Source: Thermoanaerobaculales bacterium
GTDB lineage: Bacteria > Acidobacteriota > Thermoanaerobaculia > Thermoanaerobaculales > Sulfomarinibacteraceae
Length of the DNA stretch: 64,000 nucleotides
Direction of reading: 5' to 3'
Assembly: GCA_025456145.1 (NCBI GenBank)
Contig: JALOLD010000001.1
Coordinates: 124,001-188,000 of the forward strand
A model generated the notes under the pieces. It worked only from the letters and a program-made list of their open reading frames with translations. It had not been told where the DNA came from and made no database searches. Every line of letters starts with the position of its first letter. Positions within the stretch are counted from its first letter, which is position 1. Positions 1-64,000 of this stretch are shown here, one piece after another. A program made the position numbers and the translations under genes.

Positions 1-1
1 C

Positions 2-958
2 CTGGCGGAGGGAGGTCTCGAGACCCTCGACGAGCTCGTCGAGCTGTGCCAGCGGCACCCCGACTACGCCGCCGCCTGGCTCACCCTGTCGATCGCCGCG
101 GAGCGCGCCGGCGCCGAGGCGACCGCCGTCGACGCCGCCCGGGTCGGGGCCGAGCTGTGGCCGGACTCGCCGTGGAGGTCGCGACCCGACGAGCTGAGGC
201 GACGCTGGGTCGACGACCGGATCGCGCGCGCCGCGGAGCTGCTCGCCGAGGGGCGACCCGACGAGGCCCTGGCCGAGCTCGATGCCGCGCGGGTCATCGG
301 GCCCGCGGGGCCCGACGCCGACCTCGTCCGGGCGCGGGTCCTGATCGCCACGGGTCGGGAGGCAGAGGCCGACGCGATCCTCGCGGAGCTCCCGGATGTC
401 GACGAGGCCTCGTTGCTCCGCGCCACCATCGCCGAGGAGCGCGGCAACTGGCAGACCGCGATGGAGGCCTACGCCTCGCTCCCCGCCGACCACCCGAGCC
501 GCGCGGCGGGCCTCGAGCGCGCGCAGTGGCGGTGGCGGCTGACCCTTCTGCCGACCTACGCTCGCAGGGCGATGGAAGCAGACCAGGTCAACCGAGGCGA
601 CCTCGCGGTGATCCTGGTCGCGGTCCACCCGCGGCTGGCAACCCTTCCCGGCGGTCCCGTCCCGGTGATGTCGGACATCGTCGACCACCCGGGGCAGCGC
701 GAGATCCTCATCGCCGTCCGCCTCGGGATCGTCCGACCGGATCTTCGGGAGCACCGCTTCTACCCCGACCTCGACGCCGACTCCCGTACGGTTCGCGAGG
801 CCGTCGAGCGCACCCGTGCCCTGGTCGGGCTGACCGCGCCGGTGTGGTGTTCCGATCCGGGCATGCTAGGCTCGTCCTGTACAACCATTCCAGAGCCGCC
901 GAGCGGCGAGGCGGTTGTCGCGGCGGTGGCCGGGGCAACCCCGGGGGCAGGGGGATGA
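2..958 (+). CDS. TPR-like repeat protein, 5'-truncated at window edge
   Basis: Frame 2 is open from the window edge (LAEGGLETLDELVELCQRHPDYAAAWLTLSIAAERAGAEA...), with helical TPR-like text such as ARAAELLAEGRPDEALAELDAARVIGP. It ends at TGA 956-958 and overlaps the next ATG. Confidence 0.75.
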   Translation: MAEGGLETLDELVELCQRHPDYAAAWLTLSIAAERAGAEATAVDAARVGAELWPDSPWRSRPDELRRRWVDDRIARAAELLAEGRPDEALAELDAARVIGPAGPDADLVRARVLIATGREAEADAILAELPDVDEASLLRATIAEERGNWQTAMEAYASLPADHPSRAAGLERAQWRWRLTLLPTYARRAMEADQVNRGDLAVILVAVHPRLATLPGGPVPVMSDIVDHPGQREILIAVRLGIVRPDLREHRFYPDLDADSRTVREAVERTRALVGLTAPVWCSDPGMLGSSCTTIPEPPSGEAVVAAVAGATPGAGG

Positions 959-1626
959 CCGACCGGGTCCGGGAGCTTCTCTCCAGCGTCGAGCTGTTCG
1001 CCGAGCTCAACGACTCGGAGCTCGACGAGCTGACCGGTCTCGCCCAGGTCCGCAAGCTCGAAAAGGACACCACGATCTTCCACGCCGGCGACCCGGCGGA
1101 CGCGGTGTTCGTCATCGCGAGCGGCCGGGTCAAGGTCGTGATCACCTCGTCCGACGGCAAGGAGTTCATCCTCACGGTGCTCGGGCCCGGCCAGGTGTTC
1201 GGCGAGATGGCGCTGCTCGAGTCGGCGCCGAGATCCGCCTCGGTCGTCACGCTGAGCGCCGTCGAGGTCCTCGCCATGAGCCGGGCCGACTTCCAGCGGC
1301 TGCTCGACTCGAGCCCCCGGATCTCGCAACGGCTGATGGCGATCCTGTCGCGCAGGCTGCGCCGGGCCAACGCCAAGATGGAGTCGCTCGCCTACATGGA
1401 CGTCGCCGGCCGGCTGGCCCGCTATCTGCTCGACCTGGCCCGCGACCACGGCCAGCGTCTGGGCAACGGCTGGGTGGTGGTGCGGCGCCCGACCCACTCC
1501 GACATCGCCCACTCGATCGGCACGAGCCGCGAGACCGTGTCCCGGCTCATCAACGAGTTCGAGGAAGGCTTCGGGCTCGTCAACAAGGGCAAGTTCACCT
1601 ACATCCGCGAGAACCTGCTCGAGTAG
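955..1626 (+). CDS. Crp/Fnr family transcriptional regulator
   Basis: MTDRVRELLSSVELFAELNDSELDELTGLAQVRKLEKDTTIFHAGDPADAVFVIASGRVKVV (cNMP-binding domain), then C-terminal HTH HSDIAHSIGTSRETVSRLINEFE. ATGA overlap with the upstream gene. Confidence 0.93.
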   Translation: MTDRVRELLSSVELFAELNDSELDELTGLAQVRKLEKDTTIFHAGDPADAVFVIASGRVKVVITSSDGKEFILTVLGPGQVFGEMALLESAPRSASVVTLSAVEVLAMSRADFQRLLDSSPRISQRLMAILSRRLRRANAKMESLAYMDVAGRLARYLLDLARDHGQRLGNGWVVVRRPTHSDIAHSIGTSRETVSRLINEFEEGFGLVNKGKFTYIRENLLE

Positions 1627-1635
1627 CCCGGGTCG

Positions 1636-3033
1636 TCAGCCCCGATGCCAGACCGTGCCGTGGGGGGTGTCCTCGAGGATGATGCCCCGGGCGGCGAGCT
1701 CGTCCCGGATGGCGTCGGCGCGCGCGAAGTCGCGGGCGGCTCGGGCGGCGGCGCGCTGGCCGATCAGGGCGTCGATCTCGGCGTCGGCGTCGGTTGCCCG
1801 CCGCTCGGGAAAGACCGCGAGCACCGAGTCGGCGTCGGCGAACCCGGCGCGGACCGCCGCCGCGGCGGCGGCGCTGATTCCGCCGCCGTCGAGCGCGGTG
1901 TTGACGCGGCGCAGCAGGTCGTGGAGCGCCGCGACGGCCCGGGCGGTGTTGAGGTCGTCGGCCAGGGCGTCGCGGAAGTCGCGCTGGAACTCGCGGGCGC
2001 CGTCGACCAGCCCGTCGGCGCCCGCCGCCTCGGGCGTGCTGTCGAGCCGACGCAGGGTGTTGGCGATCCGGTCGATCGCCTGGGCCGCCGCGTGGAGCCC
2101 GTCGAAGGTGAAGTTGAGCCGCTGCCGGTAGGGGACCGAGAGCAGCAGGTAGCGGACGGCGAGCGGGTCGAAGCCCCGCTCGACCAGGTCGCGCAGCGTG
2201 AAGAAGTTGCCGAGCCGCTTGGCCATTTTCTCGCCCTCGACGACCAGGTGCTCGGCGTGCAGCCAGGTGTGGGCGAAGGCCTTGCCGGTCGCCCCCTCCG
2301 ACTGGGCGATCTCGTTCTCGTGGTGGGGGAAGATGTTGTCGACGCCCCCGCAGTGGATGTCGAAGGTCTCGCCGAGCAGGGCCATCGCCATCGCCGAGCA
2401 CTCGATGTGCCAGCCCGGCCGGCCCGGCCCGAGCTCGGTGTCCCACACCGGCTCGCCCTCCTTGGGCGCCTTCCAGAGCACGAAGTCGCGCGCGTCCTCC
2501 TTGTCATAGTCGTCGACGTCGACCCGCGCCCCGGCGAGGTTGGCCTCCGGCCGGACGCCGGAGAGCTTGCCATAGCCCGGGAAGGTGCTGATCCGGTAGT
2601 AGACCGAGCCCTCCGACCGGTAGGTGTGGCCGCCCTCCTCGAGCCGCTTGATGATCTCGACCATCTGCGGGATGTAGTCGGTCGCCCGCGGGTAGTGCTC
2701 GGCCGGCTCGACCCGGAGCGTCGCGAGATCCTCGAAAAAGGCCGCGGCGAACCGGTCGGTGAACTCGCGTAACGGGACGCCGCTCTGGTTGGCGCGCTGG
2801 ATCGTCCGGTCGTCGACGTCGGTGAGGTTCTGGACCTGGAGCACGCGGTAGCCGAAGAGCTGGAAGGTGCGGCGGAGCACGTCCTCGAAGACGAAGGTCC
2901 GGTAGTTCCCGATATGGGCGAAGTCGTAGATCGTCGGCCCGCAGGTGTAGATCCGTACCACCCGGTCGTCGAGCGCCTCGAAGTCCTCAAGGCGCCTGGT
3001 CAGCGTGTTGAACAGACGAAGCCGCTCGGTCAT
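1636..3033 (-). CDS. cysS: Cysteinyl-tRNA synthetase
   Basis: LRLFNTLTRRLEDFEAL...VRIYTCGPTIYDFAHIGNYRTFVFEDVLRR, WHIECSAMAMALLGETFDIHCGGVDNIFPHHENEIAQSEGATGK, EKMAKRLGNF (KMSKS-like). Confidence 0.97.
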   Translation of the reverse strand: MTERLRLFNTLTRRLEDFEALDDRVVRIYTCGPTIYDFAHIGNYRTFVFEDVLRRTFQLFGYRVLQVQNLTDVDDRTIQRANQSGVPLREFTDRFAAAFFEDLATLRVEPAEHYPRATDYIPQMVEIIKRLEEGGHTYRSEGSVYYRISTFPGYGKLSGVRPEANLAGARVDVDDYDKEDARDFVLWKAPKEGEPVWDTELGPGRPGWHIECSAMAMALLGETFDIHCGGVDNIFPHHENEIAQSEGATGKAFAHTWLHAEHLVVEGEKMAKRLGNFFTLRDLVERGFDPLAVRYLLLSVPYRQRLNFTFDGLHAAAQAIDRIANTLRRLDSTPEAAGADGLVDGAREFQRDFRDALADDLNTARAVAALHDLLRRVNTALDGGGISAAAAAAVRAGFADADSVLAVFPERRATDADAEIDALIGQRAAARAARDFARADAIRDELAARGIILEDTPHGTVWHRG

Positions 3034-3079
3034 CCGCCCCTCCGGCTGGGGATTGTACCTCGGGCGCCGGAGAGGCCGG

Positions 3080-4285
3080 TCAGTGCAGCAGCTCGGTCGG
3101 TCGGACCAGGCTGATGCCGCGGCCGGAGAGGCGGGGGATCTCGGTCTCGAGCACGCCGATCGTCAGCTCGTTGAGGTGGCCGATGGCGACGATCTCTCCC
3201 TCGGTCAGGGCCCGGTAGACCGCCTCGTCGAGCTGCTCCCGGATTGCCGCCGAGCTCCGGTCGTTGTCGAGGAAGACGTGCCGACGCCCGGTCTTGACGC
3301 CCTGATACTGCGCCGCCTGCTCTGCGACCGTGTCGACGGTCGTTCGTGAGTCGAGGAAGGCGAGCCCGAGGGCCGACAGATCCTGCATCACCGCGGTCAT
3401 CATCCGCAGGTCGGCGGTCGCCAGCGAGCCCATGTGGTTGTTGACGCCGACCGCGTGGGGGATGTTGTTGACCGCCATGAAGACCGCGTCGTGGAGCTCG
3501 TCGTCGCTCATCGTCGTCAGCAGCGCGCCGGGACCGGGATCGGCGCCGCCGACCGCCTCCATGGGCAGGTGAATCCAGACCTCGTGCCCGGCGCCGTGCA
3601 GCGCGACCGCCGACTCGGTCGATGCCGGGAGGAATGGCAGCACCGCGATCCCGACCGCCTTGGGCAACGCCGCCGCCCGCGGCACCAGGTCCAGCTTCTG
3701 GCCTGCGTCGTCGAGCAGGATCGCGAGCCGTCCGCGCGCCCCCGGCGGCGGCGACGGCCGCGGCGTCGCGGTCGCGGTCGCGGTCGGCCGCGGCGTCGGC
3801 GCGGCGATGGTCTCGGGCCGGGTGTAAGTCGCCCGACGTCCACTGATTCTGAGGTCGAGTGCGAACGCCTCCACTCGGTGGTCGACGCGAAGGCTGATCG
3901 CCCCCCCGACCTCGGCCGTCGGCTCGCCGACGACGACCGGTGTCGTCTCGGCGAGCAGGGCGACCTCCGCGATGAACTCCTGGCGCGACGCCGGGTCCGG
4001 GAAGACGATCCGCCAGCTCCGGACGAAGACGTCGTCGACCTTGCGGATCTCGAGATCCGCGCCGATCGCCTCGGGCCCGGCGCCGTGACGCCCGGCAAGC
4101 TCACGGAGCCGTGCCTCGACACCCCCGGTCGCGTCATCCGGGGCCGACGCCGGACGGAGCAGCCACCAGGCCAGCGCGGCGGTCACGACGACGGCGAGAA
4201 CGAGCCAGAGGATCGGCGGGAACGGGTCGGCGCCCCCCTTCCGGCGGGTCTTTGACCGTCGCGACCGTCCCCCCGAGGCCGCCAC
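3080..4285 (-). CDS. Divergent polysaccharide deacetylase family protein with N-terminal TM helix
   Basis: GTG start at 4285 next to the upstream gene stop (4288). FPPILWLVLAVVVTAALAWWLL TM; GARGRLAILLDDAGQKLDLVPRAAALPKAVGIAVLPFLP...EVWIHLPMEA...NNHMGSLAT...FLDSRTTVDT...GHLNELTIGVLE. Pro/Ala/Thr linker APTPRPTATATATPRPSPPPG. Confidence 0.85.
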   Translation of the reverse strand: MAASGGRSRRSKTRRKGGADPFPPILWLVLAVVVTAALAWWLLRPASAPDDATGGVEARLRELAGRHGAGPEAIGADLEIRKVDDVFVRSWRIVFPDPASRQEFIAEVALLAETTPVVVGEPTAEVGGAISLRVDHRVEAFALDLRISGRRATYTRPETIAAPTPRPTATATATPRPSPPPGARGRLAILLDDAGQKLDLVPRAAALPKAVGIAVLPFLPASTESAVALHGAGHEVWIHLPMEAVGGADPGPGALLTTMSDDELHDAVFMAVNNIPHAVGVNNHMGSLATADLRMMTAVMQDLSALGLAFLDSRTTVDTVAEQAAQYQGVKTGRRHVFLDNDRSSAAIREQLDEAVYRALTEGEIVAIGHLNELTIGVLETEIPRLSGRGISLVRPTELLH

Positions 4286-4287
4286 TT

Positions 4288-5415
4288 TCAGGCGGCCTCG
4301 GCGAGCCCGGCCCGGAGCCGCTCGAGGGCGCGGTCGAGGATCGGGTCGCCACCGGCGTCGTCGGAGGCCGCCTCGACCTCGTCGTCGGGCGCCAACCCCT
4401 GACCGTGCAGGGGCTCGCCGGTCGGTCCGAGCCAGCGACCGACCGGGATCCACAGGTTGAGCTCGCCGCGACGGACGAGCTGCATGTGCGGCGCGTGACC
4501 CATCGTCCCCCGGCCGACCAGCTCTGCCCCGGCCCGCTGGAGGGCCGCCGCGAGGATCTCCCCCACGCCCTCGGTCTCGCCGTCGACGAGAACCAGCGGC
4601 AGCTCGACCGCGGCCGACGGCGTCGCCTCGAACCGCGCCTGCCCGGCCTCGCGACCGGTCCACGCGGCCAGCGTCCCGCTGGCGACGAACAGATCGGCGA
4701 CCGCAACCGCCTCGACCTCGGCCCCCCAGACCAGGCCGCGCAGATCGAGGATGTCGGGGGCGCCCGCCTCGACCAGGGTCGTGATCGCCGCCGTCGATCC
4801 CTCGGTCAAGCTGCGGACCCTGATCAGTCGGATCCCGTCGAGATCTTCAGCCACCGCGTGCTCGACCTTCCAGACGACCGGGGTGAGCTCGACGGTGCGC
4901 CGCTCGTCGACCTGGCGGTCCATCACCGTCAGGGTCACCGGCTCGCCCGCCGTCTCACGATCGGCCAGCTCGAGGGCGATCTGCCACAGCGGCCGTCCGC
5001 GGGTGTAGACCCCGTCGACCTTCTCGATGACCTCCCAGGTCTCGAGGCCGGCGGTCGACGCCGGCGAGCCGTCGAAGACGTAGCGAGCGGCGGCCGAGCC
5101 GAAACGGAGCGAGAGGCCGACGCCGAAGGCGGGCGGCCGGTCGAGCAGCCGGGCGGGGAAGTCGACGCGGTCGGCCTTGACGACCGCCGCCCAGGGATCG
5201 ACCGACTCGAGGATGCCGCCGTCGAGGGACAGCGCGAGCACCTCGGGGTCGAGCTCGTCGACATACTCGCTCTGGACGAGGTGGACCACCTCGGCGAGGT
5301 TGCCGAGAGCCTGGAAGAGGCTCTCGTTCGAGGTCAGACCGGCGGTCAGGAGGCCGGCGAAGAGCAGCACCAGGCTCAGCGATGCCACCAGCAGCACCGT
5401 CCGGAAACGCTTCAT
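4288..5415 (-). CDS. S41-family C-terminal processing peptidase-like protein (PDZ)
   Basis: Signal/TM N-terminus; ALGNLAEVVHLVQSEYVDELDPEVLALSLDGGILESVDPWAAVV; PDZ-like FDGSPASTAGLETWEVIEKVDGV; DILDLRGLVWGAEVEAVAVADLFV; LVDGETEGVGEILAAALQRAGAELVGRGTMGHA. Confidence 0.85.
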   Translation of the reverse strand: MKRFRTVLLVASLSLVLLFAGLLTAGLTSNESLFQALGNLAEVVHLVQSEYVDELDPEVLALSLDGGILESVDPWAAVVKADRVDFPARLLDRPPAFGVGLSLRFGSAAARYVFDGSPASTAGLETWEVIEKVDGVYTRGRPLWQIALELADRETAGEPVTLTVMDRQVDERRTVELTPVVWKVEHAVAEDLDGIRLIRVRSLTEGSTAAITTLVEAGAPDILDLRGLVWGAEVEAVAVADLFVASGTLAAWTGREAGQARFEATPSAAVELPLVLVDGETEGVGEILAAALQRAGAELVGRGTMGHAPHMQLVRRGELNLWIPVGRWLGPTGEPLHGQGLAPDDEVEAASDDAGGDPILDRALERLRAGLAEAA

Positions 5416-5449
5416 GACAGGGCGACTCCTCTCTCTGCCGGCCGCCGCC

Positions 5450-6601
5450 TCAGCGGCCGGACGACCCGTCGGACGACCTCAACTGCAACCAACGCCGGGG
5501 GTCCTCGGCTTTCTTCCCCACCCGGATCTCGAAGTAGGTGTTGCCGTCGTCGCCCGGCGGGGACGCCAGCCCCAGCCGTAAACCCATGTCCACGCGCTGG
5601 TTGACGCGCACGTGGATTGTAGCAAGCCCGGCCGCGAGCGAGTAGACCTCGTGACCGTGGTCGATGACGACCATGTTCCCATAGCCCTTGAAGAAGCGCG
5701 CGTACGCCACCTCCCCAGGGAACACCGCCGTGACCTCGGAGCCGCTCGGCGAGTCGAACCACAAGCCGTTGCAGACGGTGTAGGTCGAGTAGTTCGGCAG
5801 CATCTTGCGGCCGAAGCCGCGGACCACCGGCCCGCGCGCCGGCCAGGGCAACGCGCCACGGAACGAGCGGATGTCGTCCCTCCCGGTGAAGCGGCGCCGG
5901 CCGGTCAGGGTCTCGAGGAGGTTTTCGAGGGCCTGCTCGCGCTGGCGCAGCTCGTCGAGCTCGGACCTCGCGCTGCGCTCGGTGCTGTCGAGCCGCCCGA
6001 TCTCCCGGTCGACCCTCTGTCGAACCGCCTCGAGATCGGACCGCCGAATCGCGAGCTCCTCCGCCTCGGCGCGCGCCTGGTCGAGGATCCGGCTCAGCTC
6101 GGCGAGCCGTGCGCTTCGCACGCGCTGCAGCTCGTCGTACTCGCGGACCAGCTCGATCCGGCCGCTGGTGAGCGCCGCGACCATGGCGATCGCGCCCTCG
6201 AGATCGCCGCCCCGCGCCCCGTCGAAGAGCAGCTGCAGCGAGCCCGGACGGCCGAGCAACGCCACGACCTCGACCTGTCCCGCCAGCAGCTCCTTCTGGT
6301 GCGCGATTCCCCGGGCGAGCTCCTCGGCCTGGCCGGCGACCTCGGCGGCCTCGCGACGGCTGCGCTCGAGCACCAGCTCGAGCTCGGCGACCCGGGCCTC
6401 GGCGAGCTCGAGCTCGGCGGTGAGCCGCTCGCGCTCCTCGTGCCGGCTCCGGTTTTCGTCGGCCAGCCCGGCCAGCCGACCCTCGAGGGCGCCGATCCGC
6501 CGGCGGACGATCTCGAGCTGCTCGGTGGTCGGCGGCGGCGCCGCGTCCGACCCGAGAGCGATCAGCACCACGAGAGCGACGACCACGACGCGGGCTGTCA
6601 T
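5450..6601 (-). CDS. Murein hydrolase activator EnvC-like, M23 peptidase domain
   Basis: Signal peptide, long coiled coil, then LPWPARGPVVRGFGRK...GLWFDSPSGSEVTAVFPGEVAYARFFKGYGNMVVIDHGHEVYSLAAGL (LytM-like). Confidence 0.9.
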   Translation of the reverse strand: MTARVVVVALVVLIALGSDAAPPPTTEQLEIVRRRIGALEGRLAGLADENRSRHEERERLTAELELAEARVAELELVLERSRREAAEVAGQAEELARGIAHQKELLAGQVEVVALLGRPGSLQLLFDGARGGDLEGAIAMVAALTSGRIELVREYDELQRVRSARLAELSRILDQARAEAEELAIRRSDLEAVRQRVDREIGRLDSTERSARSELDELRQREQALENLLETLTGRRRFTGRDDIRSFRGALPWPARGPVVRGFGRKMLPNYSTYTVCNGLWFDSPSGSEVTAVFPGEVAYARFFKGYGNMVVIDHGHEVYSLAAGLATIHVRVNQRVDMGLRLGLASPPGDDGNTYFEIRVGKKAEDPRRWLQLRSSDGSSGR

Positions 6602-6707
6602 CGCAGGTCATTGTAGCGCCCCGCCCTCGCGCCCCGGTCGAGAGGTCGGCTACACTTGAGGGGATGGACGGACGGCGTCGCCGGCGCCGGCCACCTGCGA
6701 GGGTTGC

Positions 6708-7667
6708 ATGGACACACCAGTATCGTTCGACATCGCGTTCCTCGGTCTCAAGGACCCGTCGGCCGCCGGTCGATCCCGGATGATCCTCGCCATCGAACGG
6801 CTGACCGGGAGGTCGACCGCCGACTGCCAGGCCTACCTGAGCCGGGTCGGGTTGACGATCTTCGACAGCCTGCCCGTCGACCAGGCCCAGCTCGTGGTCA
6901 GCGCCCTCGACGAGGCCGGCGTCGTCTGCGAGGTCCGACCCAAGGAGGAGGTCGCCCGCTCGGTGGGCGACGGTCTCGGCGGCGGGATGATGGCCTGCCC
7001 CTCCTGCGGCTTCGTCCAGCACGCCGGTCCCGACGAGTGCTCGAGGTGCGGCGTGATCTTCTCGAAGCGCGAGAAGGACGAGGTCCGGAAGATGCAGAGC
7101 GACCGCGCGCTCGAGGAAGCGGTGCAGCGCGCCGAGCAGATCCGGCGCGAGTGGGACGAGCGGGCCAGGGCGATCGTCGACGCGAGACCGCTGCCCGACG
7201 ACGCGACCGCGATTTTTACCCCGGTGCTCAACCGCGAGGAGATCCCCTTCCTCCTGCTCCAGGCCGCCGAGGGCCCGCTGCTCATGACCTCGCGTCAGGT
7301 GCTCGCCGCGGTCGAGGGCAGCTTCGTCCAGATGCCCTACGAGGTCATCAAGGACGTCGACTTCGGCGGCGGCCTGGTGGTCAAGAAGGGCCACACCCGG
7401 CTGGTCTTCCACTTCCACGTCCCGGTCCCGGTCAAGGACAAGAGCGCGACGTCCTGTAGCTGGCAGCTCACGGCGAGCGCGGCGACCAACAAGGAGACGA
7501 TCCTCGACTGGGCCTTCGCCCGGTCCTACATGTGCGGCTCGTGCGGCGCCCGCGATCTCGACTACCGCAGCGACAAGGGCACCAACCGGGCGCGGTGCAT
7601 GCACTGCGCCACCGACCACATCATCGACCTCAGGAGCAACTCGATCCGGGCCCTGCTGTCGAGCTGA
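6708..7667 (+). CDS. Conserved hypothetical protein with two zinc-ribbon-like Cys clusters
   Basis: CPSCGFVQHAGPDECSRCGVIFSK and CGSCGARDLDYRSDKGTNRARCMHC; no named family recognised. Confidence 0.8.
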   Translation: MDTPVSFDIAFLGLKDPSAAGRSRMILAIERLTGRSTADCQAYLSRVGLTIFDSLPVDQAQLVVSALDEAGVVCEVRPKEEVARSVGDGLGGGMMACPSCGFVQHAGPDECSRCGVIFSKREKDEVRKMQSDRALEEAVQRAEQIRREWDERARAIVDARPLPDDATAIFTPVLNREEIPFLLLQAAEGPLLMTSRQVLAAVEGSFVQMPYEVIKDVDFGGGLVVKKGHTRLVFHFHVPVPVKDKSATSCSWQLTASAATNKETILDWAFARSYMCGSCGARDLDYRSDKGTNRARCMHCATDHIIDLRSNSIRALLSS

Positions 7668-7673
7668 CCGGGA

Positions 7674-8063
7674 TCAGCCTCCGGCGGCGAGCTCGCGTCC
7701 GATATAACGCGCCACCTGCTGGGACATCGCCTTGTCGCCGAATGGACCGACCTTGATGGAGAACCTCGTCGTCTCGAAGCCCGTGGCCTTGAGCTTGACC
7801 CTGACCCGGTCGCCGTCGGCGGTGCTCGCCGTCACCGTGCCTTTGAGCCCGTCGACCACCCGGTCGACCGCGATCAGACGGAGATCCGAGAAGGCGCGCT
7901 CGGCGGCGTCGGCGACCTCGAGCAGCGGGCCGGCGAGCTCGCCCTTGAGCTCGCGCTGCTGCCAGCGGTAGGGCCCCGTGCCCTGCTCCCCCGGGTCGAC
8001 GGTCGACGCGCACCCGGCGACCACCGCGGCCGCCACCAGCAGGAAGATCATCGTCGGTCTCAT
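7674..8063 (-). CDS. Small lipoprotein, DUF3568-like
   Basis: MRPTMIFLLVAAAVVAGCAS lipobox; VADAAERAFSDLRLIAVDRVVDGLKGTVTASTADGDRVRVKLKATGFETTRFSIKVGPFGDKAMSQQVARYI. Confidence 0.78.
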   Translation of the reverse strand: MRPTMIFLLVAAAVVAGCASTVDPGEQGTGPYRWQQRELKGELAGPLLEVADAAERAFSDLRLIAVDRVVDGLKGTVTASTADGDRVRVKLKATGFETTRFSIKVGPFGDKAMSQQVARYIGRELAAGG

Positions 8064-8162
8064 GGCGCCACCCTAGCCGGAACGACGCCCGGTGTCGAGA
8101 CCCCGGGCGCCTCCTTGCCGGAACGACCGGCCCGCGCTACCCTCGCCTACTCGGAGGTGTGC

Positions 8163-9488
8163 ATGCGCCCGTCCATCGGCATCCGCCGCGAGACCAAGAG
8201 CCCCTGGGAGCGGCGTTGCCCGGTCACCCCCGCGCTCGCCCGCCGGCTCGTCGAGTCGGCCGGCATCGACGTCCTGATCCAGCCCTCGGCGCGGCGGGTC
8301 TTCCCCGACGGCGACTTCACCCGCGCCGGGGCGAGGCTGGTCACCGACATCGGCGAGGCCAACGTCGTCCTCGGCGTCAAGGAGGTCCCACCGGAGCAGC
8401 TGACCCCCGGCGCCACCTATCTCTTCTTCGCCCACGTCGTCAAGGGTCAGCCGCCCAACATGCCGATGCTCCGCCGGATCATGGAGCTCGGCTGCACCCT
8501 CGTCGACTACGAGAAGATCGTCGACGACCAGGGCCGCCGGCTGGTCTTCTTCGGCCGGTTCGCCGGGCTCGCCGGGATGGTCGACAGCCTGTGGGCGCTC
8601 GGCCGGCGCCTCGCCGGCGAGGCGATCCGGACGCCGCTCGCCCAGCTCGAGCCGGCGCACGCCTATCCCGGGCTCGAGGAGGCCAAGGCCGCGGTCCGCC
8701 GGGCCGGCGATCGGATCGCCTCGTCGGGGCTGCCCGAGGGCCTGCCCCCCGTGGTGATCGGCATCGCCGGCTACGGCAACGTCGCGCGCGGGGTCCGCGA
8801 GATCCTCGCCGAGCTGCCGACCCGGGAGGTGGCGCCCGCCGACCTCGGCGGGATCCACGCCAGCCCCTCCAGGAACTGCATCTACCAGACCACCTTTACC
8901 GAGCAGGACATCGTCGCCCCTCGCGACCCGGGCGCCCCCTTCGAGCTGACCGACTACTACGGCCGTCCCGAGCGCTACCGCTCGACCTTCGAGCGGTTCC
9001 TGCCCCACCTCACGGTGCTCATGAACTGCAACTACTGGGATGCCCGCTACCCCCGGCTGGTCACGGTCGACGAGCTCCGCCGGCTGTACTCGGGCGAGGG
9101 CCGGCCCCGGCTGCGGGTCATCGGCGACATCGGCTGCGATGTCGGCGGCGCCGTCGAGTGCAACGTCCGGGCGACCGGGCCCGCCGACCCGGTCTATGTC
9201 TACGACGTGGCGACCGGCGCCGCCGAGCCGGGCTTCAACGGCAACGGGCCGGCGGTCCTGGCGGTCGACATCCTCCCCGCCGAGCTGCCGGTCGAGGCCT
9301 CCGAGGAGTTCGCCAAGGCCCTCGCGCCGATCCTGCCGATCCTCGCCCGGGCCGACTTCGGCCGGCCCCTCGAGGCCCTCGAGGTCCCGCCCGAGATCGG
9401 CCGCGCGATCATCGTCCACCGGGGCCAGCTCACCCCCGCCTACGCCTACCTCGAGCAACACCTCCAGACCGCGCTCGTCCCCGGTTGA
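8163..9488 (+). CDS. Lysine-ketoglutarate reductase/saccharopine dehydrogenase-like protein (AlaDh/PNT-type N-terminal domain)
   Basis: IGIRRETKSPWERRCPVTPALARRLVESAGIDVLIQPSARRVFPD...GVKEVPPEQLTPGATYLFFAHVVKGQPPNMPMLRRI...TLVDYEKIVDDQGRRLVFFGRFAGLAGMVDSLWALG. Internal ATG at 8163 preceded by GGAGG. Confidence 0.87.
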   Translation: MRPSIGIRRETKSPWERRCPVTPALARRLVESAGIDVLIQPSARRVFPDGDFTRAGARLVTDIGEANVVLGVKEVPPEQLTPGATYLFFAHVVKGQPPNMPMLRRIMELGCTLVDYEKIVDDQGRRLVFFGRFAGLAGMVDSLWALGRRLAGEAIRTPLAQLEPAHAYPGLEEAKAAVRRAGDRIASSGLPEGLPPVVIGIAGYGNVARGVREILAELPTREVAPADLGGIHASPSRNCIYQTTFTEQDIVAPRDPGAPFELTDYYGRPERYRSTFERFLPHLTVLMNCNYWDARYPRLVTVDELRRLYSGEGRPRLRVIGDIGCDVGGAVECNVRATGPADPVYVYDVATGAAEPGFNGNGPAVLAVDILPAELPVEASEEFAKALAPILPILARADFGRPLEALEVPPEIGRAIIVHRGQLTPAYAYLEQHLQTALVPG

Positions 9489-9489
9489 T

Positions 9490-9655
9490 TCGACGCGGAC
9501 GACGCGCTATGGTGATCGGTGGCGCCCGCCACGGGGGGCGCCGTGCAGGAAGACGGCACAACCGAGCACCGTATCTCCGCCGTTGAGAGCTCCGGCTCTC
9601 AACGCTCGTATCGATCATCTCTGCTCTTCCGGGTCGCCTGACCCGGTTTTTTTTG
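9490..9655 (+). ncRNA. Candidate structured small RNA ending in a Rho-independent terminator
   Basis: Series of stems: GGCGCCC(9521-9527)/GGGCGCC(9536-9542), GTGC/GCAC (9543-9559), perfect 10-bp CGTTGAGAGC-TCCG-GCTCTCAACG (9581-9604), then the terminator at 9629-9654. No CDS in the interval. Confidence 0.35.
9629..9654 (+). terminator. Rho-independent terminator
   Basis: CCGGGTC-GCCT-GACCCGG followed by TTTTTTTT. Confidence 0.9.
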
Positions 9656-9766
9656 GCGCCGGCCTCCGCCGTTCCGTCAAACGATGTGAACTCTGTCACC
9701 TGCGACCGGGCGTCGGCGTATCATCGTCAGATCACCATCGCCGACGACGGCAAGGAGGTACCGATC

Positions 9767-10468
9767 ATGAAGAAACGACTCATCTACGTCGCCGCGCTCC
9801 TCATCGCGGCCGCGCCCGCGCTCGCCGACGAGCCGACCGCGCCGCAGGAGGTGACCGGCGCCGACGAGCTGGTCAAGAAGAAGAGCAGCCAGTGGGCCGA
9901 GGTCTGGGTCCACCCGGACGCCGACATCGCGCGCTTCGACAAGCTCCACTTCTGGCAGGCGGTCTTCCAGTTCCGCGACGTCTCGGACGCCGAGGTCAAC
10001 CGGACGACGACCGCGATGCTGCGCGGCGACCAGGGGCCCTTCACCATCTCCGAGGAGAGCCGGACGAGGTTCCAGGAGATCGTCCACGACGTGATGGTCA
10101 AGGAGCTCGGGCGGAGCAAGCAGTTCGAGGTCGTCGACCAGGTCGGCCCGGGCACCCTGCTGGTCCGCGCCATGGTCCTCGACATCGTCTCCAACGTCCC
10201 GCCGGACGTCGGCCGTCAGGGCAACGTCCACTTCTCGGCGGTCGGCGAGGCGACCATGGTCTTCGAGCTCATCGACGCGGAGACCGGGGTCATCCAGGCG
10301 CGCGCCGGCGACCGCCGGCTCATCCAGCCGCCGGTCCGGATGAATCAGGTGAGCAGCGTCCCGACCACCTCGGCGACGGTCTGGAACGACGTCGAGCTGT
10401 GGGCCAACGACCAGGCCCTGACCCTCCGCCAGGCCCTCGATAAGGCCGCCAAGAAGAGCAGGAAGTAA
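9767..10468 (+). CDS. Exported protein, DUF3313-like
   Basis: MKKRLIYVAALLIAAAPALADEP signal peptide; FDKLHFWQAVFQFRDVSDAEV...LVRAMVLDIVSNVP...GEATMVFELIDAETGVIQARAGDRR. AAGGAGGT SD upstream. Confidence 0.75.
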   Translation: MKKRLIYVAALLIAAAPALADEPTAPQEVTGADELVKKKSSQWAEVWVHPDADIARFDKLHFWQAVFQFRDVSDAEVNRTTTAMLRGDQGPFTISEESRTRFQEIVHDVMVKELGRSKQFEVVDQVGPGTLLVRAMVLDIVSNVPPDVGRQGNVHFSAVGEATMVFELIDAETGVIQARAGDRRLIQPPVRMNQVSSVPTTSATVWNDVELWANDQALTLRQALDKAAKKSRK

Positions 10469-10490
10469 CGTCGGCTCGAAGCGCTACTGA

Positions 10491-10521
10491 CCGCCGCTGG
10501 GCTGAGCCCGGCGGCGGTTTT
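10491..10521 (+). terminator. Rho-independent terminator
   Basis: CCGCCGCTGGGC-TGA-GCCCGGCGGCGG (12-bp stem with one G-T pair) then TTTT. Confidence 0.8.
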
Positions 10522-10539
10522 CGTTCGCATTCCCGTTTC

Positions 10540-10557
10540 GATCCCGATCCCGATCCC
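10540..10557. repeat. Hexanucleotide array (GATCCC)3
   Basis: gatcccgatcccgatccc; inverted counterpart at 10694-10717. Confidence 0.9.
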
Positions 10558-10576
10558 GATTCGACGACCCGTCAAC

Positions 10577-10622
10577 CGTCGCAACCACGAAGACACGAAG
10601 ACACGAAGGCGAGCACGAAGGG
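10577..10622. repeat. CACGAAGA-type short tandem repeat
   Basis: accacgaagacacgaagacacgaaggcgagcacgaagg. Confidence 0.8.
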
Positions 10623-10693
10623 GATGGTGGTGCGGGCGTCCCGCCGGCAGGGTCGCGATCGATTGGTTCAAGAACCGGATGGCTGGGGCGGGT

Positions 10694-10717
10694 CGGGATC
10701 GGGATCGGGATCGGGAT
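10694..10717. repeat. Hexanucleotide array (CGGGAT)4, inverse of 10540-10557
   Basis: cgggatcgggatcgggatcgggat. Confidence 0.9.
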
Positions 10718-10729
10718 CGGTCAGAGACC

Positions 10730-10755
10730 AAAAAAGGCGGCCCCGGAGGGCCGCC
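10730..10755 (-). terminator. Rho-independent terminator of the TonB receptor gene
   Basis: On the minus strand: GGCGGCCC-TCCG-GGGCCGCC-TTTTTT. Confidence 0.9.
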
Positions 10756-10778
10756 CGAATCAGCCTCGAAAGACTGGA

Positions 10779-13763
10779 CTAGAAGTTGAACTGAACGCTG
10801 CCGAAGATGTACCGGCCGGCCGGCTCGTACTGGGCGTACATGTTGATCCCGGTATCGTCGGCGTGGTCCGGCGCAAGCGGCGGCTCCTCGTCGAGGAAGT
10901 TGTTGATACCGAGGGTGAACTTGAGCCCGTTGCGGAGGGTGTAGGACGCCGCGAAGTCGAACCAGTTGAACGGGTCGATCTCGGCGATGTCGTTGGTCTC
11001 CCAGAGCTCCATGTTGCCCGGGTTGCCGAGGTCGGTGTCCGAGCTCGCGTCGTCGTTGTCGGTGCCGCCGAGATAGCGCCACGCGAGCGACAGGTTGAGC
11101 CGGAAGTTGCTCTCCCAGGTGGCGCGGAAGCGGTGCCGCCACTCGGGCACCGGACCGCCGCACTGGAAGCCGAAGTAGCCGACGCAGTCATAGCTGACGA
11201 GCGGGTTGGTGAAGCTGTTGGTGAGCACGTAGGTGCCCATCAGGTCCATCGCCAGGTAGCCGGCGTCGCCGAGACCGAGCAGGTAGTTGGCGTTGAGGTC
11301 GATGCCCTCGGCCTCGAGCAGGCCGATGTTCTGGTTGGTGGTCACGGTGAAGCCCTGCTGGGTCGCCCAGAGGGTGCCCTGCGCGTCGCGGTGGATCAGC
11401 GAGCACAGCAGCGGGTCGCCGGTGTTGGCGCACTGCTGGATGATGTCGTCGGCGCCGAGGGAGCCGATCGCCTCTTCGATCTCGATGTTGTAGTAGTCGA
11501 CGGTGACCGACAGCCCGCGGATGCCCTGCGGGGTCCAGACGATACCGGCGGTGAGGGTGTCGGCGGTCTCAGGCTCGAGGAGCGAGTTTCCACCCTCGAG
11601 GGTGTTGTACTGACCGGCCGGGTTGGGCGCGATGAAGCCGTACTGCTCGGGGGTGACGCCGGTGCGGATGCACTGCTCGAGGGTCGCGGTCGGGTTGTCA
11701 CCCGAGCAGATGTCGGTCGAGCCGCTCAGGTTGAAGCCCTGGGGCCGGTAGAGCTCGAACAGGTTGGCGGCGCGGATGGCGCGGTTGTAGCCGCCGCGCA
11801 GCCGCCAGCTCTCGGTCGGGGCATAGCTCAGCTGGCCCTTGTAGGTGCTGACGCCGCCCGAGGTCGAGTAGTCGGAGTAGCGGTAGCCGAGCTCGAGGGA
11901 GAGGTCCTGGGCGCCCTTGACGTCCTGGACGATCGGAACGAGGAGCTCGATGAAACCCTCGGTGACGTTGAAGCCGCCGGAGATCACCTCGGTCGCGCCG
12001 CCGAAGCCGGCCGCGTTGGCCGTCCGGTAGACCTCGTCCGGGGTGTTCTCGAAGAACTCCTCGCGGTACTCGGCGCCGATCGCGGCCTGCACGCCCTCGC
12101 TGGCGCCCGGGATCGCGATGCCGTAGTTCTCCCAGTCCGAGGTGAAGGTGAGGTTGATGACCTCGACCGAGGTCACGCCGTACTGCACGGCGACGGTCGA
12201 CATGTAGTCGATCGCTGCCTGGGTCACGCCCTGGCGGGGATCGTCGACGAGCTGGTTACCGTTGTTGATGAAGATGTTCCAGGGCACGCAGCCGTTGCCG
12301 GCGTCGTTGCGGCACACCCACTCGCCGGTGTCCGGGTCCTCGATCACGTCGAGGGCGTAACCGATGCGGGTGATGTTGAGGTCGTTGTTGTACGAGTCGT
12401 ACTGGTTGTTCTGGCCGTTCATGTAGTAGAAGTCGTAGTTCCAGTTGTCGCCGATCTCACCGCGCACTCCGGCGAGCATCCGGACGTTGGTGTGGCCGAG
12501 CGCGTTGGAGCGCGGGGCGCCCTCGACGTTGCGGCGGAAGATCCACGTGTTGGCGTAGTCGGTCGGGCCATAGCCGCTGTCCGGGCCGCAGAGCAGGTCG
12601 TGCTGCTGCGGGGAGAGCATCGGGTTGTCGCAGTTGATCTGTTGGACGTTGTTGAAGTTGCCCGACGGCGCGATGTTCGCCTCGGTGTAGTTGTTCATGT
12701 ACATCACCTCGATGTACACGTCGAAGTGGCGGTTGATCTCGTAGTTGGCGAAGACGCCCGCGTTCCACTTCTCGTCCGGCCGCTGGATGTGGTTGTAGGG
12801 CGCGTAGTTGAAGAGGGGAATGCCGGCGACGAACTCATTGCCCACGACCGTGTAGTCGCGGGGGGAGTAGGTGGAGCCGTCGGCGCGGAACGGACGGAAC
12901 CGTCCCTGGGCGCTGGTCCCCGAGCCGCCGCAGAAGGGGCCGTCGTCGCCCGCCGCGACCGAGCAGTTGAGGTAGTCGCGCTGGCCCTTGACGAGCTGCT
13001 CGAGCTTGCGGTAGTCGATGTAGGCTGCGGCGTGACCCTTGCCGTCGGCGAACTTGCCGCCGACCGCGATGTTGGCGTTGACCGCCTCGCCGTCGAAGTC
13101 GAAGCCGGTCGGGTAGTCGAAGCCGACCTCCTCGTTGATCCGCTGGGCGGTGTCGTTGTTGTTGTCGTGGTAGAAGCCGCCGTACTGCACGCCGCCGCGA
13201 ACGCCCTCGAAGTCGGTGTCCATGACGAAGTTGACGACGCCCGAGACCGCGTCGGAGCCGTAGGTCGTCGAGGCGCCGCCGGTCAGCACGTCGACCCGCT
13301 TGACCAGCGGGGCCGGGATGACGTTGAGGTCGGGGGCATAGCCGCCCGAGGCGTCGCCGGGGGGCATCCGGCGGCCGTTGATCAGCACCAGGGTCCGGTA
13401 GGTGCCGAGCTGCCGGAGGTCGATGGTCGCGGTGCCGGTGGCGCCGTTGGCGACCGTCGAGTTCTGGCCCGAGAAGGCCTGCGGCATCGTCCGCACGAGG
13501 TCCTCGATGCGGACCGTACCGGAGTAGGTCAGCTCGGTCGGGACCTCCATGATGCTCACCGGGCTCAGCGCGGTGAGGTCGGCGCGGGGAATCAGCGAGC
13601 CGGTGACGGTGACCTCGCCCTCGAAGGAGCGCTGCATCGCCTGCTCGATCATCTGGTCGGTGACCTCGGGGCTCTCCTGCGCCACGACGGGCAGGGCAGC
13701 CAGGCTGATCGCCGCGAGGCCGATCAGGAGGGCCAGGTTGAATCGGTTGCTTCTGTCGAACAT
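10779..13763 (-). CDS. TonB-dependent outer-membrane receptor
   Basis: MFDRSNRFNLALLIGLAAISLAALPVVAQ signal; plug EVTVTGSLIPRADLTALSPVSIM...TATIDLRQLGTYRTLVLINGRRMP...VKRVDVLTGGASTTYGSDAVSGVVNFVM; C-terminal aromatic beta-strand GRYIFGSVQFNF. AGGAGG SD. Confidence 0.95.
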   Translation of the reverse strand: MFDRSNRFNLALLIGLAAISLAALPVVAQESPEVTDQMIEQAMQRSFEGEVTVTGSLIPRADLTALSPVSIMEVPTELTYSGTVRIEDLVRTMPQAFSGQNSTVANGATGTATIDLRQLGTYRTLVLINGRRMPPGDASGGYAPDLNVIPAPLVKRVDVLTGGASTTYGSDAVSGVVNFVMDTDFEGVRGGVQYGGFYHDNNNDTAQRINEEVGFDYPTGFDFDGEAVNANIAVGGKFADGKGHAAAYIDYRKLEQLVKGQRDYLNCSVAAGDDGPFCGGSGTSAQGRFRPFRADGSTYSPRDYTVVGNEFVAGIPLFNYAPYNHIQRPDEKWNAGVFANYEINRHFDVYIEVMYMNNYTEANIAPSGNFNNVQQINCDNPMLSPQQHDLLCGPDSGYGPTDYANTWIFRRNVEGAPRSNALGHTNVRMLAGVRGEIGDNWNYDFYYMNGQNNQYDSYNNDLNITRIGYALDVIEDPDTGEWVCRNDAGNGCVPWNIFINNGNQLVDDPRQGVTQAAIDYMSTVAVQYGVTSVEVINLTFTSDWENYGIAIPGASEGVQAAIGAEYREEFFENTPDEVYRTANAAGFGGATEVISGGFNVTEGFIELLVPIVQDVKGAQDLSLELGYRYSDYSTSGGVSTYKGQLSYAPTESWRLRGGYNRAIRAANLFELYRPQGFNLSGSTDICSGDNPTATLEQCIRTGVTPEQYGFIAPNPAGQYNTLEGGNSLLEPETADTLTAGIVWTPQGIRGLSVTVDYYNIEIEEAIGSLGADDIIQQCANTGDPLLCSLIHRDAQGTLWATQQGFTVTTNQNIGLLEAEGIDLNANYLLGLGDAGYLAMDLMGTYVLTNSFTNPLVSYDCVGYFGFQCGGPVPEWRHRFRATWESNFRLNLSLAWRYLGGTDNDDASSDTDLGNPGNMELWETNDIAEIDPFNWFDFAASYTLRNGLKFTLGINNFLDEEPPLAPDHADDTGINMYAQYEPAGRYIFGSVQFNF

Positions 13764-14029
13764 AGGATTCCTCCTCCTCATTGGTTTGTCGGTTCGAGGT
13801 TGTTGACGCGTCGGCTCACCCCGGGCCTCCTACCCCGGAGCGCTCCCGGATCGGTTCGATGGTCAAGGTCGACACCCTGAATCCGCTCTCAATCCGCTCT
13901 TGAATCCGCCGCTGACTCGGGCGGCCGGAGACCACGCGCGCGGCCGAGGCCTCGGATGAGGCATCCACCGCTCTCGGCGGGCTCCCGGGCGCCGGTAGAT
14001 CGCAGCACGTCATCAAGCGTGTGACGAGT

Positions 14030-14046
14030 TGCAAAGCATGTGCCAA
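14030..14046 (-). promoter_or_regulatory. Sigma-54 promoter upstream of the TonB receptor
   Basis: Minus strand TTGGCACATGCTTTGCA matches YTGGCAC(G)N4TTGC(A/T) with GG-N10-GC spacing; 267 nt upstream of the ATG at 13763. Confidence 0.6.
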
Positions 14047-14350
14047 GTAGGTCGGTCGCCTCCTCGATCCTGGCGAGCCCGGCCTGCTGTCGAGAATGAC
14101 CCGCGACAGCCCGGAGCCGTGCCGGAAGGCCATCCATAAGTGACTGACCAGTAACAATTTACAGGCAATGCCCACGAACCCGGGAGCCCGTGGTCGGGAG
14201 ATCGCCGCGCCCCGGTGCGGATCCGGGCGCGGCGGGTCCCGATCGACCGGGCGAGCGTGATGATCGTCACCGTTCGGAATTTCGGATTCTCGGACGGAAA
14301 ACCGAACTCGGGACGCTCCCCTCGTCGCGCCCCGCCGGCTGCCCGAGCCC

Positions 14351-15619
14351 CTACGATGCGTCGAGGTAGGAGAGGATGTCCCGCGCCGAGCCGGCGTCCG
14401 GGTCGTCCGGGGCGAGCTCGAGAAAGCGCTCGAGGTGCTCCCTGGTCTTGGGCTTGTCGTCCTCGCCGAGATAGACCAGCCCGAGCAGGTAGTGGGCCTG
14501 GGCGTTGTCCGGGTCGACCAGGAGGACCTTGCCGAACCGGTCCTTGGTCTTGGCGTTGTCGTTGGCGTTGTAGGCCGCCATCGCGAGCACCCAGAGGTTC
14601 TGCTTGGCCGCCTCGGGCTCGACCGGGGCGAGCCCGACCAGGGCGTCGATCAGCATCTCGTCATCCTCGAGCTCGAGGGCCGCGTTGTAGCGCAGGCGGA
14701 GCGCGTCGGCGTTGCCCGGGTCGAGCTTGAGGATCGTCTCGGCCGCCGCCGCCGACTCGGCGTAGCGGCCGAGCTCGAGCCCGGTCGTCGCGACCGCGAA
14801 GAGCGCCGGCTCGAGGTTGCGGTCGGCGTCGAGGGCCTGCTTGAACTTGAGGAAGGCGCCCTCCTTGTTGCCCGCCTTGAGCTCGGCGACGCCCTCGTTG
14901 TAGATCCGCTTGGCCTCCTCGGCGAGGGCGCCGTAGCTCTCGAGGTCCTTGAGCGCCTCGGCGGTCTTGGCCTCGTCGCCGAGCAGCCTGTAGGCCTCCC
15001 AACGGGTCCGCAGCACCGCGTTGTCGGTGGCGCCCATGGCGATCGCCATTTCGGCCGCCTCGACCGCCTCGGCGTAGTCGCCCTGCTTGAGCTCGACGAC
15101 GCTCAGCGCCTCGAGCGCCTGACGGAGCTCGGGGTCGTGCCCGATCGCCTCCTCGAACTTGAGCTCGGCGGTGGTGAGGTCGTCGGCGTTGAACGCCGCC
15201 ACCGCCTCCTGGTAGGCGGTCGCCGCCTCGCTCGTCGTGAGGATCGGCGCCGCGTCGCCGATCGAGGCCGACTGCCCCGGGGTCATCGTGAAGGTGTGAC
15301 GCGCGATCCCGTCCTTCTGCCAGTTCTGCTCCGTCACCAGGGTGATGAAGCCGCCCTTGGAAAACTGGTACTTGTAGACCACGTTGATCTCGTCGAAGTC
15401 GATCTTGAAGACCCCCTTGGCGTCGGTGACCTCGATCTCGTTGAACTCGGGTACCTGGTCCGAGGTCGCCTTGACCGTCACGCCCTCGACCGGGTTGCCG
15501 TCGGGGTCGACGACCTTGCCGATGAGCCGGCCCTTGTACTTGGTGATCGCCTCGGCCATCCCCGAGGCCAGGAGAACGATGACCAGTGTGCCGATGATCG
15601 CGGATTTTCTCGTCGTCAT
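14351..15619 (-). CDS. Exported protein with carboxypeptidase-regulatory-like domain and TPR repeats
   Basis: LIGKVVDPDGNPVEGVTVKATS...; repeats such as YAESAAAAETILKLDPGNADALRLRYNAALELEDDE and AHYLLGLVYLGEDDKPKTREHLERFLELAPDDP. Confidence 0.87.
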   Translation of the reverse strand: MTTRKSAIIGTLVIVLLASGMAEAITKYKGRLIGKVVDPDGNPVEGVTVKATSDQVPEFNEIEVTDAKGVFKIDFDEINVVYKYQFSKGGFITLVTEQNWQKDGIARHTFTMTPGQSASIGDAAPILTTSEAATAYQEAVAAFNADDLTTAELKFEEAIGHDPELRQALEALSVVELKQGDYAEAVEAAEMAIAMGATDNAVLRTRWEAYRLLGDEAKTAEALKDLESYGALAEEAKRIYNEGVAELKAGNKEGAFLKFKQALDADRNLEPALFAVATTGLELGRYAESAAAAETILKLDPGNADALRLRYNAALELEDDEMLIDALVGLAPVEPEAAKQNLWVLAMAAYNANDNAKTKDRFGKVLLVDPDNAQAHYLLGLVYLGEDDKPKTREHLERFLELAPDDPDAGSARDILSYLDAS

Positions 15620-15769
15620 GATGAGCACCTCTCGCTTCGCGGCGGCCGGTCGGCGGCGACCTGCCGCTGTGATCGTTGGGTGGCCCCGGCATCCCGACCG
15701 GGACCCGCCCGCGCAGTATAGCGCTTCCGCGGCCGGTCGGTGGTCGAACCGCCGCGGGCCGCGTCGACC

Positions 15770-16942
15770 TCAGTCGACGGAGTCGGCCGCCGACATCAGG
15801 GTCTCGATCTTGGTCGAGTACCGCTTCTTGTCCCGGTCGTCGGCGGCCACCGCCTCGGCCTTGGCGAGCCAGCGCCGGGCCTCCTTCTCGTCGCCCTTCA
15901 TCAGGTAGCTCATCCCGAGCAGGAAGTAGAACTGGTCCTCGCTGCGCTCGCGGCGGGTCGCCTGCCGGAGGTGCTCGATCGCGGTGTCCCATTCGCGGGC
16001 GAAGAAGGCCTTCCGGGCCAGGGCGAAGCGGTAGTAGGGGTTCTCGAGGCGATGCTCCTCGGCGCGCTTGCGGTACTCCTCGGCCTTGCCCGGCTCGCCG
16101 AGCATCTCGTACAGCGCGACCAGGTTGCTCATCGCGACCTCGTCCTGCCGGTCGGCCTCGAGGGCCTCGAGATAGGCGGCCTCGGCGTGGGCGAGGTGGC
16201 CGGCCCGCCGGTAGAGGGTCCCGAGGTTGGTCCAGGCGGGTGAGAACTCGCCGTCGCCCTGGGTGATCGCGCTGCGCAGGAAGGCCACCGCGGTGACGAC
16301 CTCGCCGTCCTGCATCGCCTCGACCCCGAGGTTGTTGAAGAAGTGGGCGTAGGCGCGCCGGTCGGACACCGGGCGGACCTCGTAGGTCGACCTGAAGTCG
16401 CCGATGTTGAAATCGACGACGTGGACCCCGCCGGCGCCCAGGTTGACCCGGACGTTGATGTGCCGGTTGAGGACGAAGAGGCCCTCCCCCATCGACCAGT
16501 CGGGAGGGATGTCGACCTCCTGGAACTCGACCGTGAGCCCGGCCGAGCGGGCGAGGGCGACGAACATGCTCGAGAAGGACATGCAGTTGCCGCGGTGGAG
16601 CCGGAAGGTCTCGGCGGCGGTCCGGGTCGTCTCCTCGTACTCGAGACCGAAGCTCGCCTTCCCCATGATGGCGTCGATCAGCTGCTGGAGGCGGAAGACC
16701 GGGGTCGCCATGGGGTTGACGTTGGCCTTGACGAAGGCCCGCATTTCGGGGCTCGGGGCGAGGATCTCGGTGCCGGTGACGAGCCCCGGCGGGTCGGCGG
16801 CGGCGCCGAGCAGCTCGGCCGCGAGCAGCTCGTCGGTTCCGATTCCCGCCGCCCGCGCGGGGTACGCCGCGGTGCATGCGACGACCGTCAGAACGGCGGC
16901 TGCGTTGCGTACGATGCGGGAGATACGGTCCATGGTCGGCAT
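15770..16942 (-). CDS. Exported transglutaminase-like protein with TPR repeats
   Basis: AAETFRLHRGNCMSFSSMFVALARSAGLTVEFQEVDIPPDW...GVHVVDFNIGDF (Cys/His/Asp transglutaminase-like motif), followed by TPRs. Confidence 0.82.
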   Translation of the reverse strand: MPTMDRISRIVRNAAAVLTVVACTAAYPARAAGIGTDELLAAELLGAAADPPGLVTGTEILAPSPEMRAFVKANVNPMATPVFRLQQLIDAIMGKASFGLEYEETTRTAAETFRLHRGNCMSFSSMFVALARSAGLTVEFQEVDIPPDWSMGEGLFVLNRHINVRVNLGAGGVHVVDFNIGDFRSTYEVRPVSDRRAYAHFFNNLGVEAMQDGEVVTAVAFLRSAITQGDGEFSPAWTNLGTLYRRAGHLAHAEAAYLEALEADRQDEVAMSNLVALYEMLGEPGKAEEYRKRAEEHRLENPYYRFALARKAFFAREWDTAIEHLRQATRRERSEDQFYFLLGMSYLMKGDEKEARRWLAKAEAVAADDRDKKRYSTKIETLMSAADSVD

Positions 16943-17090
16943 GACGGCTCGCTTCCGTCGGGTTCCTACAGCTCCAGCTTACCCCAACCGCGGATCGTCT
17001 CGGCGTCCGGTCCCGGGTCGCCATCGACGTACGCGCCGGGCACCCGGGTCGGATCGATGATAATGGCCCGACCGAGCCAGGGAGGACGCG

Positions 17091-18326
17091 ATGACGGCTC
17101 AGCCACCACTCCGGATCAACCCGAAGATCTCCCGGCTGGTCTGCTCGTCGAGCGGACGCGTCGTCGAGCCGCACGGCTTCACGCGGCCGATCGGGCTGTG
17201 CTCCTGCTGCCCGCCCCCCGGCCGGCCGGTGGTGATCGAGTACGACCTCGAGCGCATCGAGCTCGGGACCTTCGACCGCTCAGCCGGGATCTGGTCCTAC
17301 GCCGACCTGCTGCCGGTGATCGGACCCGACCCGTCCTTCGCCGCCGATGTCGGCGGGTCGCCGACCATCGAGCTGCCGCGCCTGAGCCGGGAGCTCGGCA
17401 TCACCGTGCTCGTCAAGAACGAGGGCGGCAACCCGTCGGGGAGCTTCAAGGACCGCGGTCTCGCGGTCGGGGTCGCCCTCGGCCGGGCCTGCGGCGCCGA
17501 GCGCTTCTGCCTGCCGACCCAGGGCAACGCCGGGGTCGCCGCGAGCCTCTTTTCGGCCCGGCTCGGCCTGCCCGGGTGCCTGGTCTACATGCCCGAGGGC
17601 TACCAGGACGGCCTGTACCACCGCGAGGCCCGCTTCTTCGGCGCCGAGGTGCGCTTCGCGGGCGCCAACATCGCGGCCGCCGGCCGGCAGATGCGCGCCG
17701 ACGTCGCCGACGAGCTCGCCTCGGGCGCCTATGTCGACATGTCGACCTTCTTCGAGCCCGGCCGCCTCGAGGGCAAGAAGACCATGGGTCTCGAGATCGC
17801 CGAGGACCTCGGTCCGGAGGGCCTGCCCGACTGGATCCTCTACCCGACCGGCGGTGGCACCGGGCTGGTCGGGATCTGGAAGGCCCTCTCCGAGCTCGCC
17901 GCCCTCGGCCGCCTCGACCCGGCCGTGCGCCCGCTGCCGCGCATGGTCGCGGTCCAGAGCGCGGCCTGCGCGCCGGTGGTCGAGGCCTTCGACGCCGGAC
18001 TCGAGCAGGTCGAGCCGGTCGAGTCGCGGGGCACGGTCGCCGACGGGCTCGACGTCCCGGGAGCGATCATGGGGCATGGCATCCTGCGCACCATCCGCGA
18101 GTCCCGCGGCGCCGCGGTCGCGGTGGCCGAGGCCGAGATCCTCGAGGCCTTCGCCGAGTGCGGTCGGCACGGCATCGCGGCGAGCTTCGAGGCCGCCGCG
18201 GTGGTCGCCGCCCTCCATCGGCTGCGCGGCGAGGGCGTCATCGCCGACTCCGAGCGGGCGCTGCTCCTGCTCACCGCCGGTCACCTCATCCCCCTCGGGA
18301 AGAGGGCCGTTCCCGGGTGGGAGTAA
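17091..18326 (+). CDS. thrC: Threonine synthase-family PLP enzyme
   Basis: GGSPTIELPRLSRELGITVLVKNEGGNPSGSFKDRGLAVGVALG...PTQGNAGVAASLFSARLGL...YPTGGGTGLVGIWKA. SD GGGAGGA. Confidence 0.85.
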   Translation: MTAQPPLRINPKISRLVCSSSGRVVEPHGFTRPIGLCSCCPPPGRPVVIEYDLERIELGTFDRSAGIWSYADLLPVIGPDPSFAADVGGSPTIELPRLSRELGITVLVKNEGGNPSGSFKDRGLAVGVALGRACGAERFCLPTQGNAGVAASLFSARLGLPGCLVYMPEGYQDGLYHREARFFGAEVRFAGANIAAAGRQMRADVADELASGAYVDMSTFFEPGRLEGKKTMGLEIAEDLGPEGLPDWILYPTGGGTGLVGIWKALSELAALGRLDPAVRPLPRMVAVQSAACAPVVEAFDAGLEQVEPVESRGTVADGLDVPGAIMGHGILRTIRESRGAAVAVAEAEILEAFAECGRHGIAASFEAAAVVAALHRLRGEGVIADSERALLLLTAGHLIPLGKRAVPGWE

Positions 18327-18377
18327 ACCGTCCGGCGCAAGCTGTTGTGCACAGTCGAGCACCATCAAGGAGAGGCC

Positions 18378-19145
18378 ATGACCAGCATCCGCATCCTCGT
18401 CGCCGCCGCCCTGATCGCGAGCGCGCTCGTCCCCGGCCGGCCGGCGCTCGCCGCCGAGCTCGCCTCGGACACCCTCCCGACCGCCAAGGGCCCGCTCGTC
18501 ATCCACCCGGTCGAGCACGCGAGCTTCGTCATGACCTGGAGCGGCGCCGTCGTGGTCGTCGACCCGGTCGGCGACGCCGGCCGGTACACCGGTCACGGCG
18601 CACCCGATCTCGTGCTCCTGACCCACATCCACGGCGACCACACGAGCCCCGAGACCCTCGCTGCGCTGGTCGAAGCGAAGACCCTGGTGGTCGCGCCGGA
18701 CTCGGTCGCCCGCGAGCTCGGCGACGGGGTCAGCGGCCGGGTCGCCGTGCTCGCCCACGGCGAGACGGTCGAGGCCAGCGGGGTCCGCGTCGAGGCTTTC
18801 CCCGCCTACAACCTGACCGAGGAGCGGCTCGCCTTCCACCCGCGGGAGCGCAAGGACAACTCCTACGTCGTCACCCTCGGCGACCTCCGGGTCTTCATCT
18901 CCGGCGACACCGAGGACGTGCCCGAGATGCGTTCCCTCGAGGACATCGACGCCGCCTTCGTGTGCATGAACCTGCCCTACACCATGACCGTCGAGCGGGC
19001 TGCCGACGCGGTCCTCGCCTTCGCCCCGAGGATCGTCTACCCCTACCACTACCGGGGCAAGGGAGGGCTCAGCGACCTCGAGGCGTTCAGCGCGCTCGTC
19101 GCGAAGAACCCCGCCATCGAGGTGCGGCTCCTCGACTGGTACTGA
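18378..19145 (+). CDS. Exported metallo-beta-lactamase-fold hydrolase (UlaG-like)
   Basis: Signal peptide; VIHPVEHASFVMTWSGAVVVVDPVGD...LVLLTHIHGDHTSPETL...VFISGDTEDVPEM. Confidence 0.88.
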   Translation: MTSIRILVAAALIASALVPGRPALAAELASDTLPTAKGPLVIHPVEHASFVMTWSGAVVVVDPVGDAGRYTGHGAPDLVLLTHIHGDHTSPETLAALVEAKTLVVAPDSVARELGDGVSGRVAVLAHGETVEASGVRVEAFPAYNLTEERLAFHPRERKDNSYVVTLGDLRVFISGDTEDVPEMRSLEDIDAAFVCMNLPYTMTVERAADAVLAFAPRIVYPYHYRGKGGLSDLEAFSALVAKNPAIEVRLLDWY

Positions 19146-19176
19146 TCGACGGGCCGCGGTCTGCTAGGCTGGCCCC

Positions 19177-20076
19177 ATGAACACCGACAACCGGCGCGTG
19201 GTGCTCGCGGCGGCCGCCCTCGCGGCGTCCCTGCTCCTTCCCGGGCTCTCGCACTCCGCGGAGCAAGGGTCCGACCTCTACCCGACAGGGTATGTCTTCC
19301 TCGACGCCGACGACCGGCCGCTGCCCTTCCAGGACCGGACCGAGATCGTCGCGATGCTCCGCACCGCCGAGATCGTCGAACAGAGGCAGATGAGCCGCGG
19401 CGTCGCCGGGAACCTCCGCGTCCTGCTCGACCACGACGGCGTCCGCTTCAAGGCGGTCGTGCGGCTGATCGACGTCAACGAGCGCGAGGAGACCGGGTCG
19501 CTGCGGATGGTCGTCAAGTACCGCGACTCGCACATCTTCGAGCTCGCGGCCTACGAGCTCAGCGAGCTGCTCGGGATCGGCCGGGTCCCGCCCACCGCCC
19601 GGCGCGGCGCGGCCGGCTTCGACGGCACGATCCAGATCTGGATGGAGGGCACGACGCCCGAGGACATCATGCTCGCCGAGGGGCGGCTCCAGCCGCCCGA
19701 CCGGACCTCGTGGTGGCACCAAAAGTCGATCATGTGGGTGTTCGACGCGCTGATCGCCAACACCGACCGCAACCAGGGCAACCTGCTCATCGACGGCGAC
19801 TGGAACCTGTGGTTCATCGACCACACCCGGGCCTTCCGCGAGACCTCGGTGCTCTTCGACTCCGCGCACCTCGACCACTGCGAGCGCCGGTTCTGGGAGG
19901 TGCTGCAGACGACGCCCGACGAGGCGATCCGCGAGCGGCTCGGGCCCTATCTGACGGGCCGCGAGCTCGACAGCCTCCTGCTGCGCCGCGGCAAGCTCGT
20001 CAAGCACTTCGCCAAGCGCATCAAGAAGCACGGCGAGGACGCGGTGCTCTTCGACCTCGTACCAGACTCGAGGTGA
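19177..20076 (+). CDS. Exported kinase-fold-like protein (HipA/FAM20/PI4K-like motifs)
   Basis: Signal peptide MNTDNRRVVLAAAALAASLLLPGLSHSAEQ; ELAAYELSELLGIGRVPPTA; IANTDRNQGNLLIDGDWNLWFIDHTRAF. Confidence 0.65.
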   Translation: MNTDNRRVVLAAAALAASLLLPGLSHSAEQGSDLYPTGYVFLDADDRPLPFQDRTEIVAMLRTAEIVEQRQMSRGVAGNLRVLLDHDGVRFKAVVRLIDVNEREETGSLRMVVKYRDSHIFELAAYELSELLGIGRVPPTARRGAAGFDGTIQIWMEGTTPEDIMLAEGRLQPPDRTSWWHQKSIMWVFDALIANTDRNQGNLLIDGDWNLWFIDHTRAFRETSVLFDSAHLDHCERRFWEVLQTTPDEAIRERLGPYLTGRELDSLLLRRGKLVKHFAKRIKKHGEDAVLFDLVPDSR

Positions 20077-20165
20077 GGAGTGAGGAGTGAGGAGTGAGGA
20101 GTGAGGAGTGAGGAGTGAGGAGTGAGGAGTGAGGAGTGAGGAGTGAGGAGTGAGGAGTGAGGAGT
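20075..20165. repeat. Heptanucleotide tandem array (GAGGAGT)13
   Basis: 13 uninterrupted 7-mers beginning inside the TGA stop codon of the upstream gene. Confidence 0.97.
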
Positions 20166-20220
20166 GAGCGCTCGCTTCGCTCGCTGTGAGGATCGAGACG
20201 TGGATTCCTCGACGTCAACG

Positions 20221-20255
20221 TCTCACGCCTCACGTCTCACGTCTCACCTCTCACG
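20221..20255. repeat. Heptanucleotide array (TCTCACG)5, slightly degenerate
   Basis: tctcacg-cctcacg-tctcacg-tctcacc-tctcacg. Confidence 0.93.
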
Positions 20256-20258
20256 TCT

Positions 20259-20290
20259 AACTTTCTAACCTCCAAACCTTCTAACCTTCT
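20259..20290. repeat. Octanucleotide array AACCTTCT x4 (degenerate)
   Basis: aactttct-aacctcca-aaccttct-aaccttct. Confidence 0.85.
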
Positions 20291-20296
20291 TACTCT

Positions 20297-20331
20297 TAAC
20301 CCTTTACCCTTAACCCTTAACCTCTACCCCT
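20297..20331. repeat. Heptanucleotide array TAACCCT x5 (degenerate, telomere-like)
   Basis: taaccct-ttaccct-taaccct-taacctc-tacccct, ending 2 nt before the convergent gene stop. Confidence 0.9.
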
Positions 20332-20333
20332 CA

Positions 20334-23300
20334 CTACTTCTGCACCCTCGTGATGACGAACGGGTCGTCGCCCTTCATGAAGCTGACCTCGACGGTGGTC
20401 CGCTGGCCGTCGACGATGAGCACCGTCGTCGCGAGCTTGCGGCCGGGGATCATCACCATCATCGGGTACTCGCCGGCCGGGATCTTGGTCAGGTTGAAGG
20501 TGCGGTAGCTCTTGTCGTGGATCTCGTCGCGGAACCAGATCGTGCAGCGCTCCGGCTTCGAGAGCACCTGGAGCGACCCCAGTCCCTCGTGCACGACCCC
20601 GACCGTCGCCGCCTTGAGGTCGCCGTGGATCCGGTTCTCCGCACCGGGCTCGATGGTGATGGTCGAGGTCACGGTCTCGTACCCGTCCTTGGAGAAGGTG
20701 ATCGTGTGCTCGCCCACCGGCAGCCCTCCGATCGAGAGCTCGGGGGTGCGCTTGACCTCGACGCGGCCGGCGATCTCCACCGTGATGTTCTGCGGCGCCG
20801 AGGTGACGACCAGGCTGCCGACCTCGACCCCGCCGGCGGCCGAGCCGGCCGGCGGCGCCGCCGCCGGCGTGAACTCCGCCACCTCGACCTCGATCGGCCG
20901 GCTCACCACGTCGACCGCGAAGGTCTGGGGCTGGAAGCCCGCCTTCTCGACCCGGATGGTGTGGCGGCCGCGGCTGACGTTGGAGAGGAAGAGGCCGTCC
21001 TCGCGGGCGCTCGTGGTGCCGGCCGGCTGGCCGTCGAGGAAGACCTCGAGGCCCGGCTCGGCCGAGATCTGGATGCCGCCGGCGAAGGAGACCGCCGTCG
21101 CCGCGACCTCGGTCACCGGCGCCGGGGTCGCCGGAGCGGTCGGTTCGACGGCGGGCCGGGCAGTGGTCGGGGGCTCGGCGGCCGCCGGGGCAGCGGTCGC
21201 CGACACGGCCGTCGCCGTCCCGGCCCCGCCGGTCTTGGGCCCGGCCGCCGGGGCGACGGCGACCTCGACGGCCTCCGGGCTCGGCCTGCGCACCTCGCCG
21301 CCGAGCTTCCAGAACGGGGCGACATCGGTGGGCTCAGGCGGCCACGCCAGGCTTCCGGCCAGCTCGACGTACGCCATGCGGTCCTCCGGCAGGAGGAACC
21401 GCTCCGCTTCCAGGGTGCGCGCAGCGGCCGCGACGAGATCGAGATACTCCTGGGGTCCCCGGTACCTCGCCTCGATCGACCGCCGTGGATCGCCGCCGCT
21501 CGCCCGCGCCTCCTCGGTCGCCGGGAAGACCCAGAACGACCCGTCGAACCGGGTCAGGAAGGTGGGCGCGCCCGCCGCCTCGGAGCGCGGGTTCCAGCCC
21601 TGGTAGGTGCCGAGCGGCACGGTCAGCTCGGGCAGACGGATCCCGCCGACGCCGTTTCCGTCGGCGTCGAAGGACGGGACGAGGGTGCGGTAGGCCTCCC
21701 CCATCTCGGGCGGCACGACCGTGAAGACCCCCTCGCTCCAGAACCGGGGCCCGTAGTCCACCCGCCTCGGCGCCAGGTTGCTCCCCGGGTGGCGGCACCC
21801 GGGGATCGTCGGAAACCTCGCCGCGTGCTCCGCCGCGGTGATGAGCTCGCCGCGGTCGAGACGCGGGTAACGGCTCGGCGGCGGCTCGACCCCGTCCGAC
21901 ACCCAGCGGTCGAGGTTGACCAGCATCGCGCGTTGGACGGGGGCCACGTCGAGGGGATTGCGCCCGTGCTCCTGGACCGAGCGGAGGCGGGTCCCCGCCC
22001 CGCCGTGCGGCGCGCCGTTGGTCATGTAGTAGCGGACGTCCGGGTGGAAGGCGACGTCGACGCTCCCGGTGGGGTCGGTGTGGACGAGCGACGCCGAGCG
22101 CGTCCAGTACTCGAGGGTGTTGTTCGTGATGAGGATCTTCGGCACCGCGCCGAGCCGCTTCGCCGCCGCGAGCACGTCGTTTTCCGCGGAGGCTCCGTCG
22201 GGCGCGAAGTTGAACGGCGGATGGTCCGCCGGGAAGGAGTTTCCCTCCAGATGGCTCGGGTGGTGGGTGGTCTGGGCGAAGCGGTGGTTGAAGCCGCCCT
22301 TGCCGCCGCCGGCGACGTGGATCCGCGCGCCGTCGAAGACCATCCGCCCCGCCTCGTCGACGTGGAAGCCCTGCCACAGCATGTGGGTGATGAACCGCCC
22401 CGACTGGGAGACGCCGAAAATGTAGACGTGCTCCATGGCGGACACCCACTCCCCGTCGGCGCCGCGGACCGCGAGCGGGCTCGGGTTGCCCAGGGCGTCT
22501 GAACCCTCGAAGTGGAAGAAGCCGATGGCGTCGCGCACCGCGGCGAGGCCGAACCCCACGACCCGCGGGTTCTGGACCTCGTAGATCAGCTCGTAGATCC
22601 GCCCCGGCTCGATGCCACCGTCGACCGCGATCGAGGTCGGGTCGGGGATTTCCACGCCTCCCTCGATGCGCGCGTACCGCCAGCGGTCGTTGGGGATCCG
22701 GCGCCGCTCGCCGTCCGGGGCGTCCCGTACCGTCAGCACCGCCTCCGAGTTGTCCGCCGGGTCGAGGGCCGGGTAGCAGCGGCTGTTGCCCCAGGCGAGG
22801 GGCAGCGACGCGGCCGCCTCGGTGCCGAAGGAGTTGACGATCTCGGCGGCAATGCGCTGGCGGATCGGCCCGCCGTTCTCGGTGGCGACGGGCAGCTCGA
22901 TCTGCAGCCGGTCGCCGCCCGAGCTCACGTCCCAGTTCCACGCCGACCAGAGCAGCGCGTAGCCCTGCTCCATGAGAAAGCCGTTGCCCGCGTCCGCCGG
23001 CGTCGATGGGTCGTTGGTCCCGGGCGCACCGTTGAAGTGGCGCAGCATGTAGAGGTTGCCCCGGTTGTTGACGTCGTAGAGCAGGCGCCCGTTACCGCGC
23101 GCCAGATCGACCGGCTTGAGCAGGATGAAGTCGCCCTCGAAGCGCACCTTGCCGTCGGCGCCGCGCGGCGCGAGCCCGAGATCGACGATCGCCGCGTTGG
23201 CCTCGTCGGCCGGGTCGACGGCGTAGTGGAGCCGGCCCCGGATCTTCTCGTACGGGCCGGTGTCGCCGAAGCTCGCGCCATCGGCGAAGACCTCCCGCGA

Positions 23301-23411
23301 CGTGATCTCGACCCGTTCGACCTCGGCCCACGCCGGGCCCGCGAGGAGGCCGAAGGCGAGCAGCATCGCTGCAACGACGGACTGCTGACGACGACAGGGG
23401 CGGTGGCTCAT
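20334..23411 (-). CDS. Exported alpha/beta hydrolase-domain protein fused to C-terminal PEGA-type domains
   Basis: VERVEITSREVFADGASFGDTGPYEKIRGRLHYAVDPADEANAAIVDLGLAPR; nucleophile elbow YIFGVSQSGRFITHMLWQGF; Pro/Ala linker; PEGA-like repeats GLEVFLDGQPAGTTSAREDGLFLSNVSRGRHTIRVEKAGFQP and VKRTPELSIGGLPVGEHTITFSKDGYETVTSTITI. Confidence 0.87.
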   Translation of the reverse strand: MSHRPCRRQQSVVAAMLLAFGLLAGPAWAEVERVEITSREVFADGASFGDTGPYEKIRGRLHYAVDPADEANAAIVDLGLAPRGADGKVRFEGDFILLKPVDLARGNGRLLYDVNNRGNLYMLRHFNGAPGTNDPSTPADAGNGFLMEQGYALLWSAWNWDVSSGGDRLQIELPVATENGGPIRQRIAAEIVNSFGTEAAASLPLAWGNSRCYPALDPADNSEAVLTVRDAPDGERRRIPNDRWRYARIEGGVEIPDPTSIAVDGGIEPGRIYELIYEVQNPRVVGFGLAAVRDAIGFFHFEGSDALGNPSPLAVRGADGEWVSAMEHVYIFGVSQSGRFITHMLWQGFHVDEAGRMVFDGARIHVAGGGKGGFNHRFAQTTHHPSHLEGNSFPADHPPFNFAPDGASAENDVLAAAKRLGAVPKILITNNTLEYWTRSASLVHTDPTGSVDVAFHPDVRYYMTNGAPHGGAGTRLRSVQEHGRNPLDVAPVQRAMLVNLDRWVSDGVEPPPSRYPRLDRGELITAAEHAARFPTIPGCRHPGSNLAPRRVDYGPRFWSEGVFTVVPPEMGEAYRTLVPSFDADGNGVGGIRLPELTVPLGTYQGWNPRSEAAGAPTFLTRFDGSFWVFPATEEARASGGDPRRSIEARYRGPQEYLDLVAAAARTLEAERFLLPEDRMAYVELAGSLAWPPEPTDVAPFWKLGGEVRRPSPEAVEVAVAPAAGPKTGGAGTATAVSATAAPAAAEPPTTARPAVEPTAPATPAPVTEVAATAVSFAGGIQISAEPGLEVFLDGQPAGTTSAREDGLFLSNVSRGRHTIRVEKAGFQPQTFAVDVVSRPIEVEVAEFTPAAAPPAGSAAGGVEVGSLVVTSAPQNITVEIAGRVEVKRTPELSIGGLPVGEHTITFSKDGYETVTSTITIEPGAENRIHGDLKAATVGVVHEGLGSLQVLSKPERCTIWFRDEIHDKSYRTFNLTKIPAGEYPMMVMIPGRKLATTVLIVDGQRTTVEVSFMKGDDPFVITRVQK

Positions 23412-23517
23412 CGTGGTCTCCAGGTTCGCGCTCGTCGGCGCCGACTATAGCCTGGCCGGGCCCGGCCGTCCCCGGCCTCCTCGGAAGCTGCTACCCTCGC
23501 TCCCGGAAGGAGACATC

Positions 23518-25227
23518 GTGCGCACTCTCGTCACTCTCGCCGTCCTGCCGGGTCTGCTCGTCGCCTGCGGCACGCCCGCCCCAGCCCCCACACCCGCCCC
23601 CGACCACGTCGAGCTGTCGCTGCCTGCGGGCTTCGACGCCGCCCTCGACACGATCGCGGCGCCCGGTCTCCTCGCCGACGTCACGACGGTGGCCGGAGAC
23701 GCCTTCGAAGGCCGGCTTCCGGGCAGCGACGGCGACCGAGCGGCGCGCGCCTTTCTCGCCGGCCGACTCGCCGAGCTCGGCTTCGCGGGTTTCTTCGACG
23801 ACGGCTCCTACGAGCAGCCGCTCGAGATCGTCGGCCTGACCGCACACCCGCCCGACCGGTGGAGCTTCGAGGCGGCGGACGGATCGGCCGCGGGCTTCCG
23901 CTACGGCGAAGAGTACATGCTGATGGCCGGCGTCCAGCGCCCCGAGATCTCCTTCGCCGACGCCGAGGTGGTCTTCGTCGGTTACGGGATCGTCGCCGCC
24001 GAGGAGGACTGGGACGACTTCAAGGGCGCCGATCTCCGGGGCAAGGTGCTGCTGATGCTCAACGACGACCCCGACTGGGACCCCGAGCTGTTCGGCGGCG
24101 AGCGCAAGCTGTCCTACGGGCGGTGGGACTCGAAGTACGCCAGCGCCGCGCGACAGGGAGCGGCCGGCGCGATCATCGTCCACACCACCGAGTCGGCCGG
24201 CTACCCGTGGCAGGTCGTCCGATCGTCGAACATCGGCGAGCAGTTCGAGCTGGTCGCCGGCGACGAGCCGCGCTCCCTGGTCAACGGCTGGCTCACCTGG
24301 GAGGCGTCGAAGACGGTCGCCGCCCTCGGAGGCCACGACCTCGAGGCCCTCGTCGACGCGGCGCGGTCGCGCGACTTCCGGCCGGTGCCGCTCGGCGTCA
24401 CGACCTCGGTCGATCTCCATATCGATGTCCGGACGACCGCCACCGCCAACGTCGCCGGAGTGCTCCGCGGCTCGGACCCCGAGCTCGCCGACTCGCTCGT
24501 CGTCCTGTCGGCCCACCACGACCACTTCGGCATCGGCGAGCCCGACTCCACCGGCGACGTCATCTACAACGGCGCCCTCGACAACGGGGTCGCGATGGCC
24601 CAGGGGCTGGCGGTGGCCGGCGCCTTCGCGAGCCTGCCGCAGCCACCCCGGCGCAGCGTCCTCGTCCTCTTCCCCGCCGCCGAGGAGCAGGGCATCCTCG
24701 GATCGGAGTACTTCGCCAGAAGCGGCGCCGTCCACCCCGCCCGTCTGGCGGCCGACATCAACTTCGAGCTCGGCAACGTCTGGGGCCGGACCTCGGACGT
24801 GATCGTCTACGGTCTCGGCAAGTCCGAGCTCGACGACTGGCTCGCCTCCGCCGCCGCGACCCAGGGCCGGACGATCCGCGGCGAGCAGGACGTCAGGGCG
24901 GGCTGGTTCTACCGCTCGGACCAGATCAGCTTCGCCCGGGTCGGCGTGCCGGCGATCTGGTTCAAGTCCGGCGTCGACTTCCTCGGCCGCGAGCCGGGCT
25001 GGGGCGAGGCGCGGTACGAGGAGTGGATCCGGAACAGCTACCACCGGCCGTCGGACGAGGTCGAGGAGAGCTGGAACCTCGAGGGGCTGGTCGAGGACGC
25101 ACGGCTCGCCTTCCGGCTGGCGGCCGCGATCGCCACCGCCGACATCACCCCCACCTGGTACGAGGGCGACGAGTTCGAGGCGCTCCGCAAGGCCTCGCTC
25201 GCCGAGCTCGAGGCGGACGGGGAGTAG
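23518..25227 (+). CDS. M28-family metallopeptidase lipoprotein with PA-like domain
   Basis: GTG start after GGAAGGAG; lipobox LPGLLVACG; DSLVVLSAHHDHFGIGEPDSTGDVIYNGALDNGVAMAQGLAVAGAF...VLVLFPAAEEQGILGSEYFA. Confidence 0.9.
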   Translation: MRTLVTLAVLPGLLVACGTPAPAPTPAPDHVELSLPAGFDAALDTIAAPGLLADVTTVAGDAFEGRLPGSDGDRAARAFLAGRLAELGFAGFFDDGSYEQPLEIVGLTAHPPDRWSFEAADGSAAGFRYGEEYMLMAGVQRPEISFADAEVVFVGYGIVAAEEDWDDFKGADLRGKVLLMLNDDPDWDPELFGGERKLSYGRWDSKYASAARQGAAGAIIVHTTESAGYPWQVVRSSNIGEQFELVAGDEPRSLVNGWLTWEASKTVAALGGHDLEALVDAARSRDFRPVPLGVTTSVDLHIDVRTTATANVAGVLRGSDPELADSLVVLSAHHDHFGIGEPDSTGDVIYNGALDNGVAMAQGLAVAGAFASLPQPPRRSVLVLFPAAEEQGILGSEYFARSGAVHPARLAADINFELGNVWGRTSDVIVYGLGKSELDDWLASAAATQGRTIRGEQDVRAGWFYRSDQISFARVGVPAIWFKSGVDFLGREPGWGEARYEEWIRNSYHRPSDEVEESWNLEGLVEDARLAFRLAAAIATADITPTWYEGDEFEALRKASLAELEADGE

Positions 25228-25320
25228 AAGCGCAAGGGCGCAAAGACCCTGAAGTCATCGCGTGATGGGGCCATCGCATCCATCGCAGATGAAACGCCAA
25301 GGTCGCCAAGACCATCGCAG
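25228..25320. repeat. Left arm of imperfect inverted repeat (GCAAGGGCGCAAAG ... GAAACGCCAAGG-TCGCCAAG)
   Basis: Matches in reverse complement to about 25500-25597. Confidence 0.7.
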
Positions 25321-25499
25321 TCGTCGGATCATTGAGTCAGCGCATTCGTCGCATTCATCACAGTCGACATAGGAAGCTCACCAAGAGTGCAACGATGAGT
25401 GAGTTTGCACCGGAATCTCCTGGCGCCAGCCTGTCGCCGGCAACGGTTGGGATGAACACGATGGATGTGGTCGTTGCATCGGCGCGATCATGCGATCGA

Positions 25500-25597
25500 T
25501 GCGGTGACTTGGCGATGGCCTTGGCGAACTTGGCGTTCTTGGCGTTTCGATCGCGATGACGGGATGAATGCCATGACCTTCGCGCCCTTGCCGTGCA
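25500..25597. repeat. Right arm of imperfect inverted repeat
   Basis: Reverse complement reads GGCAAGGGCGCGAAGGTCATGG...GAAACGCCAAGAACGCCAAGTTCGCCAAGGCCATCGC. Confidence 0.7.
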
Positions 25598-26794
25598 TCA
25601 ACCCAGGAGCGTGGTCACGCTTCGGACAGCGGCGAGAAGGCCGCGCACGCCGAGCACCAGGCAGACCGCGACGACCGCTCCGGTGACCAGGTTGAGGAGA
25701 CGGCCGTTGACCTTGGCGCCGAGCTGCTCGCGGTCGTTGATCACGATCCACAGGAAGACCGCGGTCAGGGGCAGGACGAGACCGTTGAACGCCTGGGCGA
25801 GGATGATCGCGGGGATCGGGCGGACGCCGGTCACCGCGACCAGCACCCCGGTCAGGAGAACCCCGGCCCAGACCGACCGGTAGCGCCACCCGCGCTCGCT
25901 CCAGTCCGGCCCGCCCTCGCCGCCGAGCAGGGTCCGCGCGGTGATCGCGGCGGCGAGCGGCGCGGTGATCGCCGAGGTGAAGCCGGCGCCGAAGAGCCCG
26001 AAGGCGAGCGACCAGCCGGCCGCCGGTCCGAGCCGCTCGGAGAGCACCGCGGCGAGCCGGTCGAACTCGAGCCCGCCCCCGAGCACCGTGCCGACCACCA
26101 GCACGCCGAGCGAGATCAGGCCGCCGCCGCCGACCGCCACCGCGAGGCCCCAGCGCATCTCGCCGAGGATGTGCCCCCGGGCCAGCGCCGAGCCGAGAAA
26201 GAGGTTGTAGGGGACGACGGTGGTTCCGACGAGCCCGAGCACGAGCACCGCCGACCCGCGCGGCGCCCGCGGTACGAGCAGCCCCTCGAGCAATGCGCCG
26301 AGGTCGGGCGCGACCCGCACCGCGGTGACCAGGAAGACGATGCCCATCAACGCCACCACTGCGCCGAGGACCTGCGCGATCAGCCGGGTGCTCCCGGTCG
26401 CCAGCAGGGCGGCCGACGCGGCGCCGCAGATCAGGGTCAGCCAGACCGCCGAGCCGTCGACGGCGAGCCGGAGGCCGGCCACCGCGCCGAGCAGGTTGCC
26501 TGCCTGATAGGCCGCGCAGCCGAGGATCACGCCGCCCGCGAGGACCGGCGGCAGCCAGCCGACGGCACGGGGAAAGCGCCGGCGCACCGCCTCCCCGAGC
26601 TCGAGCCCGGTGACCACCGTGACCCGACCCGATGCCTCCTGGAGCACCAGGCAGGCGGCGGTCGAGAAGAGCAGGGCCCAGGCCAGGGCGAGACCGTGAT
26701 CGCTCCCCGCCCGCGCCGCGGTGGTGACCGTTCCGGGTCCGATGAAGGCCGCCGCGATGACCGACCAGAAGAGCAGGTCGAGGAGGCGTCTCAT
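25598..26794 (-). CDS. Nramp-family divalent metal transporter
   Basis: FWSVIAAAFIGPGTVTTAARAGSDHGLALAWALLFSTAACLVLQEASGRVTVVTG...TTVVPYNLFLGSALARG...LPLTAVFLWIVINDREQLG. ATGA overlap with the upstream gene. Confidence 0.9.
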   Translation of the reverse strand: MRRLLDLLFWSVIAAAFIGPGTVTTAARAGSDHGLALAWALLFSTAACLVLQEASGRVTVVTGLELGEAVRRRFPRAVGWLPPVLAGGVILGCAAYQAGNLLGAVAGLRLAVDGSAVWLTLICGAASAALLATGSTRLIAQVLGAVVALMGIVFLVTAVRVAPDLGALLEGLLVPRAPRGSAVLVLGLVGTTVVPYNLFLGSALARGHILGEMRWGLAVAVGGGGLISLGVLVVGTVLGGGLEFDRLAAVLSERLGPAAGWSLAFGLFGAGFTSAITAPLAAAITARTLLGGEGGPDWSERGWRYRSVWAGVLLTGVLVAVTGVRPIPAIILAQAFNGLVLPLTAVFLWIVINDREQLGAKVNGRLLNLVTGAVVAVCLVLGVRGLLAAVRSVTTLLG

Positions 26795-29700
26795 CCCCGG
26801 GGCTCGCCCCAGCCGCCGCCGCCGGGCGTCTCGAGCACCAGACGGTCGCCGGCCGCCACCGGCAGGGCGACGATTCCGGCGAGGACGCGCCGCTCGCCGG
26901 TCGGTCCGACGAGATGCTGGCGACCGGGGGCGCCGGGTCGGCCGCCCGCCGCGCCGAAGGGCGGGCTCGAGCGGTGCTGGCTGAGGATCGCGAGCTGGAG
27001 CGGGATCAGGAACTCGAGCTCGCGGACCAGCCCGTTGCCGCCGCGCCAGCGCCCCGCCCCGCCCGAGCCGCGACGGATGGCGAAGCGGTGGAGCCGCACC
27101 GGGTAGCGGTGCTCGAGCACCTCCGGATCGGTGATCCGGGTGTTGGTCATGTGGCTGTGGACGCCGTCGGCGCCGGCGAAGCCCTCCCCCGCCCCGGCGC
27201 CGCCGCCGACCGTCTCGTAGTAGCCGAAGGTGTCGTCGCCGAAGCTCAGGTTGTTCATCGTCCCCTGGCTGCAGGCGGCGAGCCCGAGCGCCTCGATGAG
27301 GGTGTCGACGAGCCGCTGGCTGGTCTCGACATTGCCCCCGACCACCGCCGGGCAGCGCTCCGGGTCGGCCTCGAACGAGGGCGACAGCAGGCTGCCCTCG
27401 GGTATGCGGATCTCGAGCGGCTCGAGCAGGCCCTCGTTGAGCGGCAAATCCGCCTCGACGAGCAGCCGCATGACGTACATCGCGACGCTGTGGACGATCG
27501 CCGGGGTGGCGTTGAGGTTGCCGGGGTGGACCGCCGAGCTGCCCTCGAGGTCGAGCACCGCGCGGTCGCCGTCGACGGTGAACGACGCCGCGAGCACCGT
27601 GCCGTCGTCGAGCTCCTGCCGGCCCTCGTAGCGGCGGTCGGCCATCCGACCGAGGGCGGCGCGGAGCTGGCCCGAGGCGAGGGCGCGAAGCGCGTCCATG
27701 TGCTCGACGACGTGGTCGGGGCCGACCGCCTCGGCGAGCCGGGTCAGCGCCTCCCGGCCGCGGACGATCGCGGCGAGCATCGCGCGCAGGTCGGCCAGGT
27801 TGTCGGCGGGCGACCGCGACGGCCAAAGCCCTTCGCCGAGCATCGCCTCGACGGCCTCCCAGCGCGGCTCGCCGCGGGCGACGAGCAGGGTCGGCGGGAT
27901 CACCACCCCCTCCTCGGCGAGCGATGACGCATCGGGCGGGACCGAGCCGGGGCGGATGCCCCCGATCTCGGCGTGATGGGCACGGCACGCCACATAGCCG
28001 AGCAGCCGTCCGTCGACGTGGACCGGCGCCGCCAGGGTGACGTCCGGGAGGTGCGACCCGCCGAAGGCCGGGTGGTTGGTAACCACGACGTCACCGTCGC
28101 GCAGGGCGCGGTGCTCGACCAGACGTCTCACGCACAGCCCCATCGCCCCGAGGTGGACCGGGATGTGCGGCGCGTTGACGACGAGCCGACCCGCCGGGTC
28201 GAGAAGAGTGCACGAGAAGTCCTCGCGCTCCTTGATGTTGGTCGACACGGCGGTGCGCCGCAGCATCTCGCCCATCTCCCGGGCGATGCTCGAGAATCGG
28301 TGGCTCATGAGCTCGAGCTCGACCGCCCGGGGGGTCCGCGGTCGGGGCCGCAGAATCCCGCCCTGGTCGGCCCCTTCGACCGTCGTCGCCCGGACCCCGC
28401 CGCCGCCGAGGCCGACGACCCGCCAGCTCCCCGGGACGACCAGCGCGCTGTGGGCCTGGAGGACGAGCGCCGGTCCGGCCACCGTCGAGCCCGCCTCGAG
28501 CTCGGCCGCCTGGTAGCAGGGGACCTCGACCCACCGCCCGTCGAGGAAGCAGCGCTGATGGGTGAGCGGCTTCAACCGTCGTCGGGCGGGCTCACCGACG
28601 CGCCGCGCCGGCTCGGCTCGCGCCCGCCGCGCACGGACCACCACCCGCAGCGAGACGACCTCGATCTCGCGCGCCGCCGGCCGGTAGGAGAAGAGCTCGT
28701 AGTACCGCCGCTCGAAGGCGCCGCCGAGATCGCCGTCCGGGGGCGGCTCGATCTCGAGCACCGCGTCCTGCCCGACATAGCGCATCTCGACCATGCGGCG
28801 CGGCGGATCCACCGCGTCGGCGGCCACGCCTTCCGTGCCGAGCTCGGCCAACGCCTCGCCTTCGAGCTCGGCGAGCCGGCCCTCGAGCTGAGGGTTGGCG
28901 ACCGCGAGCGGCCGAAGAAGCTCGCGCTGGGCGAAGCGCTCGATCACCGCCCGGCCGAGACCGCGGGCGCTGAGCAGGCCGGCGTCGCCGGGCAGGATGA
29001 CGTCGCTCATCCCGAGCAGCGCCGCGACGCTGCAGGCGTGCTGGCCGCCGGCCCCGCCGAAGGCGACCAGGGCGTACCCGGCCGGGTCGATGCCCTTGCG
29101 GACCGAGATGTGGCGGATCGCCTCGGCCATCCGTTCGTCGGCCATCCGCAGCAGGCCCTCGAGGATCGCCTCGTCGGTCTCCTTCCCGTCCTCGGAAAGC
29201 TCGTCGCGGAGCTCTCCGAGCCGGTCGCGCGAGGCGTCGACGTCGATCGGGATCGGGAACCTCGCCGGCACGAGCCGGCCGAGCAGCAGGTTGACATCGG
29301 TCAGGGTCAGGGGACCTCCGGCGCCGTAGCATGCGGGACCCGGATCGGCCCCGGCGCTCTCCGGCCCGACCGCGAGCCGGCCGAGCTCGACCCGGCAGAT
29401 CGAGCCGCCGCCGGCGGCGACGGTCTCGATGGCGAGGGCCGGCGCCGCGAGCTCGACCGGTCCGACGCGGTGCTCGAAGTCGTACTCGAAGTCGCCGTCG
29501 AAGCGCGACACGTCGGTGCTCGTCCCCCCCATGTCGAAGGCGATGAGCCGGTCGACGCCGACCGCCTCGCCGGCCGCCGCGGCGCCGACCACGCCGCCGG
29601 CCGGTCCGCTGAGCAGGCTGTCCATGGCCCGGAAGCGGTCGGCCGCGACCAGGCCGCCGGCGCTGGTCATGACCCGGATGCTCGCCGCGTTCTCGCCGAG

Positions 29701-30588
29701 CCCGCGGCGGACCGTGTCGAGATACCCGGTGATGACCGGACCCAGGTAGGCGTCGGTGGCGGCGGTCTGGGATCGGCGGAGGAGACCGAGAAACGGGCTG
29801 AGCTCGCTCGACCGCGCGACGTGGGTGAAGCCGGCCTCGCGGAGCATGCCCTCGATCAGCTCCTCGTGCTGCGCGTTGCGGTGTCCGTGGAGCAGCGCGA
29901 CGCTCGCGCTTCGCACCCCGGCCCGGGCGAGCTCGGCGATCCGATCCTTCGCGGCCCGCCGGTGGAGGCCCTCGATGACGAAGCCGTCGGCGGTCAACCG
30001 CTCGATGACGCCGACCACGGTCTCGGGCAGCGGCTTCGGCCGCTCGATGCGCAGCGCGAACAGGTCGGGCCGGGTCTGGTTGCCGATCGCCAGCAGATCC
30101 TCGAACCCGGCGGTCGTGAAGTGGACGGTCCGCGCGCCGCGCCGCTCGAGCAGCGCGTTGGTGCCGCGGGTCGTCGCGAGCCGCATCGCCACCGGCGGCA
30201 GCGGCGCGCCGAGCGGCGTCCCGGTGACCAGCCGGGTCGCGAGCAGCGGCGCCTCCTCGCCCGACCGGAGCTCGACGGCGATGCCGGGAACGATCGGCAG
30301 CGCGTTCTCGGCGACGACGAGGGCGCCGGTGAGCGGCTCGTGGCCGAGAATATCGACCTCGTCGCCGCTGCCGAGCAGGGCCAGCCGGAAGCCGACGAGG
30401 AAGCCGTCGGGCAGCGACGCGCCGCCCCGGAGGTGGACCCGGCCGTCGCTCTCGACCGCCTCGACGCGGTCGCGCAGAGCGCCGCTCGACAGCACCTTGC
30501 ACACCCGCGTCACGCCGTGCGGGTCGACCGCGACGCAGTCGGTGAAGGTGCCGCCGGTGTCGATCCAGACCTGCCAGGCGCCGGCCAA
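26791..30588 (-). CDS. Fused hydantoinase/5-oxoprolinase (HyuA-HyuB in one chain)
   Basis: VWIDTGGTFTDCVAVDPHGVTRVCKVLS...ATTRGTNALLERRGARTVHFTTAGFEDLLAIGNQTRPDLF...LIAFDMGGTSTDVSRF; HyuB half RFSSIAREMGEMLRRTAVSTNIKEREDFSCTLLDPAGRLVVNAPHIPVHLGAMG. Confidence 0.95.
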   Translation of the reverse strand: MAGAWQVWIDTGGTFTDCVAVDPHGVTRVCKVLSSGALRDRVEAVESDGRVHLRGGASLPDGFLVGFRLALLGSGDEVDILGHEPLTGALVVAENALPIVPGIAVELRSGEEAPLLATRLVTGTPLGAPLPPVAMRLATTRGTNALLERRGARTVHFTTAGFEDLLAIGNQTRPDLFALRIERPKPLPETVVGVIERLTADGFVIEGLHRRAAKDRIAELARAGVRSASVALLHGHRNAQHEELIEGMLREAGFTHVARSSELSPFLGLLRRSQTAATDAYLGPVITGYLDTVRRGLGENAASIRVMTSAGGLVAADRFRAMDSLLSGPAGGVVGAAAAGEAVGVDRLIAFDMGGTSTDVSRFDGDFEYDFEHRVGPVELAAPALAIETVAAGGGSICRVELGRLAVGPESAGADPGPACYGAGGPLTLTDVNLLLGRLVPARFPIPIDVDASRDRLGELRDELSEDGKETDEAILEGLLRMADERMAEAIRHISVRKGIDPAGYALVAFGGAGGQHACSVAALLGMSDVILPGDAGLLSARGLGRAVIERFAQRELLRPLAVANPQLEGRLAELEGEALAELGTEGVAADAVDPPRRMVEMRYVGQDAVLEIEPPPDGDLGGAFERRYYELFSYRPAAREIEVVSLRVVVRARRARAEPARRVGEPARRRLKPLTHQRCFLDGRWVEVPCYQAAELEAGSTVAGPALVLQAHSALVVPGSWRVVGLGGGGVRATTVEGADQGGILRPRPRTPRAVELELMSHRFSSIAREMGEMLRRTAVSTNIKEREDFSCTLLDPAGRLVVNAPHIPVHLGAMGLCVRRLVEHRALRDGDVVVTNHPAFGGSHLPDVTLAAPVHVDGRLLGYVACRAHHAEIGGIRPGSVPPDASSLAEEGVVIPPTLLVARGEPRWEAVEAMLGEGLWPSRSPADNLADLRAMLAAIVRGREALTRLAEAVGPDHVVEHMDALRALASGQLRAALGRMADRRYEGRQELDDGTVLAASFTVDGDRAVLDLEGSSAVHPGNLNATPAIVHSVAMYVMRLLVEADLPLNEGLLEPLEIRIPEGSLLSPSFEADPERCPAVVGGNVETSQRLVDTLIEALGLAACSQGTMNNLSFGDDTFGYYETVGGGAGAGEGFAGADGVHSHMTNTRITDPEVLEHRYPVRLHRFAIRRGSGGAGRWRGGNGLVRELEFLIPLQLAILSQHRSSPPFGAAGGRPGAPGRQHLVGPTGERRVLAGIVALPVAAGDRLVLETPGGGGWGEPRG

Positions 30589-30591
30589 GGG

Positions 30592-31677
30592 TCAGATCCC
30601 CTTCCCCGTCACCAGATAGGTCGCGAAGGAGCCGAGCCAGTGGCCCCCTTCGTAGTGCTCGCCGGTGACCGACGCCAGACCGGCCTCGCGGTGAACCTGT
30701 GCCGCGGCGACCAGCGCCGGCCGCCGGGGATCGTCCCCGGGCAGCCCGGCGGCAATGCCCTCGAGCATCCAGGCGCGGCTCAGGTTGAGCCCGTCGAGGT
30801 GGGCGAGCTTGCCGTCGGCGCGGTCGGTGACCACCCCGACCGGAAGCCACCCGGCGCCTCCGTCGGCGGGGATGCCCGGCAGGAACTCGGCGAGCCAGGC
30901 GGCGAAGTCGGCGGGAGGCAACACTCGCCGGACGAGATCGGCCTCGGCGAGGCACGGCGACAGGAAGTCCTGGCCCGATGGCTCGTAACCGAGCGGGCAC
31001 GCGACATCTTCGAGGTAGAGGTCCCGGGTCCGAGCCCGCACCAGCTCGGCCATCGCCTCGTCGCCCACCGCGTCGGCCCAGTCGAGCACCAGGCCGAAGG
31101 CGAAGGCGGTCTGGCTGTGCTCGCCGGTCCGGATCGGGTAGTGGAGCTTGGGCAGCCACTCGCGGAAGCGGTCGGCCGCCAGCGCCTCGAGGGGGCGCAG
31201 GGCCTCGCGCCAGCGCCGGGCCTGGTCGTCGTCCCAGCCGTCGAGCTCCTCGACGAGGCAGAGCAGCCAGGCGAGGCCGTAGGGCCGCTCGGTCGAGGCG
31301 CGCCCCTCGCCGGCGAAGTAGGCGACCTCGGCCGCCACCCGGGCGTCGGTAAAGCTCTCGTCGAGGGCCGACCGGGAGGCGGTGGCGAGCTCGGCATCCG
31401 GGTGGAGCCGGGTGAGCCGGGCGAGCAGCCAGTGGCCGTGCACCGAGCTGTGCCAGTCGAAGCAGCCGTAGAAGACCGGGGTGAGTTTGCGCGGCGGCTC
31501 GACGTCGTCGTCCGAGCTCAGCACGTGACCGATCTTGTTCGGGTACTCCTGGTGGACGCAGGCCAGGGCGAGCCGGGCAAAGCCGTCGACGGAAGCGACG
31601 TCGAGGTCGCCGCCGAAAACCGGGACGGAGGCAACGGCGAGCAGCCCGGCGAGCAGCTGAGGAACGGCCGCCTTCAT
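30592..31677 (-). CDS. Exported DUF2891-like protein
   Basis: FARLALACVHQEYPNKIGHVL...LTPVFYGCFDWHSSVHGHWLLARL...RPYGLAWLLCLVEEL...SGQDFLSPCLAEADLVRRVL...GLNLSRAWMLEGIA. ATG at 31677 overlaps the upstream stop. Confidence 0.82.
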   Translation of the reverse strand: MKAAVPQLLAGLLAVASVPVFGGDLDVASVDGFARLALACVHQEYPNKIGHVLSSDDDVEPPRKLTPVFYGCFDWHSSVHGHWLLARLTRLHPDAELATASRSALDESFTDARVAAEVAYFAGEGRASTERPYGLAWLLCLVEELDGWDDDQARRWREALRPLEALAADRFREWLPKLHYPIRTGEHSQTAFAFGLVLDWADAVGDEAMAELVRARTRDLYLEDVACPLGYEPSGQDFLSPCLAEADLVRRVLPPADFAAWLAEFLPGIPADGGAGWLPVGVVTDRADGKLAHLDGLNLSRAWMLEGIAAGLPGDDPRRPALVAAAQVHREAGLASVTGEHYEGGHWLGSFATYLVTGKGI

Positions 31678-32324
31678 CGCGCCCCGCCGACCAGCTCGGC
31701 GGCGGACACGACCTCGGCGTAGCTCCCCTTCATCGCCGCGAGCGCCGCGGCGTGGACCTGCGCCGCCGGCACCGTCGTCCCGTCGAAGGTGAGATCGCGG
31801 GTCGCGCAGGCGTCGTGGACCACCGTCACCTCGAAGCCCAGATCGGCCGCCGCCCGCACCGCCGCCTCGACGCACATGTGGGTCTGCATCCCGACGACGA
31901 CGAGCCTCGTCACCCCGAGCTCGTGCAGGACCGCGAGCAGCTCGGTGTCGCGGAACGAGCTCGCGTGGTGCTTGCCGACGATCGTCTCGCCAGGCGCCGG
32001 CAGCACCTCGGGACGGATCCGGTAGGGCTCGGCGATCCCGGTCGGATCAGGGGTGTCCACGTCCTTGGGCAGGTGCTGGACGTGGATCACAGGCCGCCCG
32101 GCAGCGCGGAAGGCGGCAATGACCTTGCCGGCCCGGGCCGCCGCCTCCTCCGGCCCGACCAGCGGCATGAGCCCGCCCGGGAAGTAGAAGGCCTGGATGT
32201 CGATCACCAGGAGCGCGGTCGCACCGCCCCCGGGGTCGATCTCGGCGACCTCCGAGCTCGCCGGGACGGGCATGGCCAGCAACAGGCTCACTCCCAGCAC
32301 GACGCGCAGCATGGATCCCGCCAT
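31674..32324 (-). CDS. Exported isochorismatase-family cysteine hydrolase
   Basis: TALLVIDIQAFYFPGG...GRPVIHVQHLPKDVD...VVVGMQTHMCVEAAVRAAADLGFEVTVVHDACATRD; signal peptide. Confidence 0.9.
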   Translation of the reverse strand: MAGSMLRVVLGVSLLLAMPVPASSEVAEIDPGGGATALLVIDIQAFYFPGGLMPLVGPEEAAARAGKVIAAFRAAGRPVIHVQHLPKDVDTPDPTGIAEPYRIRPEVLPAPGETIVGKHHASSFRDTELLAVLHELGVTRLVVVGMQTHMCVEAAVRAAADLGFEVTVVHDACATRDLTFDGTTVPAAQVHAAALAAMKGSYAEVVSAAELVGGAR

Positions 32325-32394
32325 CTCGTCCCTCCGGACGCAGTGTAGCGCGATCGGGCGCGAACCCGATCCCCCGGACCCGAAGGCGTCCGGG

Positions 32395-33684
32395 CTAGCG
32401 GGAGGACCCGGCCCGTCGGCTCTGCGACCGGCGCCGGCCGGCCGGCGGCGGCGGCGGCGCGCTCTGTCTCGCCCTGGTCCTCGCGCGTTCGTCCGCGCGC
32501 TGGGTGCGGTGGGCGGCGAGCCGCTCGGAGACCGGGATCTCGAAGCGCCCCTCGCCCCGCGCCGTGTAGTCGAAACCGGCGATCGTGCGCCGCTCGATGC
32601 GGCGGCCGACCGCGCGCTCGATCGCGTCGACCTTGGCCTTCTCCTCGGGCGAGGCGAAGGTCAGGGCGTCGCCGACCTTGCCGGCGCGCGCGGTGCGCCC
32701 GACCCGGTGGATGTAGTCCTCGGGCTGGACCGGCACGTCGAAGTTGATGACGTGGGGCAGCGCCTCGACGTCGATGCCGCGGGCCGCGATGTCGGTGGCC
32801 ACGAGCACCCTGAGCTCGCCGTTCTTGAAGGCGGCCAGCGCCTTCTCGCGCTGCGGCTGGCTGCGGTTGCCGTGGATCCGCTCGCACACGATGCCGGCGC
32901 GCTCGAGCTTCTGGTGGAGCCGGTTGGCGCGGTGCTTGGTGCGGGTGAAGACGAGGGCGGTCTCGACCTCGCCGCGGCCGAGCATGGTCGTCAGGAGCTC
33001 GGTCTTGAGGTGCTCGGGCACCGGCAGGATCGCCTGGCTGACCCCGGTCGCCGGCTTCGACCGCCGCTCGATGTCGATCCGGACCGGGTCGGCGAGCAGG
33101 CTGCGGCTGAGCTCGACGATCGGTCCCGGCATGGTCGCCGAGAAGAGCATCGTCTGACGCTCGCGGGGCAGCCGCGCCAGGATCCTCTTGACGTCGGGCA
33201 GGAAGCCCATGTCGAGCATCCGGTCGGCCTCGTCGAGAACCAGGAACTCGAGATCGGTAAAACGGGCCCACTGGTGCTGCATGTGGTCGAGCAGTCGGCC
33301 GGGGGTGGCGACGACGATGTCGACGCCGCCCTTGATCGCGCGCTCCTGCGCCGCCGGCTTGACGCCGCCGAAGACGGTCGCCGACCGGACCGGGGTGTGC
33401 CGGGCGAGAGCCTCGATGTGCTCGTGGATCTGCGAGGCGAGCTCGCGGGTCGGGGTCAGGATGAGCGCCCGGGTCCGGCCGCCGCGGCTCCCGGCCATCC
33501 GCTGCAGCATCGGCAGCACGAAGGCGGCGGTCTTGCCGCTGCCGGTCATCGCGCAGGCGAGCACGTCGCGGCCGGCGAGGGCCGGTGGGATCGCATCCCG
33601 CTGAATCGGAGTGGCCTCGGTGAAACCGAGGTCGCGGATGCCGCGCGCGATGGCGGGATGGAAGTTGAAGTCGTCGAAGGTCAC
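32395..33684 (-). CDS. DEAD-box RNA helicase, RhlE-like
   Basis: VTFDDFNFHPAIARGIRDLGFTEATPIQRDAIPPALAGRDVLACAMTGSGKTAAFVLPML...DEADRMLDMGF...MLFSATMP...VLVATDIAARGIDVEALPHVINFDVP...YIHRVGRTARAG. GTG start inferred. Confidence 0.95.
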   Translation of the reverse strand: MTFDDFNFHPAIARGIRDLGFTEATPIQRDAIPPALAGRDVLACAMTGSGKTAAFVLPMLQRMAGSRGGRTRALILTPTRELASQIHEHIEALARHTPVRSATVFGGVKPAAQERAIKGGVDIVVATPGRLLDHMQHQWARFTDLEFLVLDEADRMLDMGFLPDVKRILARLPRERQTMLFSATMPGPIVELSRSLLADPVRIDIERRSKPATGVSQAILPVPEHLKTELLTTMLGRGEVETALVFTRTKHRANRLHQKLERAGIVCERIHGNRSQPQREKALAAFKNGELRVLVATDIAARGIDVEALPHVINFDVPVQPEDYIHRVGRTARAGKVGDALTFASPEEKAKVDAIERAVGRRIERRTIAGFDYTARGEGRFEIPVSERLAAHRTQRADERARTRARQSAPPPPPAGRRRSQSRRAGSSR

Positions 33685-33930
33685 AACGGTTCTGGTCTTT
33701 CTGCAGACGAGGATCCGCCGTCGCGGAGCCGTCCGCTGGTCGATGTCCGGCTTGGTGGGGAACGAGAGACTTGCCGGGGAGGCTATCGTCCGGGCCTGGG
33801 AAGCCCTGCGGTGGTCGTGCGGTCCGCTCGATCGACTGCGTCGTCGGCGGTACAGACGAGACACTCTCTCATGTCTTCGCCCGGATAGCAAGCCCTCGGG
33901 CCCGCTCCCCCCGACGGCCCGTCGGCCCGG

Positions 33931-34149
33931 TCACCTCAGACGGCGGCCGGAGAGGATCGCGTTGTACTCCGAGGCGTCCGAGTCGTCCTTCGCACCGACC
34001 GGCGTGCCGCAAGCGGCGCAGCGGTACTCGTACTTGTTGCCGTTCGGAAGGACCAGCAGGAGGTGCCGCCGCACCGGCTGGGCCCGCCGGCAGGTCGGGC
34101 AGAAGAGCTCCGAGGCCTCGAGGGCGTCGTACTGACGTCTCCCGGTCAT
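33931..34149 (-). CDS. Small zinc-ribbon protein
   Basis: FCPTCRRAQPVRRHLLLVLPNGNKYEYRCAACGTPVGAKDDSDASEYNAILSG (72 aa, two CxxC knuckles). Confidence 0.65.
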   Translation of the reverse strand: MTGRRQYDALEASELFCPTCRRAQPVRRHLLLVLPNGNKYEYRCAACGTPVGAKDDSDASEYNAILSGRRLR

Positions 34150-34297
34150 GGGGAAATTCTGCCGTCCACCGCTCCTCCGCGCAAGGTCCCCGCCCATCAT
34201 TCGCCGCGCGTCAAGCGTCAAGAATCGGCGTGACGCCCCGAGTGCGCCCGCACACCGGCCCGATGCGCCGGCCGTCGTCTCCCTAACGGAGCCCGAC

Positions 34298-34326
34298 TTG
34301 ACAAGCCCCGCTCGGTAATTGATACT
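34298..34326 (+). promoter_or_regulatory. Candidate sigma-70 promoter for the gene at 34472
   Basis: TTGACA-17 nt-GATACT. Confidence 0.4.
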
Positions 34327-34471
34327 GCGTCGCGTTGTCATCGACAATCAACCGACCGATCGGGTGCGTCACACCAACCCGGACCGCTCCGTGCCGGCGC
34401 TCGCCGCGTGGGCGGGCCATCACCACGGCCGTGTCGGCACGAGCCGCCGGCCGATCTGAAGGGGGACCCTG

Positions 34472-35311
34472 ATGACCAGACACGAGACACCCACGACCCG
34501 GATCGCCGCCGCCGCCCTCGTCGCGGCGGTCCTGGTGCTCCTGCCGCCGGCTGCGGCGGTCGCCACCGCGGACTCCCACGAGGCCATGCCGGTCACCACC
34601 TACACCCGCGTCGCCCTCTGGGAGGTCGACCGCGATCACTGGAGCGCCTTCGTCAAGCTCTTCGAGGATCACGACCAGCCGATCTTCGAGAAGCTCTTCG
34701 CCGACGGCCTGATCAGCGAGTGGGGCATCGACACCGCGGCCCTCCACGAGCCCGACGGCTACACCCACAGCACCTGGTACTCGGCCCCGTCGATGAGCGC
34801 CCTCGCCCGGGCCGGCGAGGCCTATGCCAAGGCCTGGGAGGCCCTCGGGACCGATGTCGACGCCGAGTTCAACGCGATGGTCGGCAAGCACCGCGACTTC
34901 ATCATGGAGAGCGAAGGGATGCGCTCGGTCGCCGCCACCCTCGACGGCGGGTACTTCCAGGGCCACATGGTCAAGCTCGCCAGCTGGGCCAAGGAGAAGG
35001 ACTTCAGGAGCTACTGGAAGAACCGGATGGCCCCGGTCTACGAGCAGCTGCTCGCCGACGGCGCGATCGTCGCCTACGGCATCTCGACCGAGGCGGTCCC
35101 CACCGAGAACCCGGCCGGCCTCGAGTGGTGGTACGTGATGCCCGACGCGGGCGGCTTCGACAAGGTCGAGGCGGCCTTCGACGCGTCGTGGGGGGCGTTG
35201 GACGAGGAGGGTCGGCGGGCCCGCTGGCTCTCGATCCTCGACACCGTCGACGAGAGCTCCTACCGGAGCTGGCTGTCGACCATCATCCACACGCAAATGG
35301 CGGCGCACTGA
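34472..35311 (+). CDS. Exported hypothetical protein with internal duplication
   Basis: Signal peptide; two related halves (PIFEKLFADGLISEWGIDTAALHEPDGYTHSTWY and PVYEQLLADGAIVAYGISTEAVPTENPAGLEWWY). Confidence 0.75.
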   Translation: MTRHETPTTRIAAAALVAAVLVLLPPAAAVATADSHEAMPVTTYTRVALWEVDRDHWSAFVKLFEDHDQPIFEKLFADGLISEWGIDTAALHEPDGYTHSTWYSAPSMSALARAGEAYAKAWEALGTDVDAEFNAMVGKHRDFIMESEGMRSVAATLDGGYFQGHMVKLASWAKEKDFRSYWKNRMAPVYEQLLADGAIVAYGISTEAVPTENPAGLEWWYVMPDAGGFDKVEAAFDASWGALDEEGRRARWLSILDTVDESSYRSWLSTIIHTQMAAH

Positions 35312-35431
35312 CGCTCGACCGTTCGCTCACCGCCCGCCCCGGTCGCGCCGCCGCGCCGGGGCGGATCGTTTCTCCGTCCCGGCCGACGGCGGCGATGCAG
35401 CGAAGAGCCGAAATCCGGTACTCTCGTTGCC

Positions 35432-36307
35432 GTGGACCGGCTGATCGGTGGGTATCTCGCGCTCACCCTTCTCACGGCTGCCGGTCCGTGCGGAGCGGGC
35501 GAACAATTACCCGCCACCGTGGAGGACTTCATGAGGATCGGCTTCCCGCCCCGGGTGATCGCCCACCGCGGCCTTTCGGCGCGGGCGCCCGAGAACACGC
35601 TGACCGCGGTGCGTCTGGCGATCGCCGCCGGGGCCGACATGGTCGAGGTCGACGTCACCATCACCGCCGACGGCCACGTCATCTGCCTCCACGACGCGAC
35701 CCTCGACCGGACCACCGACGGTCGCGGCCCGGCCACCGGGTCGACCCTCGCAGCGATCCGCCGGCTCGACGCCGGCTCGTGGTTCGCTCCCCGCTTCGCC
35801 GGCGAGCCGGTCCCGACCCTCGACGAGGTCCTCGAGCTCGCCGAGGGCCGCACCCTCGTCAACATCGAGATCAAGTCCGAGGCGGTGGGGCACGGGATCG
35901 TCGAGGGAGTCGCCGAAGCGATCCGGCAGCGCCGAGCCCTCGACCGGGTCGTCGTGTCGTCGTTCTCACCGGAGGCGCTCCGCCGGATGAAGCTCGGCCA
36001 CCCCGAGATCGCCACCGTGTCCCTGCTCGACCGCGAGCTCCACGCCGGCCGCGACCCGCTGGAGATCGTCCAGGAGGTCGGCTCGCGGGGGCTCAACCTG
36101 TCACGGAAGGACGTCACCCCGGAGCTCGTCGAGCGCTGCCACCGGCACGGTCTCCCGGTCGGCGTCTACACCGTCAACTCCGAGCGCGAGATGCGCCGGC
36201 TGATCCGGATGGGCGTCGACTCGATCTTCACCGATCGACCCGACCGGCTGCGCGAGGTTCTCCGCGCCCCCGCCCGGCCTTCATCCAGCGAGGCCGCCGC
36301 GAGCTGA
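35432..36307 (+). CDS. Glycerophosphodiester phosphodiesterase
   Basis: PPRVIAHRGLSARAPENTLTAVRLAIAAGADMVEVDVTITADGHVICLHDATLDRTTDGRG...VNIEIKSE...VYTVNSEREMRRLIRMGVDSIFTDRPDRL. Confidence 0.95.
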   Translation: MDRLIGGYLALTLLTAAGPCGAGEQLPATVEDFMRIGFPPRVIAHRGLSARAPENTLTAVRLAIAAGADMVEVDVTITADGHVICLHDATLDRTTDGRGPATGSTLAAIRRLDAGSWFAPRFAGEPVPTLDEVLELAEGRTLVNIEIKSEAVGHGIVEGVAEAIRQRRALDRVVVSSFSPEALRRMKLGHPEIATVSLLDRELHAGRDPLEIVQEVGSRGLNLSRKDVTPELVERCHRHGLPVGVYTVNSEREMRRLIRMGVDSIFTDRPDRLREVLRAPARPSSSEAAAS

Positions 36308-36342
36308 CCGGCCGGCGTGCGACGCCCGGGGACGGCCCGGCG

Positions 36343-36813
36343 CTAGCGCGGCGCCATGCCCTCCGGCATCTCGACGGCGACCACCTGACCGGTGGCGCAC
36401 ACCTCGCCGTCCGCCGAGACGGTCGCGCTGACCACGACCTTGCGGCCCTTGATCTCCTCGACGCGTCCTCGCACCTCGAGCTCGACCCCCATCGGCGTCG
36501 GCCTGACGTAGCGGACGCTGATCGAGGCGGTGACGAAGCGGAAGGGCGGCTCGGTTCCCGGCTCGCGTCCGGCCTCCCGATAGGCGGCCGCCGCCGCGGT
36601 TCCGGTGCCGTGACAGTCGACCAGCGAGGCGATGAGCCCGCCATAGACGAAGCCCGGGATCGCGGTGTGCTCGGGTCTCGGCAGGTAGAACGAGACCGTT
36701 TCTTCGCCGTCCCATCGGGTCTTGAGCTGGTGACCCTTCGGGTTGAGCCGGCCGCAGCCGTAGCAGTGGCTCAGGTCGTCGGGGTAGAAGTCCTGGATGG
36801 CGGGCTCGGTCAT
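36343..36813 (-). CDS. PaaI-like hotdog thioesterase
   Basis: CYGCGRLNPKGHQLKTRW...YLPRPEHTAIPGFVYGGLIASLVDCHGTGTAAAAA...ISVRYVRPTPMGVELEVRGRVEEIKGRKVVVSATV. Confidence 0.85.
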   Translation of the reverse strand: MTEPAIQDFYPDDLSHCYGCGRLNPKGHQLKTRWDGEETVSFYLPRPEHTAIPGFVYGGLIASLVDCHGTGTAAAAAYREAGREPGTEPPFRFVTASISVRYVRPTPMGVELEVRGRVEEIKGRKVVVSATVSADGEVCATGQVVAVEMPEGMAPR

Positions 36814-37083
36814 GGCGGCGGCTCCCCCTCGGTCGGTTTCCGGGTGGGGAGTATAGCGCCGCGGCCGACCGGGCGAGCCGGCCTTCCCGCGCGCCTCCGC
36901 CGCCAGGCCCGAACGCTCAGTCTCGGAACGTGTCACGGGCACAGGGAACCGGCACGGCGGGCCCGCGAGGACGCCGGCCGTGACCTCGAGGCGGCGCAAC
37001 CCGGAAAAAGTCGGGTATCATGACGGAACGATTCTCAGTCTCTCTACACGCCGCCCGATCTGCGGCAGGATGACGGTGGTGCA

Positions 37084-37854
37084 GTGAGCCGACCGACGCC
37101 TCGATCCCGATCCTCGTGCCAGCTCGGGCTCGCGCTCGCGCTCGCCACCGTCGCGCTGCTGCCCGCCGGCCGCGCCGCGGGCCAGAGCTGGCCCTGGAAC
37201 CGTTCGGCGAGCCCCACACCGACCCCGACCTCGACTCCCACTCCTCCCGGCCGGGTCGAGGTGACCATCACCCTGCTGAGCTCGGGGGCGCGGATGCCGG
37301 GGGCCGACTCGGTGGTCTGGATGCCCGGCCTGCCGGCCGACGGCTCGACCGCGCGAGGGCTCTCGATCGCCCAGAAGGAGAAGCAGTTCGAACCGCGGGT
37401 GGCGATCGTCTCGGTGGGATCGACGGTCGACTTCCCCAACTTCGACCGGGTCTTCCACAACGTGTTCAGCCTGTCGTCCGCGAGGAGCTTCGACCTGGGC
37501 CTGTACCGCAACGGCTCGTCGAAGGCGGTCCGCTTCGACCATCCAGGGCTGGTCCAGATCTACTGCAACATCCACCCGCACATGGCGGCCTACCTGATGA
37601 TCGTCGACTCACGCCGCCACGCCGTGGCCGACGGGCTCGGCGTCGCGACTCTCGACGACGTCCCGCCCGGTCGTCACACCGTCGCGGGATGGAACGTCCG
37701 CGGAGGACGATGGGAGCGTGAGGTGACGGTGCGATCGGGTCGGACGACCGACCTCGAGGTCGAGGTCGACATCTCGAGCTGGCGCGAGACCCGGCATCTC
37801 AACAAGCACGGAAAGGAGTATCCGCCGCCCGATGACGACGACTTTCGATACTGA
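37084..37854 (+). CDS. Exported cupredoxin/plastocyanin-like protein (methylamine-utilization-like annotation family)
   Basis: IVSVGSTVDFPNFDRVFHNVFSLSSARSFDLGLYRNGSSKAVRFDHPGLVQIYCNIHPHMAAYLMIVDS: His, Cys, His, Met copper ligands. Confidence 0.82.
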   Translation: MSRPTPRSRSSCQLGLALALATVALLPAGRAAGQSWPWNRSASPTPTPTSTPTPPGRVEVTITLLSSGARMPGADSVVWMPGLPADGSTARGLSIAQKEKQFEPRVAIVSVGSTVDFPNFDRVFHNVFSLSSARSFDLGLYRNGSSKAVRFDHPGLVQIYCNIHPHMAAYLMIVDSRRHAVADGLGVATLDDVPPGRHTVAGWNVRGGRWEREVTVRSGRTTDLEVEVDISSWRETRHLNKHGKEYPPPDDDDFRY

Positions 37855-40000
37855 GGACACCCGCGCGGTCGGCGCGCACCAGGCAACCACCCTGCCGGTT
37901 CCCGGCGAACGGCAAGCCGCCGCGCGAGTGCCGTCGAGGCGACCGCGCCTCGGGCTCGGCGGCCGGATCTTCCTCCTCGCCGCCGGGCTGCTCGTCATCA
38001 CCCTCGGTCTCACGGTGGCGATCGCCGCCTGGCGATCCGCACGGGTGGCCGAGACCACGATCCGGGAGGACCTCTCCCGGGTGCCCGAGGTCTGGGCCGG
38101 CTATGTCTCGGCCCGCTCGAGCAGCTCGCTCGAGCAGGTGCGATCGCTGGCGATGGAGGCGGGGACCATGGCGATCTTCGCTGACGAGGTCGACGACTCG
38201 ACCCGGATCAGCTTCGCCTCGGAGGACGCTCCCGCGATCCTCAGCGAGGCCAGCACCATCTTCCTGTTCGACCGCGCGAGCCGGGTGCTGGCGCGAAGCG
38301 ATCGACCCGACGGCGATGGGATCGGCCAGCCCTTTGGCGCGGTTCCCTGGGTCGCGTCGGTGCTCGACACCTGGCAGGGAACCACCGCCCTGATGCGGGA
38401 GCGGGAGTCGCTGGCCCTGGTCGCCTCCGCGCCGGTGATTGCCGGAGAGGGCGAGACCGCCCGGCTCCAGGGAGTGCTCGCCGCGACCTTCCCCTTCGAC
38501 GCCGAGGCGATCGGCCACCTCGAAACCCTGACCCGCGGCGAGGTGGCCATCGTGCTCGACATGGCGCGGCGCGATGAGGCTCCGGACCTCCGGGTGAGCG
38601 TCGCCGGAGGGAGGCTCGACGCCGGCGCGGTCGCCACCGCGGTGCTCGGTTCGCCGGGGGCGCAGGACCGGTTGCTCGACGCCGCCCAGCCGATCGGTCC
38701 GATCACGACCAGCGTCGGGACTCTCGAGCTCGTCAGCCTGGCGGTGCCGGTGGCCACATCGTCGGGCGAGGTGTTCGGAGGGCTGCTGGTCAGCAGATCC
38801 CGCGACGCGGAGATGGCGTGGTTCTTCGCGATGAGGCGGGTCCTCTTCGCCGCCGGGGGGGCGATGCTGCTGCTCGCGCTGCCGGTCTCCTTCCTGCTCG
38901 GTCGCAACATCGCCCGACCCCTGCGCCAGCTCGCTGACGGCGCCGAGGCGATCCGCGACGGCAGCCTCGAGGTCGAGCTCCCGACCACCGGCAGCGGCGA
39001 GGTCGGCGTCCTGGCCGGCGCCTTCTCCGCCATGGTCGAGGAGCTGCGCGAGAAGAAGGCCCTCGAGGACCTCATCGCCGAGCTCCAGGCCCGGTCGCCG
39101 GTCTCCGGCCCGCCCCCGGTGGCCACCGCGCCCGCTGGGTCGGCGCCGGCGCTCGCCGACGGCGCGCTCCCCGCGGTCGGCGATGTCATCGGCTCCCGCT
39201 ACCGGATCCGCGCCGAGATCGGTCGCGGCGGAATGGGCGTGGTGCTTCGCGCCACCGATCTCGAGCTCGAGGAGGATGTCGCGCTCAAGGTGCTGCGACC
39301 CGGCGCCTTCGACAACCAGACCGAAGGTCTCGCCAAGCTCAAGAGCGAGATCCGGACCGCGCGCCGGATCTCGCACGGGAACGTGGTCCGCGTGCACGAC
39401 CTCGTCGAGGCCGGCGGGCTGCGCTGTCTGTCGATGGAGTACGTACCCGGAACCACCCTGCTCCAGGTCCTCAGTCAGCGCAAGGCGCTCGGTCTCGCGC
39501 CCGGACTGCAGATCGCCAAGCAGCTGTGCCGTGGGCTCACCGCGGTCCACGCGGCGGGCATCGTCCACCGCGACCTCAAGCCCCACAACGTCATGGTGCT
39601 GCCCAACGGCGTCGTCAAGCTGATGGACTTCGGGATCTCGCGGGGCCCGGTGGGCGGCTCGGACGGCCCGGGCGCCGTGGTCGAGGGGACCCCCGCCTAC
39701 ATGAGCCCCGAGCAGTGCCGCGGCGAGCCCCTCGACCATCTCAGCGACGTCTACAGCCTCGGTCTCGTTCTTTGGGAGATGTTCTCCGGAATGACGGCGG
39801 TCCCCGGGGCGAGCATCAGCGAGGTGGTCCGGAAGCAGCTCGACGTCATGCCGCGGGCCCTCGGCGAGCTGCGCGACGACATCCCGGGCGAGCTCAACGC
39901 CATCGTGATGGGCTGCCTGGCGAAGAGCAAGACCGCGAGGCCGCAGTCGGCGTCGCTCGTCTACCAGCAGCTGCGCGAGATCCTGGTCGTCGACTGGTGA
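37832..40000 (+). CDS. Membrane sensor Ser/Thr protein kinase (extracytoplasmic domain, HAMP, PknB-type kinase)
   Basis: Two TM segments; HAMP-like GRNIARPLRQLADGAEAIRDGSLEVELPTTGSGEVGVLAGAFSAMVEEL; kinase IGRGGMGVVLRATDLELEEDVALKVL, IVHRDLKPHNVMV, KLMDFGISRG, GTPAYMSPEQCRG. Confidence 0.93.
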   Translation: MTTTFDTEDTRAVGAHQATTLPVPGERQAAARVPSRRPRLGLGGRIFLLAAGLLVITLGLTVAIAAWRSARVAETTIREDLSRVPEVWAGYVSARSSSSLEQVRSLAMEAGTMAIFADEVDDSTRISFASEDAPAILSEASTIFLFDRASRVLARSDRPDGDGIGQPFGAVPWVASVLDTWQGTTALMRERESLALVASAPVIAGEGETARLQGVLAATFPFDAEAIGHLETLTRGEVAIVLDMARRDEAPDLRVSVAGGRLDAGAVATAVLGSPGAQDRLLDAAQPIGPITTSVGTLELVSLAVPVATSSGEVFGGLLVSRSRDAEMAWFFAMRRVLFAAGGAMLLLALPVSFLLGRNIARPLRQLADGAEAIRDGSLEVELPTTGSGEVGVLAGAFSAMVEELREKKALEDLIAELQARSPVSGPPPVATAPAGSAPALADGALPAVGDVIGSRYRIRAEIGRGGMGVVLRATDLELEEDVALKVLRPGAFDNQTEGLAKLKSEIRTARRISHGNVVRVHDLVEAGGLRCLSMEYVPGTTLLQVLSQRKALGLAPGLQIAKQLCRGLTAVHAAGIVHRDLKPHNVMVLPNGVVKLMDFGISRGPVGGSDGPGAVVEGTPAYMSPEQCRGEPLDHLSDVYSLGLVLWEMFSGMTAVPGASISEVVRKQLDVMPRALGELRDDIPGELNAIVMGCLAKSKTARPQSASLVYQQLREILVVDW

Positions 40001-40025
40001 CCCGCGCCCGTCGCCGCGGCGCCGG

Positions 40026-41375
40026 CTACCAGAAGATCCGCCAGCTCACCAGCCACTCGTTGGGCTCCAGGGTCTTGCCGTTGAGCAGCGTGGCCTCGTT
40101 GAAGGAGTACTCGACCGTGAGGTCGGAGCTGCGGACGATGCCGATCCGGACGCCGACGTCGAGCTTGGCCCAGTCCCAGAACATCGACGGGGTGATGAAC
40201 GGCCCGGTCACCCGGAAGTCGTTGTCGATCTCGGAGTAACGGACGGCCGGTCGGATCCAGTTGAAGACCGGCTCGTCCCACGCGGCGAAGGCCGGCGGAA
40301 ACGGGATGTGGTAGGCCATCTCGACCTCGAGTCCCTGCCGCTCGAGCGAGGCGATGTCCTGCCTGACGAGCTGGACGAAGCCGACCCAGCGGTTCAGCTT
40401 CCACTCGACGTTGAGCCCGGCCTCCCATTTCTCGTCGCCCTCGAAGGGCAGGGGCATCCCGGCGCCGCGGAGCAGCTCGAGATCGCCCTGGTAGAAGGTC
40501 CCCTCGATCTCAGGGGCCTCGGCGAGGGTCCGGCCGAAGTACCAGGCCAGAAGGTCGATCGCGGCCGACCCGTCGTCGCGCGCCGAGCGCCAGCCGATGC
40601 CCCCGCCGATCTCGGTCTCGCCGTCCAGCTCGAAGTTCTCGGGGCGGGCGTCGTAGAGGATCGGAAAGCCCGAGTTGTACTTCGGGTTGTTGTTGCCCGG
40701 AACTCGCTCGGGGGTCCCGTTGTCGCCGGCCAGGGCGTTGACGTCGCGCATGAACAGCGGACCCGCGATCCCCGCCTGGGCCCGGAGATAGAGGTTGCCG
40801 CCGAGGTTGACCCCGAGCTGCAGCTGGGCGATCTCGAAGCGGTTGACCGCCGTCCCCCACAGCCCATAGCTCTCGAGGTGGCGGACCTCCTGGCGGGCGA
40901 ATCGCGCCGACTTGCCGAGCGACAGGTACCAGGCCCACGGGTCGAGCCTCCGGTTGCGCCCATCCACCGTGCCGTAGCGCAGCCAGAGCTCGCGGACGAA
41001 GACCCGGTCGTCGAGGGACGTCGGGTTGCGGTTGTAGAGATCCTCGACGTGGACCAGGACCTGCCCGGCGAGCTTCTCTGCGAACACGGCCTCGATCCCG
41101 AGCTCGACGTCCGACAGCTCGTAGTGGTCCCCGGGATCGACCGTCCGGAGGTAGACCCCGTCGTCGCCCGGCTCCCAGAACTCGGGCGGAAAATCGACCG
41201 GGACCCGGAGCTCGACGAAGTCCGAGCTTCGGAAGTTGAGGTTGACCTCGCCGAAGATCCGGATCCCCGGCTTGTCGGCGGCCTCCGACAGACTGCCGAG
41301 GCCACACAGGGCGATGCAGAGCGACAGGATCGATCGACGCGCCAGGGTCCGCGGCGACGGCTCGGGCTTGCTCAT
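40026..41375 (-). CDS. Outer-membrane beta-barrel/porin-like protein
   Basis: Signal peptide; alternating strand pattern, e.g. IRIFGEVNLNFRSSDFVELRVPV and LDVGVRIGIVRSSDLTVEYSFNEA; ends ..WLVSWRIFW. Confidence 0.7.
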   Translation of the reverse strand: MSKPEPSPRTLARRSILSLCIALCGLGSLSEAADKPGIRIFGEVNLNFRSSDFVELRVPVDFPPEFWEPGDDGVYLRTVDPGDHYELSDVELGIEAVFAEKLAGQVLVHVEDLYNRNPTSLDDRVFVRELWLRYGTVDGRNRRLDPWAWYLSLGKSARFARQEVRHLESYGLWGTAVNRFEIAQLQLGVNLGGNLYLRAQAGIAGPLFMRDVNALAGDNGTPERVPGNNNPKYNSGFPILYDARPENFELDGETEIGGGIGWRSARDDGSAAIDLLAWYFGRTLAEAPEIEGTFYQGDLELLRGAGMPLPFEGDEKWEAGLNVEWKLNRWVGFVQLVRQDIASLERQGLEVEMAYHIPFPPAFAAWDEPVFNWIRPAVRYSEIDNDFRVTGPFITPSMFWDWAKLDVGVRIGIVRSSDLTVEYSFNEATLLNGKTLEPNEWLVSWRIFW

Positions 41376-41407
41376 GGGCGGCTCCCATCTGGGTTAGGAT
41401 CCCGAGC

Positions 41408-41436
41408 AGCTTATTTCGAGATTGCGTCGCAGTCAA
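41408..41436 (-). promoter_or_regulatory. Candidate sigma-70 promoter of the porin-like gene
   Basis: Minus strand TTGACT-17 nt-TAAGCT. Confidence 0.5.
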
Positions 41437-41559
41437 ATTTTCCGGGCCAGGCGCGCCACCGTCACGCCGTCGCAGCGGGTCGGTCGGCGCCGCCCGCAAC
41501 GGCCCCGCGGGAGAGACCCCGAACGGACCCGAACGACCGCGTCGGTCAGGGGACCGGGG

Positions 41560-42411
41560 TCAGAACCGGAAGCGGACGAACAGGCTGACGTCGTTGACGT
41601 CCATGTCGATCGCGGCGTCGAGGACGCTCGCTCCCTCCGAGGTGTCGATGCCCGCCCAGTCGACGTCGATCGTCGCGATGTTGATCGCGCCGCCGAAGCC
41701 CCAGTGCCGTCCGAGCAGGTACTCGATGTCGGCCCGGGCGACCCACTGGCCGCCGTCGATGTCCTCGATCTTGACCTGCAGCCAGCCGAGGCCGCCCTTG
41801 AAGCGCCAGTGGTCGGAGAGCAGCCGCCGGTACTCGAAGTAGAGGTAGGGCAGCGGCCCGGTGCCCTCGACATCGGTGCTCCCTCCCTCCTGGATGTTCT
41901 GCCCCTCCCAGGTCAGGGTCGCCGCGATCTCCATCACCCGGAAGCCGATCCCGAAGCCGGCGGCCCAGCGGTCCTTGACCCACGGGTAGTAGGTGTAGTC
42001 GACGAAGTACTGGGCGATGTCGAAGCCGAGCGAGATGTCGGCGTCGATCGGGATGACCTCGTCGCCCCACTGGATCTCCTCGAGGGCCTGGGCGTTCGAG
42101 CTCCGGTCGATGTCCTGCCAGCGCACGCCGAGCTTGTGGCGACGCGCGATCTGCCAGTCGAAGGCCAGCGTCGGCACCACCTCCTGGTCACCGAGGTTGA
42201 GATCGTCCTCGAAGCTCAGCGTGGTGCCGCGGCCGAGCAGCTCGGAGTCGAGCCTGATCTCGGTCGCGAGGTCGACCCAGCTGCCCTCGAGCCGGACGTT
42301 GTACTTGTCGAAGAGCGGCTCGAAATCCCGTTGCGCCGCCGCCGGCGCCGCCGCCACGAGAACCGCGAGGGCGGCCCCGACAACAACCCACGCTCTGGTG
42401 TGCGTTCCCAT
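41560..42411 (-). CDS. Outer-membrane beta-barrel protein
   Basis: MGTHTRAWVVVGAALAVLVAAAPAAAQ signal; LTWEGQNIQ...YLYFEYRRLLSDHWRFKGGLGWLQVKIEDIDGG; terminal FVRFRF. Internal ATG preceded by GGAG. Confidence 0.8.
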   Translation of the reverse strand: MGTHTRAWVVVGAALAVLVAAAPAAAQRDFEPLFDKYNVRLEGSWVDLATEIRLDSELLGRGTTLSFEDDLNLGDQEVVPTLAFDWQIARRHKLGVRWQDIDRSSNAQALEEIQWGDEVIPIDADISLGFDIAQYFVDYTYYPWVKDRWAAGFGIGFRVMEIAATLTWEGQNIQEGGSTDVEGTGPLPYLYFEYRRLLSDHWRFKGGLGWLQVKIEDIDGGQWVARADIEYLLGRHWGFGGAINIATIDVDWAGIDTSEGASVLDAAIDMDVNDVSLFVRFRF

Positions 42412-42645
42412 GATCACTCCTCCAATTCCGACGCTGGTTGGTGCGACGATTCTCACGGGGGCATCATACGCCGGATTGCCTGCCCGGACACCGCGCCCAG
42501 TAGAATTCCCGACCTCGGAGCGCCCCGGTGAACCGCGCCGCGCCGGCGAGCGCCCCGATGCGCCGCCGCCGACGATCTCGACCGAGGCGCCCCCCTCCGA
42601 GAAAGCCCCCGAACCGTTCCGTCCGGCGGGTAGAATGAACCCATC

Positions 42646-45600
42646 GTGATCCGCCGGCGAACCCTCTTCCTCGCGATCGCCGCCTGTCTGGGCCTGGCGT
42701 TGACCGGCCTGTCGGTGTACCTGGCGGTGTCCGACCTCGCCGAGTGGCGCGACACCGTGGCCCGGCTCGCCTCCCAGGCGCTCGGGCGACGGCTGGTCAT
42801 CGGCGGCGACTTCGGCGTCGAGGTCGGGCGGGTCACCCGGGTGACCGCCACGGAGGTCGCGCTGGCCAACGCCGGGTGGGGGTCCGAGCCGGAGATGGCG
42901 TCGGTCGACCGGCTCGCCGTCGAGATCGACCTGTGGTCGCTGGTCGCGGGGCCGCTCCGGCTGCCGTCGGTCGAGATCGAGGGCGGTCGGGCGGTGTTCG
43001 AGAGGGGCCCCGACGGCCGCAGCAACTGGGCGCTCGGCGCCGGAGCCGGCGGACCGGCTCGGGGACCGGTCGAGCTGCGGGTCGACCGGGTCCGCGCCGC
43101 CGGTGTCGAGCTCCGGTTCGGCGGACCCGGCGATCGCCCTCCGATCGACCTCGTGCTGGGATCGTTGGTCAGCGACGGCGACTCCCGGGGCATGCACCGG
43201 CTGTCGGCCGACGGCCGGCTGGCGGGCCGCGAGGTCGCTGTCGCCGGTCGGGTCGGTCCGTTCACCGGGATCGTCAACACCTCGCGCGTCGAGGCCGAGC
43301 TGACCGGGCTGGTCGACGGCGCCGAGCTCGCCCTGGGGGGCTCGATCGGCGATCTCGGCCGATTGACCGGGCTCGATCTCGTAGCGACGGCGACAATCCC
43401 CGACCTCGACCGGCTCACCGGCATCCTCGGACGCCCCGACGGCGCCATCGGCGCGGTCGAGCTCCGAGTCACCGCCTCGTCCACGGGGCCGCTCACCACG
43501 CTCAGCGGTCTCGCCACGGCGGCCGGCGGCGAGGCCCGGGTCGACGGGACCGTCGACTCGCTGATCTCGCCCGGCGATCTCGACCTCGCGATCGCGATCG
43601 CCGGCCACGACGTCGGGGGGATCGCCGCCCTCGCCGGCCTCGGCTCCGTCGAGCCCCGGCCGTTCGAGATCCGGGGCGGCGTCCGCTGGCGGGGCTTCCC
43701 GCTCGAGCTCGACAACCTCGAGGTGACGGTCGGCGAGAGCCGTCTCACGGCGAACGGCCGCCTCGGCGAGCCGCCGCTCCTCCTCGAGACCGATCTCGTC
43801 GTCGACGGCGCCGGCCCCGACCTCGGCGGGATCGCGGCGGCGCTCGGCATCGAGGCGCCGGCCGTCCCGTTCACCGTGTCGGGGAGGCTGGCCCGCGCCG
43901 AGGGCGGGGTTCGCGTCGAGAGTGTCAGGCTCGCCGTCGGCGAGGCCGAGCTCGCGGTGGACGGATTCATCGGCGATCCGCCCGCCTGCCGCGGTACCGA
44001 GCTCGCGGTCGGGGCGCACGGCCCCGATCTCGGATCGGTCGTTTCGCTGACCGGTCTCGAGCTGCCGAGAGCGCCCTTCACCCTCGACGGACGCCTCGTC
44101 GAGGGCGACGGAGCGGTCGACCTCCGCGAGGTGACGGCATCGGTGGGCAGCCACCGCCTCTCGGTCGCCGGCCGTCTGACCCCCGAGGCCGGGATGGTCG
44201 GCGCCGACCTCGAGATCGTCGCCGACGGCGAGGAGCTGTCCGAGCTCGGTGCGGCCATCGGCCAATCCGGTCTTCCATCGACGCCGTACCACGTCGAGGG
44301 CGGGATCGCCGTGACCCCCGAGGGCGTGGGTCTGCGGGCGCTCCGCGGCCGACTGCCCGATCTCGGGCTCGATCTCGAGGTCGACGGAATCGTCGTCCGG
44401 GCCCCGGAGCTCGTCGGCACGCGGCTCGATGTCGCGACGAGCGGCGACGACCTGTCGGCCCTGGCATGGCTCGCCGACCCGGTCGAGCTGCCCTCCGAAC
44501 CCTTCCGTGCGGCCGGCGAGATCGAGGCTGTCGCCGGCGGCTGGCGCCTCGGCGACGTCGTGCTGACCCTCGGCGGCAACCGGGTCGCCGGCGACGCGAC
44601 CCTGCTCCGTGCACCGGGCCTCGCCGGCTCGATCTTCGACCTCGAGCTCGAGGGCCCCGACCTCGACGCCGCCGGCCGGCTCGCCGCGGCCGCCATCGGG
44701 CGCGCCTGGCCGGCGCTGCCTGCCCTCCCCTATGCGCTCTCGGGCTCGCTCGAGGTGGACGACGGCAGGCTCGTGCTGCGCGGCGGGTCGGCGACGGTTG
44801 GCGATGCCACGATCACCGCCGACGGACAGGTCGGCCTGCTCCGCGGCGGGGAGGGAACCGATCTCGAGATCGCCGCCGACCTCCCGGAGGCCTCGATCCT
44901 CGCCCCCCTCCTCGACCGGCCGCTGCCCGCCGAACCCCTCCGAGCCGCCGGCCGGGTGCGAGTCGGAGCCTCCGGCTATGTCCTCGAACGGCTCCATGTC
45001 AGCCTCGGCGGCAACCGGCTCGAGCTCGACGGCCTGCTCGGGAGGGCCCCGTCCTTCGCGGGTACCTCGCTCGGGATGCGGGCGACCGTCGCCGATCCGT
45101 CTCTGCTCCGGATCCTCGGCGGGGCCGACTGGCTGCCGGGATCGCCGTTCACCGTGTCGGCCACCCTCATCGGCAACGACCGGAGGCTGCGAGCCGACGA
45201 CATCGACCTGCGCATCGGCTCGAGCGACGTCGCCGGCTCGGTGCTGCTCGACCGTGGCGTCGACCACCGCCGGCCGCGCTTCGTCGCCCGGCTGAGCTCG
45301 GAGCTGATCGTGTGGTCGGATCTCCTTCACCGGCCGGATCCACCGGAGGGCGGCGAGGCCTCCGACGCGCCGGCCGCCAAGCCCAAGCGGGACCGGGTGA
45401 TCCCCGACGGCCCGGTCGATGTCGACGCCCTCGAGCGGCTCGACGCCGATCTGGCCTGGGACATCGCCGAGCTCCGCCTCGCCCTCCACAGCTATCGGCG
45501 TCTCGGCGTCACGATCGGGCTGGCCGACGGGGCTCTCGAGGTCAGCCGGCTCGCCGGGGTCGGCGATCGCGGCGGCGCCCTGGAGGGGTCCGCGACGATC

Positions 45601-46329
45601 GCGTCGCGGGCGGGGCGGGTCGAGGGCCGTCTCGAGCTCGCCGTTCGCGACGCCAAGCTCGCCCTCGCCGGACCCGACACGAAGCCGGACCGTCTCTGCG
45701 CCTACAGCGGGACGATCCAGCTCGCCTCCTCCGGAGCGACCTGGCGCGAGCTCGCGACGCGGGCGGATGGCGCCGCCACGATGACCCTGGGGCCCGGCGA
45801 CGTTGCGAGCTCGGTGGTCGACAGGATCACCGCCGACATCCTGGTGTCGCTGCTCCAGGCCCTCAACCCGTTCTCCCGGTCGGGCGGGCAGGAGGAGCTC
45901 GAGTGCGCGGTGCTCCACGCCGAAGTTCACGACGGCGTCGTCAGCGTCGGGCCGATGGCGCTCCAGACAGGCTCGGTGACCATGCTCGGCGAGGGCACGG
46001 TCGACCTGGCGACCGAGAAGCTCAGGCTCGACTGGGTGAGCAAGCCGCGCAAGGGGCTCGGTCTGAGCGCCAGCGCCGTCACCAACTCGCTCATCCGCCT
46101 CGGCGGGACCCTCGCCCGGCCCTCGGTCGAGGTGAAGCCGGCCGAGGCGATCGCCACCACCGGAATCGCCGTCGCCACCGCCGGGCTGTCGATCCTCGGC
46201 AAGGGCATCCTCGACCGGGCGACCGCCGAGAAGCAGGTCTGCGAGGCGGCCCTCGAGGAGATCGAAAAGAAACGGCGCCGCCCCTCGGACGATGTCAGCC
46301 CGCCGCCCCCGCAGTTCGACGAGCGTTGA
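42646..46329 (+). CDS. AsmA-family protein with repeated domains
   Basis: N-terminal TM; RVTATEVALANAGWGSEPEMASVDRLAVEIDLWSLVAGPLRLPSVEIEGGRAVFERGPDGRSNWAL; C-terminal TMTLGPGDVASSVVDRITADILVSLLQALNPF. Confidence 0.9.
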   Translation: MIRRRTLFLAIAACLGLALTGLSVYLAVSDLAEWRDTVARLASQALGRRLVIGGDFGVEVGRVTRVTATEVALANAGWGSEPEMASVDRLAVEIDLWSLVAGPLRLPSVEIEGGRAVFERGPDGRSNWALGAGAGGPARGPVELRVDRVRAAGVELRFGGPGDRPPIDLVLGSLVSDGDSRGMHRLSADGRLAGREVAVAGRVGPFTGIVNTSRVEAELTGLVDGAELALGGSIGDLGRLTGLDLVATATIPDLDRLTGILGRPDGAIGAVELRVTASSTGPLTTLSGLATAAGGEARVDGTVDSLISPGDLDLAIAIAGHDVGGIAALAGLGSVEPRPFEIRGGVRWRGFPLELDNLEVTVGESRLTANGRLGEPPLLLETDLVVDGAGPDLGGIAAALGIEAPAVPFTVSGRLARAEGGVRVESVRLAVGEAELAVDGFIGDPPACRGTELAVGAHGPDLGSVVSLTGLELPRAPFTLDGRLVEGDGAVDLREVTASVGSHRLSVAGRLTPEAGMVGADLEIVADGEELSELGAAIGQSGLPSTPYHVEGGIAVTPEGVGLRALRGRLPDLGLDLEVDGIVVRAPELVGTRLDVATSGDDLSALAWLADPVELPSEPFRAAGEIEAVAGGWRLGDVVLTLGGNRVAGDATLLRAPGLAGSIFDLELEGPDLDAAGRLAAAAIGRAWPALPALPYALSGSLEVDDGRLVLRGGSATVGDATITADGQVGLLRGGEGTDLEIAADLPEASILAPLLDRPLPAEPLRAAGRVRVGASGYVLERLHVSLGGNRLELDGLLGRAPSFAGTSLGMRATVADPSLLRILGGADWLPGSPFTVSATLIGNDRRLRADDIDLRIGSSDVAGSVLLDRGVDHRRPRFVARLSSELIVWSDLLHRPDPPEGGEASDAPAAKPKRDRVIPDGPVDVDALERLDADLAWDIAELRLALHSYRRLGVTIGLADGALEVSRLAGVGDRGGALEGSATIASRAGRVEGRLELAVRDAKLALAGPDTKPDRLCAYSGTIQLASSGATWRELATRADGAATMTLGPGDVASSVVDRITADILVSLLQALNPFSRSGGQEELECAVLHAEVHDGVVSVGPMALQTGSVTMLGEGTVDLATEKLRLDWVSKPRKGLGLSASAVTNSLIRLGGTLARPSVEVKPAEAIATTGIAVATAGLSILGKGILDRATAEKQVCEAALEEIEKKRRRPSDDVSPPPPQFDER

Positions 46330-46330
46330 G

Positions 46331-46350
46331 CCCCGGCAGGTCTACCGGGG
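46331..46350. terminator. Candidate bidirectional hairpin between convergent genes
   Basis: CCCCGG-caggtcta-CCGGGG; no T tract. Confidence 0.35.
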
Positions 46351-46356
46351 TCCTGA

Positions 46357-47736
46357 TCACTCGACGAGCTTGAACATCACCGCGGCGAGGAAGCCCGCGA
46401 GGGTGCCGAGCCCGACCTGGTTCGGGGTGCCGTGGTGCGCCGCCTCGGGGATCATGGCGGCGGCGATCATGGTCAGCATGGCTCCGGCGGCGACGCCCTC
46501 GGCAAAGACCAGCCAGGTCTCGTCGAGCACGCCGGCGAGCAGGAAGCCGGCGCCCGCGCCGACCGAGGTGATGACCATGAGCGCGAGCCACATCAGGAAG
46601 ACCCGGCGCCGGGTGAGCCCGGCGGCGAGCATGTTGGCCGAGCTCGAAAGCGCCTCCGGGAAGTTCGACAGGAAGAGGCCGGCGATGAGCGTGTACGGAA
46701 TGACGTGGAGAAAGCGGAGGGTCTCGGTCGAGGGGTGCGCGGCCACGGTGACGAACAGCCCGGCGCCGATCACCACGCTCTCGGGAATGCCGTCGAGGAG
46801 GATCCCCAGCCACACCGCCAGTGGCGAGCCGTGGCTCTCGCTCTGTGCCCTGCGAAGAGCGATCTCGGGCACCTGGCCGCCGTGCCGCAGCGACACCGCC
46901 GCGGCCCGCGCCCAGTCGACAGTCCGGGTGAGCCGGGTGACGAGCTGCTCCCGGAGTTGCTCCATGCGGTCGCTGGCAAGCTCACGGCAGGCGCGGTCGA
47001 AGTCGGGCGAGAGGGCGCGTAGCCGGTCGACGTCCCCGCGTCGCAGCGCGAGACAGCCGACATCGGTCCTCGCCGTGACCCGGCCGAGCCCCTCGAGCTC
47101 CGGCGCCACCAGGCTCACCGCGCCGACCAGGGTGCCGGGTCCGAGGACCGCGGCGTGGGCGCCGCCGACCTCCGCATCGACCTCCCCCTCGATCACGATG
47201 TAGGCCTCGCCGGTGTCGGCGTCCGGACCGGCGAGGACGGCGCCCTTGGGGACATCGACCGGGCGCAGCATCCCCGCGAGGTCCTCGGCCAGGCTGTCCG
47301 GCAGGGCGTCGAAGGGGCGGGCCAGGGAGACCGCCTCCATCATGGCGCGGACATCCTGTCGGCGCTGCCTCGCGACCTCCGCGAGGGTGGTGGCGGTCTT
47401 GCGGATGTGACCCCCGCTGCTGTTGACGACCGCGTCGAGGGCCACGAAGAGCAGCCCGCCGAGCACCCCGCCGATCATCAGGGCGAGGAAGTTGGCGAGG
47501 GCGTGGTCGTCTCCCCCTCCGTGCTTCGACACGGTCAGGGCGAGGGCGGTGGGGGCGACGAGCTCGACGCTCAGCGCCGCGATCAGCGCGCCGGCGCCGA
47601 AGGCTGCGAGGATCGAGATGGTGGTGCGGCTGAACTGCCGCCGAAGACCGACCGCCGACCCGAGGGGGAGCGACACCGCGCTGACCCCGCCGAGGGCGAG
47701 CGCCCAGAGTGCGTGGATTATCGTTACGTCGTTCAT
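46357..47736 (-). CDS. ZIP-family metal transporter with inserted cyclic-nucleotide-binding-like domain
   Basis: N-terminal TM helices; central FDALPDSLAEDLAGMLRPVDVPKGAVLAGPDADTGEAYIVIEGEVDAEVGGAHAAVLGPGTLVGAVSLV; C-terminal LGILLDGIPESVVIGAGLF and IAGLFLSNFPEALSSSANM. Confidence 0.87.
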   Translation of the reverse strand: MNDVTIIHALWALALGGVSAVSLPLGSAVGLRRQFSRTTISILAAFGAGALIAALSVELVAPTALALTVSKHGGGDDHALANFLALMIGGVLGGLLFVALDAVVNSSGGHIRKTATTLAEVARQRRQDVRAMMEAVSLARPFDALPDSLAEDLAGMLRPVDVPKGAVLAGPDADTGEAYIVIEGEVDAEVGGAHAAVLGPGTLVGAVSLVAPELEGLGRVTARTDVGCLALRRGDVDRLRALSPDFDRACRELASDRMEQLREQLVTRLTRTVDWARAAAVSLRHGGQVPEIALRRAQSESHGSPLAVWLGILLDGIPESVVIGAGLFVTVAAHPSTETLRFLHVIPYTLIAGLFLSNFPEALSSSANMLAAGLTRRRVFLMWLALMVITSVGAGAGFLLAGVLDETWLVFAEGVAAGAMLTMIAAAMIPEAAHHGTPNQVGLGTLAGFLAAVMFKLVE

Positions 47737-47940
47737 GGCCTCGCGCCTCCCGGGAGACCGCACACCGCCTCGAGCCGCCTTTCGGTTCGCCGACGCCGGT
47801 GTCGGGGGTTGTTCGCGGGGTCGATTCTGACAGGCCGCGGAACGCGACGCCACCGCGACGGTCTCCAGCGTCCCGACCTGGGGCGCCACCACACCGTGGG
47901 CTCTGCACCGGGGGCTGGACGGCTCCCCTATACTGCCGCG

Positions 47941-50517
47941 ATGACCGACGCCTCCGACGTGGCCAACCTGCTGTCACGGATCCCCCCCGGCGGGACCACC
48001 GACCCCGACGAGATCCTCGATCTCTTCCTCGGGTGGGTGACCGACATCGGCTTCGAGCTCTACCCGGCCCAGGAGGAGGCGCTGCTCGAGCTGATGGCCG
48101 GCCGCCACGTGGTGCTCTCGACGCCGACCGGATCGGGCAAGTCGCTGGTCGCCCTCGGTCTCCACTTCAAGGGGCTGTGCGAGGGCCGGGTCAGCTACTA
48201 CACCTCCCCGATCAAGGCGCTGGCGTCCGAGAAGTTCTTCGCGCTGTGCCGGGACCTCGGCGCCGACAATGTCGGGATGCTCACCGGCGACGCGAGCATT
48301 AACCCCGGGGCGACGGTCGTGACCTGCACCGCCGAGGTGCTCGCCAACCTGTCGCTGCGGCTCGGCCCGGAGCTCGACGCGCCCTATGTCGTCATGGACG
48401 AGTTCCACTACTACTCGGACCGCGAGCGGGGCTGGGCCTGGCAGGTGCCCCTGGTCAACTCGCCGGCGAGCCAGTTCCTGCTCATGTCGGCGACCCTCGG
48501 GGACATGACCGCGATCATGCGCCACCTCGAGGACCGGACCGGTCGAGAGGCGGTCCACGTGACCTCGGCGGTGCGTCCGGTGCCCCTCGACTTCGCCTAT
48601 CGCGAGACACCGGTCCACGAGACCGTCGAGTGGCTGGCCGAGACCGGCAAGGTCCCCGCCTATGTCGTCAACTTCACCCAGCTCGAGTGCGCCGAGCTCG
48701 CTCAGGCGCTGACCAGCATGCCCTTGACCGGCAAGGACGAGAAGAAGGCGATCCAGGAGGCGGTGGCCGGAACCCGGTTCACCACCCCGTATGGCAAGGA
48801 GTTCCGGCGCTTCCTGTCGTTCGGGATCGGCGTCCACCACGCCGGGCTGCTGCCCAAGTACCGGCTGCTGGTCGAGAAGCTCTCGCAGCGGGGGCTGCTC
48901 AAGATCATCTCCGGGACCGACACCCTCGGCGTCGGGGTCAACATCCCGATCCGCACCGTGCTCTTCACCAAGCTCGCCAAGTTCGACGGCCGCAAGGTGA
49001 CCCAGCTCAAGGTCCGCGACTTCAAGCAGATCGCCGGGCGGGCCGGGCGCCGGGGCTTCGACGAGCAGGGCAGCGTCGTCGCCCAGGCGCCGGAGCACGT
49101 CATCGAGCGCAAGCTCGCCGAACGGCGGGCCGCCGCCAACCCGGGCAAGAAGCGCAAGGCGCCGACCAAGCAGCCGCGAGCCGGCGAGGTCTCCTGGTCC
49201 GACGAGACCTTCGCCAAGCTCGTCGCCGGGGAGCCCGAGCGGCTCGAGTCGCGCTTCCGCGTCACCCCGGGGATGATCGTCGACCTGCTCCAGCGCGACG
49301 CCGCGGTCAACGACCCCGAGGCCGGCAACTTCCACTCGCTGCGCGAGCTCATCCGCCACTGCCACGAGGACGACGCGGCCAAGGCGAGCCACCTCAACCA
49401 CGCCGCCAAGCTGGTCCGCTCGCTCGGGCACGCCGGGATCGTCCGGATGGTCAAGGACGCCGCGACCTCGTTCTTCTGGGTGGTAGTCGACGACGATCTC
49501 CAGCTCGACTTCTCGCTCTTCCACAACCTGTCGCTGTTCCTCGTCGAAGCCGTCGAGGGCCTCGACCCGGAGCACCCCGACTACGCCCTCGACCTGCTCA
49601 GCCTCGTCGAAGCGGTGCTCGAGGACCCGGCGATCGTCCTCCGCCGCCAGCTCGACGTCCTCAAGACCGAGCTCGTCGAGCGGCTCAAGGCCGAGGGGGT
49701 GAGCTACGAGGAGAGGATGAACCGGCTCGACGAGCTCACCGCGCCCCAGCCCTGCGCCGATTACCTGCACGCGGTCTTCGAGCGCTTCCGGGAGCTCCAC
49801 CCGTGGGTCGGCGGCGACATGGTCCGGCCCAAGTCGGTCGGCCGCGAGATGCTCGAGGGCTGGCTCGACTTCTCCGACTACGTCAAGCGCTACGGTCTGC
49901 ACCGCTCCGAGGGCGTGCTGCTCCGCTACCTGTCGCAGCTCTATCGGACCCTCGACCAGAACATCCCCGACGCCGCCAAGACCGAGGAGGTCCTCGACGT
50001 GCTCGGCTTCTTCCGCTCGATGCTCGAGAGGGTCGACACCAGCCTGATCGAGGAGTGGGAGGGGCTGCGCCACCCCGAGCTTCTTATCGAGCCGGCCGAG
50101 GACCCGCGGGACGCGCACCGCCGGGTGGTCATCGAGGAGCTGCGCACCGACCCGCGCACCCTCGCCTCGCGGGTCCGCGCCGAGCTCCGGCAGCTCGTCC
50201 ACGCCCTGTCCCTCAAGGCGTGGGAGGACGCCGCCGACGCCGTCCGTCAGCCCGCCGACCCCGGCCGGGCCTGGCCGGCCGAGCGGTTCGAGGCGGCGAT
50301 GGCGCCCTTCTTCGAGCGCTTCCCCACCCTGATTTTCGACCACCGCGCCCGGCTCGCCGACACCACCGTCCTCACCCGCGAGGACGACCGGCGGTGGCGG
50401 GTGACCCAGCGTCTGGTCGACCCCGAGGAGGAGAACCTCTGGTTCGTCGCCGGCGAGGTCGATCTCGACGCGTGGCAGGGGGGACCGCTGGTCGCGGTCA
50501 CGGAGATCGGGGCCTGA
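47941..50517 (+). CDS. Ski2-like DEAD/DEAH helicase (DUF3516-like C-terminus)
   Basis: FELYPAQEEALLELMAGRHVVLSTPTGSGKSLVALGLHFKGL...MDEFHYYSDRERGWAWQVPLV...LLMSATLGD...HHAGLLPKYRLLVEKLSQRGLLKIISGTDTLGVGVNIPIRTVLF...FKQIAGRAGRRGFD. Confidence 0.95.
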   Translation: MTDASDVANLLSRIPPGGTTDPDEILDLFLGWVTDIGFELYPAQEEALLELMAGRHVVLSTPTGSGKSLVALGLHFKGLCEGRVSYYTSPIKALASEKFFALCRDLGADNVGMLTGDASINPGATVVTCTAEVLANLSLRLGPELDAPYVVMDEFHYYSDRERGWAWQVPLVNSPASQFLLMSATLGDMTAIMRHLEDRTGREAVHVTSAVRPVPLDFAYRETPVHETVEWLAETGKVPAYVVNFTQLECAELAQALTSMPLTGKDEKKAIQEAVAGTRFTTPYGKEFRRFLSFGIGVHHAGLLPKYRLLVEKLSQRGLLKIISGTDTLGVGVNIPIRTVLFTKLAKFDGRKVTQLKVRDFKQIAGRAGRRGFDEQGSVVAQAPEHVIERKLAERRAAANPGKKRKAPTKQPRAGEVSWSDETFAKLVAGEPERLESRFRVTPGMIVDLLQRDAAVNDPEAGNFHSLRELIRHCHEDDAAKASHLNHAAKLVRSLGHAGIVRMVKDAATSFFWVVVDDDLQLDFSLFHNLSLFLVEAVEGLDPEHPDYALDLLSLVEAVLEDPAIVLRRQLDVLKTELVERLKAEGVSYEERMNRLDELTAPQPCADYLHAVFERFRELHPWVGGDMVRPKSVGREMLEGWLDFSDYVKRYGLHRSEGVLLRYLSQLYRTLDQNIPDAAKTEEVLDVLGFFRSMLERVDTSLIEEWEGLRHPELLIEPAEDPRDAHRRVVIEELRTDPRTLASRVRAELRQLVHALSLKAWEDAADAVRQPADPGRAWPAERFEAAMAPFFERFPTLIFDHRARLADTTVLTREDDRRWRVTQRLVDPEEENLWFVAGEVDLDAWQGGPLVAVTEIGA

Positions 50518-50523
50518 GGGCTT

Positions 50524-50741
50524 GGCCGGCGTCTTCGACGCCTGGGCGTGGCCGGTCCCTGCGGGACCTGGGGGTGAGGGCGTGGCCGGTCCCTTCGGGA
50601 CCTGGGCTTGAGGACGTGACGGTCGATGCTCACCTGCTCGAGACCCCAGGACCAGGCGCCGAAGGCGCCGGCCAAGCCCTCAAGCCCAGGCGCCAACGGC
50701 GCCGGTCACCCCCTCAAGCCCAGGCGCCATCGGCGCCGGTC
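50524..50741. repeat. Array of six REP-like palindromes (three forward, three inverted) with covarying stems
   Basis: Cores GGCC-GGCGTC-TTC-GACGCC-TGGG (50524-50546), GGCC-GGTCCC-TGC-GGGACC-TGGG (50550-50572), GGCC-GGTCCC-TTC-GGGACC-TGGG (50584-50606); inverted cores with GGCGCC-NNN-GGCGCC at 50652-50673, 50685-50707, 50719-50741. Confidence 0.92.
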
Positions 50742-50749
50742 AAGCCCTC

Positions 50750-51253
50750 TCAACACCCCCCGACGAGCGTCTTCGCCTGCCGATCCTTGGTGACGCCGGG
50801 GAAGGGCAGCACCCGGTTGTGCATGACCGCGTACACGCCGCCGGACAGCAGGCGGGCGGCGAGCAGCGCTTCGGTGACGTTCTGCAGGGCGTCGGTGTCG
50901 CGGAACTCGTAGGGCCGCATGGCGCCGGTCAGGATGACCGGGGTGTCGAGCCCGGCGAGCTCCCGGTGGAGCACATCGCCGGTCTTGGCAAGCGTGTCGG
51001 TGCCGTGCAGCACGACCACCGCGTCCGAGCTGGGCAGCGCGTCGCGCACCGCCTTGAGGATGGCCTGCCGGTCCTCCTCGGTCATGTCCAGTGAGTCCTT
51101 GTGCATCACCGCCACGTGGCGGATGAACAGATCGGGCAGTCGCAGCGACCCCAGGATCACCTCGAGGACCGAGCGCGAGTTGGCCAGCGAGCCGTCGAAC
51201 TCGTTGTAGGTCTTGTCGATCGTGCCGCCGGTGGTGAGGATGGTCAGTCGCAT
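50750..51253 (-). CDS. Short single-domain asparaginase-like protein
   Basis: RLTILTTGGTIDKTYNE...VVVLHGTDTLAKTGDVL...PVILTGAMRPYEFRDTDALQNVTEALLAARLLSGGVYAVMHNRVL; only 167 aa. Confidence 0.87.
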   Translation of the reverse strand: MRLTILTTGGTIDKTYNEFDGSLANSRSVLEVILGSLRLPDLFIRHVAVMHKDSLDMTEEDRQAILKAVRDALPSSDAVVVLHGTDTLAKTGDVLHRELAGLDTPVILTGAMRPYEFRDTDALQNVTEALLAARLLSGGVYAVMHNRVLPFPGVTKDRQAKTLVGGC

Positions 51254-51264
51254 GTCATCTCCCG

Positions 51265-51282
51265 CGTCCGCGTCCGCGTCTG
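51265..51282. repeat. Hexanucleotide repeat CGTCCG x3
   Basis: cgtccgcgtccgcgtctg. Confidence 0.8.
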
Positions 51283-51402
51283 TGCCCGCTTCCGAGCTCT
51301 GGCGAATCGGGAAGCGAATCTTATCCGGGTTTCGAGCACGTGGCAGCTTCCCGGCGCCACTTTTTCAGCGGTAGAGTCAAGAACGCGTCAACGCGATCGT
51401 TT

Positions 51403-51444
51403 CGGACGCGGACTCGGACGCGGACGCGGACTCGGACTCGGACG
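51403..51444. repeat. Hexanucleotide repeat CGGAC(G/T) x7, inverse of the CGTCCG arrays
   Basis: cggacg-cggact-cggacg-cggacg-cggact-cggact-cggacg. Confidence 0.92.
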
Positions 51445-51449
51445 CGGGT

Positions 51450-52406
51450 CTAGAAAAGCCCAACACCCCACAGATCGTGGATGTGAAGCACGCCGGCGAC
51501 CGCGCCGCTGCCGTCACAGACCAGGAGCGAGGTGATCCGCTTCTCCTCGAGCCGCTTGAGCGCCGCGGTGGCGAGCTCGTCGGCGGCGATGCAGACCCCA
51601 CCGGGGTGCATCACCTGCTCCGCCGTCCGGGCCAGCGGGTCGGCCTCCCGCTCCATGAGCCGGCGCAGGTCGCCGTCGGTGATCACTCCGAGCAGTGATC
51701 CCTCGAGATCGAGCACCACCGCGAGACCGAGCCCCTTGCGGCTCATCTCGTAGATCACGTCCTTCATCGCCGTATCGGCGCGAACCACCGGCATCTCGTC
51801 GCCGCTGTGCATGAGGTCTCCGACCTTCAGGAACTTCTTGCCCAGCTTGCCGCCCGGGTGGAAGCGGGCGAAGTCCTCCTCCTTGAAGCCCTTCTCGACC
51901 GCCACCGTGAGGGCCAGCGCATCGCCGAGGGCAAGGCTCGCGGTGGTCGAGGCGGTTGGAGCGAGGTTGAGCGGGCAGGCCTCGCTTCTCACTCCGAGGT
52001 CGAGGTGGACGTCCGCCGCCCTGGCCAGCGGCGAGCCCGGGTACGAGGTCATGGCGATGAGCGTGATGCCCTGCCGCTTGAGGATCTCGAGCAGCCTCAG
52101 GATTTCTTCGGTGGCGCCCGAGTTCGAGATCGCGACGACGAGGTCGCCGGTCGTGAGCATCCCGAGGTCGCCGTGGATCGCCTCGGCGGGGTGGAGAAAC
52201 AGCGCCGGCGTTCCGGTCGAGCTCATGGTCGCGGCGAGCTTGCGGCAGATGATCCCCGACTTGCCCATCCCGGTCCACACCACCCGGCCGGTGCAGCTGA
52301 CCACCATCGCCACCGCCCGCTCGAATTCGCCGCCGAGCCCTTCGACCAGCGCGCGGATGGCGTCCGCCTCGGTCGCCAGGACCTTGCGGGCGATCTCGAG
52401 GCTCAC
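51450..52406 (-). CDS. kdsD: Arabinose-5-phosphate isomerase (SIS + CBS)
   Basis: GRVVWTGMGKSGIICRKLAATMSSTGTPALFLHPAEAIHGDLGMLTTGDLVVAISNSGATEEILRLL...LAPTASTTASLALGDALAL...FHPGGKLGKKFLKVGDLMHSGDEMPVV, CBS pair. GTG start overlaps the kdsA stop. Confidence 0.95.
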   Translation of the reverse strand: MSLEIARKVLATEADAIRALVEGLGGEFERAVAMVVSCTGRVVWTGMGKSGIICRKLAATMSSTGTPALFLHPAEAIHGDLGMLTTGDLVVAISNSGATEEILRLLEILKRQGITLIAMTSYPGSPLARAADVHLDLGVRSEACPLNLAPTASTTASLALGDALALTVAVEKGFKEEDFARFHPGGKLGKKFLKVGDLMHSGDEMPVVRADTAMKDVIYEMSRKGLGLAVVLDLEGSLLGVITDGDLRRLMEREADPLARTAEQVMHPGGVCIAADELATAALKRLEEKRITSLLVCDGSGAVAGVLHIHDLWGVGLF

Positions 52407-53236
52407 GGCCCGACCTCGGCGAGGGTCCGGGCGATGGCGGTCACCTGTGCGACGAGCCGCTCGAGCTCGGCCGGCTCGAGCTGGGTCGTCGCGTCCGACA
52501 GCGCCTCGGCGGGCCGCGGGTGGACCTCGACGAAGAAGCCGTCGACCCCGACCGCCGCGGCGGCCCGCGCCAGGTAGGGGTGGAACTCGCGCGCACCGCC
52601 CGTAGAGTGGCCGAGCCCGCCCGGCAGCTGGAGCGAGTGGGTCACGTCGAAGACCACCGGGGCGAAGCGCCGCATGACCGGAAGCGACCGCATGTCGACC
52701 ACCAGGTTGTGATAGCCGAAGCTCGCTCCCCGCTCGGTCAGGGTGACCCGCTGGTTGCCGGTCGAGCGGATCTTCTCGACCGCGTTCCTCATGTCCTCGG
52801 GCGCCATGAACTGACCCTTCTTGACGTTGACCGAGGCGCCGCTCGCGCCGCAGGCGAGGAGCAGGTCGGTCTGACGGCAGAGAAAGGCAGGGACCTGGAG
52901 GATGTCGGCGACCTCGGCGGCCGGGGCCGCCTGCTCGGGGTGGTGGACGTCGGTGAGCACCGCCAGCCCGGTCTCGGCCTTGACCGCCGCGAGCGCCTCC
53001 AGCCCCTGCTCGAGCCCCGGACCGCGGTAGCTCGCCACCGACGAGCGGTTGGCCTTGTCGAAGGAGGCCTTGAAGATCGCCTTGACCCCGTGCCGGTCGG
53101 CGATCCCCCGGACCACCCGCGCGACCTCGAGCGCGAGCTCGGCCGACTCGATGACGCAGGGGCCGGCGATCAGGAAGGGCAGCGATTCGTCGCCGACCCG
53201 GATGCCGGGGGCGATCTCGAAGGGGGTCCAGTCCAT
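52403..53236 (-). CDS. kdsA: 3-deoxy-8-phosphooctulonate synthase
   Basis: FLIAGPCVIESAELALEVARVVRGI...FKASFDKANRSSVASYRGPGLEQGLEAL...VLTDVHHPEQAAPAAEVADILQVPAFLCRQTDLL...VDGFFVEVHPRPAEALSDATTQL. Confidence 0.97.
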   Translation of the reverse strand: MDWTPFEIAPGIRVGDESLPFLIAGPCVIESAELALEVARVVRGIADRHGVKAIFKASFDKANRSSVASYRGPGLEQGLEALAAVKAETGLAVLTDVHHPEQAAPAAEVADILQVPAFLCRQTDLLLACGASGASVNVKKGQFMAPEDMRNAVEKIRSTGNQRVTLTERGASFGYHNLVVDMRSLPVMRRFAPVVFDVTHSLQLPGGLGHSTGGAREFHPYLARAAAAVGVDGFFVEVHPRPAEALSDATTQLEPAELERLVAQVTAIARTLAEVGP

Positions 53237-53294
53237 AGCCGGTAGTGTAGCCGAACTCCCGATCAGGACCTTCCTCTGCCCTGGGCCGTACCCT

Positions 53295-53342
53295 GATCCG
53301 CGTCCGCGTCCGAGTCCGCGTCCGAGTCCGGGTCGGTGTCCG
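53295..53342. repeat. Hexanucleotide repeat NGTCCG x8 (slightly degenerate)
   Basis: gatccg-cgtccg-cgtccg-agtccg-cgtccg-agtccg-ggtcgg-tgtccg. Confidence 0.9.
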
Positions 53343-53482
53343 GCGCCGCTGCAACAATCAGAGTCCGTGGCAGGGGCAGGGCGAATGGCAGCGAACAGCG
53401 CCCCCGGGCCGCGCGGACCAGAAGGCCCGGTGTACCTAGCCGGGCGTGTTCATGAGCGGTCTGCCACCGCTGCCGTCGCGCC

Positions 53483-55231
<1,749 letters not shown>

Positions 55232-55978
55232 TCAGTCAGTGCCGGCGATCAGCCGGCGGACCCGTTCGAGATCCTCGGGCGTGTCGACCCCGTACGCCGG
55301 GTCGGGAGCGTCGAGGACCAGGATCTCCATACCGTTCTCGAGGGCACGCAGCTGCTCGAGCCCCTCGGCCCTCTCGAGGGGCGACGGCGCCCACCCGACG
55401 AATTGCTCGAGCGCATCCGTCCGGAAGCCGTAGATCCCAAGGTGCAGCCGCCACAGCCCGGCCGCCGCGCCGCCGTCGCGCGGATACGGGATCGCCGAGC
55501 GCGAGAAGTAGAGCGCGCGGCCGTCCGACCGACGCACCACCTTGACCGCGTTCGGGTCGCCCGCCCGTTCTTCGGCGAGCGGCCGGCACAGCGTCGCCAT
55601 CCCGACCTCCGGGCGCTCGCGAAGGCCGCGGACGAGGGTGTCGATGTTGGCGGCGCTGAGCATCGGCTCGTCGCCCTGGACGTTGACGACGATCTCCCAG
55701 TCACCTCGGTTCGCCAGGGCCGCGGCGATCCGGTCGGTGCCCGAGGGGTGCTCGCCGGTCATCGCCGCCTCGGCGCCCGCCGCCACCGCGGCGGCCGCCA
55801 CTCGCTCGTCGTCGGTGGCGACAAGGACGCGGTCGACGGTCGACGCCGCCCGGGCCCGACGCACGACGTGGGCGATCATCGGCGAGCCCCCCAGGTCGGC
55901 CAGGGCCTTGCCGGGAAACCGCGTCGAGCCCCAGCGCGCGGGGATCGCCGCGACGACGCCTCGGACATCGCCTGTCAT
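55232..55978 (-). CDS. kdsB: 3-deoxy-manno-octulosonate cytidylyltransferase
   Basis: VVAAIPARWGSTRFPGKALADLGGSPMIAHVVRRARAASTVDRVLVATDDERVAAAA...TDRIAAAL...IVVNVQGDEPMLSAANID...YFSRSAIPYPRD...HLGIYGFR. Confidence 0.97.
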   Translation of the reverse strand: MTGDVRGVVAAIPARWGSTRFPGKALADLGGSPMIAHVVRRARAASTVDRVLVATDDERVAAAAVAAGAEAAMTGEHPSGTDRIAAALANRGDWEIVVNVQGDEPMLSAANIDTLVRGLRERPEVGMATLCRPLAEERAGDPNAVKVVRRSDGRALYFSRSAIPYPRDGGAAAGLWRLHLGIYGFRTDALEQFVGWAPSPLERAEGLEQLRALENGMEILVLDAPDPAYGVDTPEDLERVRRLIAGTD

Positions 55979-56146
55979 CCTGTGGTGAGATGCTATGGGT
56001 CGCGGGCGACCGAGTCAAGAGTCTGCCCCAGGGTTGAAACAATCGTTTGTTTTGCACCCAACACACCGCAGCGACAGGGTTAAGAGACGGGATCTCGATC
56101 TACGGCGTAAGACCCGGCGATCTCATCAGTTGACCAGTCCGGCCGC

Positions 56147-56175
56147 TTGACGATTGGGGGCGGGGTTGATACAAA
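56147..56175 (+). promoter_or_regulatory. Candidate promoter of the TetR gene
   Basis: TTGACG-17 nt-TACAAA, then 7 nt to the ATG at 56183. Confidence 0.5.
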
Positions 56176-56182
56176 CAGCTGT

Positions 56183-56854
56183 ATGAATCTCGACACCAGG
56201 GCCCGTCTCCTCGAGACCGCAACCACCCTCTTCGCCGAGCACGGCTACCGCGGCGCCTCGGTCCGTCGCATCTGCGATCTCGCCCGCGCTAACCCGGGCG
56301 CCGTCTCCTACCACTTCGGAGGCAAGCGGCAGCTCTACCGGACCGTGCTCCGACGGGCCGCCGCGGCGCTCGCCGACCTCGATGCCGCGGCCGGAGCGGC
56401 CGGGAGCGACACCCCGCCGATCCTCCTGACCGACGCGGTCGCCGGGATCCTCCGGAAGGTCGAGGCGAGACCCCGCGAGGTCCGCCTCCTCCTGCGCGAC
56501 CTCGCGGATGGCGGCGATGTCGCCGTCGAGGCCCTCGAGCCGGCGCTCCGCGAGGCCTTCGAGAGCCTCCGCCTGGCGATCGGCGAGGATGCGGCGCCGC
56601 GCGGCTCGGCGACCGGGCTCCCCCTCCTCCTCGACCTCGCCGCGCCGCTCTTCCTGGTCACCGCGGCGTGGCCGCTGCTCCAGCGCGCCCTCGACCTCGA
56701 GCCCGGGCAGCGTCGGTCGCTCCTCGACGCCGCCTGCCGGCGCACCCTCGCCGCTCACGGTCAGGAGGCTTTGCGCTGGCGGTTTCAGAGCGTGTTGTCG
56801 CCGATCGAGAAGACGACCCCGCGCTCGGCGAGCCGCTCGACGACGAAGTCGTAG
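56183..56854 (+). CDS. TetR-family transcriptional regulator
   Basis: MNLDTRARLLETATTLFAEHGYRGASVRRICDLARANPGAVSYHFGGKRQLYRTVL. Confidence 0.93.
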   Translation: MNLDTRARLLETATTLFAEHGYRGASVRRICDLARANPGAVSYHFGGKRQLYRTVLRRAAAALADLDAAAGAAGSDTPPILLTDAVAGILRKVEARPREVRLLLRDLADGGDVAVEALEPALREAFESLRLAIGEDAAPRGSATGLPLLLDLAAPLFLVTAAWPLLQRALDLEPGQRRSLLDAACRRTLAAHGQEALRWRFQSVLSPIEKTTPRSASRSTTKS

Positions 56855-57927
56855 AGCCCCGGGGCGCGTCCGAGCACCTCGGGAGGGACCAGGCCCGGCG
56901 CGCTGTAGAGACCGGCGGCGAGCGCGCGGACCGCGGCGGTGCAGGTGTAGCCGGTGGTCCTCGCCATCGAGGTGATGTTGGCCTCGCGATCCCAGGTGTC
57001 GAGAAGGTCCCAGGTCCGGCGGGTCGGCCGACCCCCGAGCGACCCCTCGACGACGATCCGCATAACCGTGCGGTCGCCCTCGCCGTCGGGAAGCTGCCAC
57101 ATCGGGAAGAGGAGCTTCGCGGTGAGGTCGATCGGACGGATTTTCGCGCCGCCGATCTCGACCTCCTCCTCGCTGAACAACCCGAGCTCGCGCAGCATCC
57201 GCAGCCGATCGGCGTGGCCCCGATAGCGCAGCGTCTTCTCCTTCATCTCGGGGATACCCTCGACCGCGAGCAGGGTCCGTAGCCCGTCGCTGTTGAAGGC
57301 CTCGACCGTGCCGATCCCGGGCAGATCGAGCAGCTCGACCTCGGACAGCGCCTCGCGGACGACGACCCTCCCCCCCTCGACCAGCCGCGCCGGTCTCGTG
57401 TACTCGGCGATGACGTCGATCGGCGAGAAGACCGCGGCGTACTCGAAGGGCCAGCGCCGGACCTCGGGCAGCCCGCCGACATAGCAGGCGAAGGTCGAGA
57501 GCTCGTCAAACACCGTCAGCGAGTGTCCGAGGGCGAGGTTGCTGAAGCCCGGAGCGACGCCGCAGTCCATCACCGCGGTGACCCCGCGCTCGAGCGCCAG
57601 CCCGTGCAGCGGCGACGGGTCCTGCTCGAAGAACGAGATGTCGACGATGTCGACCCCGGCCTCGATGACCGTCTGCAGCGTCGCGAAGCCCATCGGCCCG
57701 GGCACCGCGCCGATCGCGAGGTCGTGACCGGCGACCACGCGACGGACGGCCGCCGGGTCGCCCAGATCCTCGGTCCGGGTCTCGACGTTCGGCAGATCGG
57801 CGAGGGAGGCGAGCGATCCGGGGGCGCGATCGACGGCGGTGATCCGCCACCCCGCCTCGCCCGCGAGGTCCCTGACCATGGCCTGACCGACCCTTCCGCA
57901 TCCGAGCACGACGACCCTCATCTCCAC
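56785..57927 (-). CDS. Saccharopine dehydrogenase-family protein
   Basis: MRVVVLGCGRVGQAMVRDLAGEAGWRITAVDRAPGSLASLADLPNVETRTEDLGD...IDVIAEYTRPARLVEGG...YTCTAAVRALAAGLY. Confidence 0.9.
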   Translation of the reverse strand: MEMRVVVLGCGRVGQAMVRDLAGEAGWRITAVDRAPGSLASLADLPNVETRTEDLGDPAAVRRVVAGHDLAIGAVPGPMGFATLQTVIEAGVDIVDISFFEQDPSPLHGLALERGVTAVMDCGVAPGFSNLALGHSLTVFDELSTFACYVGGLPEVRRWPFEYAAVFSPIDVIAEYTRPARLVEGGRVVVREALSEVELLDLPGIGTVEAFNSDGLRTLLAVEGIPEMKEKTLRYRGHADRLRMLRELGLFSEEEVEIGGAKIRPIDLTAKLLFPMWQLPDGEGDRTVMRIVVEGSLGGRPTRRTWDLLDTWDREANITSMARTTGYTCTAAVRALAAGLYSAPGLVPPEVLGRAPGLYDFVVERLAERGVVFSIGDNTL

Positions 57928-57991
57928 CCCCAGCCATCAACCGGCCCGAGCCGCGCTGGAGACGGTAGCAGATCCTCGATCGGGGCGCGTT

Positions 57992-58390
57992 TCAGGTCGG
58001 GGCGCCGGTCAGCCTGGTCAGGCACTCGACGAGGGCCTGCTGGTCGACCGGCTTGGCGAGCACGGCGTCCGGGCCGCGCTCGAGCCCGTGGCCCCGGAGG
58101 TAGGCGCGGCCGTTATCCTGGACGATGGAGTCGTTGCCGGTGAGGACCACCACCGGCACCGACGACCACCGCTCGTGCTGCCGGATGGTGACGAGGAGGT
58201 CGAGACCGGAGCGGCCGGGCATGATGACGTCGACGATGACGACGTCGGGCTCGAACTCGTCGAGGGCGGCGAGGGCGGAGGAGGAGCGGTTCGCCGAGGA
58301 GACCTGGTACCCGTGGTCCTCGAGGAGGAACCCGAGGTACTCGAGGATGTCGGGGTCGTCATCGACCACGAGGACCCGTGTCGCACCCAC
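57992..58390 (-). CDS. Stand-alone response-regulator receiver protein
   Basis: RVLVVDDDPDILEYLGFLLEDHGYQVSSANRSSSALAALDEFEPDVVIVDVIMPGRSGLDLLVTIRQ...VLAKPVDQQAL. Confidence 0.95.
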   Translation of the reverse strand: MGATRVLVVDDDPDILEYLGFLLEDHGYQVSSANRSSSALAALDEFEPDVVIVDVIMPGRSGLDLLVTIRQHERWSSVPVVVLTGNDSIVQDNGRAYLRGHGLERGPDAVLAKPVDQQALVECLTRLTGAPT

Positions 58391-58393
58391 CGA

Positions 58394-59971
58394 TCAGCTC
58401 TCGGTCCTCGGCGTCCCGGCGATCCGACCGTCGGGGGTCGTGCTCGGCCGCGCCGCCAGCGGGATCCGGACGGTGAAGCGGGTCCCCCGTCCGACCTCGG
58501 ACTCGACCTCGATGGTCCCACCGTGCTTGTCGACGATCTTGTTGGAGATGAAGAGGCCGAGCCCGGTGCCCTTGAGGCCCTTCGACGAGAAGAAGAGCGA
58601 GAAGATCTTCTCGCGGGTCTCCCGGTCCATCCCGACGCCGTCGTCGGCCACCTCGATGACCATCCAGGGCTCGGACCGCCGGGCCCTGACCTCGACCGTG
58701 TGGCCCGGCTTGTCGCCGTCCATCCGGCAGGCGTCGAGCGAGTTCTCGAGCAGGTTGATGAGCATCGCCCGGATCGCCTGCGGGTCGCCGTCGAAGCGGC
58801 CGATCTCCTCGGGCGCGTCGAACCGGATCTCGACCCCGATCTCCCTCGCCTTCTTCTCCACGCTCTCTCTCAGATCGCCGATCATCGCGGCGAGCGCGAT
58901 CGGCTCGACGGTCAGCTCGCGGTCCTTGGCGTAGTAGAGGATGTCGAGCACCATGGACCGTACCCGGTCCACGTTGCGTTGCACCATCTCCCAGCCCTTC
59001 TTGACCCGCTCCGGCTTGTCCCGCTCGAAGCCCGAGTTGACCATGTAGATGCCGCCGTCGAGCCCGGTCAGCAACCCCTTGATGCCGTGCGAGATCGAGC
59101 CGACGAGTAGCCCGATCGAGGTCAGCTGGTCCTGCAGCTGTCGGATCTGGGTGATGTCGACGCCCATCTCGATGACCGCCTCGACGATCCCCTCGGCGTT
59201 GCGCAGCGGAGCGGTGGTGACCAGGAGATTGAGCTCCTGGCCGTCCTTCGACAGCACCGACGCCTCGTAGTCGTGGGTCCGCCCGGTCTCGAAGGTGCTC
59301 ATCATCGGGCACGACAGACACTGCTCCTCGCGGTGCTTGTAGACCCGGAAGCACTCCTCGCCGATCCCGTCGCCGAAAACCTCGCGGAACCGGCGGTTGG
59401 CGTGCTGGATGACCCGGTCCGGACCCTGGACGGTGATGAAGCAGGGGACCTCCTCGAAGAGCTGGGCGAGCCGCTCCCGGCTCTGGTGGAGCTCCTCCTG
59501 GAGCTCCTTGACCTCGGCGATGTCGGTGTGCATCTCCATCACCGCGACGATCTCGCCTGAGGCGTCCCGAACCGGCGTCGTGTGCACCATCACCGGAACC
59601 TGGCGGCCGCCGGATGCGGTCAGCAGCTGCTCCGACGGGTGGTTCTGGCCGTCGCCGAAGGTCGCCTCGACCGGGCACTCGGGGCAGATCTCCTCGCGGT
59701 CCTTGTAGACCTTGAAGCAGTGCTGGCCGATCCGCTCGCCGAAGTCCTCGCGGAACCGCCGGTTGCCGGCGACGATCCGGAAGTCCCGGTCGTGGATCGA
59801 GAGGTAGCACGGCATCTCGTCCCAGTACCGCTGGTACATGAGCGAATCGGTGAGCTCGTGCGAGTTCACTTCGACGCCGTGCACCGCTCGTGCCGGGCGA
59901 GGGGCCCGACCGCCGGCCGCGCCGGGCGACGGCGCGGCCGGGTCGAGGCGGAGGGGCGATCCGTCGTCCAC
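58394..59971 (-). CDS. PAS-PAS histidine kinase with Cys motifs
   Basis: Two PAS domains each with C-x10-C-x2-CP (CFKVYKDREEICPECP; CFRVYKHREEQCLSCP); H box VGSISHGIKGLLTGLDGG; NLLENSLDAC; VADDGVGMD; KGTGLGLFISNKIV. GTG start 2 nt after the upstream stop. Confidence 0.92.
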   Translation of the reverse strand: MDDGSPLRLDPAAPSPGAAGGRAPRPARAVHGVEVNSHELTDSLMYQRYWDEMPCYLSIHDRDFRIVAGNRRFREDFGERIGQHCFKVYKDREEICPECPVEATFGDGQNHPSEQLLTASGGRQVPVMVHTTPVRDASGEIVAVMEMHTDIAEVKELQEELHQSRERLAQLFEEVPCFITVQGPDRVIQHANRRFREVFGDGIGEECFRVYKHREEQCLSCPMMSTFETGRTHDYEASVLSKDGQELNLLVTTAPLRNAEGIVEAVIEMGVDITQIRQLQDQLTSIGLLVGSISHGIKGLLTGLDGGIYMVNSGFERDKPERVKKGWEMVQRNVDRVRSMVLDILYYAKDRELTVEPIALAAMIGDLRESVEKKAREIGVEIRFDAPEEIGRFDGDPQAIRAMLINLLENSLDACRMDGDKPGHTVEVRARRSEPWMVIEVADDGVGMDRETREKIFSLFFSSKGLKGTGLGLFISNKIVDKHGGTIEVESEVGRGTRFTVRIPLAARPSTTPDGRIAGTPRTES

Positions 59972-59973
59972 GG

Positions 59974-61782
59974 TCAGTTCGCCTTCGCTTCGCGATGCTC
60001 GATGATGTGGGCGACATAGGACACGAGCTTGTCCTCGTCGACCGGCTTGTTGAGGTAGCCCTCGGGGGGCGGCACGGGCCGGTCGTAGATCACCTGGCGG
60101 AACTCGGGGTGCCCGGTCACCACGCACACCGGGATCTCCTGGGTCTCCTCCGTCCGACGCAGCTCGACGAAGGCGTCGACCCCGCTCTTGCCGGGCATCG
60201 ACAGGTCGAGGGAGATGAGATCGGGCTTGAAGGTCCTCGCCTTGGCGAGGCACTCGTTGCCGTCGGCCGCCTGCTCGACCTCGGCGCCGGCGTCCTCGAA
60301 CACGGTCACCAGGAAGGTCCTGATGTCCTCCTCGTCGTCGACCACCAGCACCTTGCGGCCGGCGAGCGGCGCGGCGGCGGCGGGGGCGGCGACGGGGACC
60401 GGGCGGGCGGCCGCCGCCGGTTCCTCGCTCGCGACCGCGGCGACGGCGACCGGCCGACTCTTCATCACGTAGCACTCCTCGAGGACGAGCGCGTCGGCGA
60501 CGAGGTCGACGAGCTGCTTGACCTCGCAGCCGAGCTTGTAGTGCTTGATCAGGTCGGACAGGCCGTCGACGCAGTTGTGGCAGCTCGTGACCACGATCTC
60601 GGCGCCGGTCTCTCGGATCTGATTGGCCTTGATCTGGGCCGACTTGAGGCGCCGCGGAGTGTACTCGGACATCGACATCGCGCCGCCGCCGCCGGTGCAG
60701 CAGAAGTTCTCGGCGCGGTTCGGGTACATCTCCTGGAAGTCGGTGGTCACCAGTCGGAGCAGCTCGCGCGGCTCCTCGTAGAAGCCGCAGCTGCGGGCGT
60801 TGTTGCACGAGTCGTGGAAGGTCACCCGCTTGGGGTTCTTGGTCGGGTCGACGACGATCTTGCCCTCCTTGATGTAGTTGAGCATGGTGATGACCGAGCT
60901 CTCCATCGGGAAGGCCTGGGCGTCGCCCGACCAGTTGACGCCCTCGCAACGGGTCGAGCGGTAGCCGTGGCCGCACTCGGAGATGACGATCTTGTCGACG
61001 CCGAGCTCGCGCGCCTTGTCGTACTCGCGCTTGGCGGAGGCGCCGCCGAGCCCGTCATCGCCCGAGAAGAGGCCGAAGTTGGTGTTGTCCCAGCCCTCCG
61101 AGGGCATGGTCCAGTCCTCGCCGGCGGCCCAGAAGATCAGCGCCGCCTCCTTGATCGTCCGCGGGTCGTACTTCACCTCGCGGGGGTTGATCGCATACAT
61201 CACCCGGGCGCCGGGCTTGTCGACCGGGATCGCGGCCTCGCCGTGGCCGAGGTCCTCCTCGAGCTCCTCGGACATCCACTCGAGGGTGTCGAGGTAGTCC
61301 TCCTTGAGGACGCCCATCTGGTTGCCGAGCTCCCACTGGTCCTTCGACACGACGCGGACGCCCTCCGGCATGACCCCGACGTGGGTCAGCAGACCGCGCA
61401 TGATCCGGTTGAGGGTCGCGGTGTCGACGCCCATTGGGCAGTTGATCGTGCAGCGGCGGCAGTTGGTGCAGGTCCCGAAGGCGATGTCCTTGAGCTTGTC
61501 GAGGTCGTCGTCGGTCAGCGGCGCCTTGTCGGCGCCGACCCACCATGGGAACACGCTGCCCGTCCAGTCGTGGTTGGCCTTGAACAGCTTGCGCACCTGA
61601 TCGGCCTTGTACGACGGCGTCATCTTGGGGTCGTCGGGGTGGGACAGGACGTAGTGGCAGCACTCGTTGCACATCCCGCAGTGGACGCAGCCGACCAGCG
61701 AGCCGACGACCTGGCGGTTCAGCTTCCGCGCGAGCTGCTCTTCCATCATCTTGATCTTGTGGGTCTTGGCTGGTTTGCTCAT
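59974..61782 (-). CDS. HdrD/DsrK-like Fe-S oxidoreductase fused to a C-terminal response-regulator receiver domain
   Basis: CVHCGMCNECCHYV; CTNCRRCTINCPMGVD; FHDSCNNARSCGFYEEPRELLR...ENFCCTGGGGAMSMSEYTPRR...VVTSCHNCVDGLSDLIKHY; Ala/Pro linker; KVLVVDDEEDIRTFLVTVFEDAGAEVEQAADGNECLAKARTFKPDLISLDLSMPGKSGVDAF...CVVTGH...LNKPVDEDKL. Confidence 0.94.
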   Translation of the reverse strand: MSKPAKTHKIKMMEEQLARKLNRQVVGSLVGCVHCGMCNECCHYVLSHPDDPKMTPSYKADQVRKLFKANHDWTGSVFPWWVGADKAPLTDDDLDKLKDIAFGTCTNCRRCTINCPMGVDTATLNRIMRGLLTHVGVMPEGVRVVSKDQWELGNQMGVLKEDYLDTLEWMSEELEEDLGHGEAAIPVDKPGARVMYAINPREVKYDPRTIKEAALIFWAAGEDWTMPSEGWDNTNFGLFSGDDGLGGASAKREYDKARELGVDKIVISECGHGYRSTRCEGVNWSGDAQAFPMESSVITMLNYIKEGKIVVDPTKNPKRVTFHDSCNNARSCGFYEEPRELLRLVTTDFQEMYPNRAENFCCTGGGGAMSMSEYTPRRLKSAQIKANQIRETGAEIVVTSCHNCVDGLSDLIKHYKLGCEVKQLVDLVADALVLEECYVMKSRPVAVAAVASEEPAAAARPVPVAAPAAAAPLAGRKVLVVDDEEDIRTFLVTVFEDAGAEVEQAADGNECLAKARTFKPDLISLDLSMPGKSGVDAFVELRRTEETQEIPVCVVTGHPEFRQVIYDRPVPPPEGYLNKPVDEDKLVSYVAHIIEHREAKAN

Positions 61783-61791
61783 GGCTGGCTC

Positions 61792-62478
61792 CTATCCACG
61801 GGCGATCGGATAGCTGCCCCGGTGACCGAGGGTGCGGCCGATCCAGAGACGGGTGAAGGGGTAGTAGAGGTAGTGGGAGATCTTGGAGAACGGGACGTAG
61901 ATCAGGAAGAAGCTGGTGAGGAAGAGGTAGGCCACCAGGAGGTTGACGCTCTCGAAGCCCGCGACGCCCGCGAGATGGGCCTGGGTCACCGCGCCGAGAC
62001 CGAACCAGATGGTCAGCATGAACAGCGAGAAGTAGTCGTCGGGGGTGCTGATGAGCTTCATCACCGGTCTGAACAGCCGCCGGAAGACCCGGTAGACGGC
62101 CACCCCAAACGCCGCGACCAGCGCGACGCCGCAGACCCAGGCGAAGGGCCTGGCGGCGACCAGGCCCGGAGCGATGGTGCTGAGGAAGGCGAGCGAAATC
62201 CCGGCGACCACGCCGATGTGGAAGATCACGAAGGTCAGGTAGAAGGCGAAGCCCTTCCGGGTGCTCTCCATCGACCAGGGCATGGCCACGTTGAACAGCG
62301 AGTAGAAGCCGCCGCGCTTCGCGTTCGTCCTCGCCGGCGAGCCGGGCGCCGACCTGTCGACCCCGGGCTTGAACTTGAACAGCCAGCGCAGCCGCATCGT
62401 GTAGACGACCGCCATGACGATCAGGGCGATCCAGTGGACAACCTCGGCGGTGTGCAGCAGTGAGCTCGACTCGTGCAT
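61792..62478 (-). CDS. b-type cytochrome-like membrane subunit (NarI/DsrM/TmcC-like)
   Basis: HTAEVVHWIALIVMAVVYTMRLRWLFKF; FYLTFVIFHIGVVAGISLAFL; SLFMLTIWFGLGAVTQAH; YVPFSKISHYLYYPFTRLWIGRTLGHRG. Adjacent to the Fe-S subunit. Confidence 0.82.
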   Translation of the reverse strand: MHESSSLLHTAEVVHWIALIVMAVVYTMRLRWLFKFKPGVDRSAPGSPARTNAKRGGFYSLFNVAMPWSMESTRKGFAFYLTFVIFHIGVVAGISLAFLSTIAPGLVAARPFAWVCGVALVAAFGVAVYRVFRRLFRPVMKLISTPDDYFSLFMLTIWFGLGAVTQAHLAGVAGFESVNLLVAYLFLTSFFLIYVPFSKISHYLYYPFTRLWIGRTLGHRGSYPIARG

Positions 62479-62479
62479 G

Positions 62480-63007
62480 TCACGCTCCTCCTTCGAGCTT
62501 GGCGGTGAACGGCCCGATCTCACGCGGGTCCTGGACCACGATGAGGACGTCCTCGAGCCCGCCGCCATTGGCCAGATGGCGGCTGATGACGTCGACCATG
62601 ACCTTGGCGCAGAGGTCCATCGGCACCTGGTACATGCCGGTGCCGATCGGTGGGAAGGCGAGCTGCTTGATGCCCTTCTCCTCAGCCACCTTGAGCGCCG
62701 AGCTCACCGCCCTCTCGAGCTTCCCGGCCTCGTCCTCCTCGCGGAACTTGGGGCCGTTGACGTGGATGATGTGCTCCGCCTTGAGGGCGCCGGCCTGGGT
62801 CACCACCGCCTCGCCCGTGGGCACCGAGCCGTGCGTGTCGAGCTCCTTCTGGATGACGATTCCGCCGCGCTGCTGGATGGCGCCACCGAAACCCGAGCCC
62901 AGCTTGGCGTCCTCGGTGATGTCGAAGACGAAGGCCTCGACCTCGAGGTCGGTGATGTCGCCACGGACCATCCTGAGCCGCTTACTGCCGATCGCTCGCT
63001 CCACCAT
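62480..63007 (-). CDS. Macro domain protein (ADP-ribose-binding/hydrolase type)
   Basis: RLRMVRGDITDLEVEAFVFDITEDAKLGSGFGGAIQQRGGIVIQKEL...GEAVVTQAGALKAEHIIHVNGPKF...IKQLAFPPIGTGMYQVPMDLCAKVMVDVI. SD AGGAGG. Confidence 0.92.
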   Translation of the reverse strand: MVERAIGSKRLRMVRGDITDLEVEAFVFDITEDAKLGSGFGGAIQQRGGIVIQKELDTHGSVPTGEAVVTQAGALKAEHIIHVNGPKFREEDEAGKLERAVSSALKVAEEKGIKQLAFPPIGTGMYQVPMDLCAKVMVDVISRHLANGGGLEDVLIVVQDPREIGPFTAKLEGGA

Positions 63008-63070
63008 GACATTCCTCCTGATACCGATCATCGAACCCTCCGGGCCGCGCCGTCCGCGGCGGCCCGGTCG

Positions 63071-63547
63071 TCAATCCCCCGGCGGCCGGTCGACCGCCGT
63101 TGCCAGCTGCAATCCCAGATCGGGGCCCATGCATCGCGTCCACGACGGGTCGAGCAGGTCCGCCAGGGTGAAGTCGTCGAGGACCTCGGCGATCCGCCGG
63201 TTGATCAGCGAGTAGACCACCCGGCACTCGCAGAACTCGGCCCGCAGGCAGGTGTCCGGCGCCTCGACGCAGTCGACGACGCAGATCGGGCCGATCGACG
63301 CCTCGATGATCTGCCGGATCGTGATCTCCGCAGCCGGCCGGGCGAGCTGGTAGCCGCCCGATCGTCCGGCCACGCTGCGTACCAGACCGGCCGAGCGCAA
63401 GGCCGGCGCGAGCTGCTCGAGATAACCGTGCGAGATCCCGGTGCGATCGGCGACCACCGACAGGCTGACCGGGCTCTTCGGGTCTCCGAACCGTGCGATG
63501 TCGAGCATCAGCCGGAGGGCGTAGCGACCGCGGGTCGAGATCCTCAT
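63071..63547 (-). CDS. Rrf2-family transcriptional regulator with Cys cluster
   Basis: MRISTRGRYALRLMLDIARFGDPKSPVSLSVVADRTGISHGYLEQLAPALRSAGLVRSVAGRSGGYQLARPAAEITIRQIIEASIG...CVVDCVEAPDTCLRAEFCECRV. Confidence 0.95.
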   Translation of the reverse strand: MRISTRGRYALRLMLDIARFGDPKSPVSLSVVADRTGISHGYLEQLAPALRSAGLVRSVAGRSGGYQLARPAAEITIRQIIEASIGPICVVDCVEAPDTCLRAEFCECRVVYSLINRRIAEVLDDFTLADLLDPSWTRCMGPDLGLQLATAVDRPPGD

Positions 63548-63556
63548 CTCAAGCAG

Positions 63557-63584
63557 ATTCTAATCAATAAATCCTACCTGTCAA
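63557..63584 (-). promoter_or_regulatory. Sigma-70 promoter of the Rrf2 operon
   Basis: Minus strand TTGACA-16 nt-TAGAAT; the predicted TSS lies within about 4 nt of the ATG at 63547. Confidence 0.65.
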
Positions 63585-63708
63585 CTAAGTATTAATTCAA
63601 GCATAACGAATCTCAATCTCGACACCGGATCCGGTTGCCGCCCGACCGCCGCGATGCTATCGTTGAACGCACCGAGTCCCGGGCCGCGGGATCGGTCCTG
63701 GAGGCAGC

Positions 63709-64000
63709 ATGGCAGCGAAATCCGCCCTGATCATCGACGACGAGCCCGATGTCACGACCTATCACGGCACCGTGCTGAGCGACCACGGCTGGCAGGTCTT
63801 CACCGCCAACCGCGGCGCCGACGGCATCGCGATCGCCCGGGAGAAGGTCCCGAGCGTCATCCTGCTCGACGTGATGATGCCGGAAAAGGGCGGGTTGAGC
63901 ACGCTGATCGCCCTGCGCAAGGACGAGCGCACCAAGGCCATCCCGGTCGTCCTGGTGACCGGGATCCAGGCGAACCTGACCGCCGACTTCGAGGCCTTCC
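63709..64000 (+). CDS. Response-regulator receiver protein, truncated by window end
   Basis: MAAKSALIIDDEPDVTTYHGTVLSDHGWQVFTANRGADGIAIAREKVPSVILLDVMMPEKGGLSTLIALRKDERTKAIPVVLVTG; SD GGAGG. Confidence 0.93.
   Translation, partial: MAAKSALIIDDEPDVTTYHGTVLSDHGWQVFTANRGADGIAIAREKVPSVILLDVMMPEKGGLSTLIALRKDERTKAIPVVLVTGIQANLTADFEAF

Follow-up and report, generated by a model that had tools for sequence, protein, structure and literature searches.

A deeply conserved operon joining a membrane cytochrome b and a receiver-fused Fe-S subunit to its own histidine kinase

Why a membrane electron-transfer pair should share an operon with a histidine kinase, receivers, a macrodomain and an Rrf2 regulator is the question raised by a gene cluster near the end of a 64,000-nucleotide stretch of Thermoanaerobaculales DNA (the window). 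An earlier note, made from the sequence alone, had described the cluster as a six-gene redox-phosphorelay operon. The layout, conservation, residues and genomic neighbours of the operon were analysed, and the possible functions were weighed against them.

Layout and conservation of the operon

All six same-strand ORFs were confirmed as genes of the minus strand, with the domains assigned to them in the earlier note (Table 1). The short intergenic gaps that it reported were borne out as 39 nt (63 nt with the later macrodomain start), 1, 9, 2 and 3 nt, and the promoter claimed ahead of Rrf2 and the divergent receiver gene were both present, the latter at the same position in 7 of 10 orthologous loci. 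The cytochrome b gene starts at an ATG with a GGAGG Shine-Dalgarno sequence. The kinase ORF starts at a GTG 2 nt after the Fe-S gene, and kinase homology begins near GTG 59869 or ATG 59839, about 35-45 codons inside the ORF. An Rfam scan of the window gave no match.

Table 1. Features of the operon and its upstream flank, in positions of the window.
Feature	Position	Strand	Evidence or remark
Stand-alone receiver, without output domain	57992..58390	-	PF00072 8.4e-24; conserved downstream
PAS-PAS histidine kinase	58394..59971	-	PAS x2 + HATPase_c
Fe-S/CCG subunit (TmcB/HmcF/DsrK superfamily) with C-terminal receiver	59974..61782	-	Fer4_8 + CCG + Response_reg
Membrane cytochrome b-like subunit (HmcE/TmcC-like), ~5 TM	61792..62478	-	Weak NCBIfam matches, His columns, hydropathy
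Macrodomain protein, 183 aa	62480..63031 (alternative start 63007)	-	PF01661 4.9e-27
Rrf2-family regulator, 158 aa	63071..63547	-	Pfam PF02082 2.7e-33
Sigma-70-like promoter TTGACA-N16-TAGAAT	63557..63584	-	11/12 matches, ahead of Rrf2
Imperfect inverted repeat CTTAGTTGACAGGTAGGA	63572..63589	-	Overlaps -35 element; conserved upstream of Rrf2
Divergent stand-alone receiver, 127 aa	63709..64000, extends beyond window end	+	Response_reg domain

Confinement of the gene order to a single genome, which the earlier note had named as an outcome that would speak against the operon, was not seen. The order Rrf2, macrodomain, cytochrome b, Fe-S/receiver fusion, kinase, receiver is retained in nine relatives from two families, in which the fusion is 55-88% identical; the exceptions are G010, which lacks the macrodomain, and G013, which is cut by a contig end. 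It is also kept in most of 76 further loci. These were obtained by scanning a single genome for each species, in which at least 244 relatives were detected; the best 80 loci were taken, and four that repeat the nine relatives were removed. Counted over the loci with enough flank among these best 80 of at least 244, cytochrome b lies ahead of the Fe-S subunit in 68/68, the macrodomain is present and adjoins the cytochrome in 59/66, the receiver is fused in 68/76, the kinase is found in 55/60, the downstream receiver in 41/59 and Rrf2 in 11/57. These counts define a conserved core of macrodomain, cytochrome b, CCG-REC, kinase and receiver. By title, and MAG titles can be wrong, the best 80 loci span more than 10 phyla (Acidobacteriota, Zixibacteria, Desulfobacterota, Myxococcota, Planctomycetota, Ignavibacteria/Kapabacteria, Calditrichota, Nitrospirota, Elusimicrobia and others). 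The operon is real and deeply conserved.

Rrf2 is one among several alternative regulators of the operon. The others include a PAS-sigma54-type activator or kinase relative (a cluster in 18 loci) and an HTH_17/MerR-like protein rich in cysteines (a cluster in 15 loci). The cysteines of the latter lie in its middle part (L093:6867-7640 and 14 other loci), and in loci without Rrf2 its gene usually lies ahead of the macrodomain gene. The macrodomain is missing from basal members (L126, L127, L129, L131, L133, L134), and the receiver from some members (L122-L124, L145-L149), so both are dispensable for the core enzyme.

The electron-transfer subunits and the macrodomain

Fe-S proteins of the HdrB/D type carry the CCG cysteine motif Cx31-39CCx35-36CxxC. 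This motif was found in the Fe-S subunit as C326-x34-C361C362-x38-C401xxC404 (PF02754 5e-14), the second spacing being 2 residues above the range. It is invariant in 66 homologues, as are two CX2CX2CX3C (cubane) motifs and residues D483, D526 and K579 of the receiver domain (residues ~474-600). Against the NCBIfam models the subunit scored 315.8 bits for TmcB (NF045724, cut-off 735), 315.8 bits for HmcF (NF045711, cut-off 750) and 242.6 bits for DsrK (NF045796, cut-off 400), and all three identities were rejected on these scores. The other TmcB-like copy of the same genome reached 710 bits against the TmcB cut-off of 735. In a FastTree phylogeny of 120 CCG sequences the subunit forms its own clade, sister to that copy and separate from the DsrK-like ones. 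The fusion was modelled by AF2 (pLDDT 85.5; linker 451-468 below 50), and the model matched EtfD, LutA, HdrB and receiver domains. Among solved structures the Fe-S part has its nearest homologue in EtfD, a membrane Fe-S protein of another kind, which counts against reading the subunit as part of a DsrC oxidoreductase.

The cytochrome b subunit matched NCBIfam HmcE (9e-12) and TmcC (2e-9), both far under the cut-off; no match was obtained in Pfam, or with its profile among PDB sequences. Its hydropathy profile indicates roughly five hydrophobic helices, and His87 and His202 are the sole invariant histidines. This single conserved pair suggests that the subunit probably holds one haem b. A gene for a TmcA-type multihaem cytochrome c was absent from the window ORFs and from the recurrent operon neighbours. 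The proposal that an HdrD/DsrK-like Fe-S subunit and a roughly five-helix membrane cytochrome share an operon with their own two-component system was thus supported. Its HdrD/DsrK-type reading of the electron transfer needed correction in that TmcB/HmcF are the nearest relatives and DsrC, which it had not proposed, is the likeliest target.

The macrodomain was modelled by AF2 as a confident macro fold (pLDDT 93.9), nearest to macroH2A (TM 0.89), which is an ADP-ribose reader and no hydrolase. In an alignment of 62 sequences, NAAN is replaced by FYA/FDIT and GGGVDGAI by GSGFGxAI, so that the catalytic Asn and the loop of MacroD-type hydrolases are both missing. Because the catalytic motif is replaced, and the model resembles ADP-ribose readers, the linked NAD/ADP-ribose chemistry suggested in the earlier note found no support. 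Most likely this protein is an accessory without catalytic activity and with a putative nucleotide ligand.

Regulatory proteins and the association with DsrC

In an alignment of 43 kinases, H261 in SISHGIKG, N376 of the N box, the G boxes and a C-x10-C-x2-C motif in both PAS domains are invariant. With D483, D526 and K579 of the fused receiver, the kinase residues place the two proteins in a two-component system. An output domain was found by domain search in none of the three receivers (fused, downstream and divergent). The receivers without output domain, together with the invariant kinase and receiver residues, therefore suggest control of protein and not of genes.

The Rrf2 protein scored 115 bits with PF02082 (cut-off 30) and remained under the IscR and CymR equivalog cut-offs; its four cysteines (93, 100, 106, 108) are conserved in 10/10 orthologues. 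A dyad, CCTA(G/C)TTGACA(A/G)(C/G)TAGGA, covers the -35 box at 10/10 orthologous loci with some decay. It occurs once per genome, upstream of Rrf2, in the nine genomes searched, and no second site that would extend the Rrf2 regulon beyond the operon was seen in them. The single dyad therefore fits Rrf2 as a local autoregulator, and the inverted repeat is a probable Rrf2 autoregulatory site.

DsrC is a sulfur carrier in sulfite reduction. DsrAB and DsrC are present in the genome of the window operon, which was searched by stretches. Among the 50 genomes reached through operon loci, DsrA was above the cut-off in 44 and absent at that cut-off in 6. The receiver-fused form occurred in 13 of the 396 genomes of a phylum sample, and DsrA in 12 of these 13 versus 31/396 overall (Fisher p=7e-14); within the order, DsrA was present in 9/10 receiver-fused genomes versus 19/38 (p=0.004), both p-values being optimistic because the compared genomes are related and not independent. 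At least 11 loci have dsr genes beside the operon. It is divergent from dsrAB in L047/G036, embedded with dsrA, dsrN, dsrC and dsrMKJOP genes in L068, L069, L079, L090, L092 and L110, and placed amid dsrAB-N-C and DsrMKJOP-type clusters in Syntrophaceae. The window's own locus has no adjacent dsr gene.

DsrA gave no match in any of the ten phylum-sample genomes with the receiver-less form. DsrC was nearby in 10/10 of the receiver-less loci that were read (L049-L053 from the relatives, L145-L149 from the phylum sample), with both C-terminal functional cysteines, and adjacent to or a few kb from the cytochrome/Fe-S pair. That the pair accompanies DsrC in Acidobacteriota without DsrA suggests a DsrC chemistry separate from sulfite reduction. 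A DsrC-like paralogue with a shifted second cysteine (LFPCGxVRGAYxxAGLPRPxGC) was observed near the operon at L077:13069-13401, L094:1814-2101 and L123:10422-10745. From the dsr linkage and the DsrC neighbours, that is, from neighbourhood and co-occurrence, DsrC is taken as the most likely partner of the Fe-S subunit. TmcB-type CCG proteins have been predicted to interact with DsrC (PMC10553843), DsrC trisulfide is reduced by DsrMK(JOP) (PMC10504309), and members of the Thermoanaerobaculia capable of complete sulfate reduction have been described (PMC8528874).

Proposed function and comparison with known systems

With moderate confidence, we propose that the operon encodes an oxidoreductase module of the menaquinol:DsrC type, which its own kinase would switch via the fused receiver, with Rrf2 as an autoregulator acting at the dyad. 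It would be a small membrane-bound respiratory unit resembling DsrMK/TmcBC. Cytochrome b would exchange electrons with the menaquinone pool, and the cytoplasmic Fe-S subunit would receive them and use its CCG cluster to reduce (or oxidise) the thiol carrier DsrC. The kinase, a putative redox sensor by its Cys-rich PAS domains, would phosphorylate the receiver fused to the Fe-S subunit, and phosphorylation would switch enzyme activity or docking directly and not via transcription. The stand-alone receivers may be phosphate sinks or relays, and Rrf2 would govern its own operon via the dyad over the promoter. Counting against the proposal are the lack of an adjacent dsr gene at the window's own locus, the six of 50 genomes in which DsrA is not above the cut-off, and the members that do without the macrodomain or the receiver. 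A wider form of the proposal, a widespread respiratory DsrC oxidoreductase through whose enzyme-borne receiver the kinase gates sulfur respiration while the macrodomain supplies a nucleotide signal, is put forward only tentatively.

The cytochrome/Fe-S pair might instead be no respiratory enzyme and read the redox state of quinone or DsrC, signalling through the kinase and receivers to other dsr functions. The fused receiver, the two further receivers and the invariant Cys motifs in both PAS domains would suit such a sensor, and since the genome already has a DsrK-like protein and a full Tmc-like pair, it could afford to devote a second enzyme to sensing. However, output domains are missing from all three receivers, the Fe-S and CCG cysteines show no variation, the receiver-less and macro-less cousins near DsrC resemble plain enzymes, and the dyad ahead of Rrf2 is the only such site in each of the nine genomes searched; a sensor function is therefore considered unlikely.

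It is quite improbable that the operon encodes an Hmc/Tmc-type complex whose electron partner is a periplasmic cytochrome c with its gene elsewhere, the usual regulators being fused and rearranged. The equal TmcB and HmcF scores (316 bits each), the sister position to TmcB in the tree, DVU0259_DivK as the closest NCBIfam model of the receiver, and rrf1/rrf2 in hmc (PMC10924467) all favour it, but both scores are under their cut-offs and a cytochrome c gene is missing from the operon and its recurrent neighbours. Active NAD/ADP-ribose chemistry, with the macrodomain removing ADP-ribose or O-acetyl-ADP-ribose within redox control, would agree with a real macrodomain fold so regularly adjoining the cytochrome; it is made very improbable by the replacement of both motifs across the macrodomain family and by a best fold match that is a reader and not a hydrolase.

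The menaquinol:DsrC module with a fused switch would bear on the regulation of electron flow to DsrC and sulfite, which is poorly known. The bacteria with the operon, from more than 10 phyla by title, are nearly all sulfite-reducing, and the switch would place their sulfur respiration under a two-component system. If true, a kinase-receiver pair hard-wired to the enzyme would be a direct post-translational control of dissimilatory sulfur respiration in many dsrAB-bearing lineages. The arrangement macrodomain, cytochrome b, CCG-REC and kinase could serve as a marker for uncultured sulfur reducers.

Compared with known systems, the operon shares with DsrMK (menaquinol:DsrC-trisulfide) a cytochrome b with a CCG Fe-S subunit, dsr linkage and DsrC neighbours, but its Fe-S subunit fails the DsrK cut-off (243 versus 400) and the same clusters hold separate DsrM- and DsrK-like genes. 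The Fe-S clade of the Tmc complex (TmcABCD) is sister to the operon's subunit, and the Tmc locus of this genome likewise has two receivers and a kinase of the same family (326 bits to the window-kinase profile); in contrast, the operon has no cytochrome c, its receiver is fused to the Fe-S subunit, a macrodomain and Rrf2 are added, and the score is 316 bits versus the TmcB cut-off of 735. That Tmc locus (L142 and L143; G000:C1:66822-80645), immediately ahead of dsrAB, comprises a multihaem c, the two receivers, the kinase and a PAS protein. It is analogous to D. vulgaris, in which the kinase/receiver genes DVU0258/DVU0259 are tmc-linked. Literature searches for DVU0258/DVU0259 and for a macro domain together with dsrAB found no paper, and the receiver fusion, the macrodomain and the breadth of the operon appear undescribed in the literature searched. 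Rrf1 is a receiver, and Rrf2 is the founder of its family. According to PMC10924467, which cites Keon 1997, the hmc operon is regulated by rrf1 and rrf2, so that an HmcE/HmcF-like pair, an Rrf2 and a receiver-type regulator likewise occur in one locus; the present operon differs in lacking HmcA-D, in its fused receiver, in holding the kinase and macrodomain inside the operon, and in its score (316 bits versus 750). The earlier note knew of no described system with this exact combination, whereas the pairing of Rrf2 with a receiver has precedents in hmc rrf1/rrf2 and in the genome's own Tmc locus. On these precedents, the closest prior state is Tmc/Hmc with linked regulators.

Follow-up and report, generated by a model that had tools for sequence, protein, structure and literature searches.

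A receiver domain fused to a CCG-type Fe-S protein and encoded with a sensor kinase in dsr-bearing bacteria

Introduction

To our knowledge, how sulfate reducers regulate the flow of electrons into sulfite reduction is largely unknown. Response regulators usually act through DNA-binding or second-messenger output domains. The window (the whole 64,000-nucleotide stretch of Thermoanaerobaculales DNA analysed here) contains a gene whose product, P0002, carries a receiver domain (REC) on a Cys-rich (CCG) Fe-S protein. This locus raises the questions of whether the join is real and of what a receiver would do on an electron-transfer protein. A sequence-only reading had described the product as an HdrD/DsrK-like Fe-S protein with an intact receiver, and had suggested that phosphorylation may control electron transfer or complex assembly in this energy-metabolism enzyme.

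Results

Domain structure of P0002

P0002 is encoded by 602 codons that run without interruption from an ATG (Table 1). The sequence-only reading had reported this frame without naming a strand; it lies on the minus strand and all the motifs quoted are present. The plus strand is also open over the same bases, but we rejected that ORF as antisense GC-rich noise. Pfam finds the three expected domains, Fer4_8, CCG and Response_reg, with the catalytic residues of the receiver in place.

The Fer4_8 match (E 7.8e-9, 36.4 bits against a cut-off of 27) holds the motifs C32-C35-C38-C42 and C105-C108-C111-C115. Both fit the ferredoxin pattern, and P0002 is predicted to bind two [4Fe-4S] clusters. The CCG domain (E 5.3e-14, 52.5 bits against 20.6) contains the half-motif C326-x34-C361C362-x38-C401-x2-C404. 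Judged by its CCG and Fe-S motifs, P0002 classifies as a member of the CCG / HdrD-DsrK-TmcB (TmcB/HmcF/DsrK) superfamily, as first suggested, although TmcB/HmcF are closer to it than HdrD.

The Response_reg match (E 5.5e-20, 72 bits against a gathering score of 30.2) includes the acidic pair D482/D483, the phospho-acceptor D526, T556 and K579. Conservation is unusually strong from Thr556 to Lys579, where the family shows the alpha4-beta5 signature TG[HRK]PE[FLM]R..IY...PEG[YF]..KP and the window reads TGHPEFRQVIYDRPVPPPEGYLNKP. Three residues ahead of the switch Thr, all 39 fused receivers carry a cysteine, Cys553 in P0002 (60124-60126, minus strand).

In a fold comparison with solved structures, the Fe-S/CCG part comes closest to EtfD and LutA, and the C-terminus to ordinary receivers. 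An AlphaFold model (mean pLDDT 74.5), proposed earlier as a view of the REC-CCG interface, gives the domain boundaries and a disordered stretch at residues 447-469 (pLDDT <50), while its interface is not reliable (pTM 0.54).

Table 1 Features of P0002 and its operon in the window
Feature	Coordinates	Strand	Basis
Rrf2-family regulator, first operon gene	63071..63547	-	PF02082 and TIGR00738
Macro-domain protein, 183 aa, conserved operon member	62480..63031	-	PF01661
Membrane anchor, 228 aa, HmcE/TmcC-like	61792..62478	-	About 5 hydrophobic segments; profile match; conservation
CCG-REC fusion protein P0002, 602 aa	59974..61782	-	Frame, Pfam domains and 39 aligned full-length sequences
Fe-S region, residues 31-119, two 4-Cys [4Fe-4S] motifs	61426..61692	-	Fer4_8
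CCG (Cys-rich) domain, residues 320-404	60571..60825	-	PF02754
Ala/Pro-rich flexible linker, residues 440-474	60361..60465	-	Sequence unconserved and 22-79 aa long among the 39 fused sequences; low pLDDT
Receiver domain (REC), residues 478-590	60013..60351	-	PF00072 and conservation
Soluble PAS-PAS histidine kinase, 525 aa, H-box His295	58394..59971	-	Pfam and conservation
Stand-alone receiver protein (free REC), 132 aa	57992..58390	-	PF00072; same position in most homologous operons

The fusion is genuine and found in several phyla

To describe conservation, we use 39 aligned full-length fused sequences, which come to about 34 distinct loci, the window's included, once repeat matches are removed. 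The concern that the linker marks an assembly join or frameshift, to which only its low complexity points, has a practically nil probability and we rejected it, given that the same join recurs in these roughly 34 loci from separate assemblies, including genus-mates 86-89% identical, and that the linker is disordered in the model. The CCG-REC join is thus confirmed as genuine biology.

All eight Fe-S cysteines and the CCG-domain cysteines C326, C361, C362, C401 and C404 are invariant in the 39 fused sequences. So are D483, the phospho-Asp D526, K579 and a Thr or Ser at 556, and D482 is kept in 38. Likewise, CCG, Fer4 and Response_reg are all matched in 25 of 25 members of alignment A1.

Genome contigs were scanned for relatives; of the 37 obtained, the majority are fused, at 57-88% identity. 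The fused loci come from Thermoanaerobaculales and other Acidobacteriota, Zixibacteria, Myxococcota, Planctomycetota, Syntrophaceae and LCP-89, and those aligned span Acidobacteriota, Zixibacteria, Desulfobacterota, Myxococcota, Planctomycetota and LCP-89. Whole-genome searches find the fusion in 11 of 148 genomes of the window's class, at least 8 of 198 Desulfobacterota, about 30 of 133 Zixibacteria and 5 of 237 Myxococcota. One locus that looked unfused (L212) was rejected as a case of receiver loss, as it has a gap of Ns inside the REC.

In the CCG-domain tree, the fused proteins all belong to a single supported clade that is separate from TmcB, DsrK, DsrK2 and the DsrC-linked proteins. Inside this clade also fall a group in which the receiver is split off and a universal stress protein (USP) gene is present, and one REC-less protein (L043). 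In the receiver tree, which has 132 columns and many weak forks, the fused receivers all group together (99/88), which favours a single fusion event. The split receivers of the USP-type operons fall outside this group; fusion followed by loss and replacement is therefore likelier there than simple fission. Two stand-alone receivers nest within the fused clade (L061:10070-10516, on G000 contig 71, and L028:6919-7302), apparently as copies released from the fusion.

Although the fusion is widespread, we found no description of it in the open-licence literature searched, where a description elsewhere is possible, and hence no sign of the prior characterisation that had been considered. The same literature gave no match for a DsrK with a receiver domain or for DVU0259. 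Of the curated families tested, none fits the fusion and its operon, whereas the individual parts, namely CCG subunits, receivers and kinases beside tmc genes, are already known.

A conserved operon surrounds the fusion gene

What the sequence-only reading had missed is the family: the gene for P0002 is part of a macro-anchor-(CCG-REC)-kinase-REC operon that is conserved among dsr-bearing bacteria. Along the minus strand of the window, its genes come in the order Rrf2 regulator, macro domain, membrane anchor, CCG-REC, PAS-PAS kinase and free REC, with gaps of 39, 1, 9, 2 and 3 bp. The order from macro domain to kinase is kept in dozens of loci in several phyla, usually with the free REC next, and the regulator is an Rrf2 or a MerR-type HTH protein. 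No c-type cytochrome subunit was seen in the window operon. Another stand-alone receiver gene (63709-64000, plus strand) runs past the window end, divergent from the operon, and has the same placement in several relatives.

The macro-domain protein is a near-constant member across phyla. It has FDIT/GSGF in place of the usual NAAN/GGGV ADP-ribose motif, and on account of this variant may have another ligand, or a related nucleotide as its substrate.

For the membrane anchor, His87 and His202 are invariant and are possible ligands of heme b, which would give one bis-His heme. The protein scores 36.5 bits against the TmcC equivalog cut-off of 240 and 46.2 bits against 275 for HmcE, its best match, so that from these profiles we consider it a remote homologue only of either.

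The kinase has no hydrophobic segment. It matches HATPase_c (93.4 bits), and HisKA at 16.7 bits, below the cut-off of 26.9; the phospho-acceptor His295 is invariant in 31 of 31 sequences, and we classify the protein as a histidine kinase. Each of its PAS domains carries a C-x10-C-x2-C set (positions 85/96/99 and 207/218/221) with a nearby His, conserved in about 30 of 31 homologues. This pattern suggests a metal, Fe-S or thiol redox sensor. The free REC consists of a receiver without an output domain.

Receiver and kinase tend to be kept or lost together

Two Desulfobacterota loci (L174 and L176) have an anchor-CCG-REC-HK-REC operon in which the REC is a separate gene. With the fused gene of the window, they form a Rosetta-stone pair. 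The separate receivers of split operons are of the DVU0259 type where tested (L174 and L175), with 106 bits against the curated cut-off of 160. In further unfused relatives (L163-L169), USP and HEAT-repeat genes lie between the CCG gene and a REC-kinase pair. This layout resembles that of the response regulators, kinases and universal stress protein gene reported beside tmc/hmc clusters (PMC5109826).

Where the CCG protein has lost its receiver, either the kinase is missing as well or a free REC stands in place of the fused one. For example, both unfused members without any operon REC (L043 and L048) are also without a kinase. One locus is an exception (L181), with the fused gene and the free REC present and the sole nearby kinase on the opposite strand.

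Distances between fused receivers also track distances between kinases beyond the divergence of the CCG part (partial r 0.53, a value reached in 0 of 1000 permutations of this crude test), compared to a partial r of only 0.15 for the free REC. The kinase is predicted to be specific for the receiver of P0002.

The operon is linked to dsr genes and DsrC

The genome of the window has dsrA and dsrC by family matches, along with dsrB, a dsrD-like gene, dsrMKJOP, dsrMK2 and a TmcB of its own, on another contig. Overall, dsrA is above cut-off in 26 of 30 operon-bearing genomes, and incompleteness is a possible cause for the 4 assemblies in which it is not. Within the class sample of 148 genomes, dsrA is found in 9 of 11 operon carriers compared to 10 of 137 non-carriers (Fisher p 6e-8, a value confounded by ancestry as relatedness is uncorrected). 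The assemblies of the two carriers without dsrA are 83-84% complete. The hosts of the operon, many of them uncultured, are probably sulfate reducers.

Gene neighbourhoods point the same way. In one locus (L136) the operon adjoins dsrABD divergently, and in another (L031) it lies between dsrAB/dsrC and dsrMK2/dsrMK. The fused operons have no dsrC of their own, with L031 as the one case of a neighbouring copy. The nearest relatives without REC form a clade with about 40-44% identity whose genes stand in DsrC-anchor-CCG triplets, and the DsrC proteins of these triplets keep both C-terminal Cys. DsrC has been proposed as the partner of Tmc (PMC4215793) and of DsrMK, which is described as reducing DsrC-trisulfide (PMC6018796). 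Taken together, the genomic associations suggest that the CCG-REC complex probably acts on DsrC.

The triplets of Acidobacteriota (L050-L054 and L177-L180) deserve separate mention. In the class sample, 10 genomes with a triplet-type match, four of them checked for DsrC adjacency, are all without dsrA. DsrC may therefore work outside sulfite reduction in these bacteria, and the triplets are a lead on such a use. In Nitrospirae, a DsrC-like gene follows an unfused CCG member (L048). Its product (L048:2506-2835) has Tyr at the CysB position and an extra Cys upstream. The CCG gene has an assembly frameshift near codon 280, which leaves its REC-less end and the DsrC-like neighbour standing.

Discussion

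We propose that P0002 and the b-type anchor would form a two-subunit membrane complex, built like TmcC-TmcB or DsrM-DsrK, with P0002 as its catalytic subunit on the cytoplasmic side. Electrons would pass between the quinone pool (by way of the anchor heme), the two [4Fe-4S] clusters and a CCG cluster, which would act on a cysteine-based partner; DsrC of the sulfite-reduction pathway is the likeliest candidate. Asp526 would be phosphorylated by the soluble PAS-PAS kinase encoded next to P0002, which probably senses redox state or thiols. Phosphorylation would alter the docking of the receiver on the complex itself or on a partner, and would thereby adjust the delivery of electrons to DsrC, up or down, to the redox state.

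We judge the chances about even that the operon encodes such a quinone-linked electron-transfer complex, probably working on DsrC, with activity or docking set by phosphorylation of the tethered receiver. The phosphorylation control first suggested from the sequence fits the in-operon kinase, the conservation of the receiver, the joint losses and the covariation. The fusion, its conservation, the operon, the association with dsr genes and DsrC and the covariation are observed; heme and cluster content, DsrC as substrate, kinase specificity, phosphotransfer and gating are the parts that we infer. Since the tether is flexible and the linker unconserved, recruitment or sensing is as possible as gating.

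The main alternative, in which the kinase receives information from the complex, is on the whole unlikely, though far from idle. The tethered receiver would be mainly a docking or phosphate-return site that brings the soluble kinase to the respiratory complex, where its Cys-rich PAS domains would read the local redox or sulfur state and the free REC would carry the signal onward. A kinase without a hydrophobic segment would need such a tether, and the Cys/His set in both PAS domains of about 30 of 31 sequences, the flexible linker and the free REC next in nearly every operon agree with it. However, the fused receiver covaries with the kinase far more than the free REC does, and the free REC lacks an output domain through which to act. 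That the fused receiver strictly conserves its phosphorylation residues fits either direction of flow.

It is also conceivable, but rather improbable, that architecture and control are as we propose and that the CCG partner is another thiol/disulfide carrier, a ferredoxin-type acceptor or a low-molecular-weight thiol. CCG proteins do have varied partners, EtfD and LutA come nearest among solved structures, and the fused operons bring no dsrC along; co-occurrence with dsr genes, adjacency to dsr clusters and the DsrC-linked related clade speak for DsrC nonetheless. We give very little credence to an ordinary TmcB/DsrK-like subunit whose receiver is a phosphate sink or neutral relic: the released free paralogues do mark the domain as mobile, but Asp526, Lys579 and Thr/Ser556 are intact in 39 of 39 sequences across phyla, the alpha4-beta5 signature is strongly conserved, and receiver and kinase are lost jointly.

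Returning to control of the complex through its tethered receiver, a CCG-REC protein with a sensor kinase encoded next door suggests that anaerobic respiration in the hosts is switched by phosphorylation. Somewhat more tentatively, at a little less than an even chance, two-component phosphorylation would directly control the catalysis or assembly of a respiratory complex in several phyla, with the receiver as a redox-triggered valve between the quinone pool and DsrC. A fused receiver, an in-operon kinase and split or lost versions in relatives make a compact, testable case of fast post-translational control of anaerobic respiration. Through the fusion, the enzyme itself would also be connected with the kinase, regulator and stress-protein genes found near tmc clusters, which are so far unexplained.

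Comparison with known systems

One of the closest known systems is the Tmc complex, in which TmcB (DVU_0264 in Desulfovibrio vulgaris) and its anchor TmcC combine, like P0002 and its anchor, an Fe-S and CCG protein with a membrane partner and are associated with sulfate reducers. We rejected P0002 as a TmcB: it scores 315.8 bits against the NF045724 cut-off of 735 and lies in a separate clade, and the host has a TmcB elsewhere (710.8 bits). On the Tmc side the receiver is separate, whereas in P0002 it is fused.

For HmcF of the Hmc complex the score of P0002 equals that for TmcB, below the NF045711 cut-off of 750, and this assignment was rejected as well. HmcE gives the best match of the anchor, yet the window operon has neither the Hmc cytochrome nor other Hmc subunits. 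DsrK of DsrMKJOP and its paralogue DsrK2 are, like P0002, membrane-anchored CCG Fe-S proteins of sulfate reducers. We rejected P0002 as a DsrK at 242.6 bits against the NF045796 cut-off of 400 and a position outside the DsrK/DsrK2 branch; DsrK carries no REC, and the host has a true DsrK and DsrK2 elsewhere.

The DsrC-anchor-CCG triplets of Acidobacteriota share a closely related CCG/anchor pair and differ in having DsrC in the operon and no REC or kinase adjoining. Finally, the best specific family for the receiver of P0002 is NF045717 (DVU0259_DivK), at 77.9 bits against a curated cut-off of 160. Unlike response regulators of the DVU0259 family, the receiver in the window is covalently attached to its presumed target.
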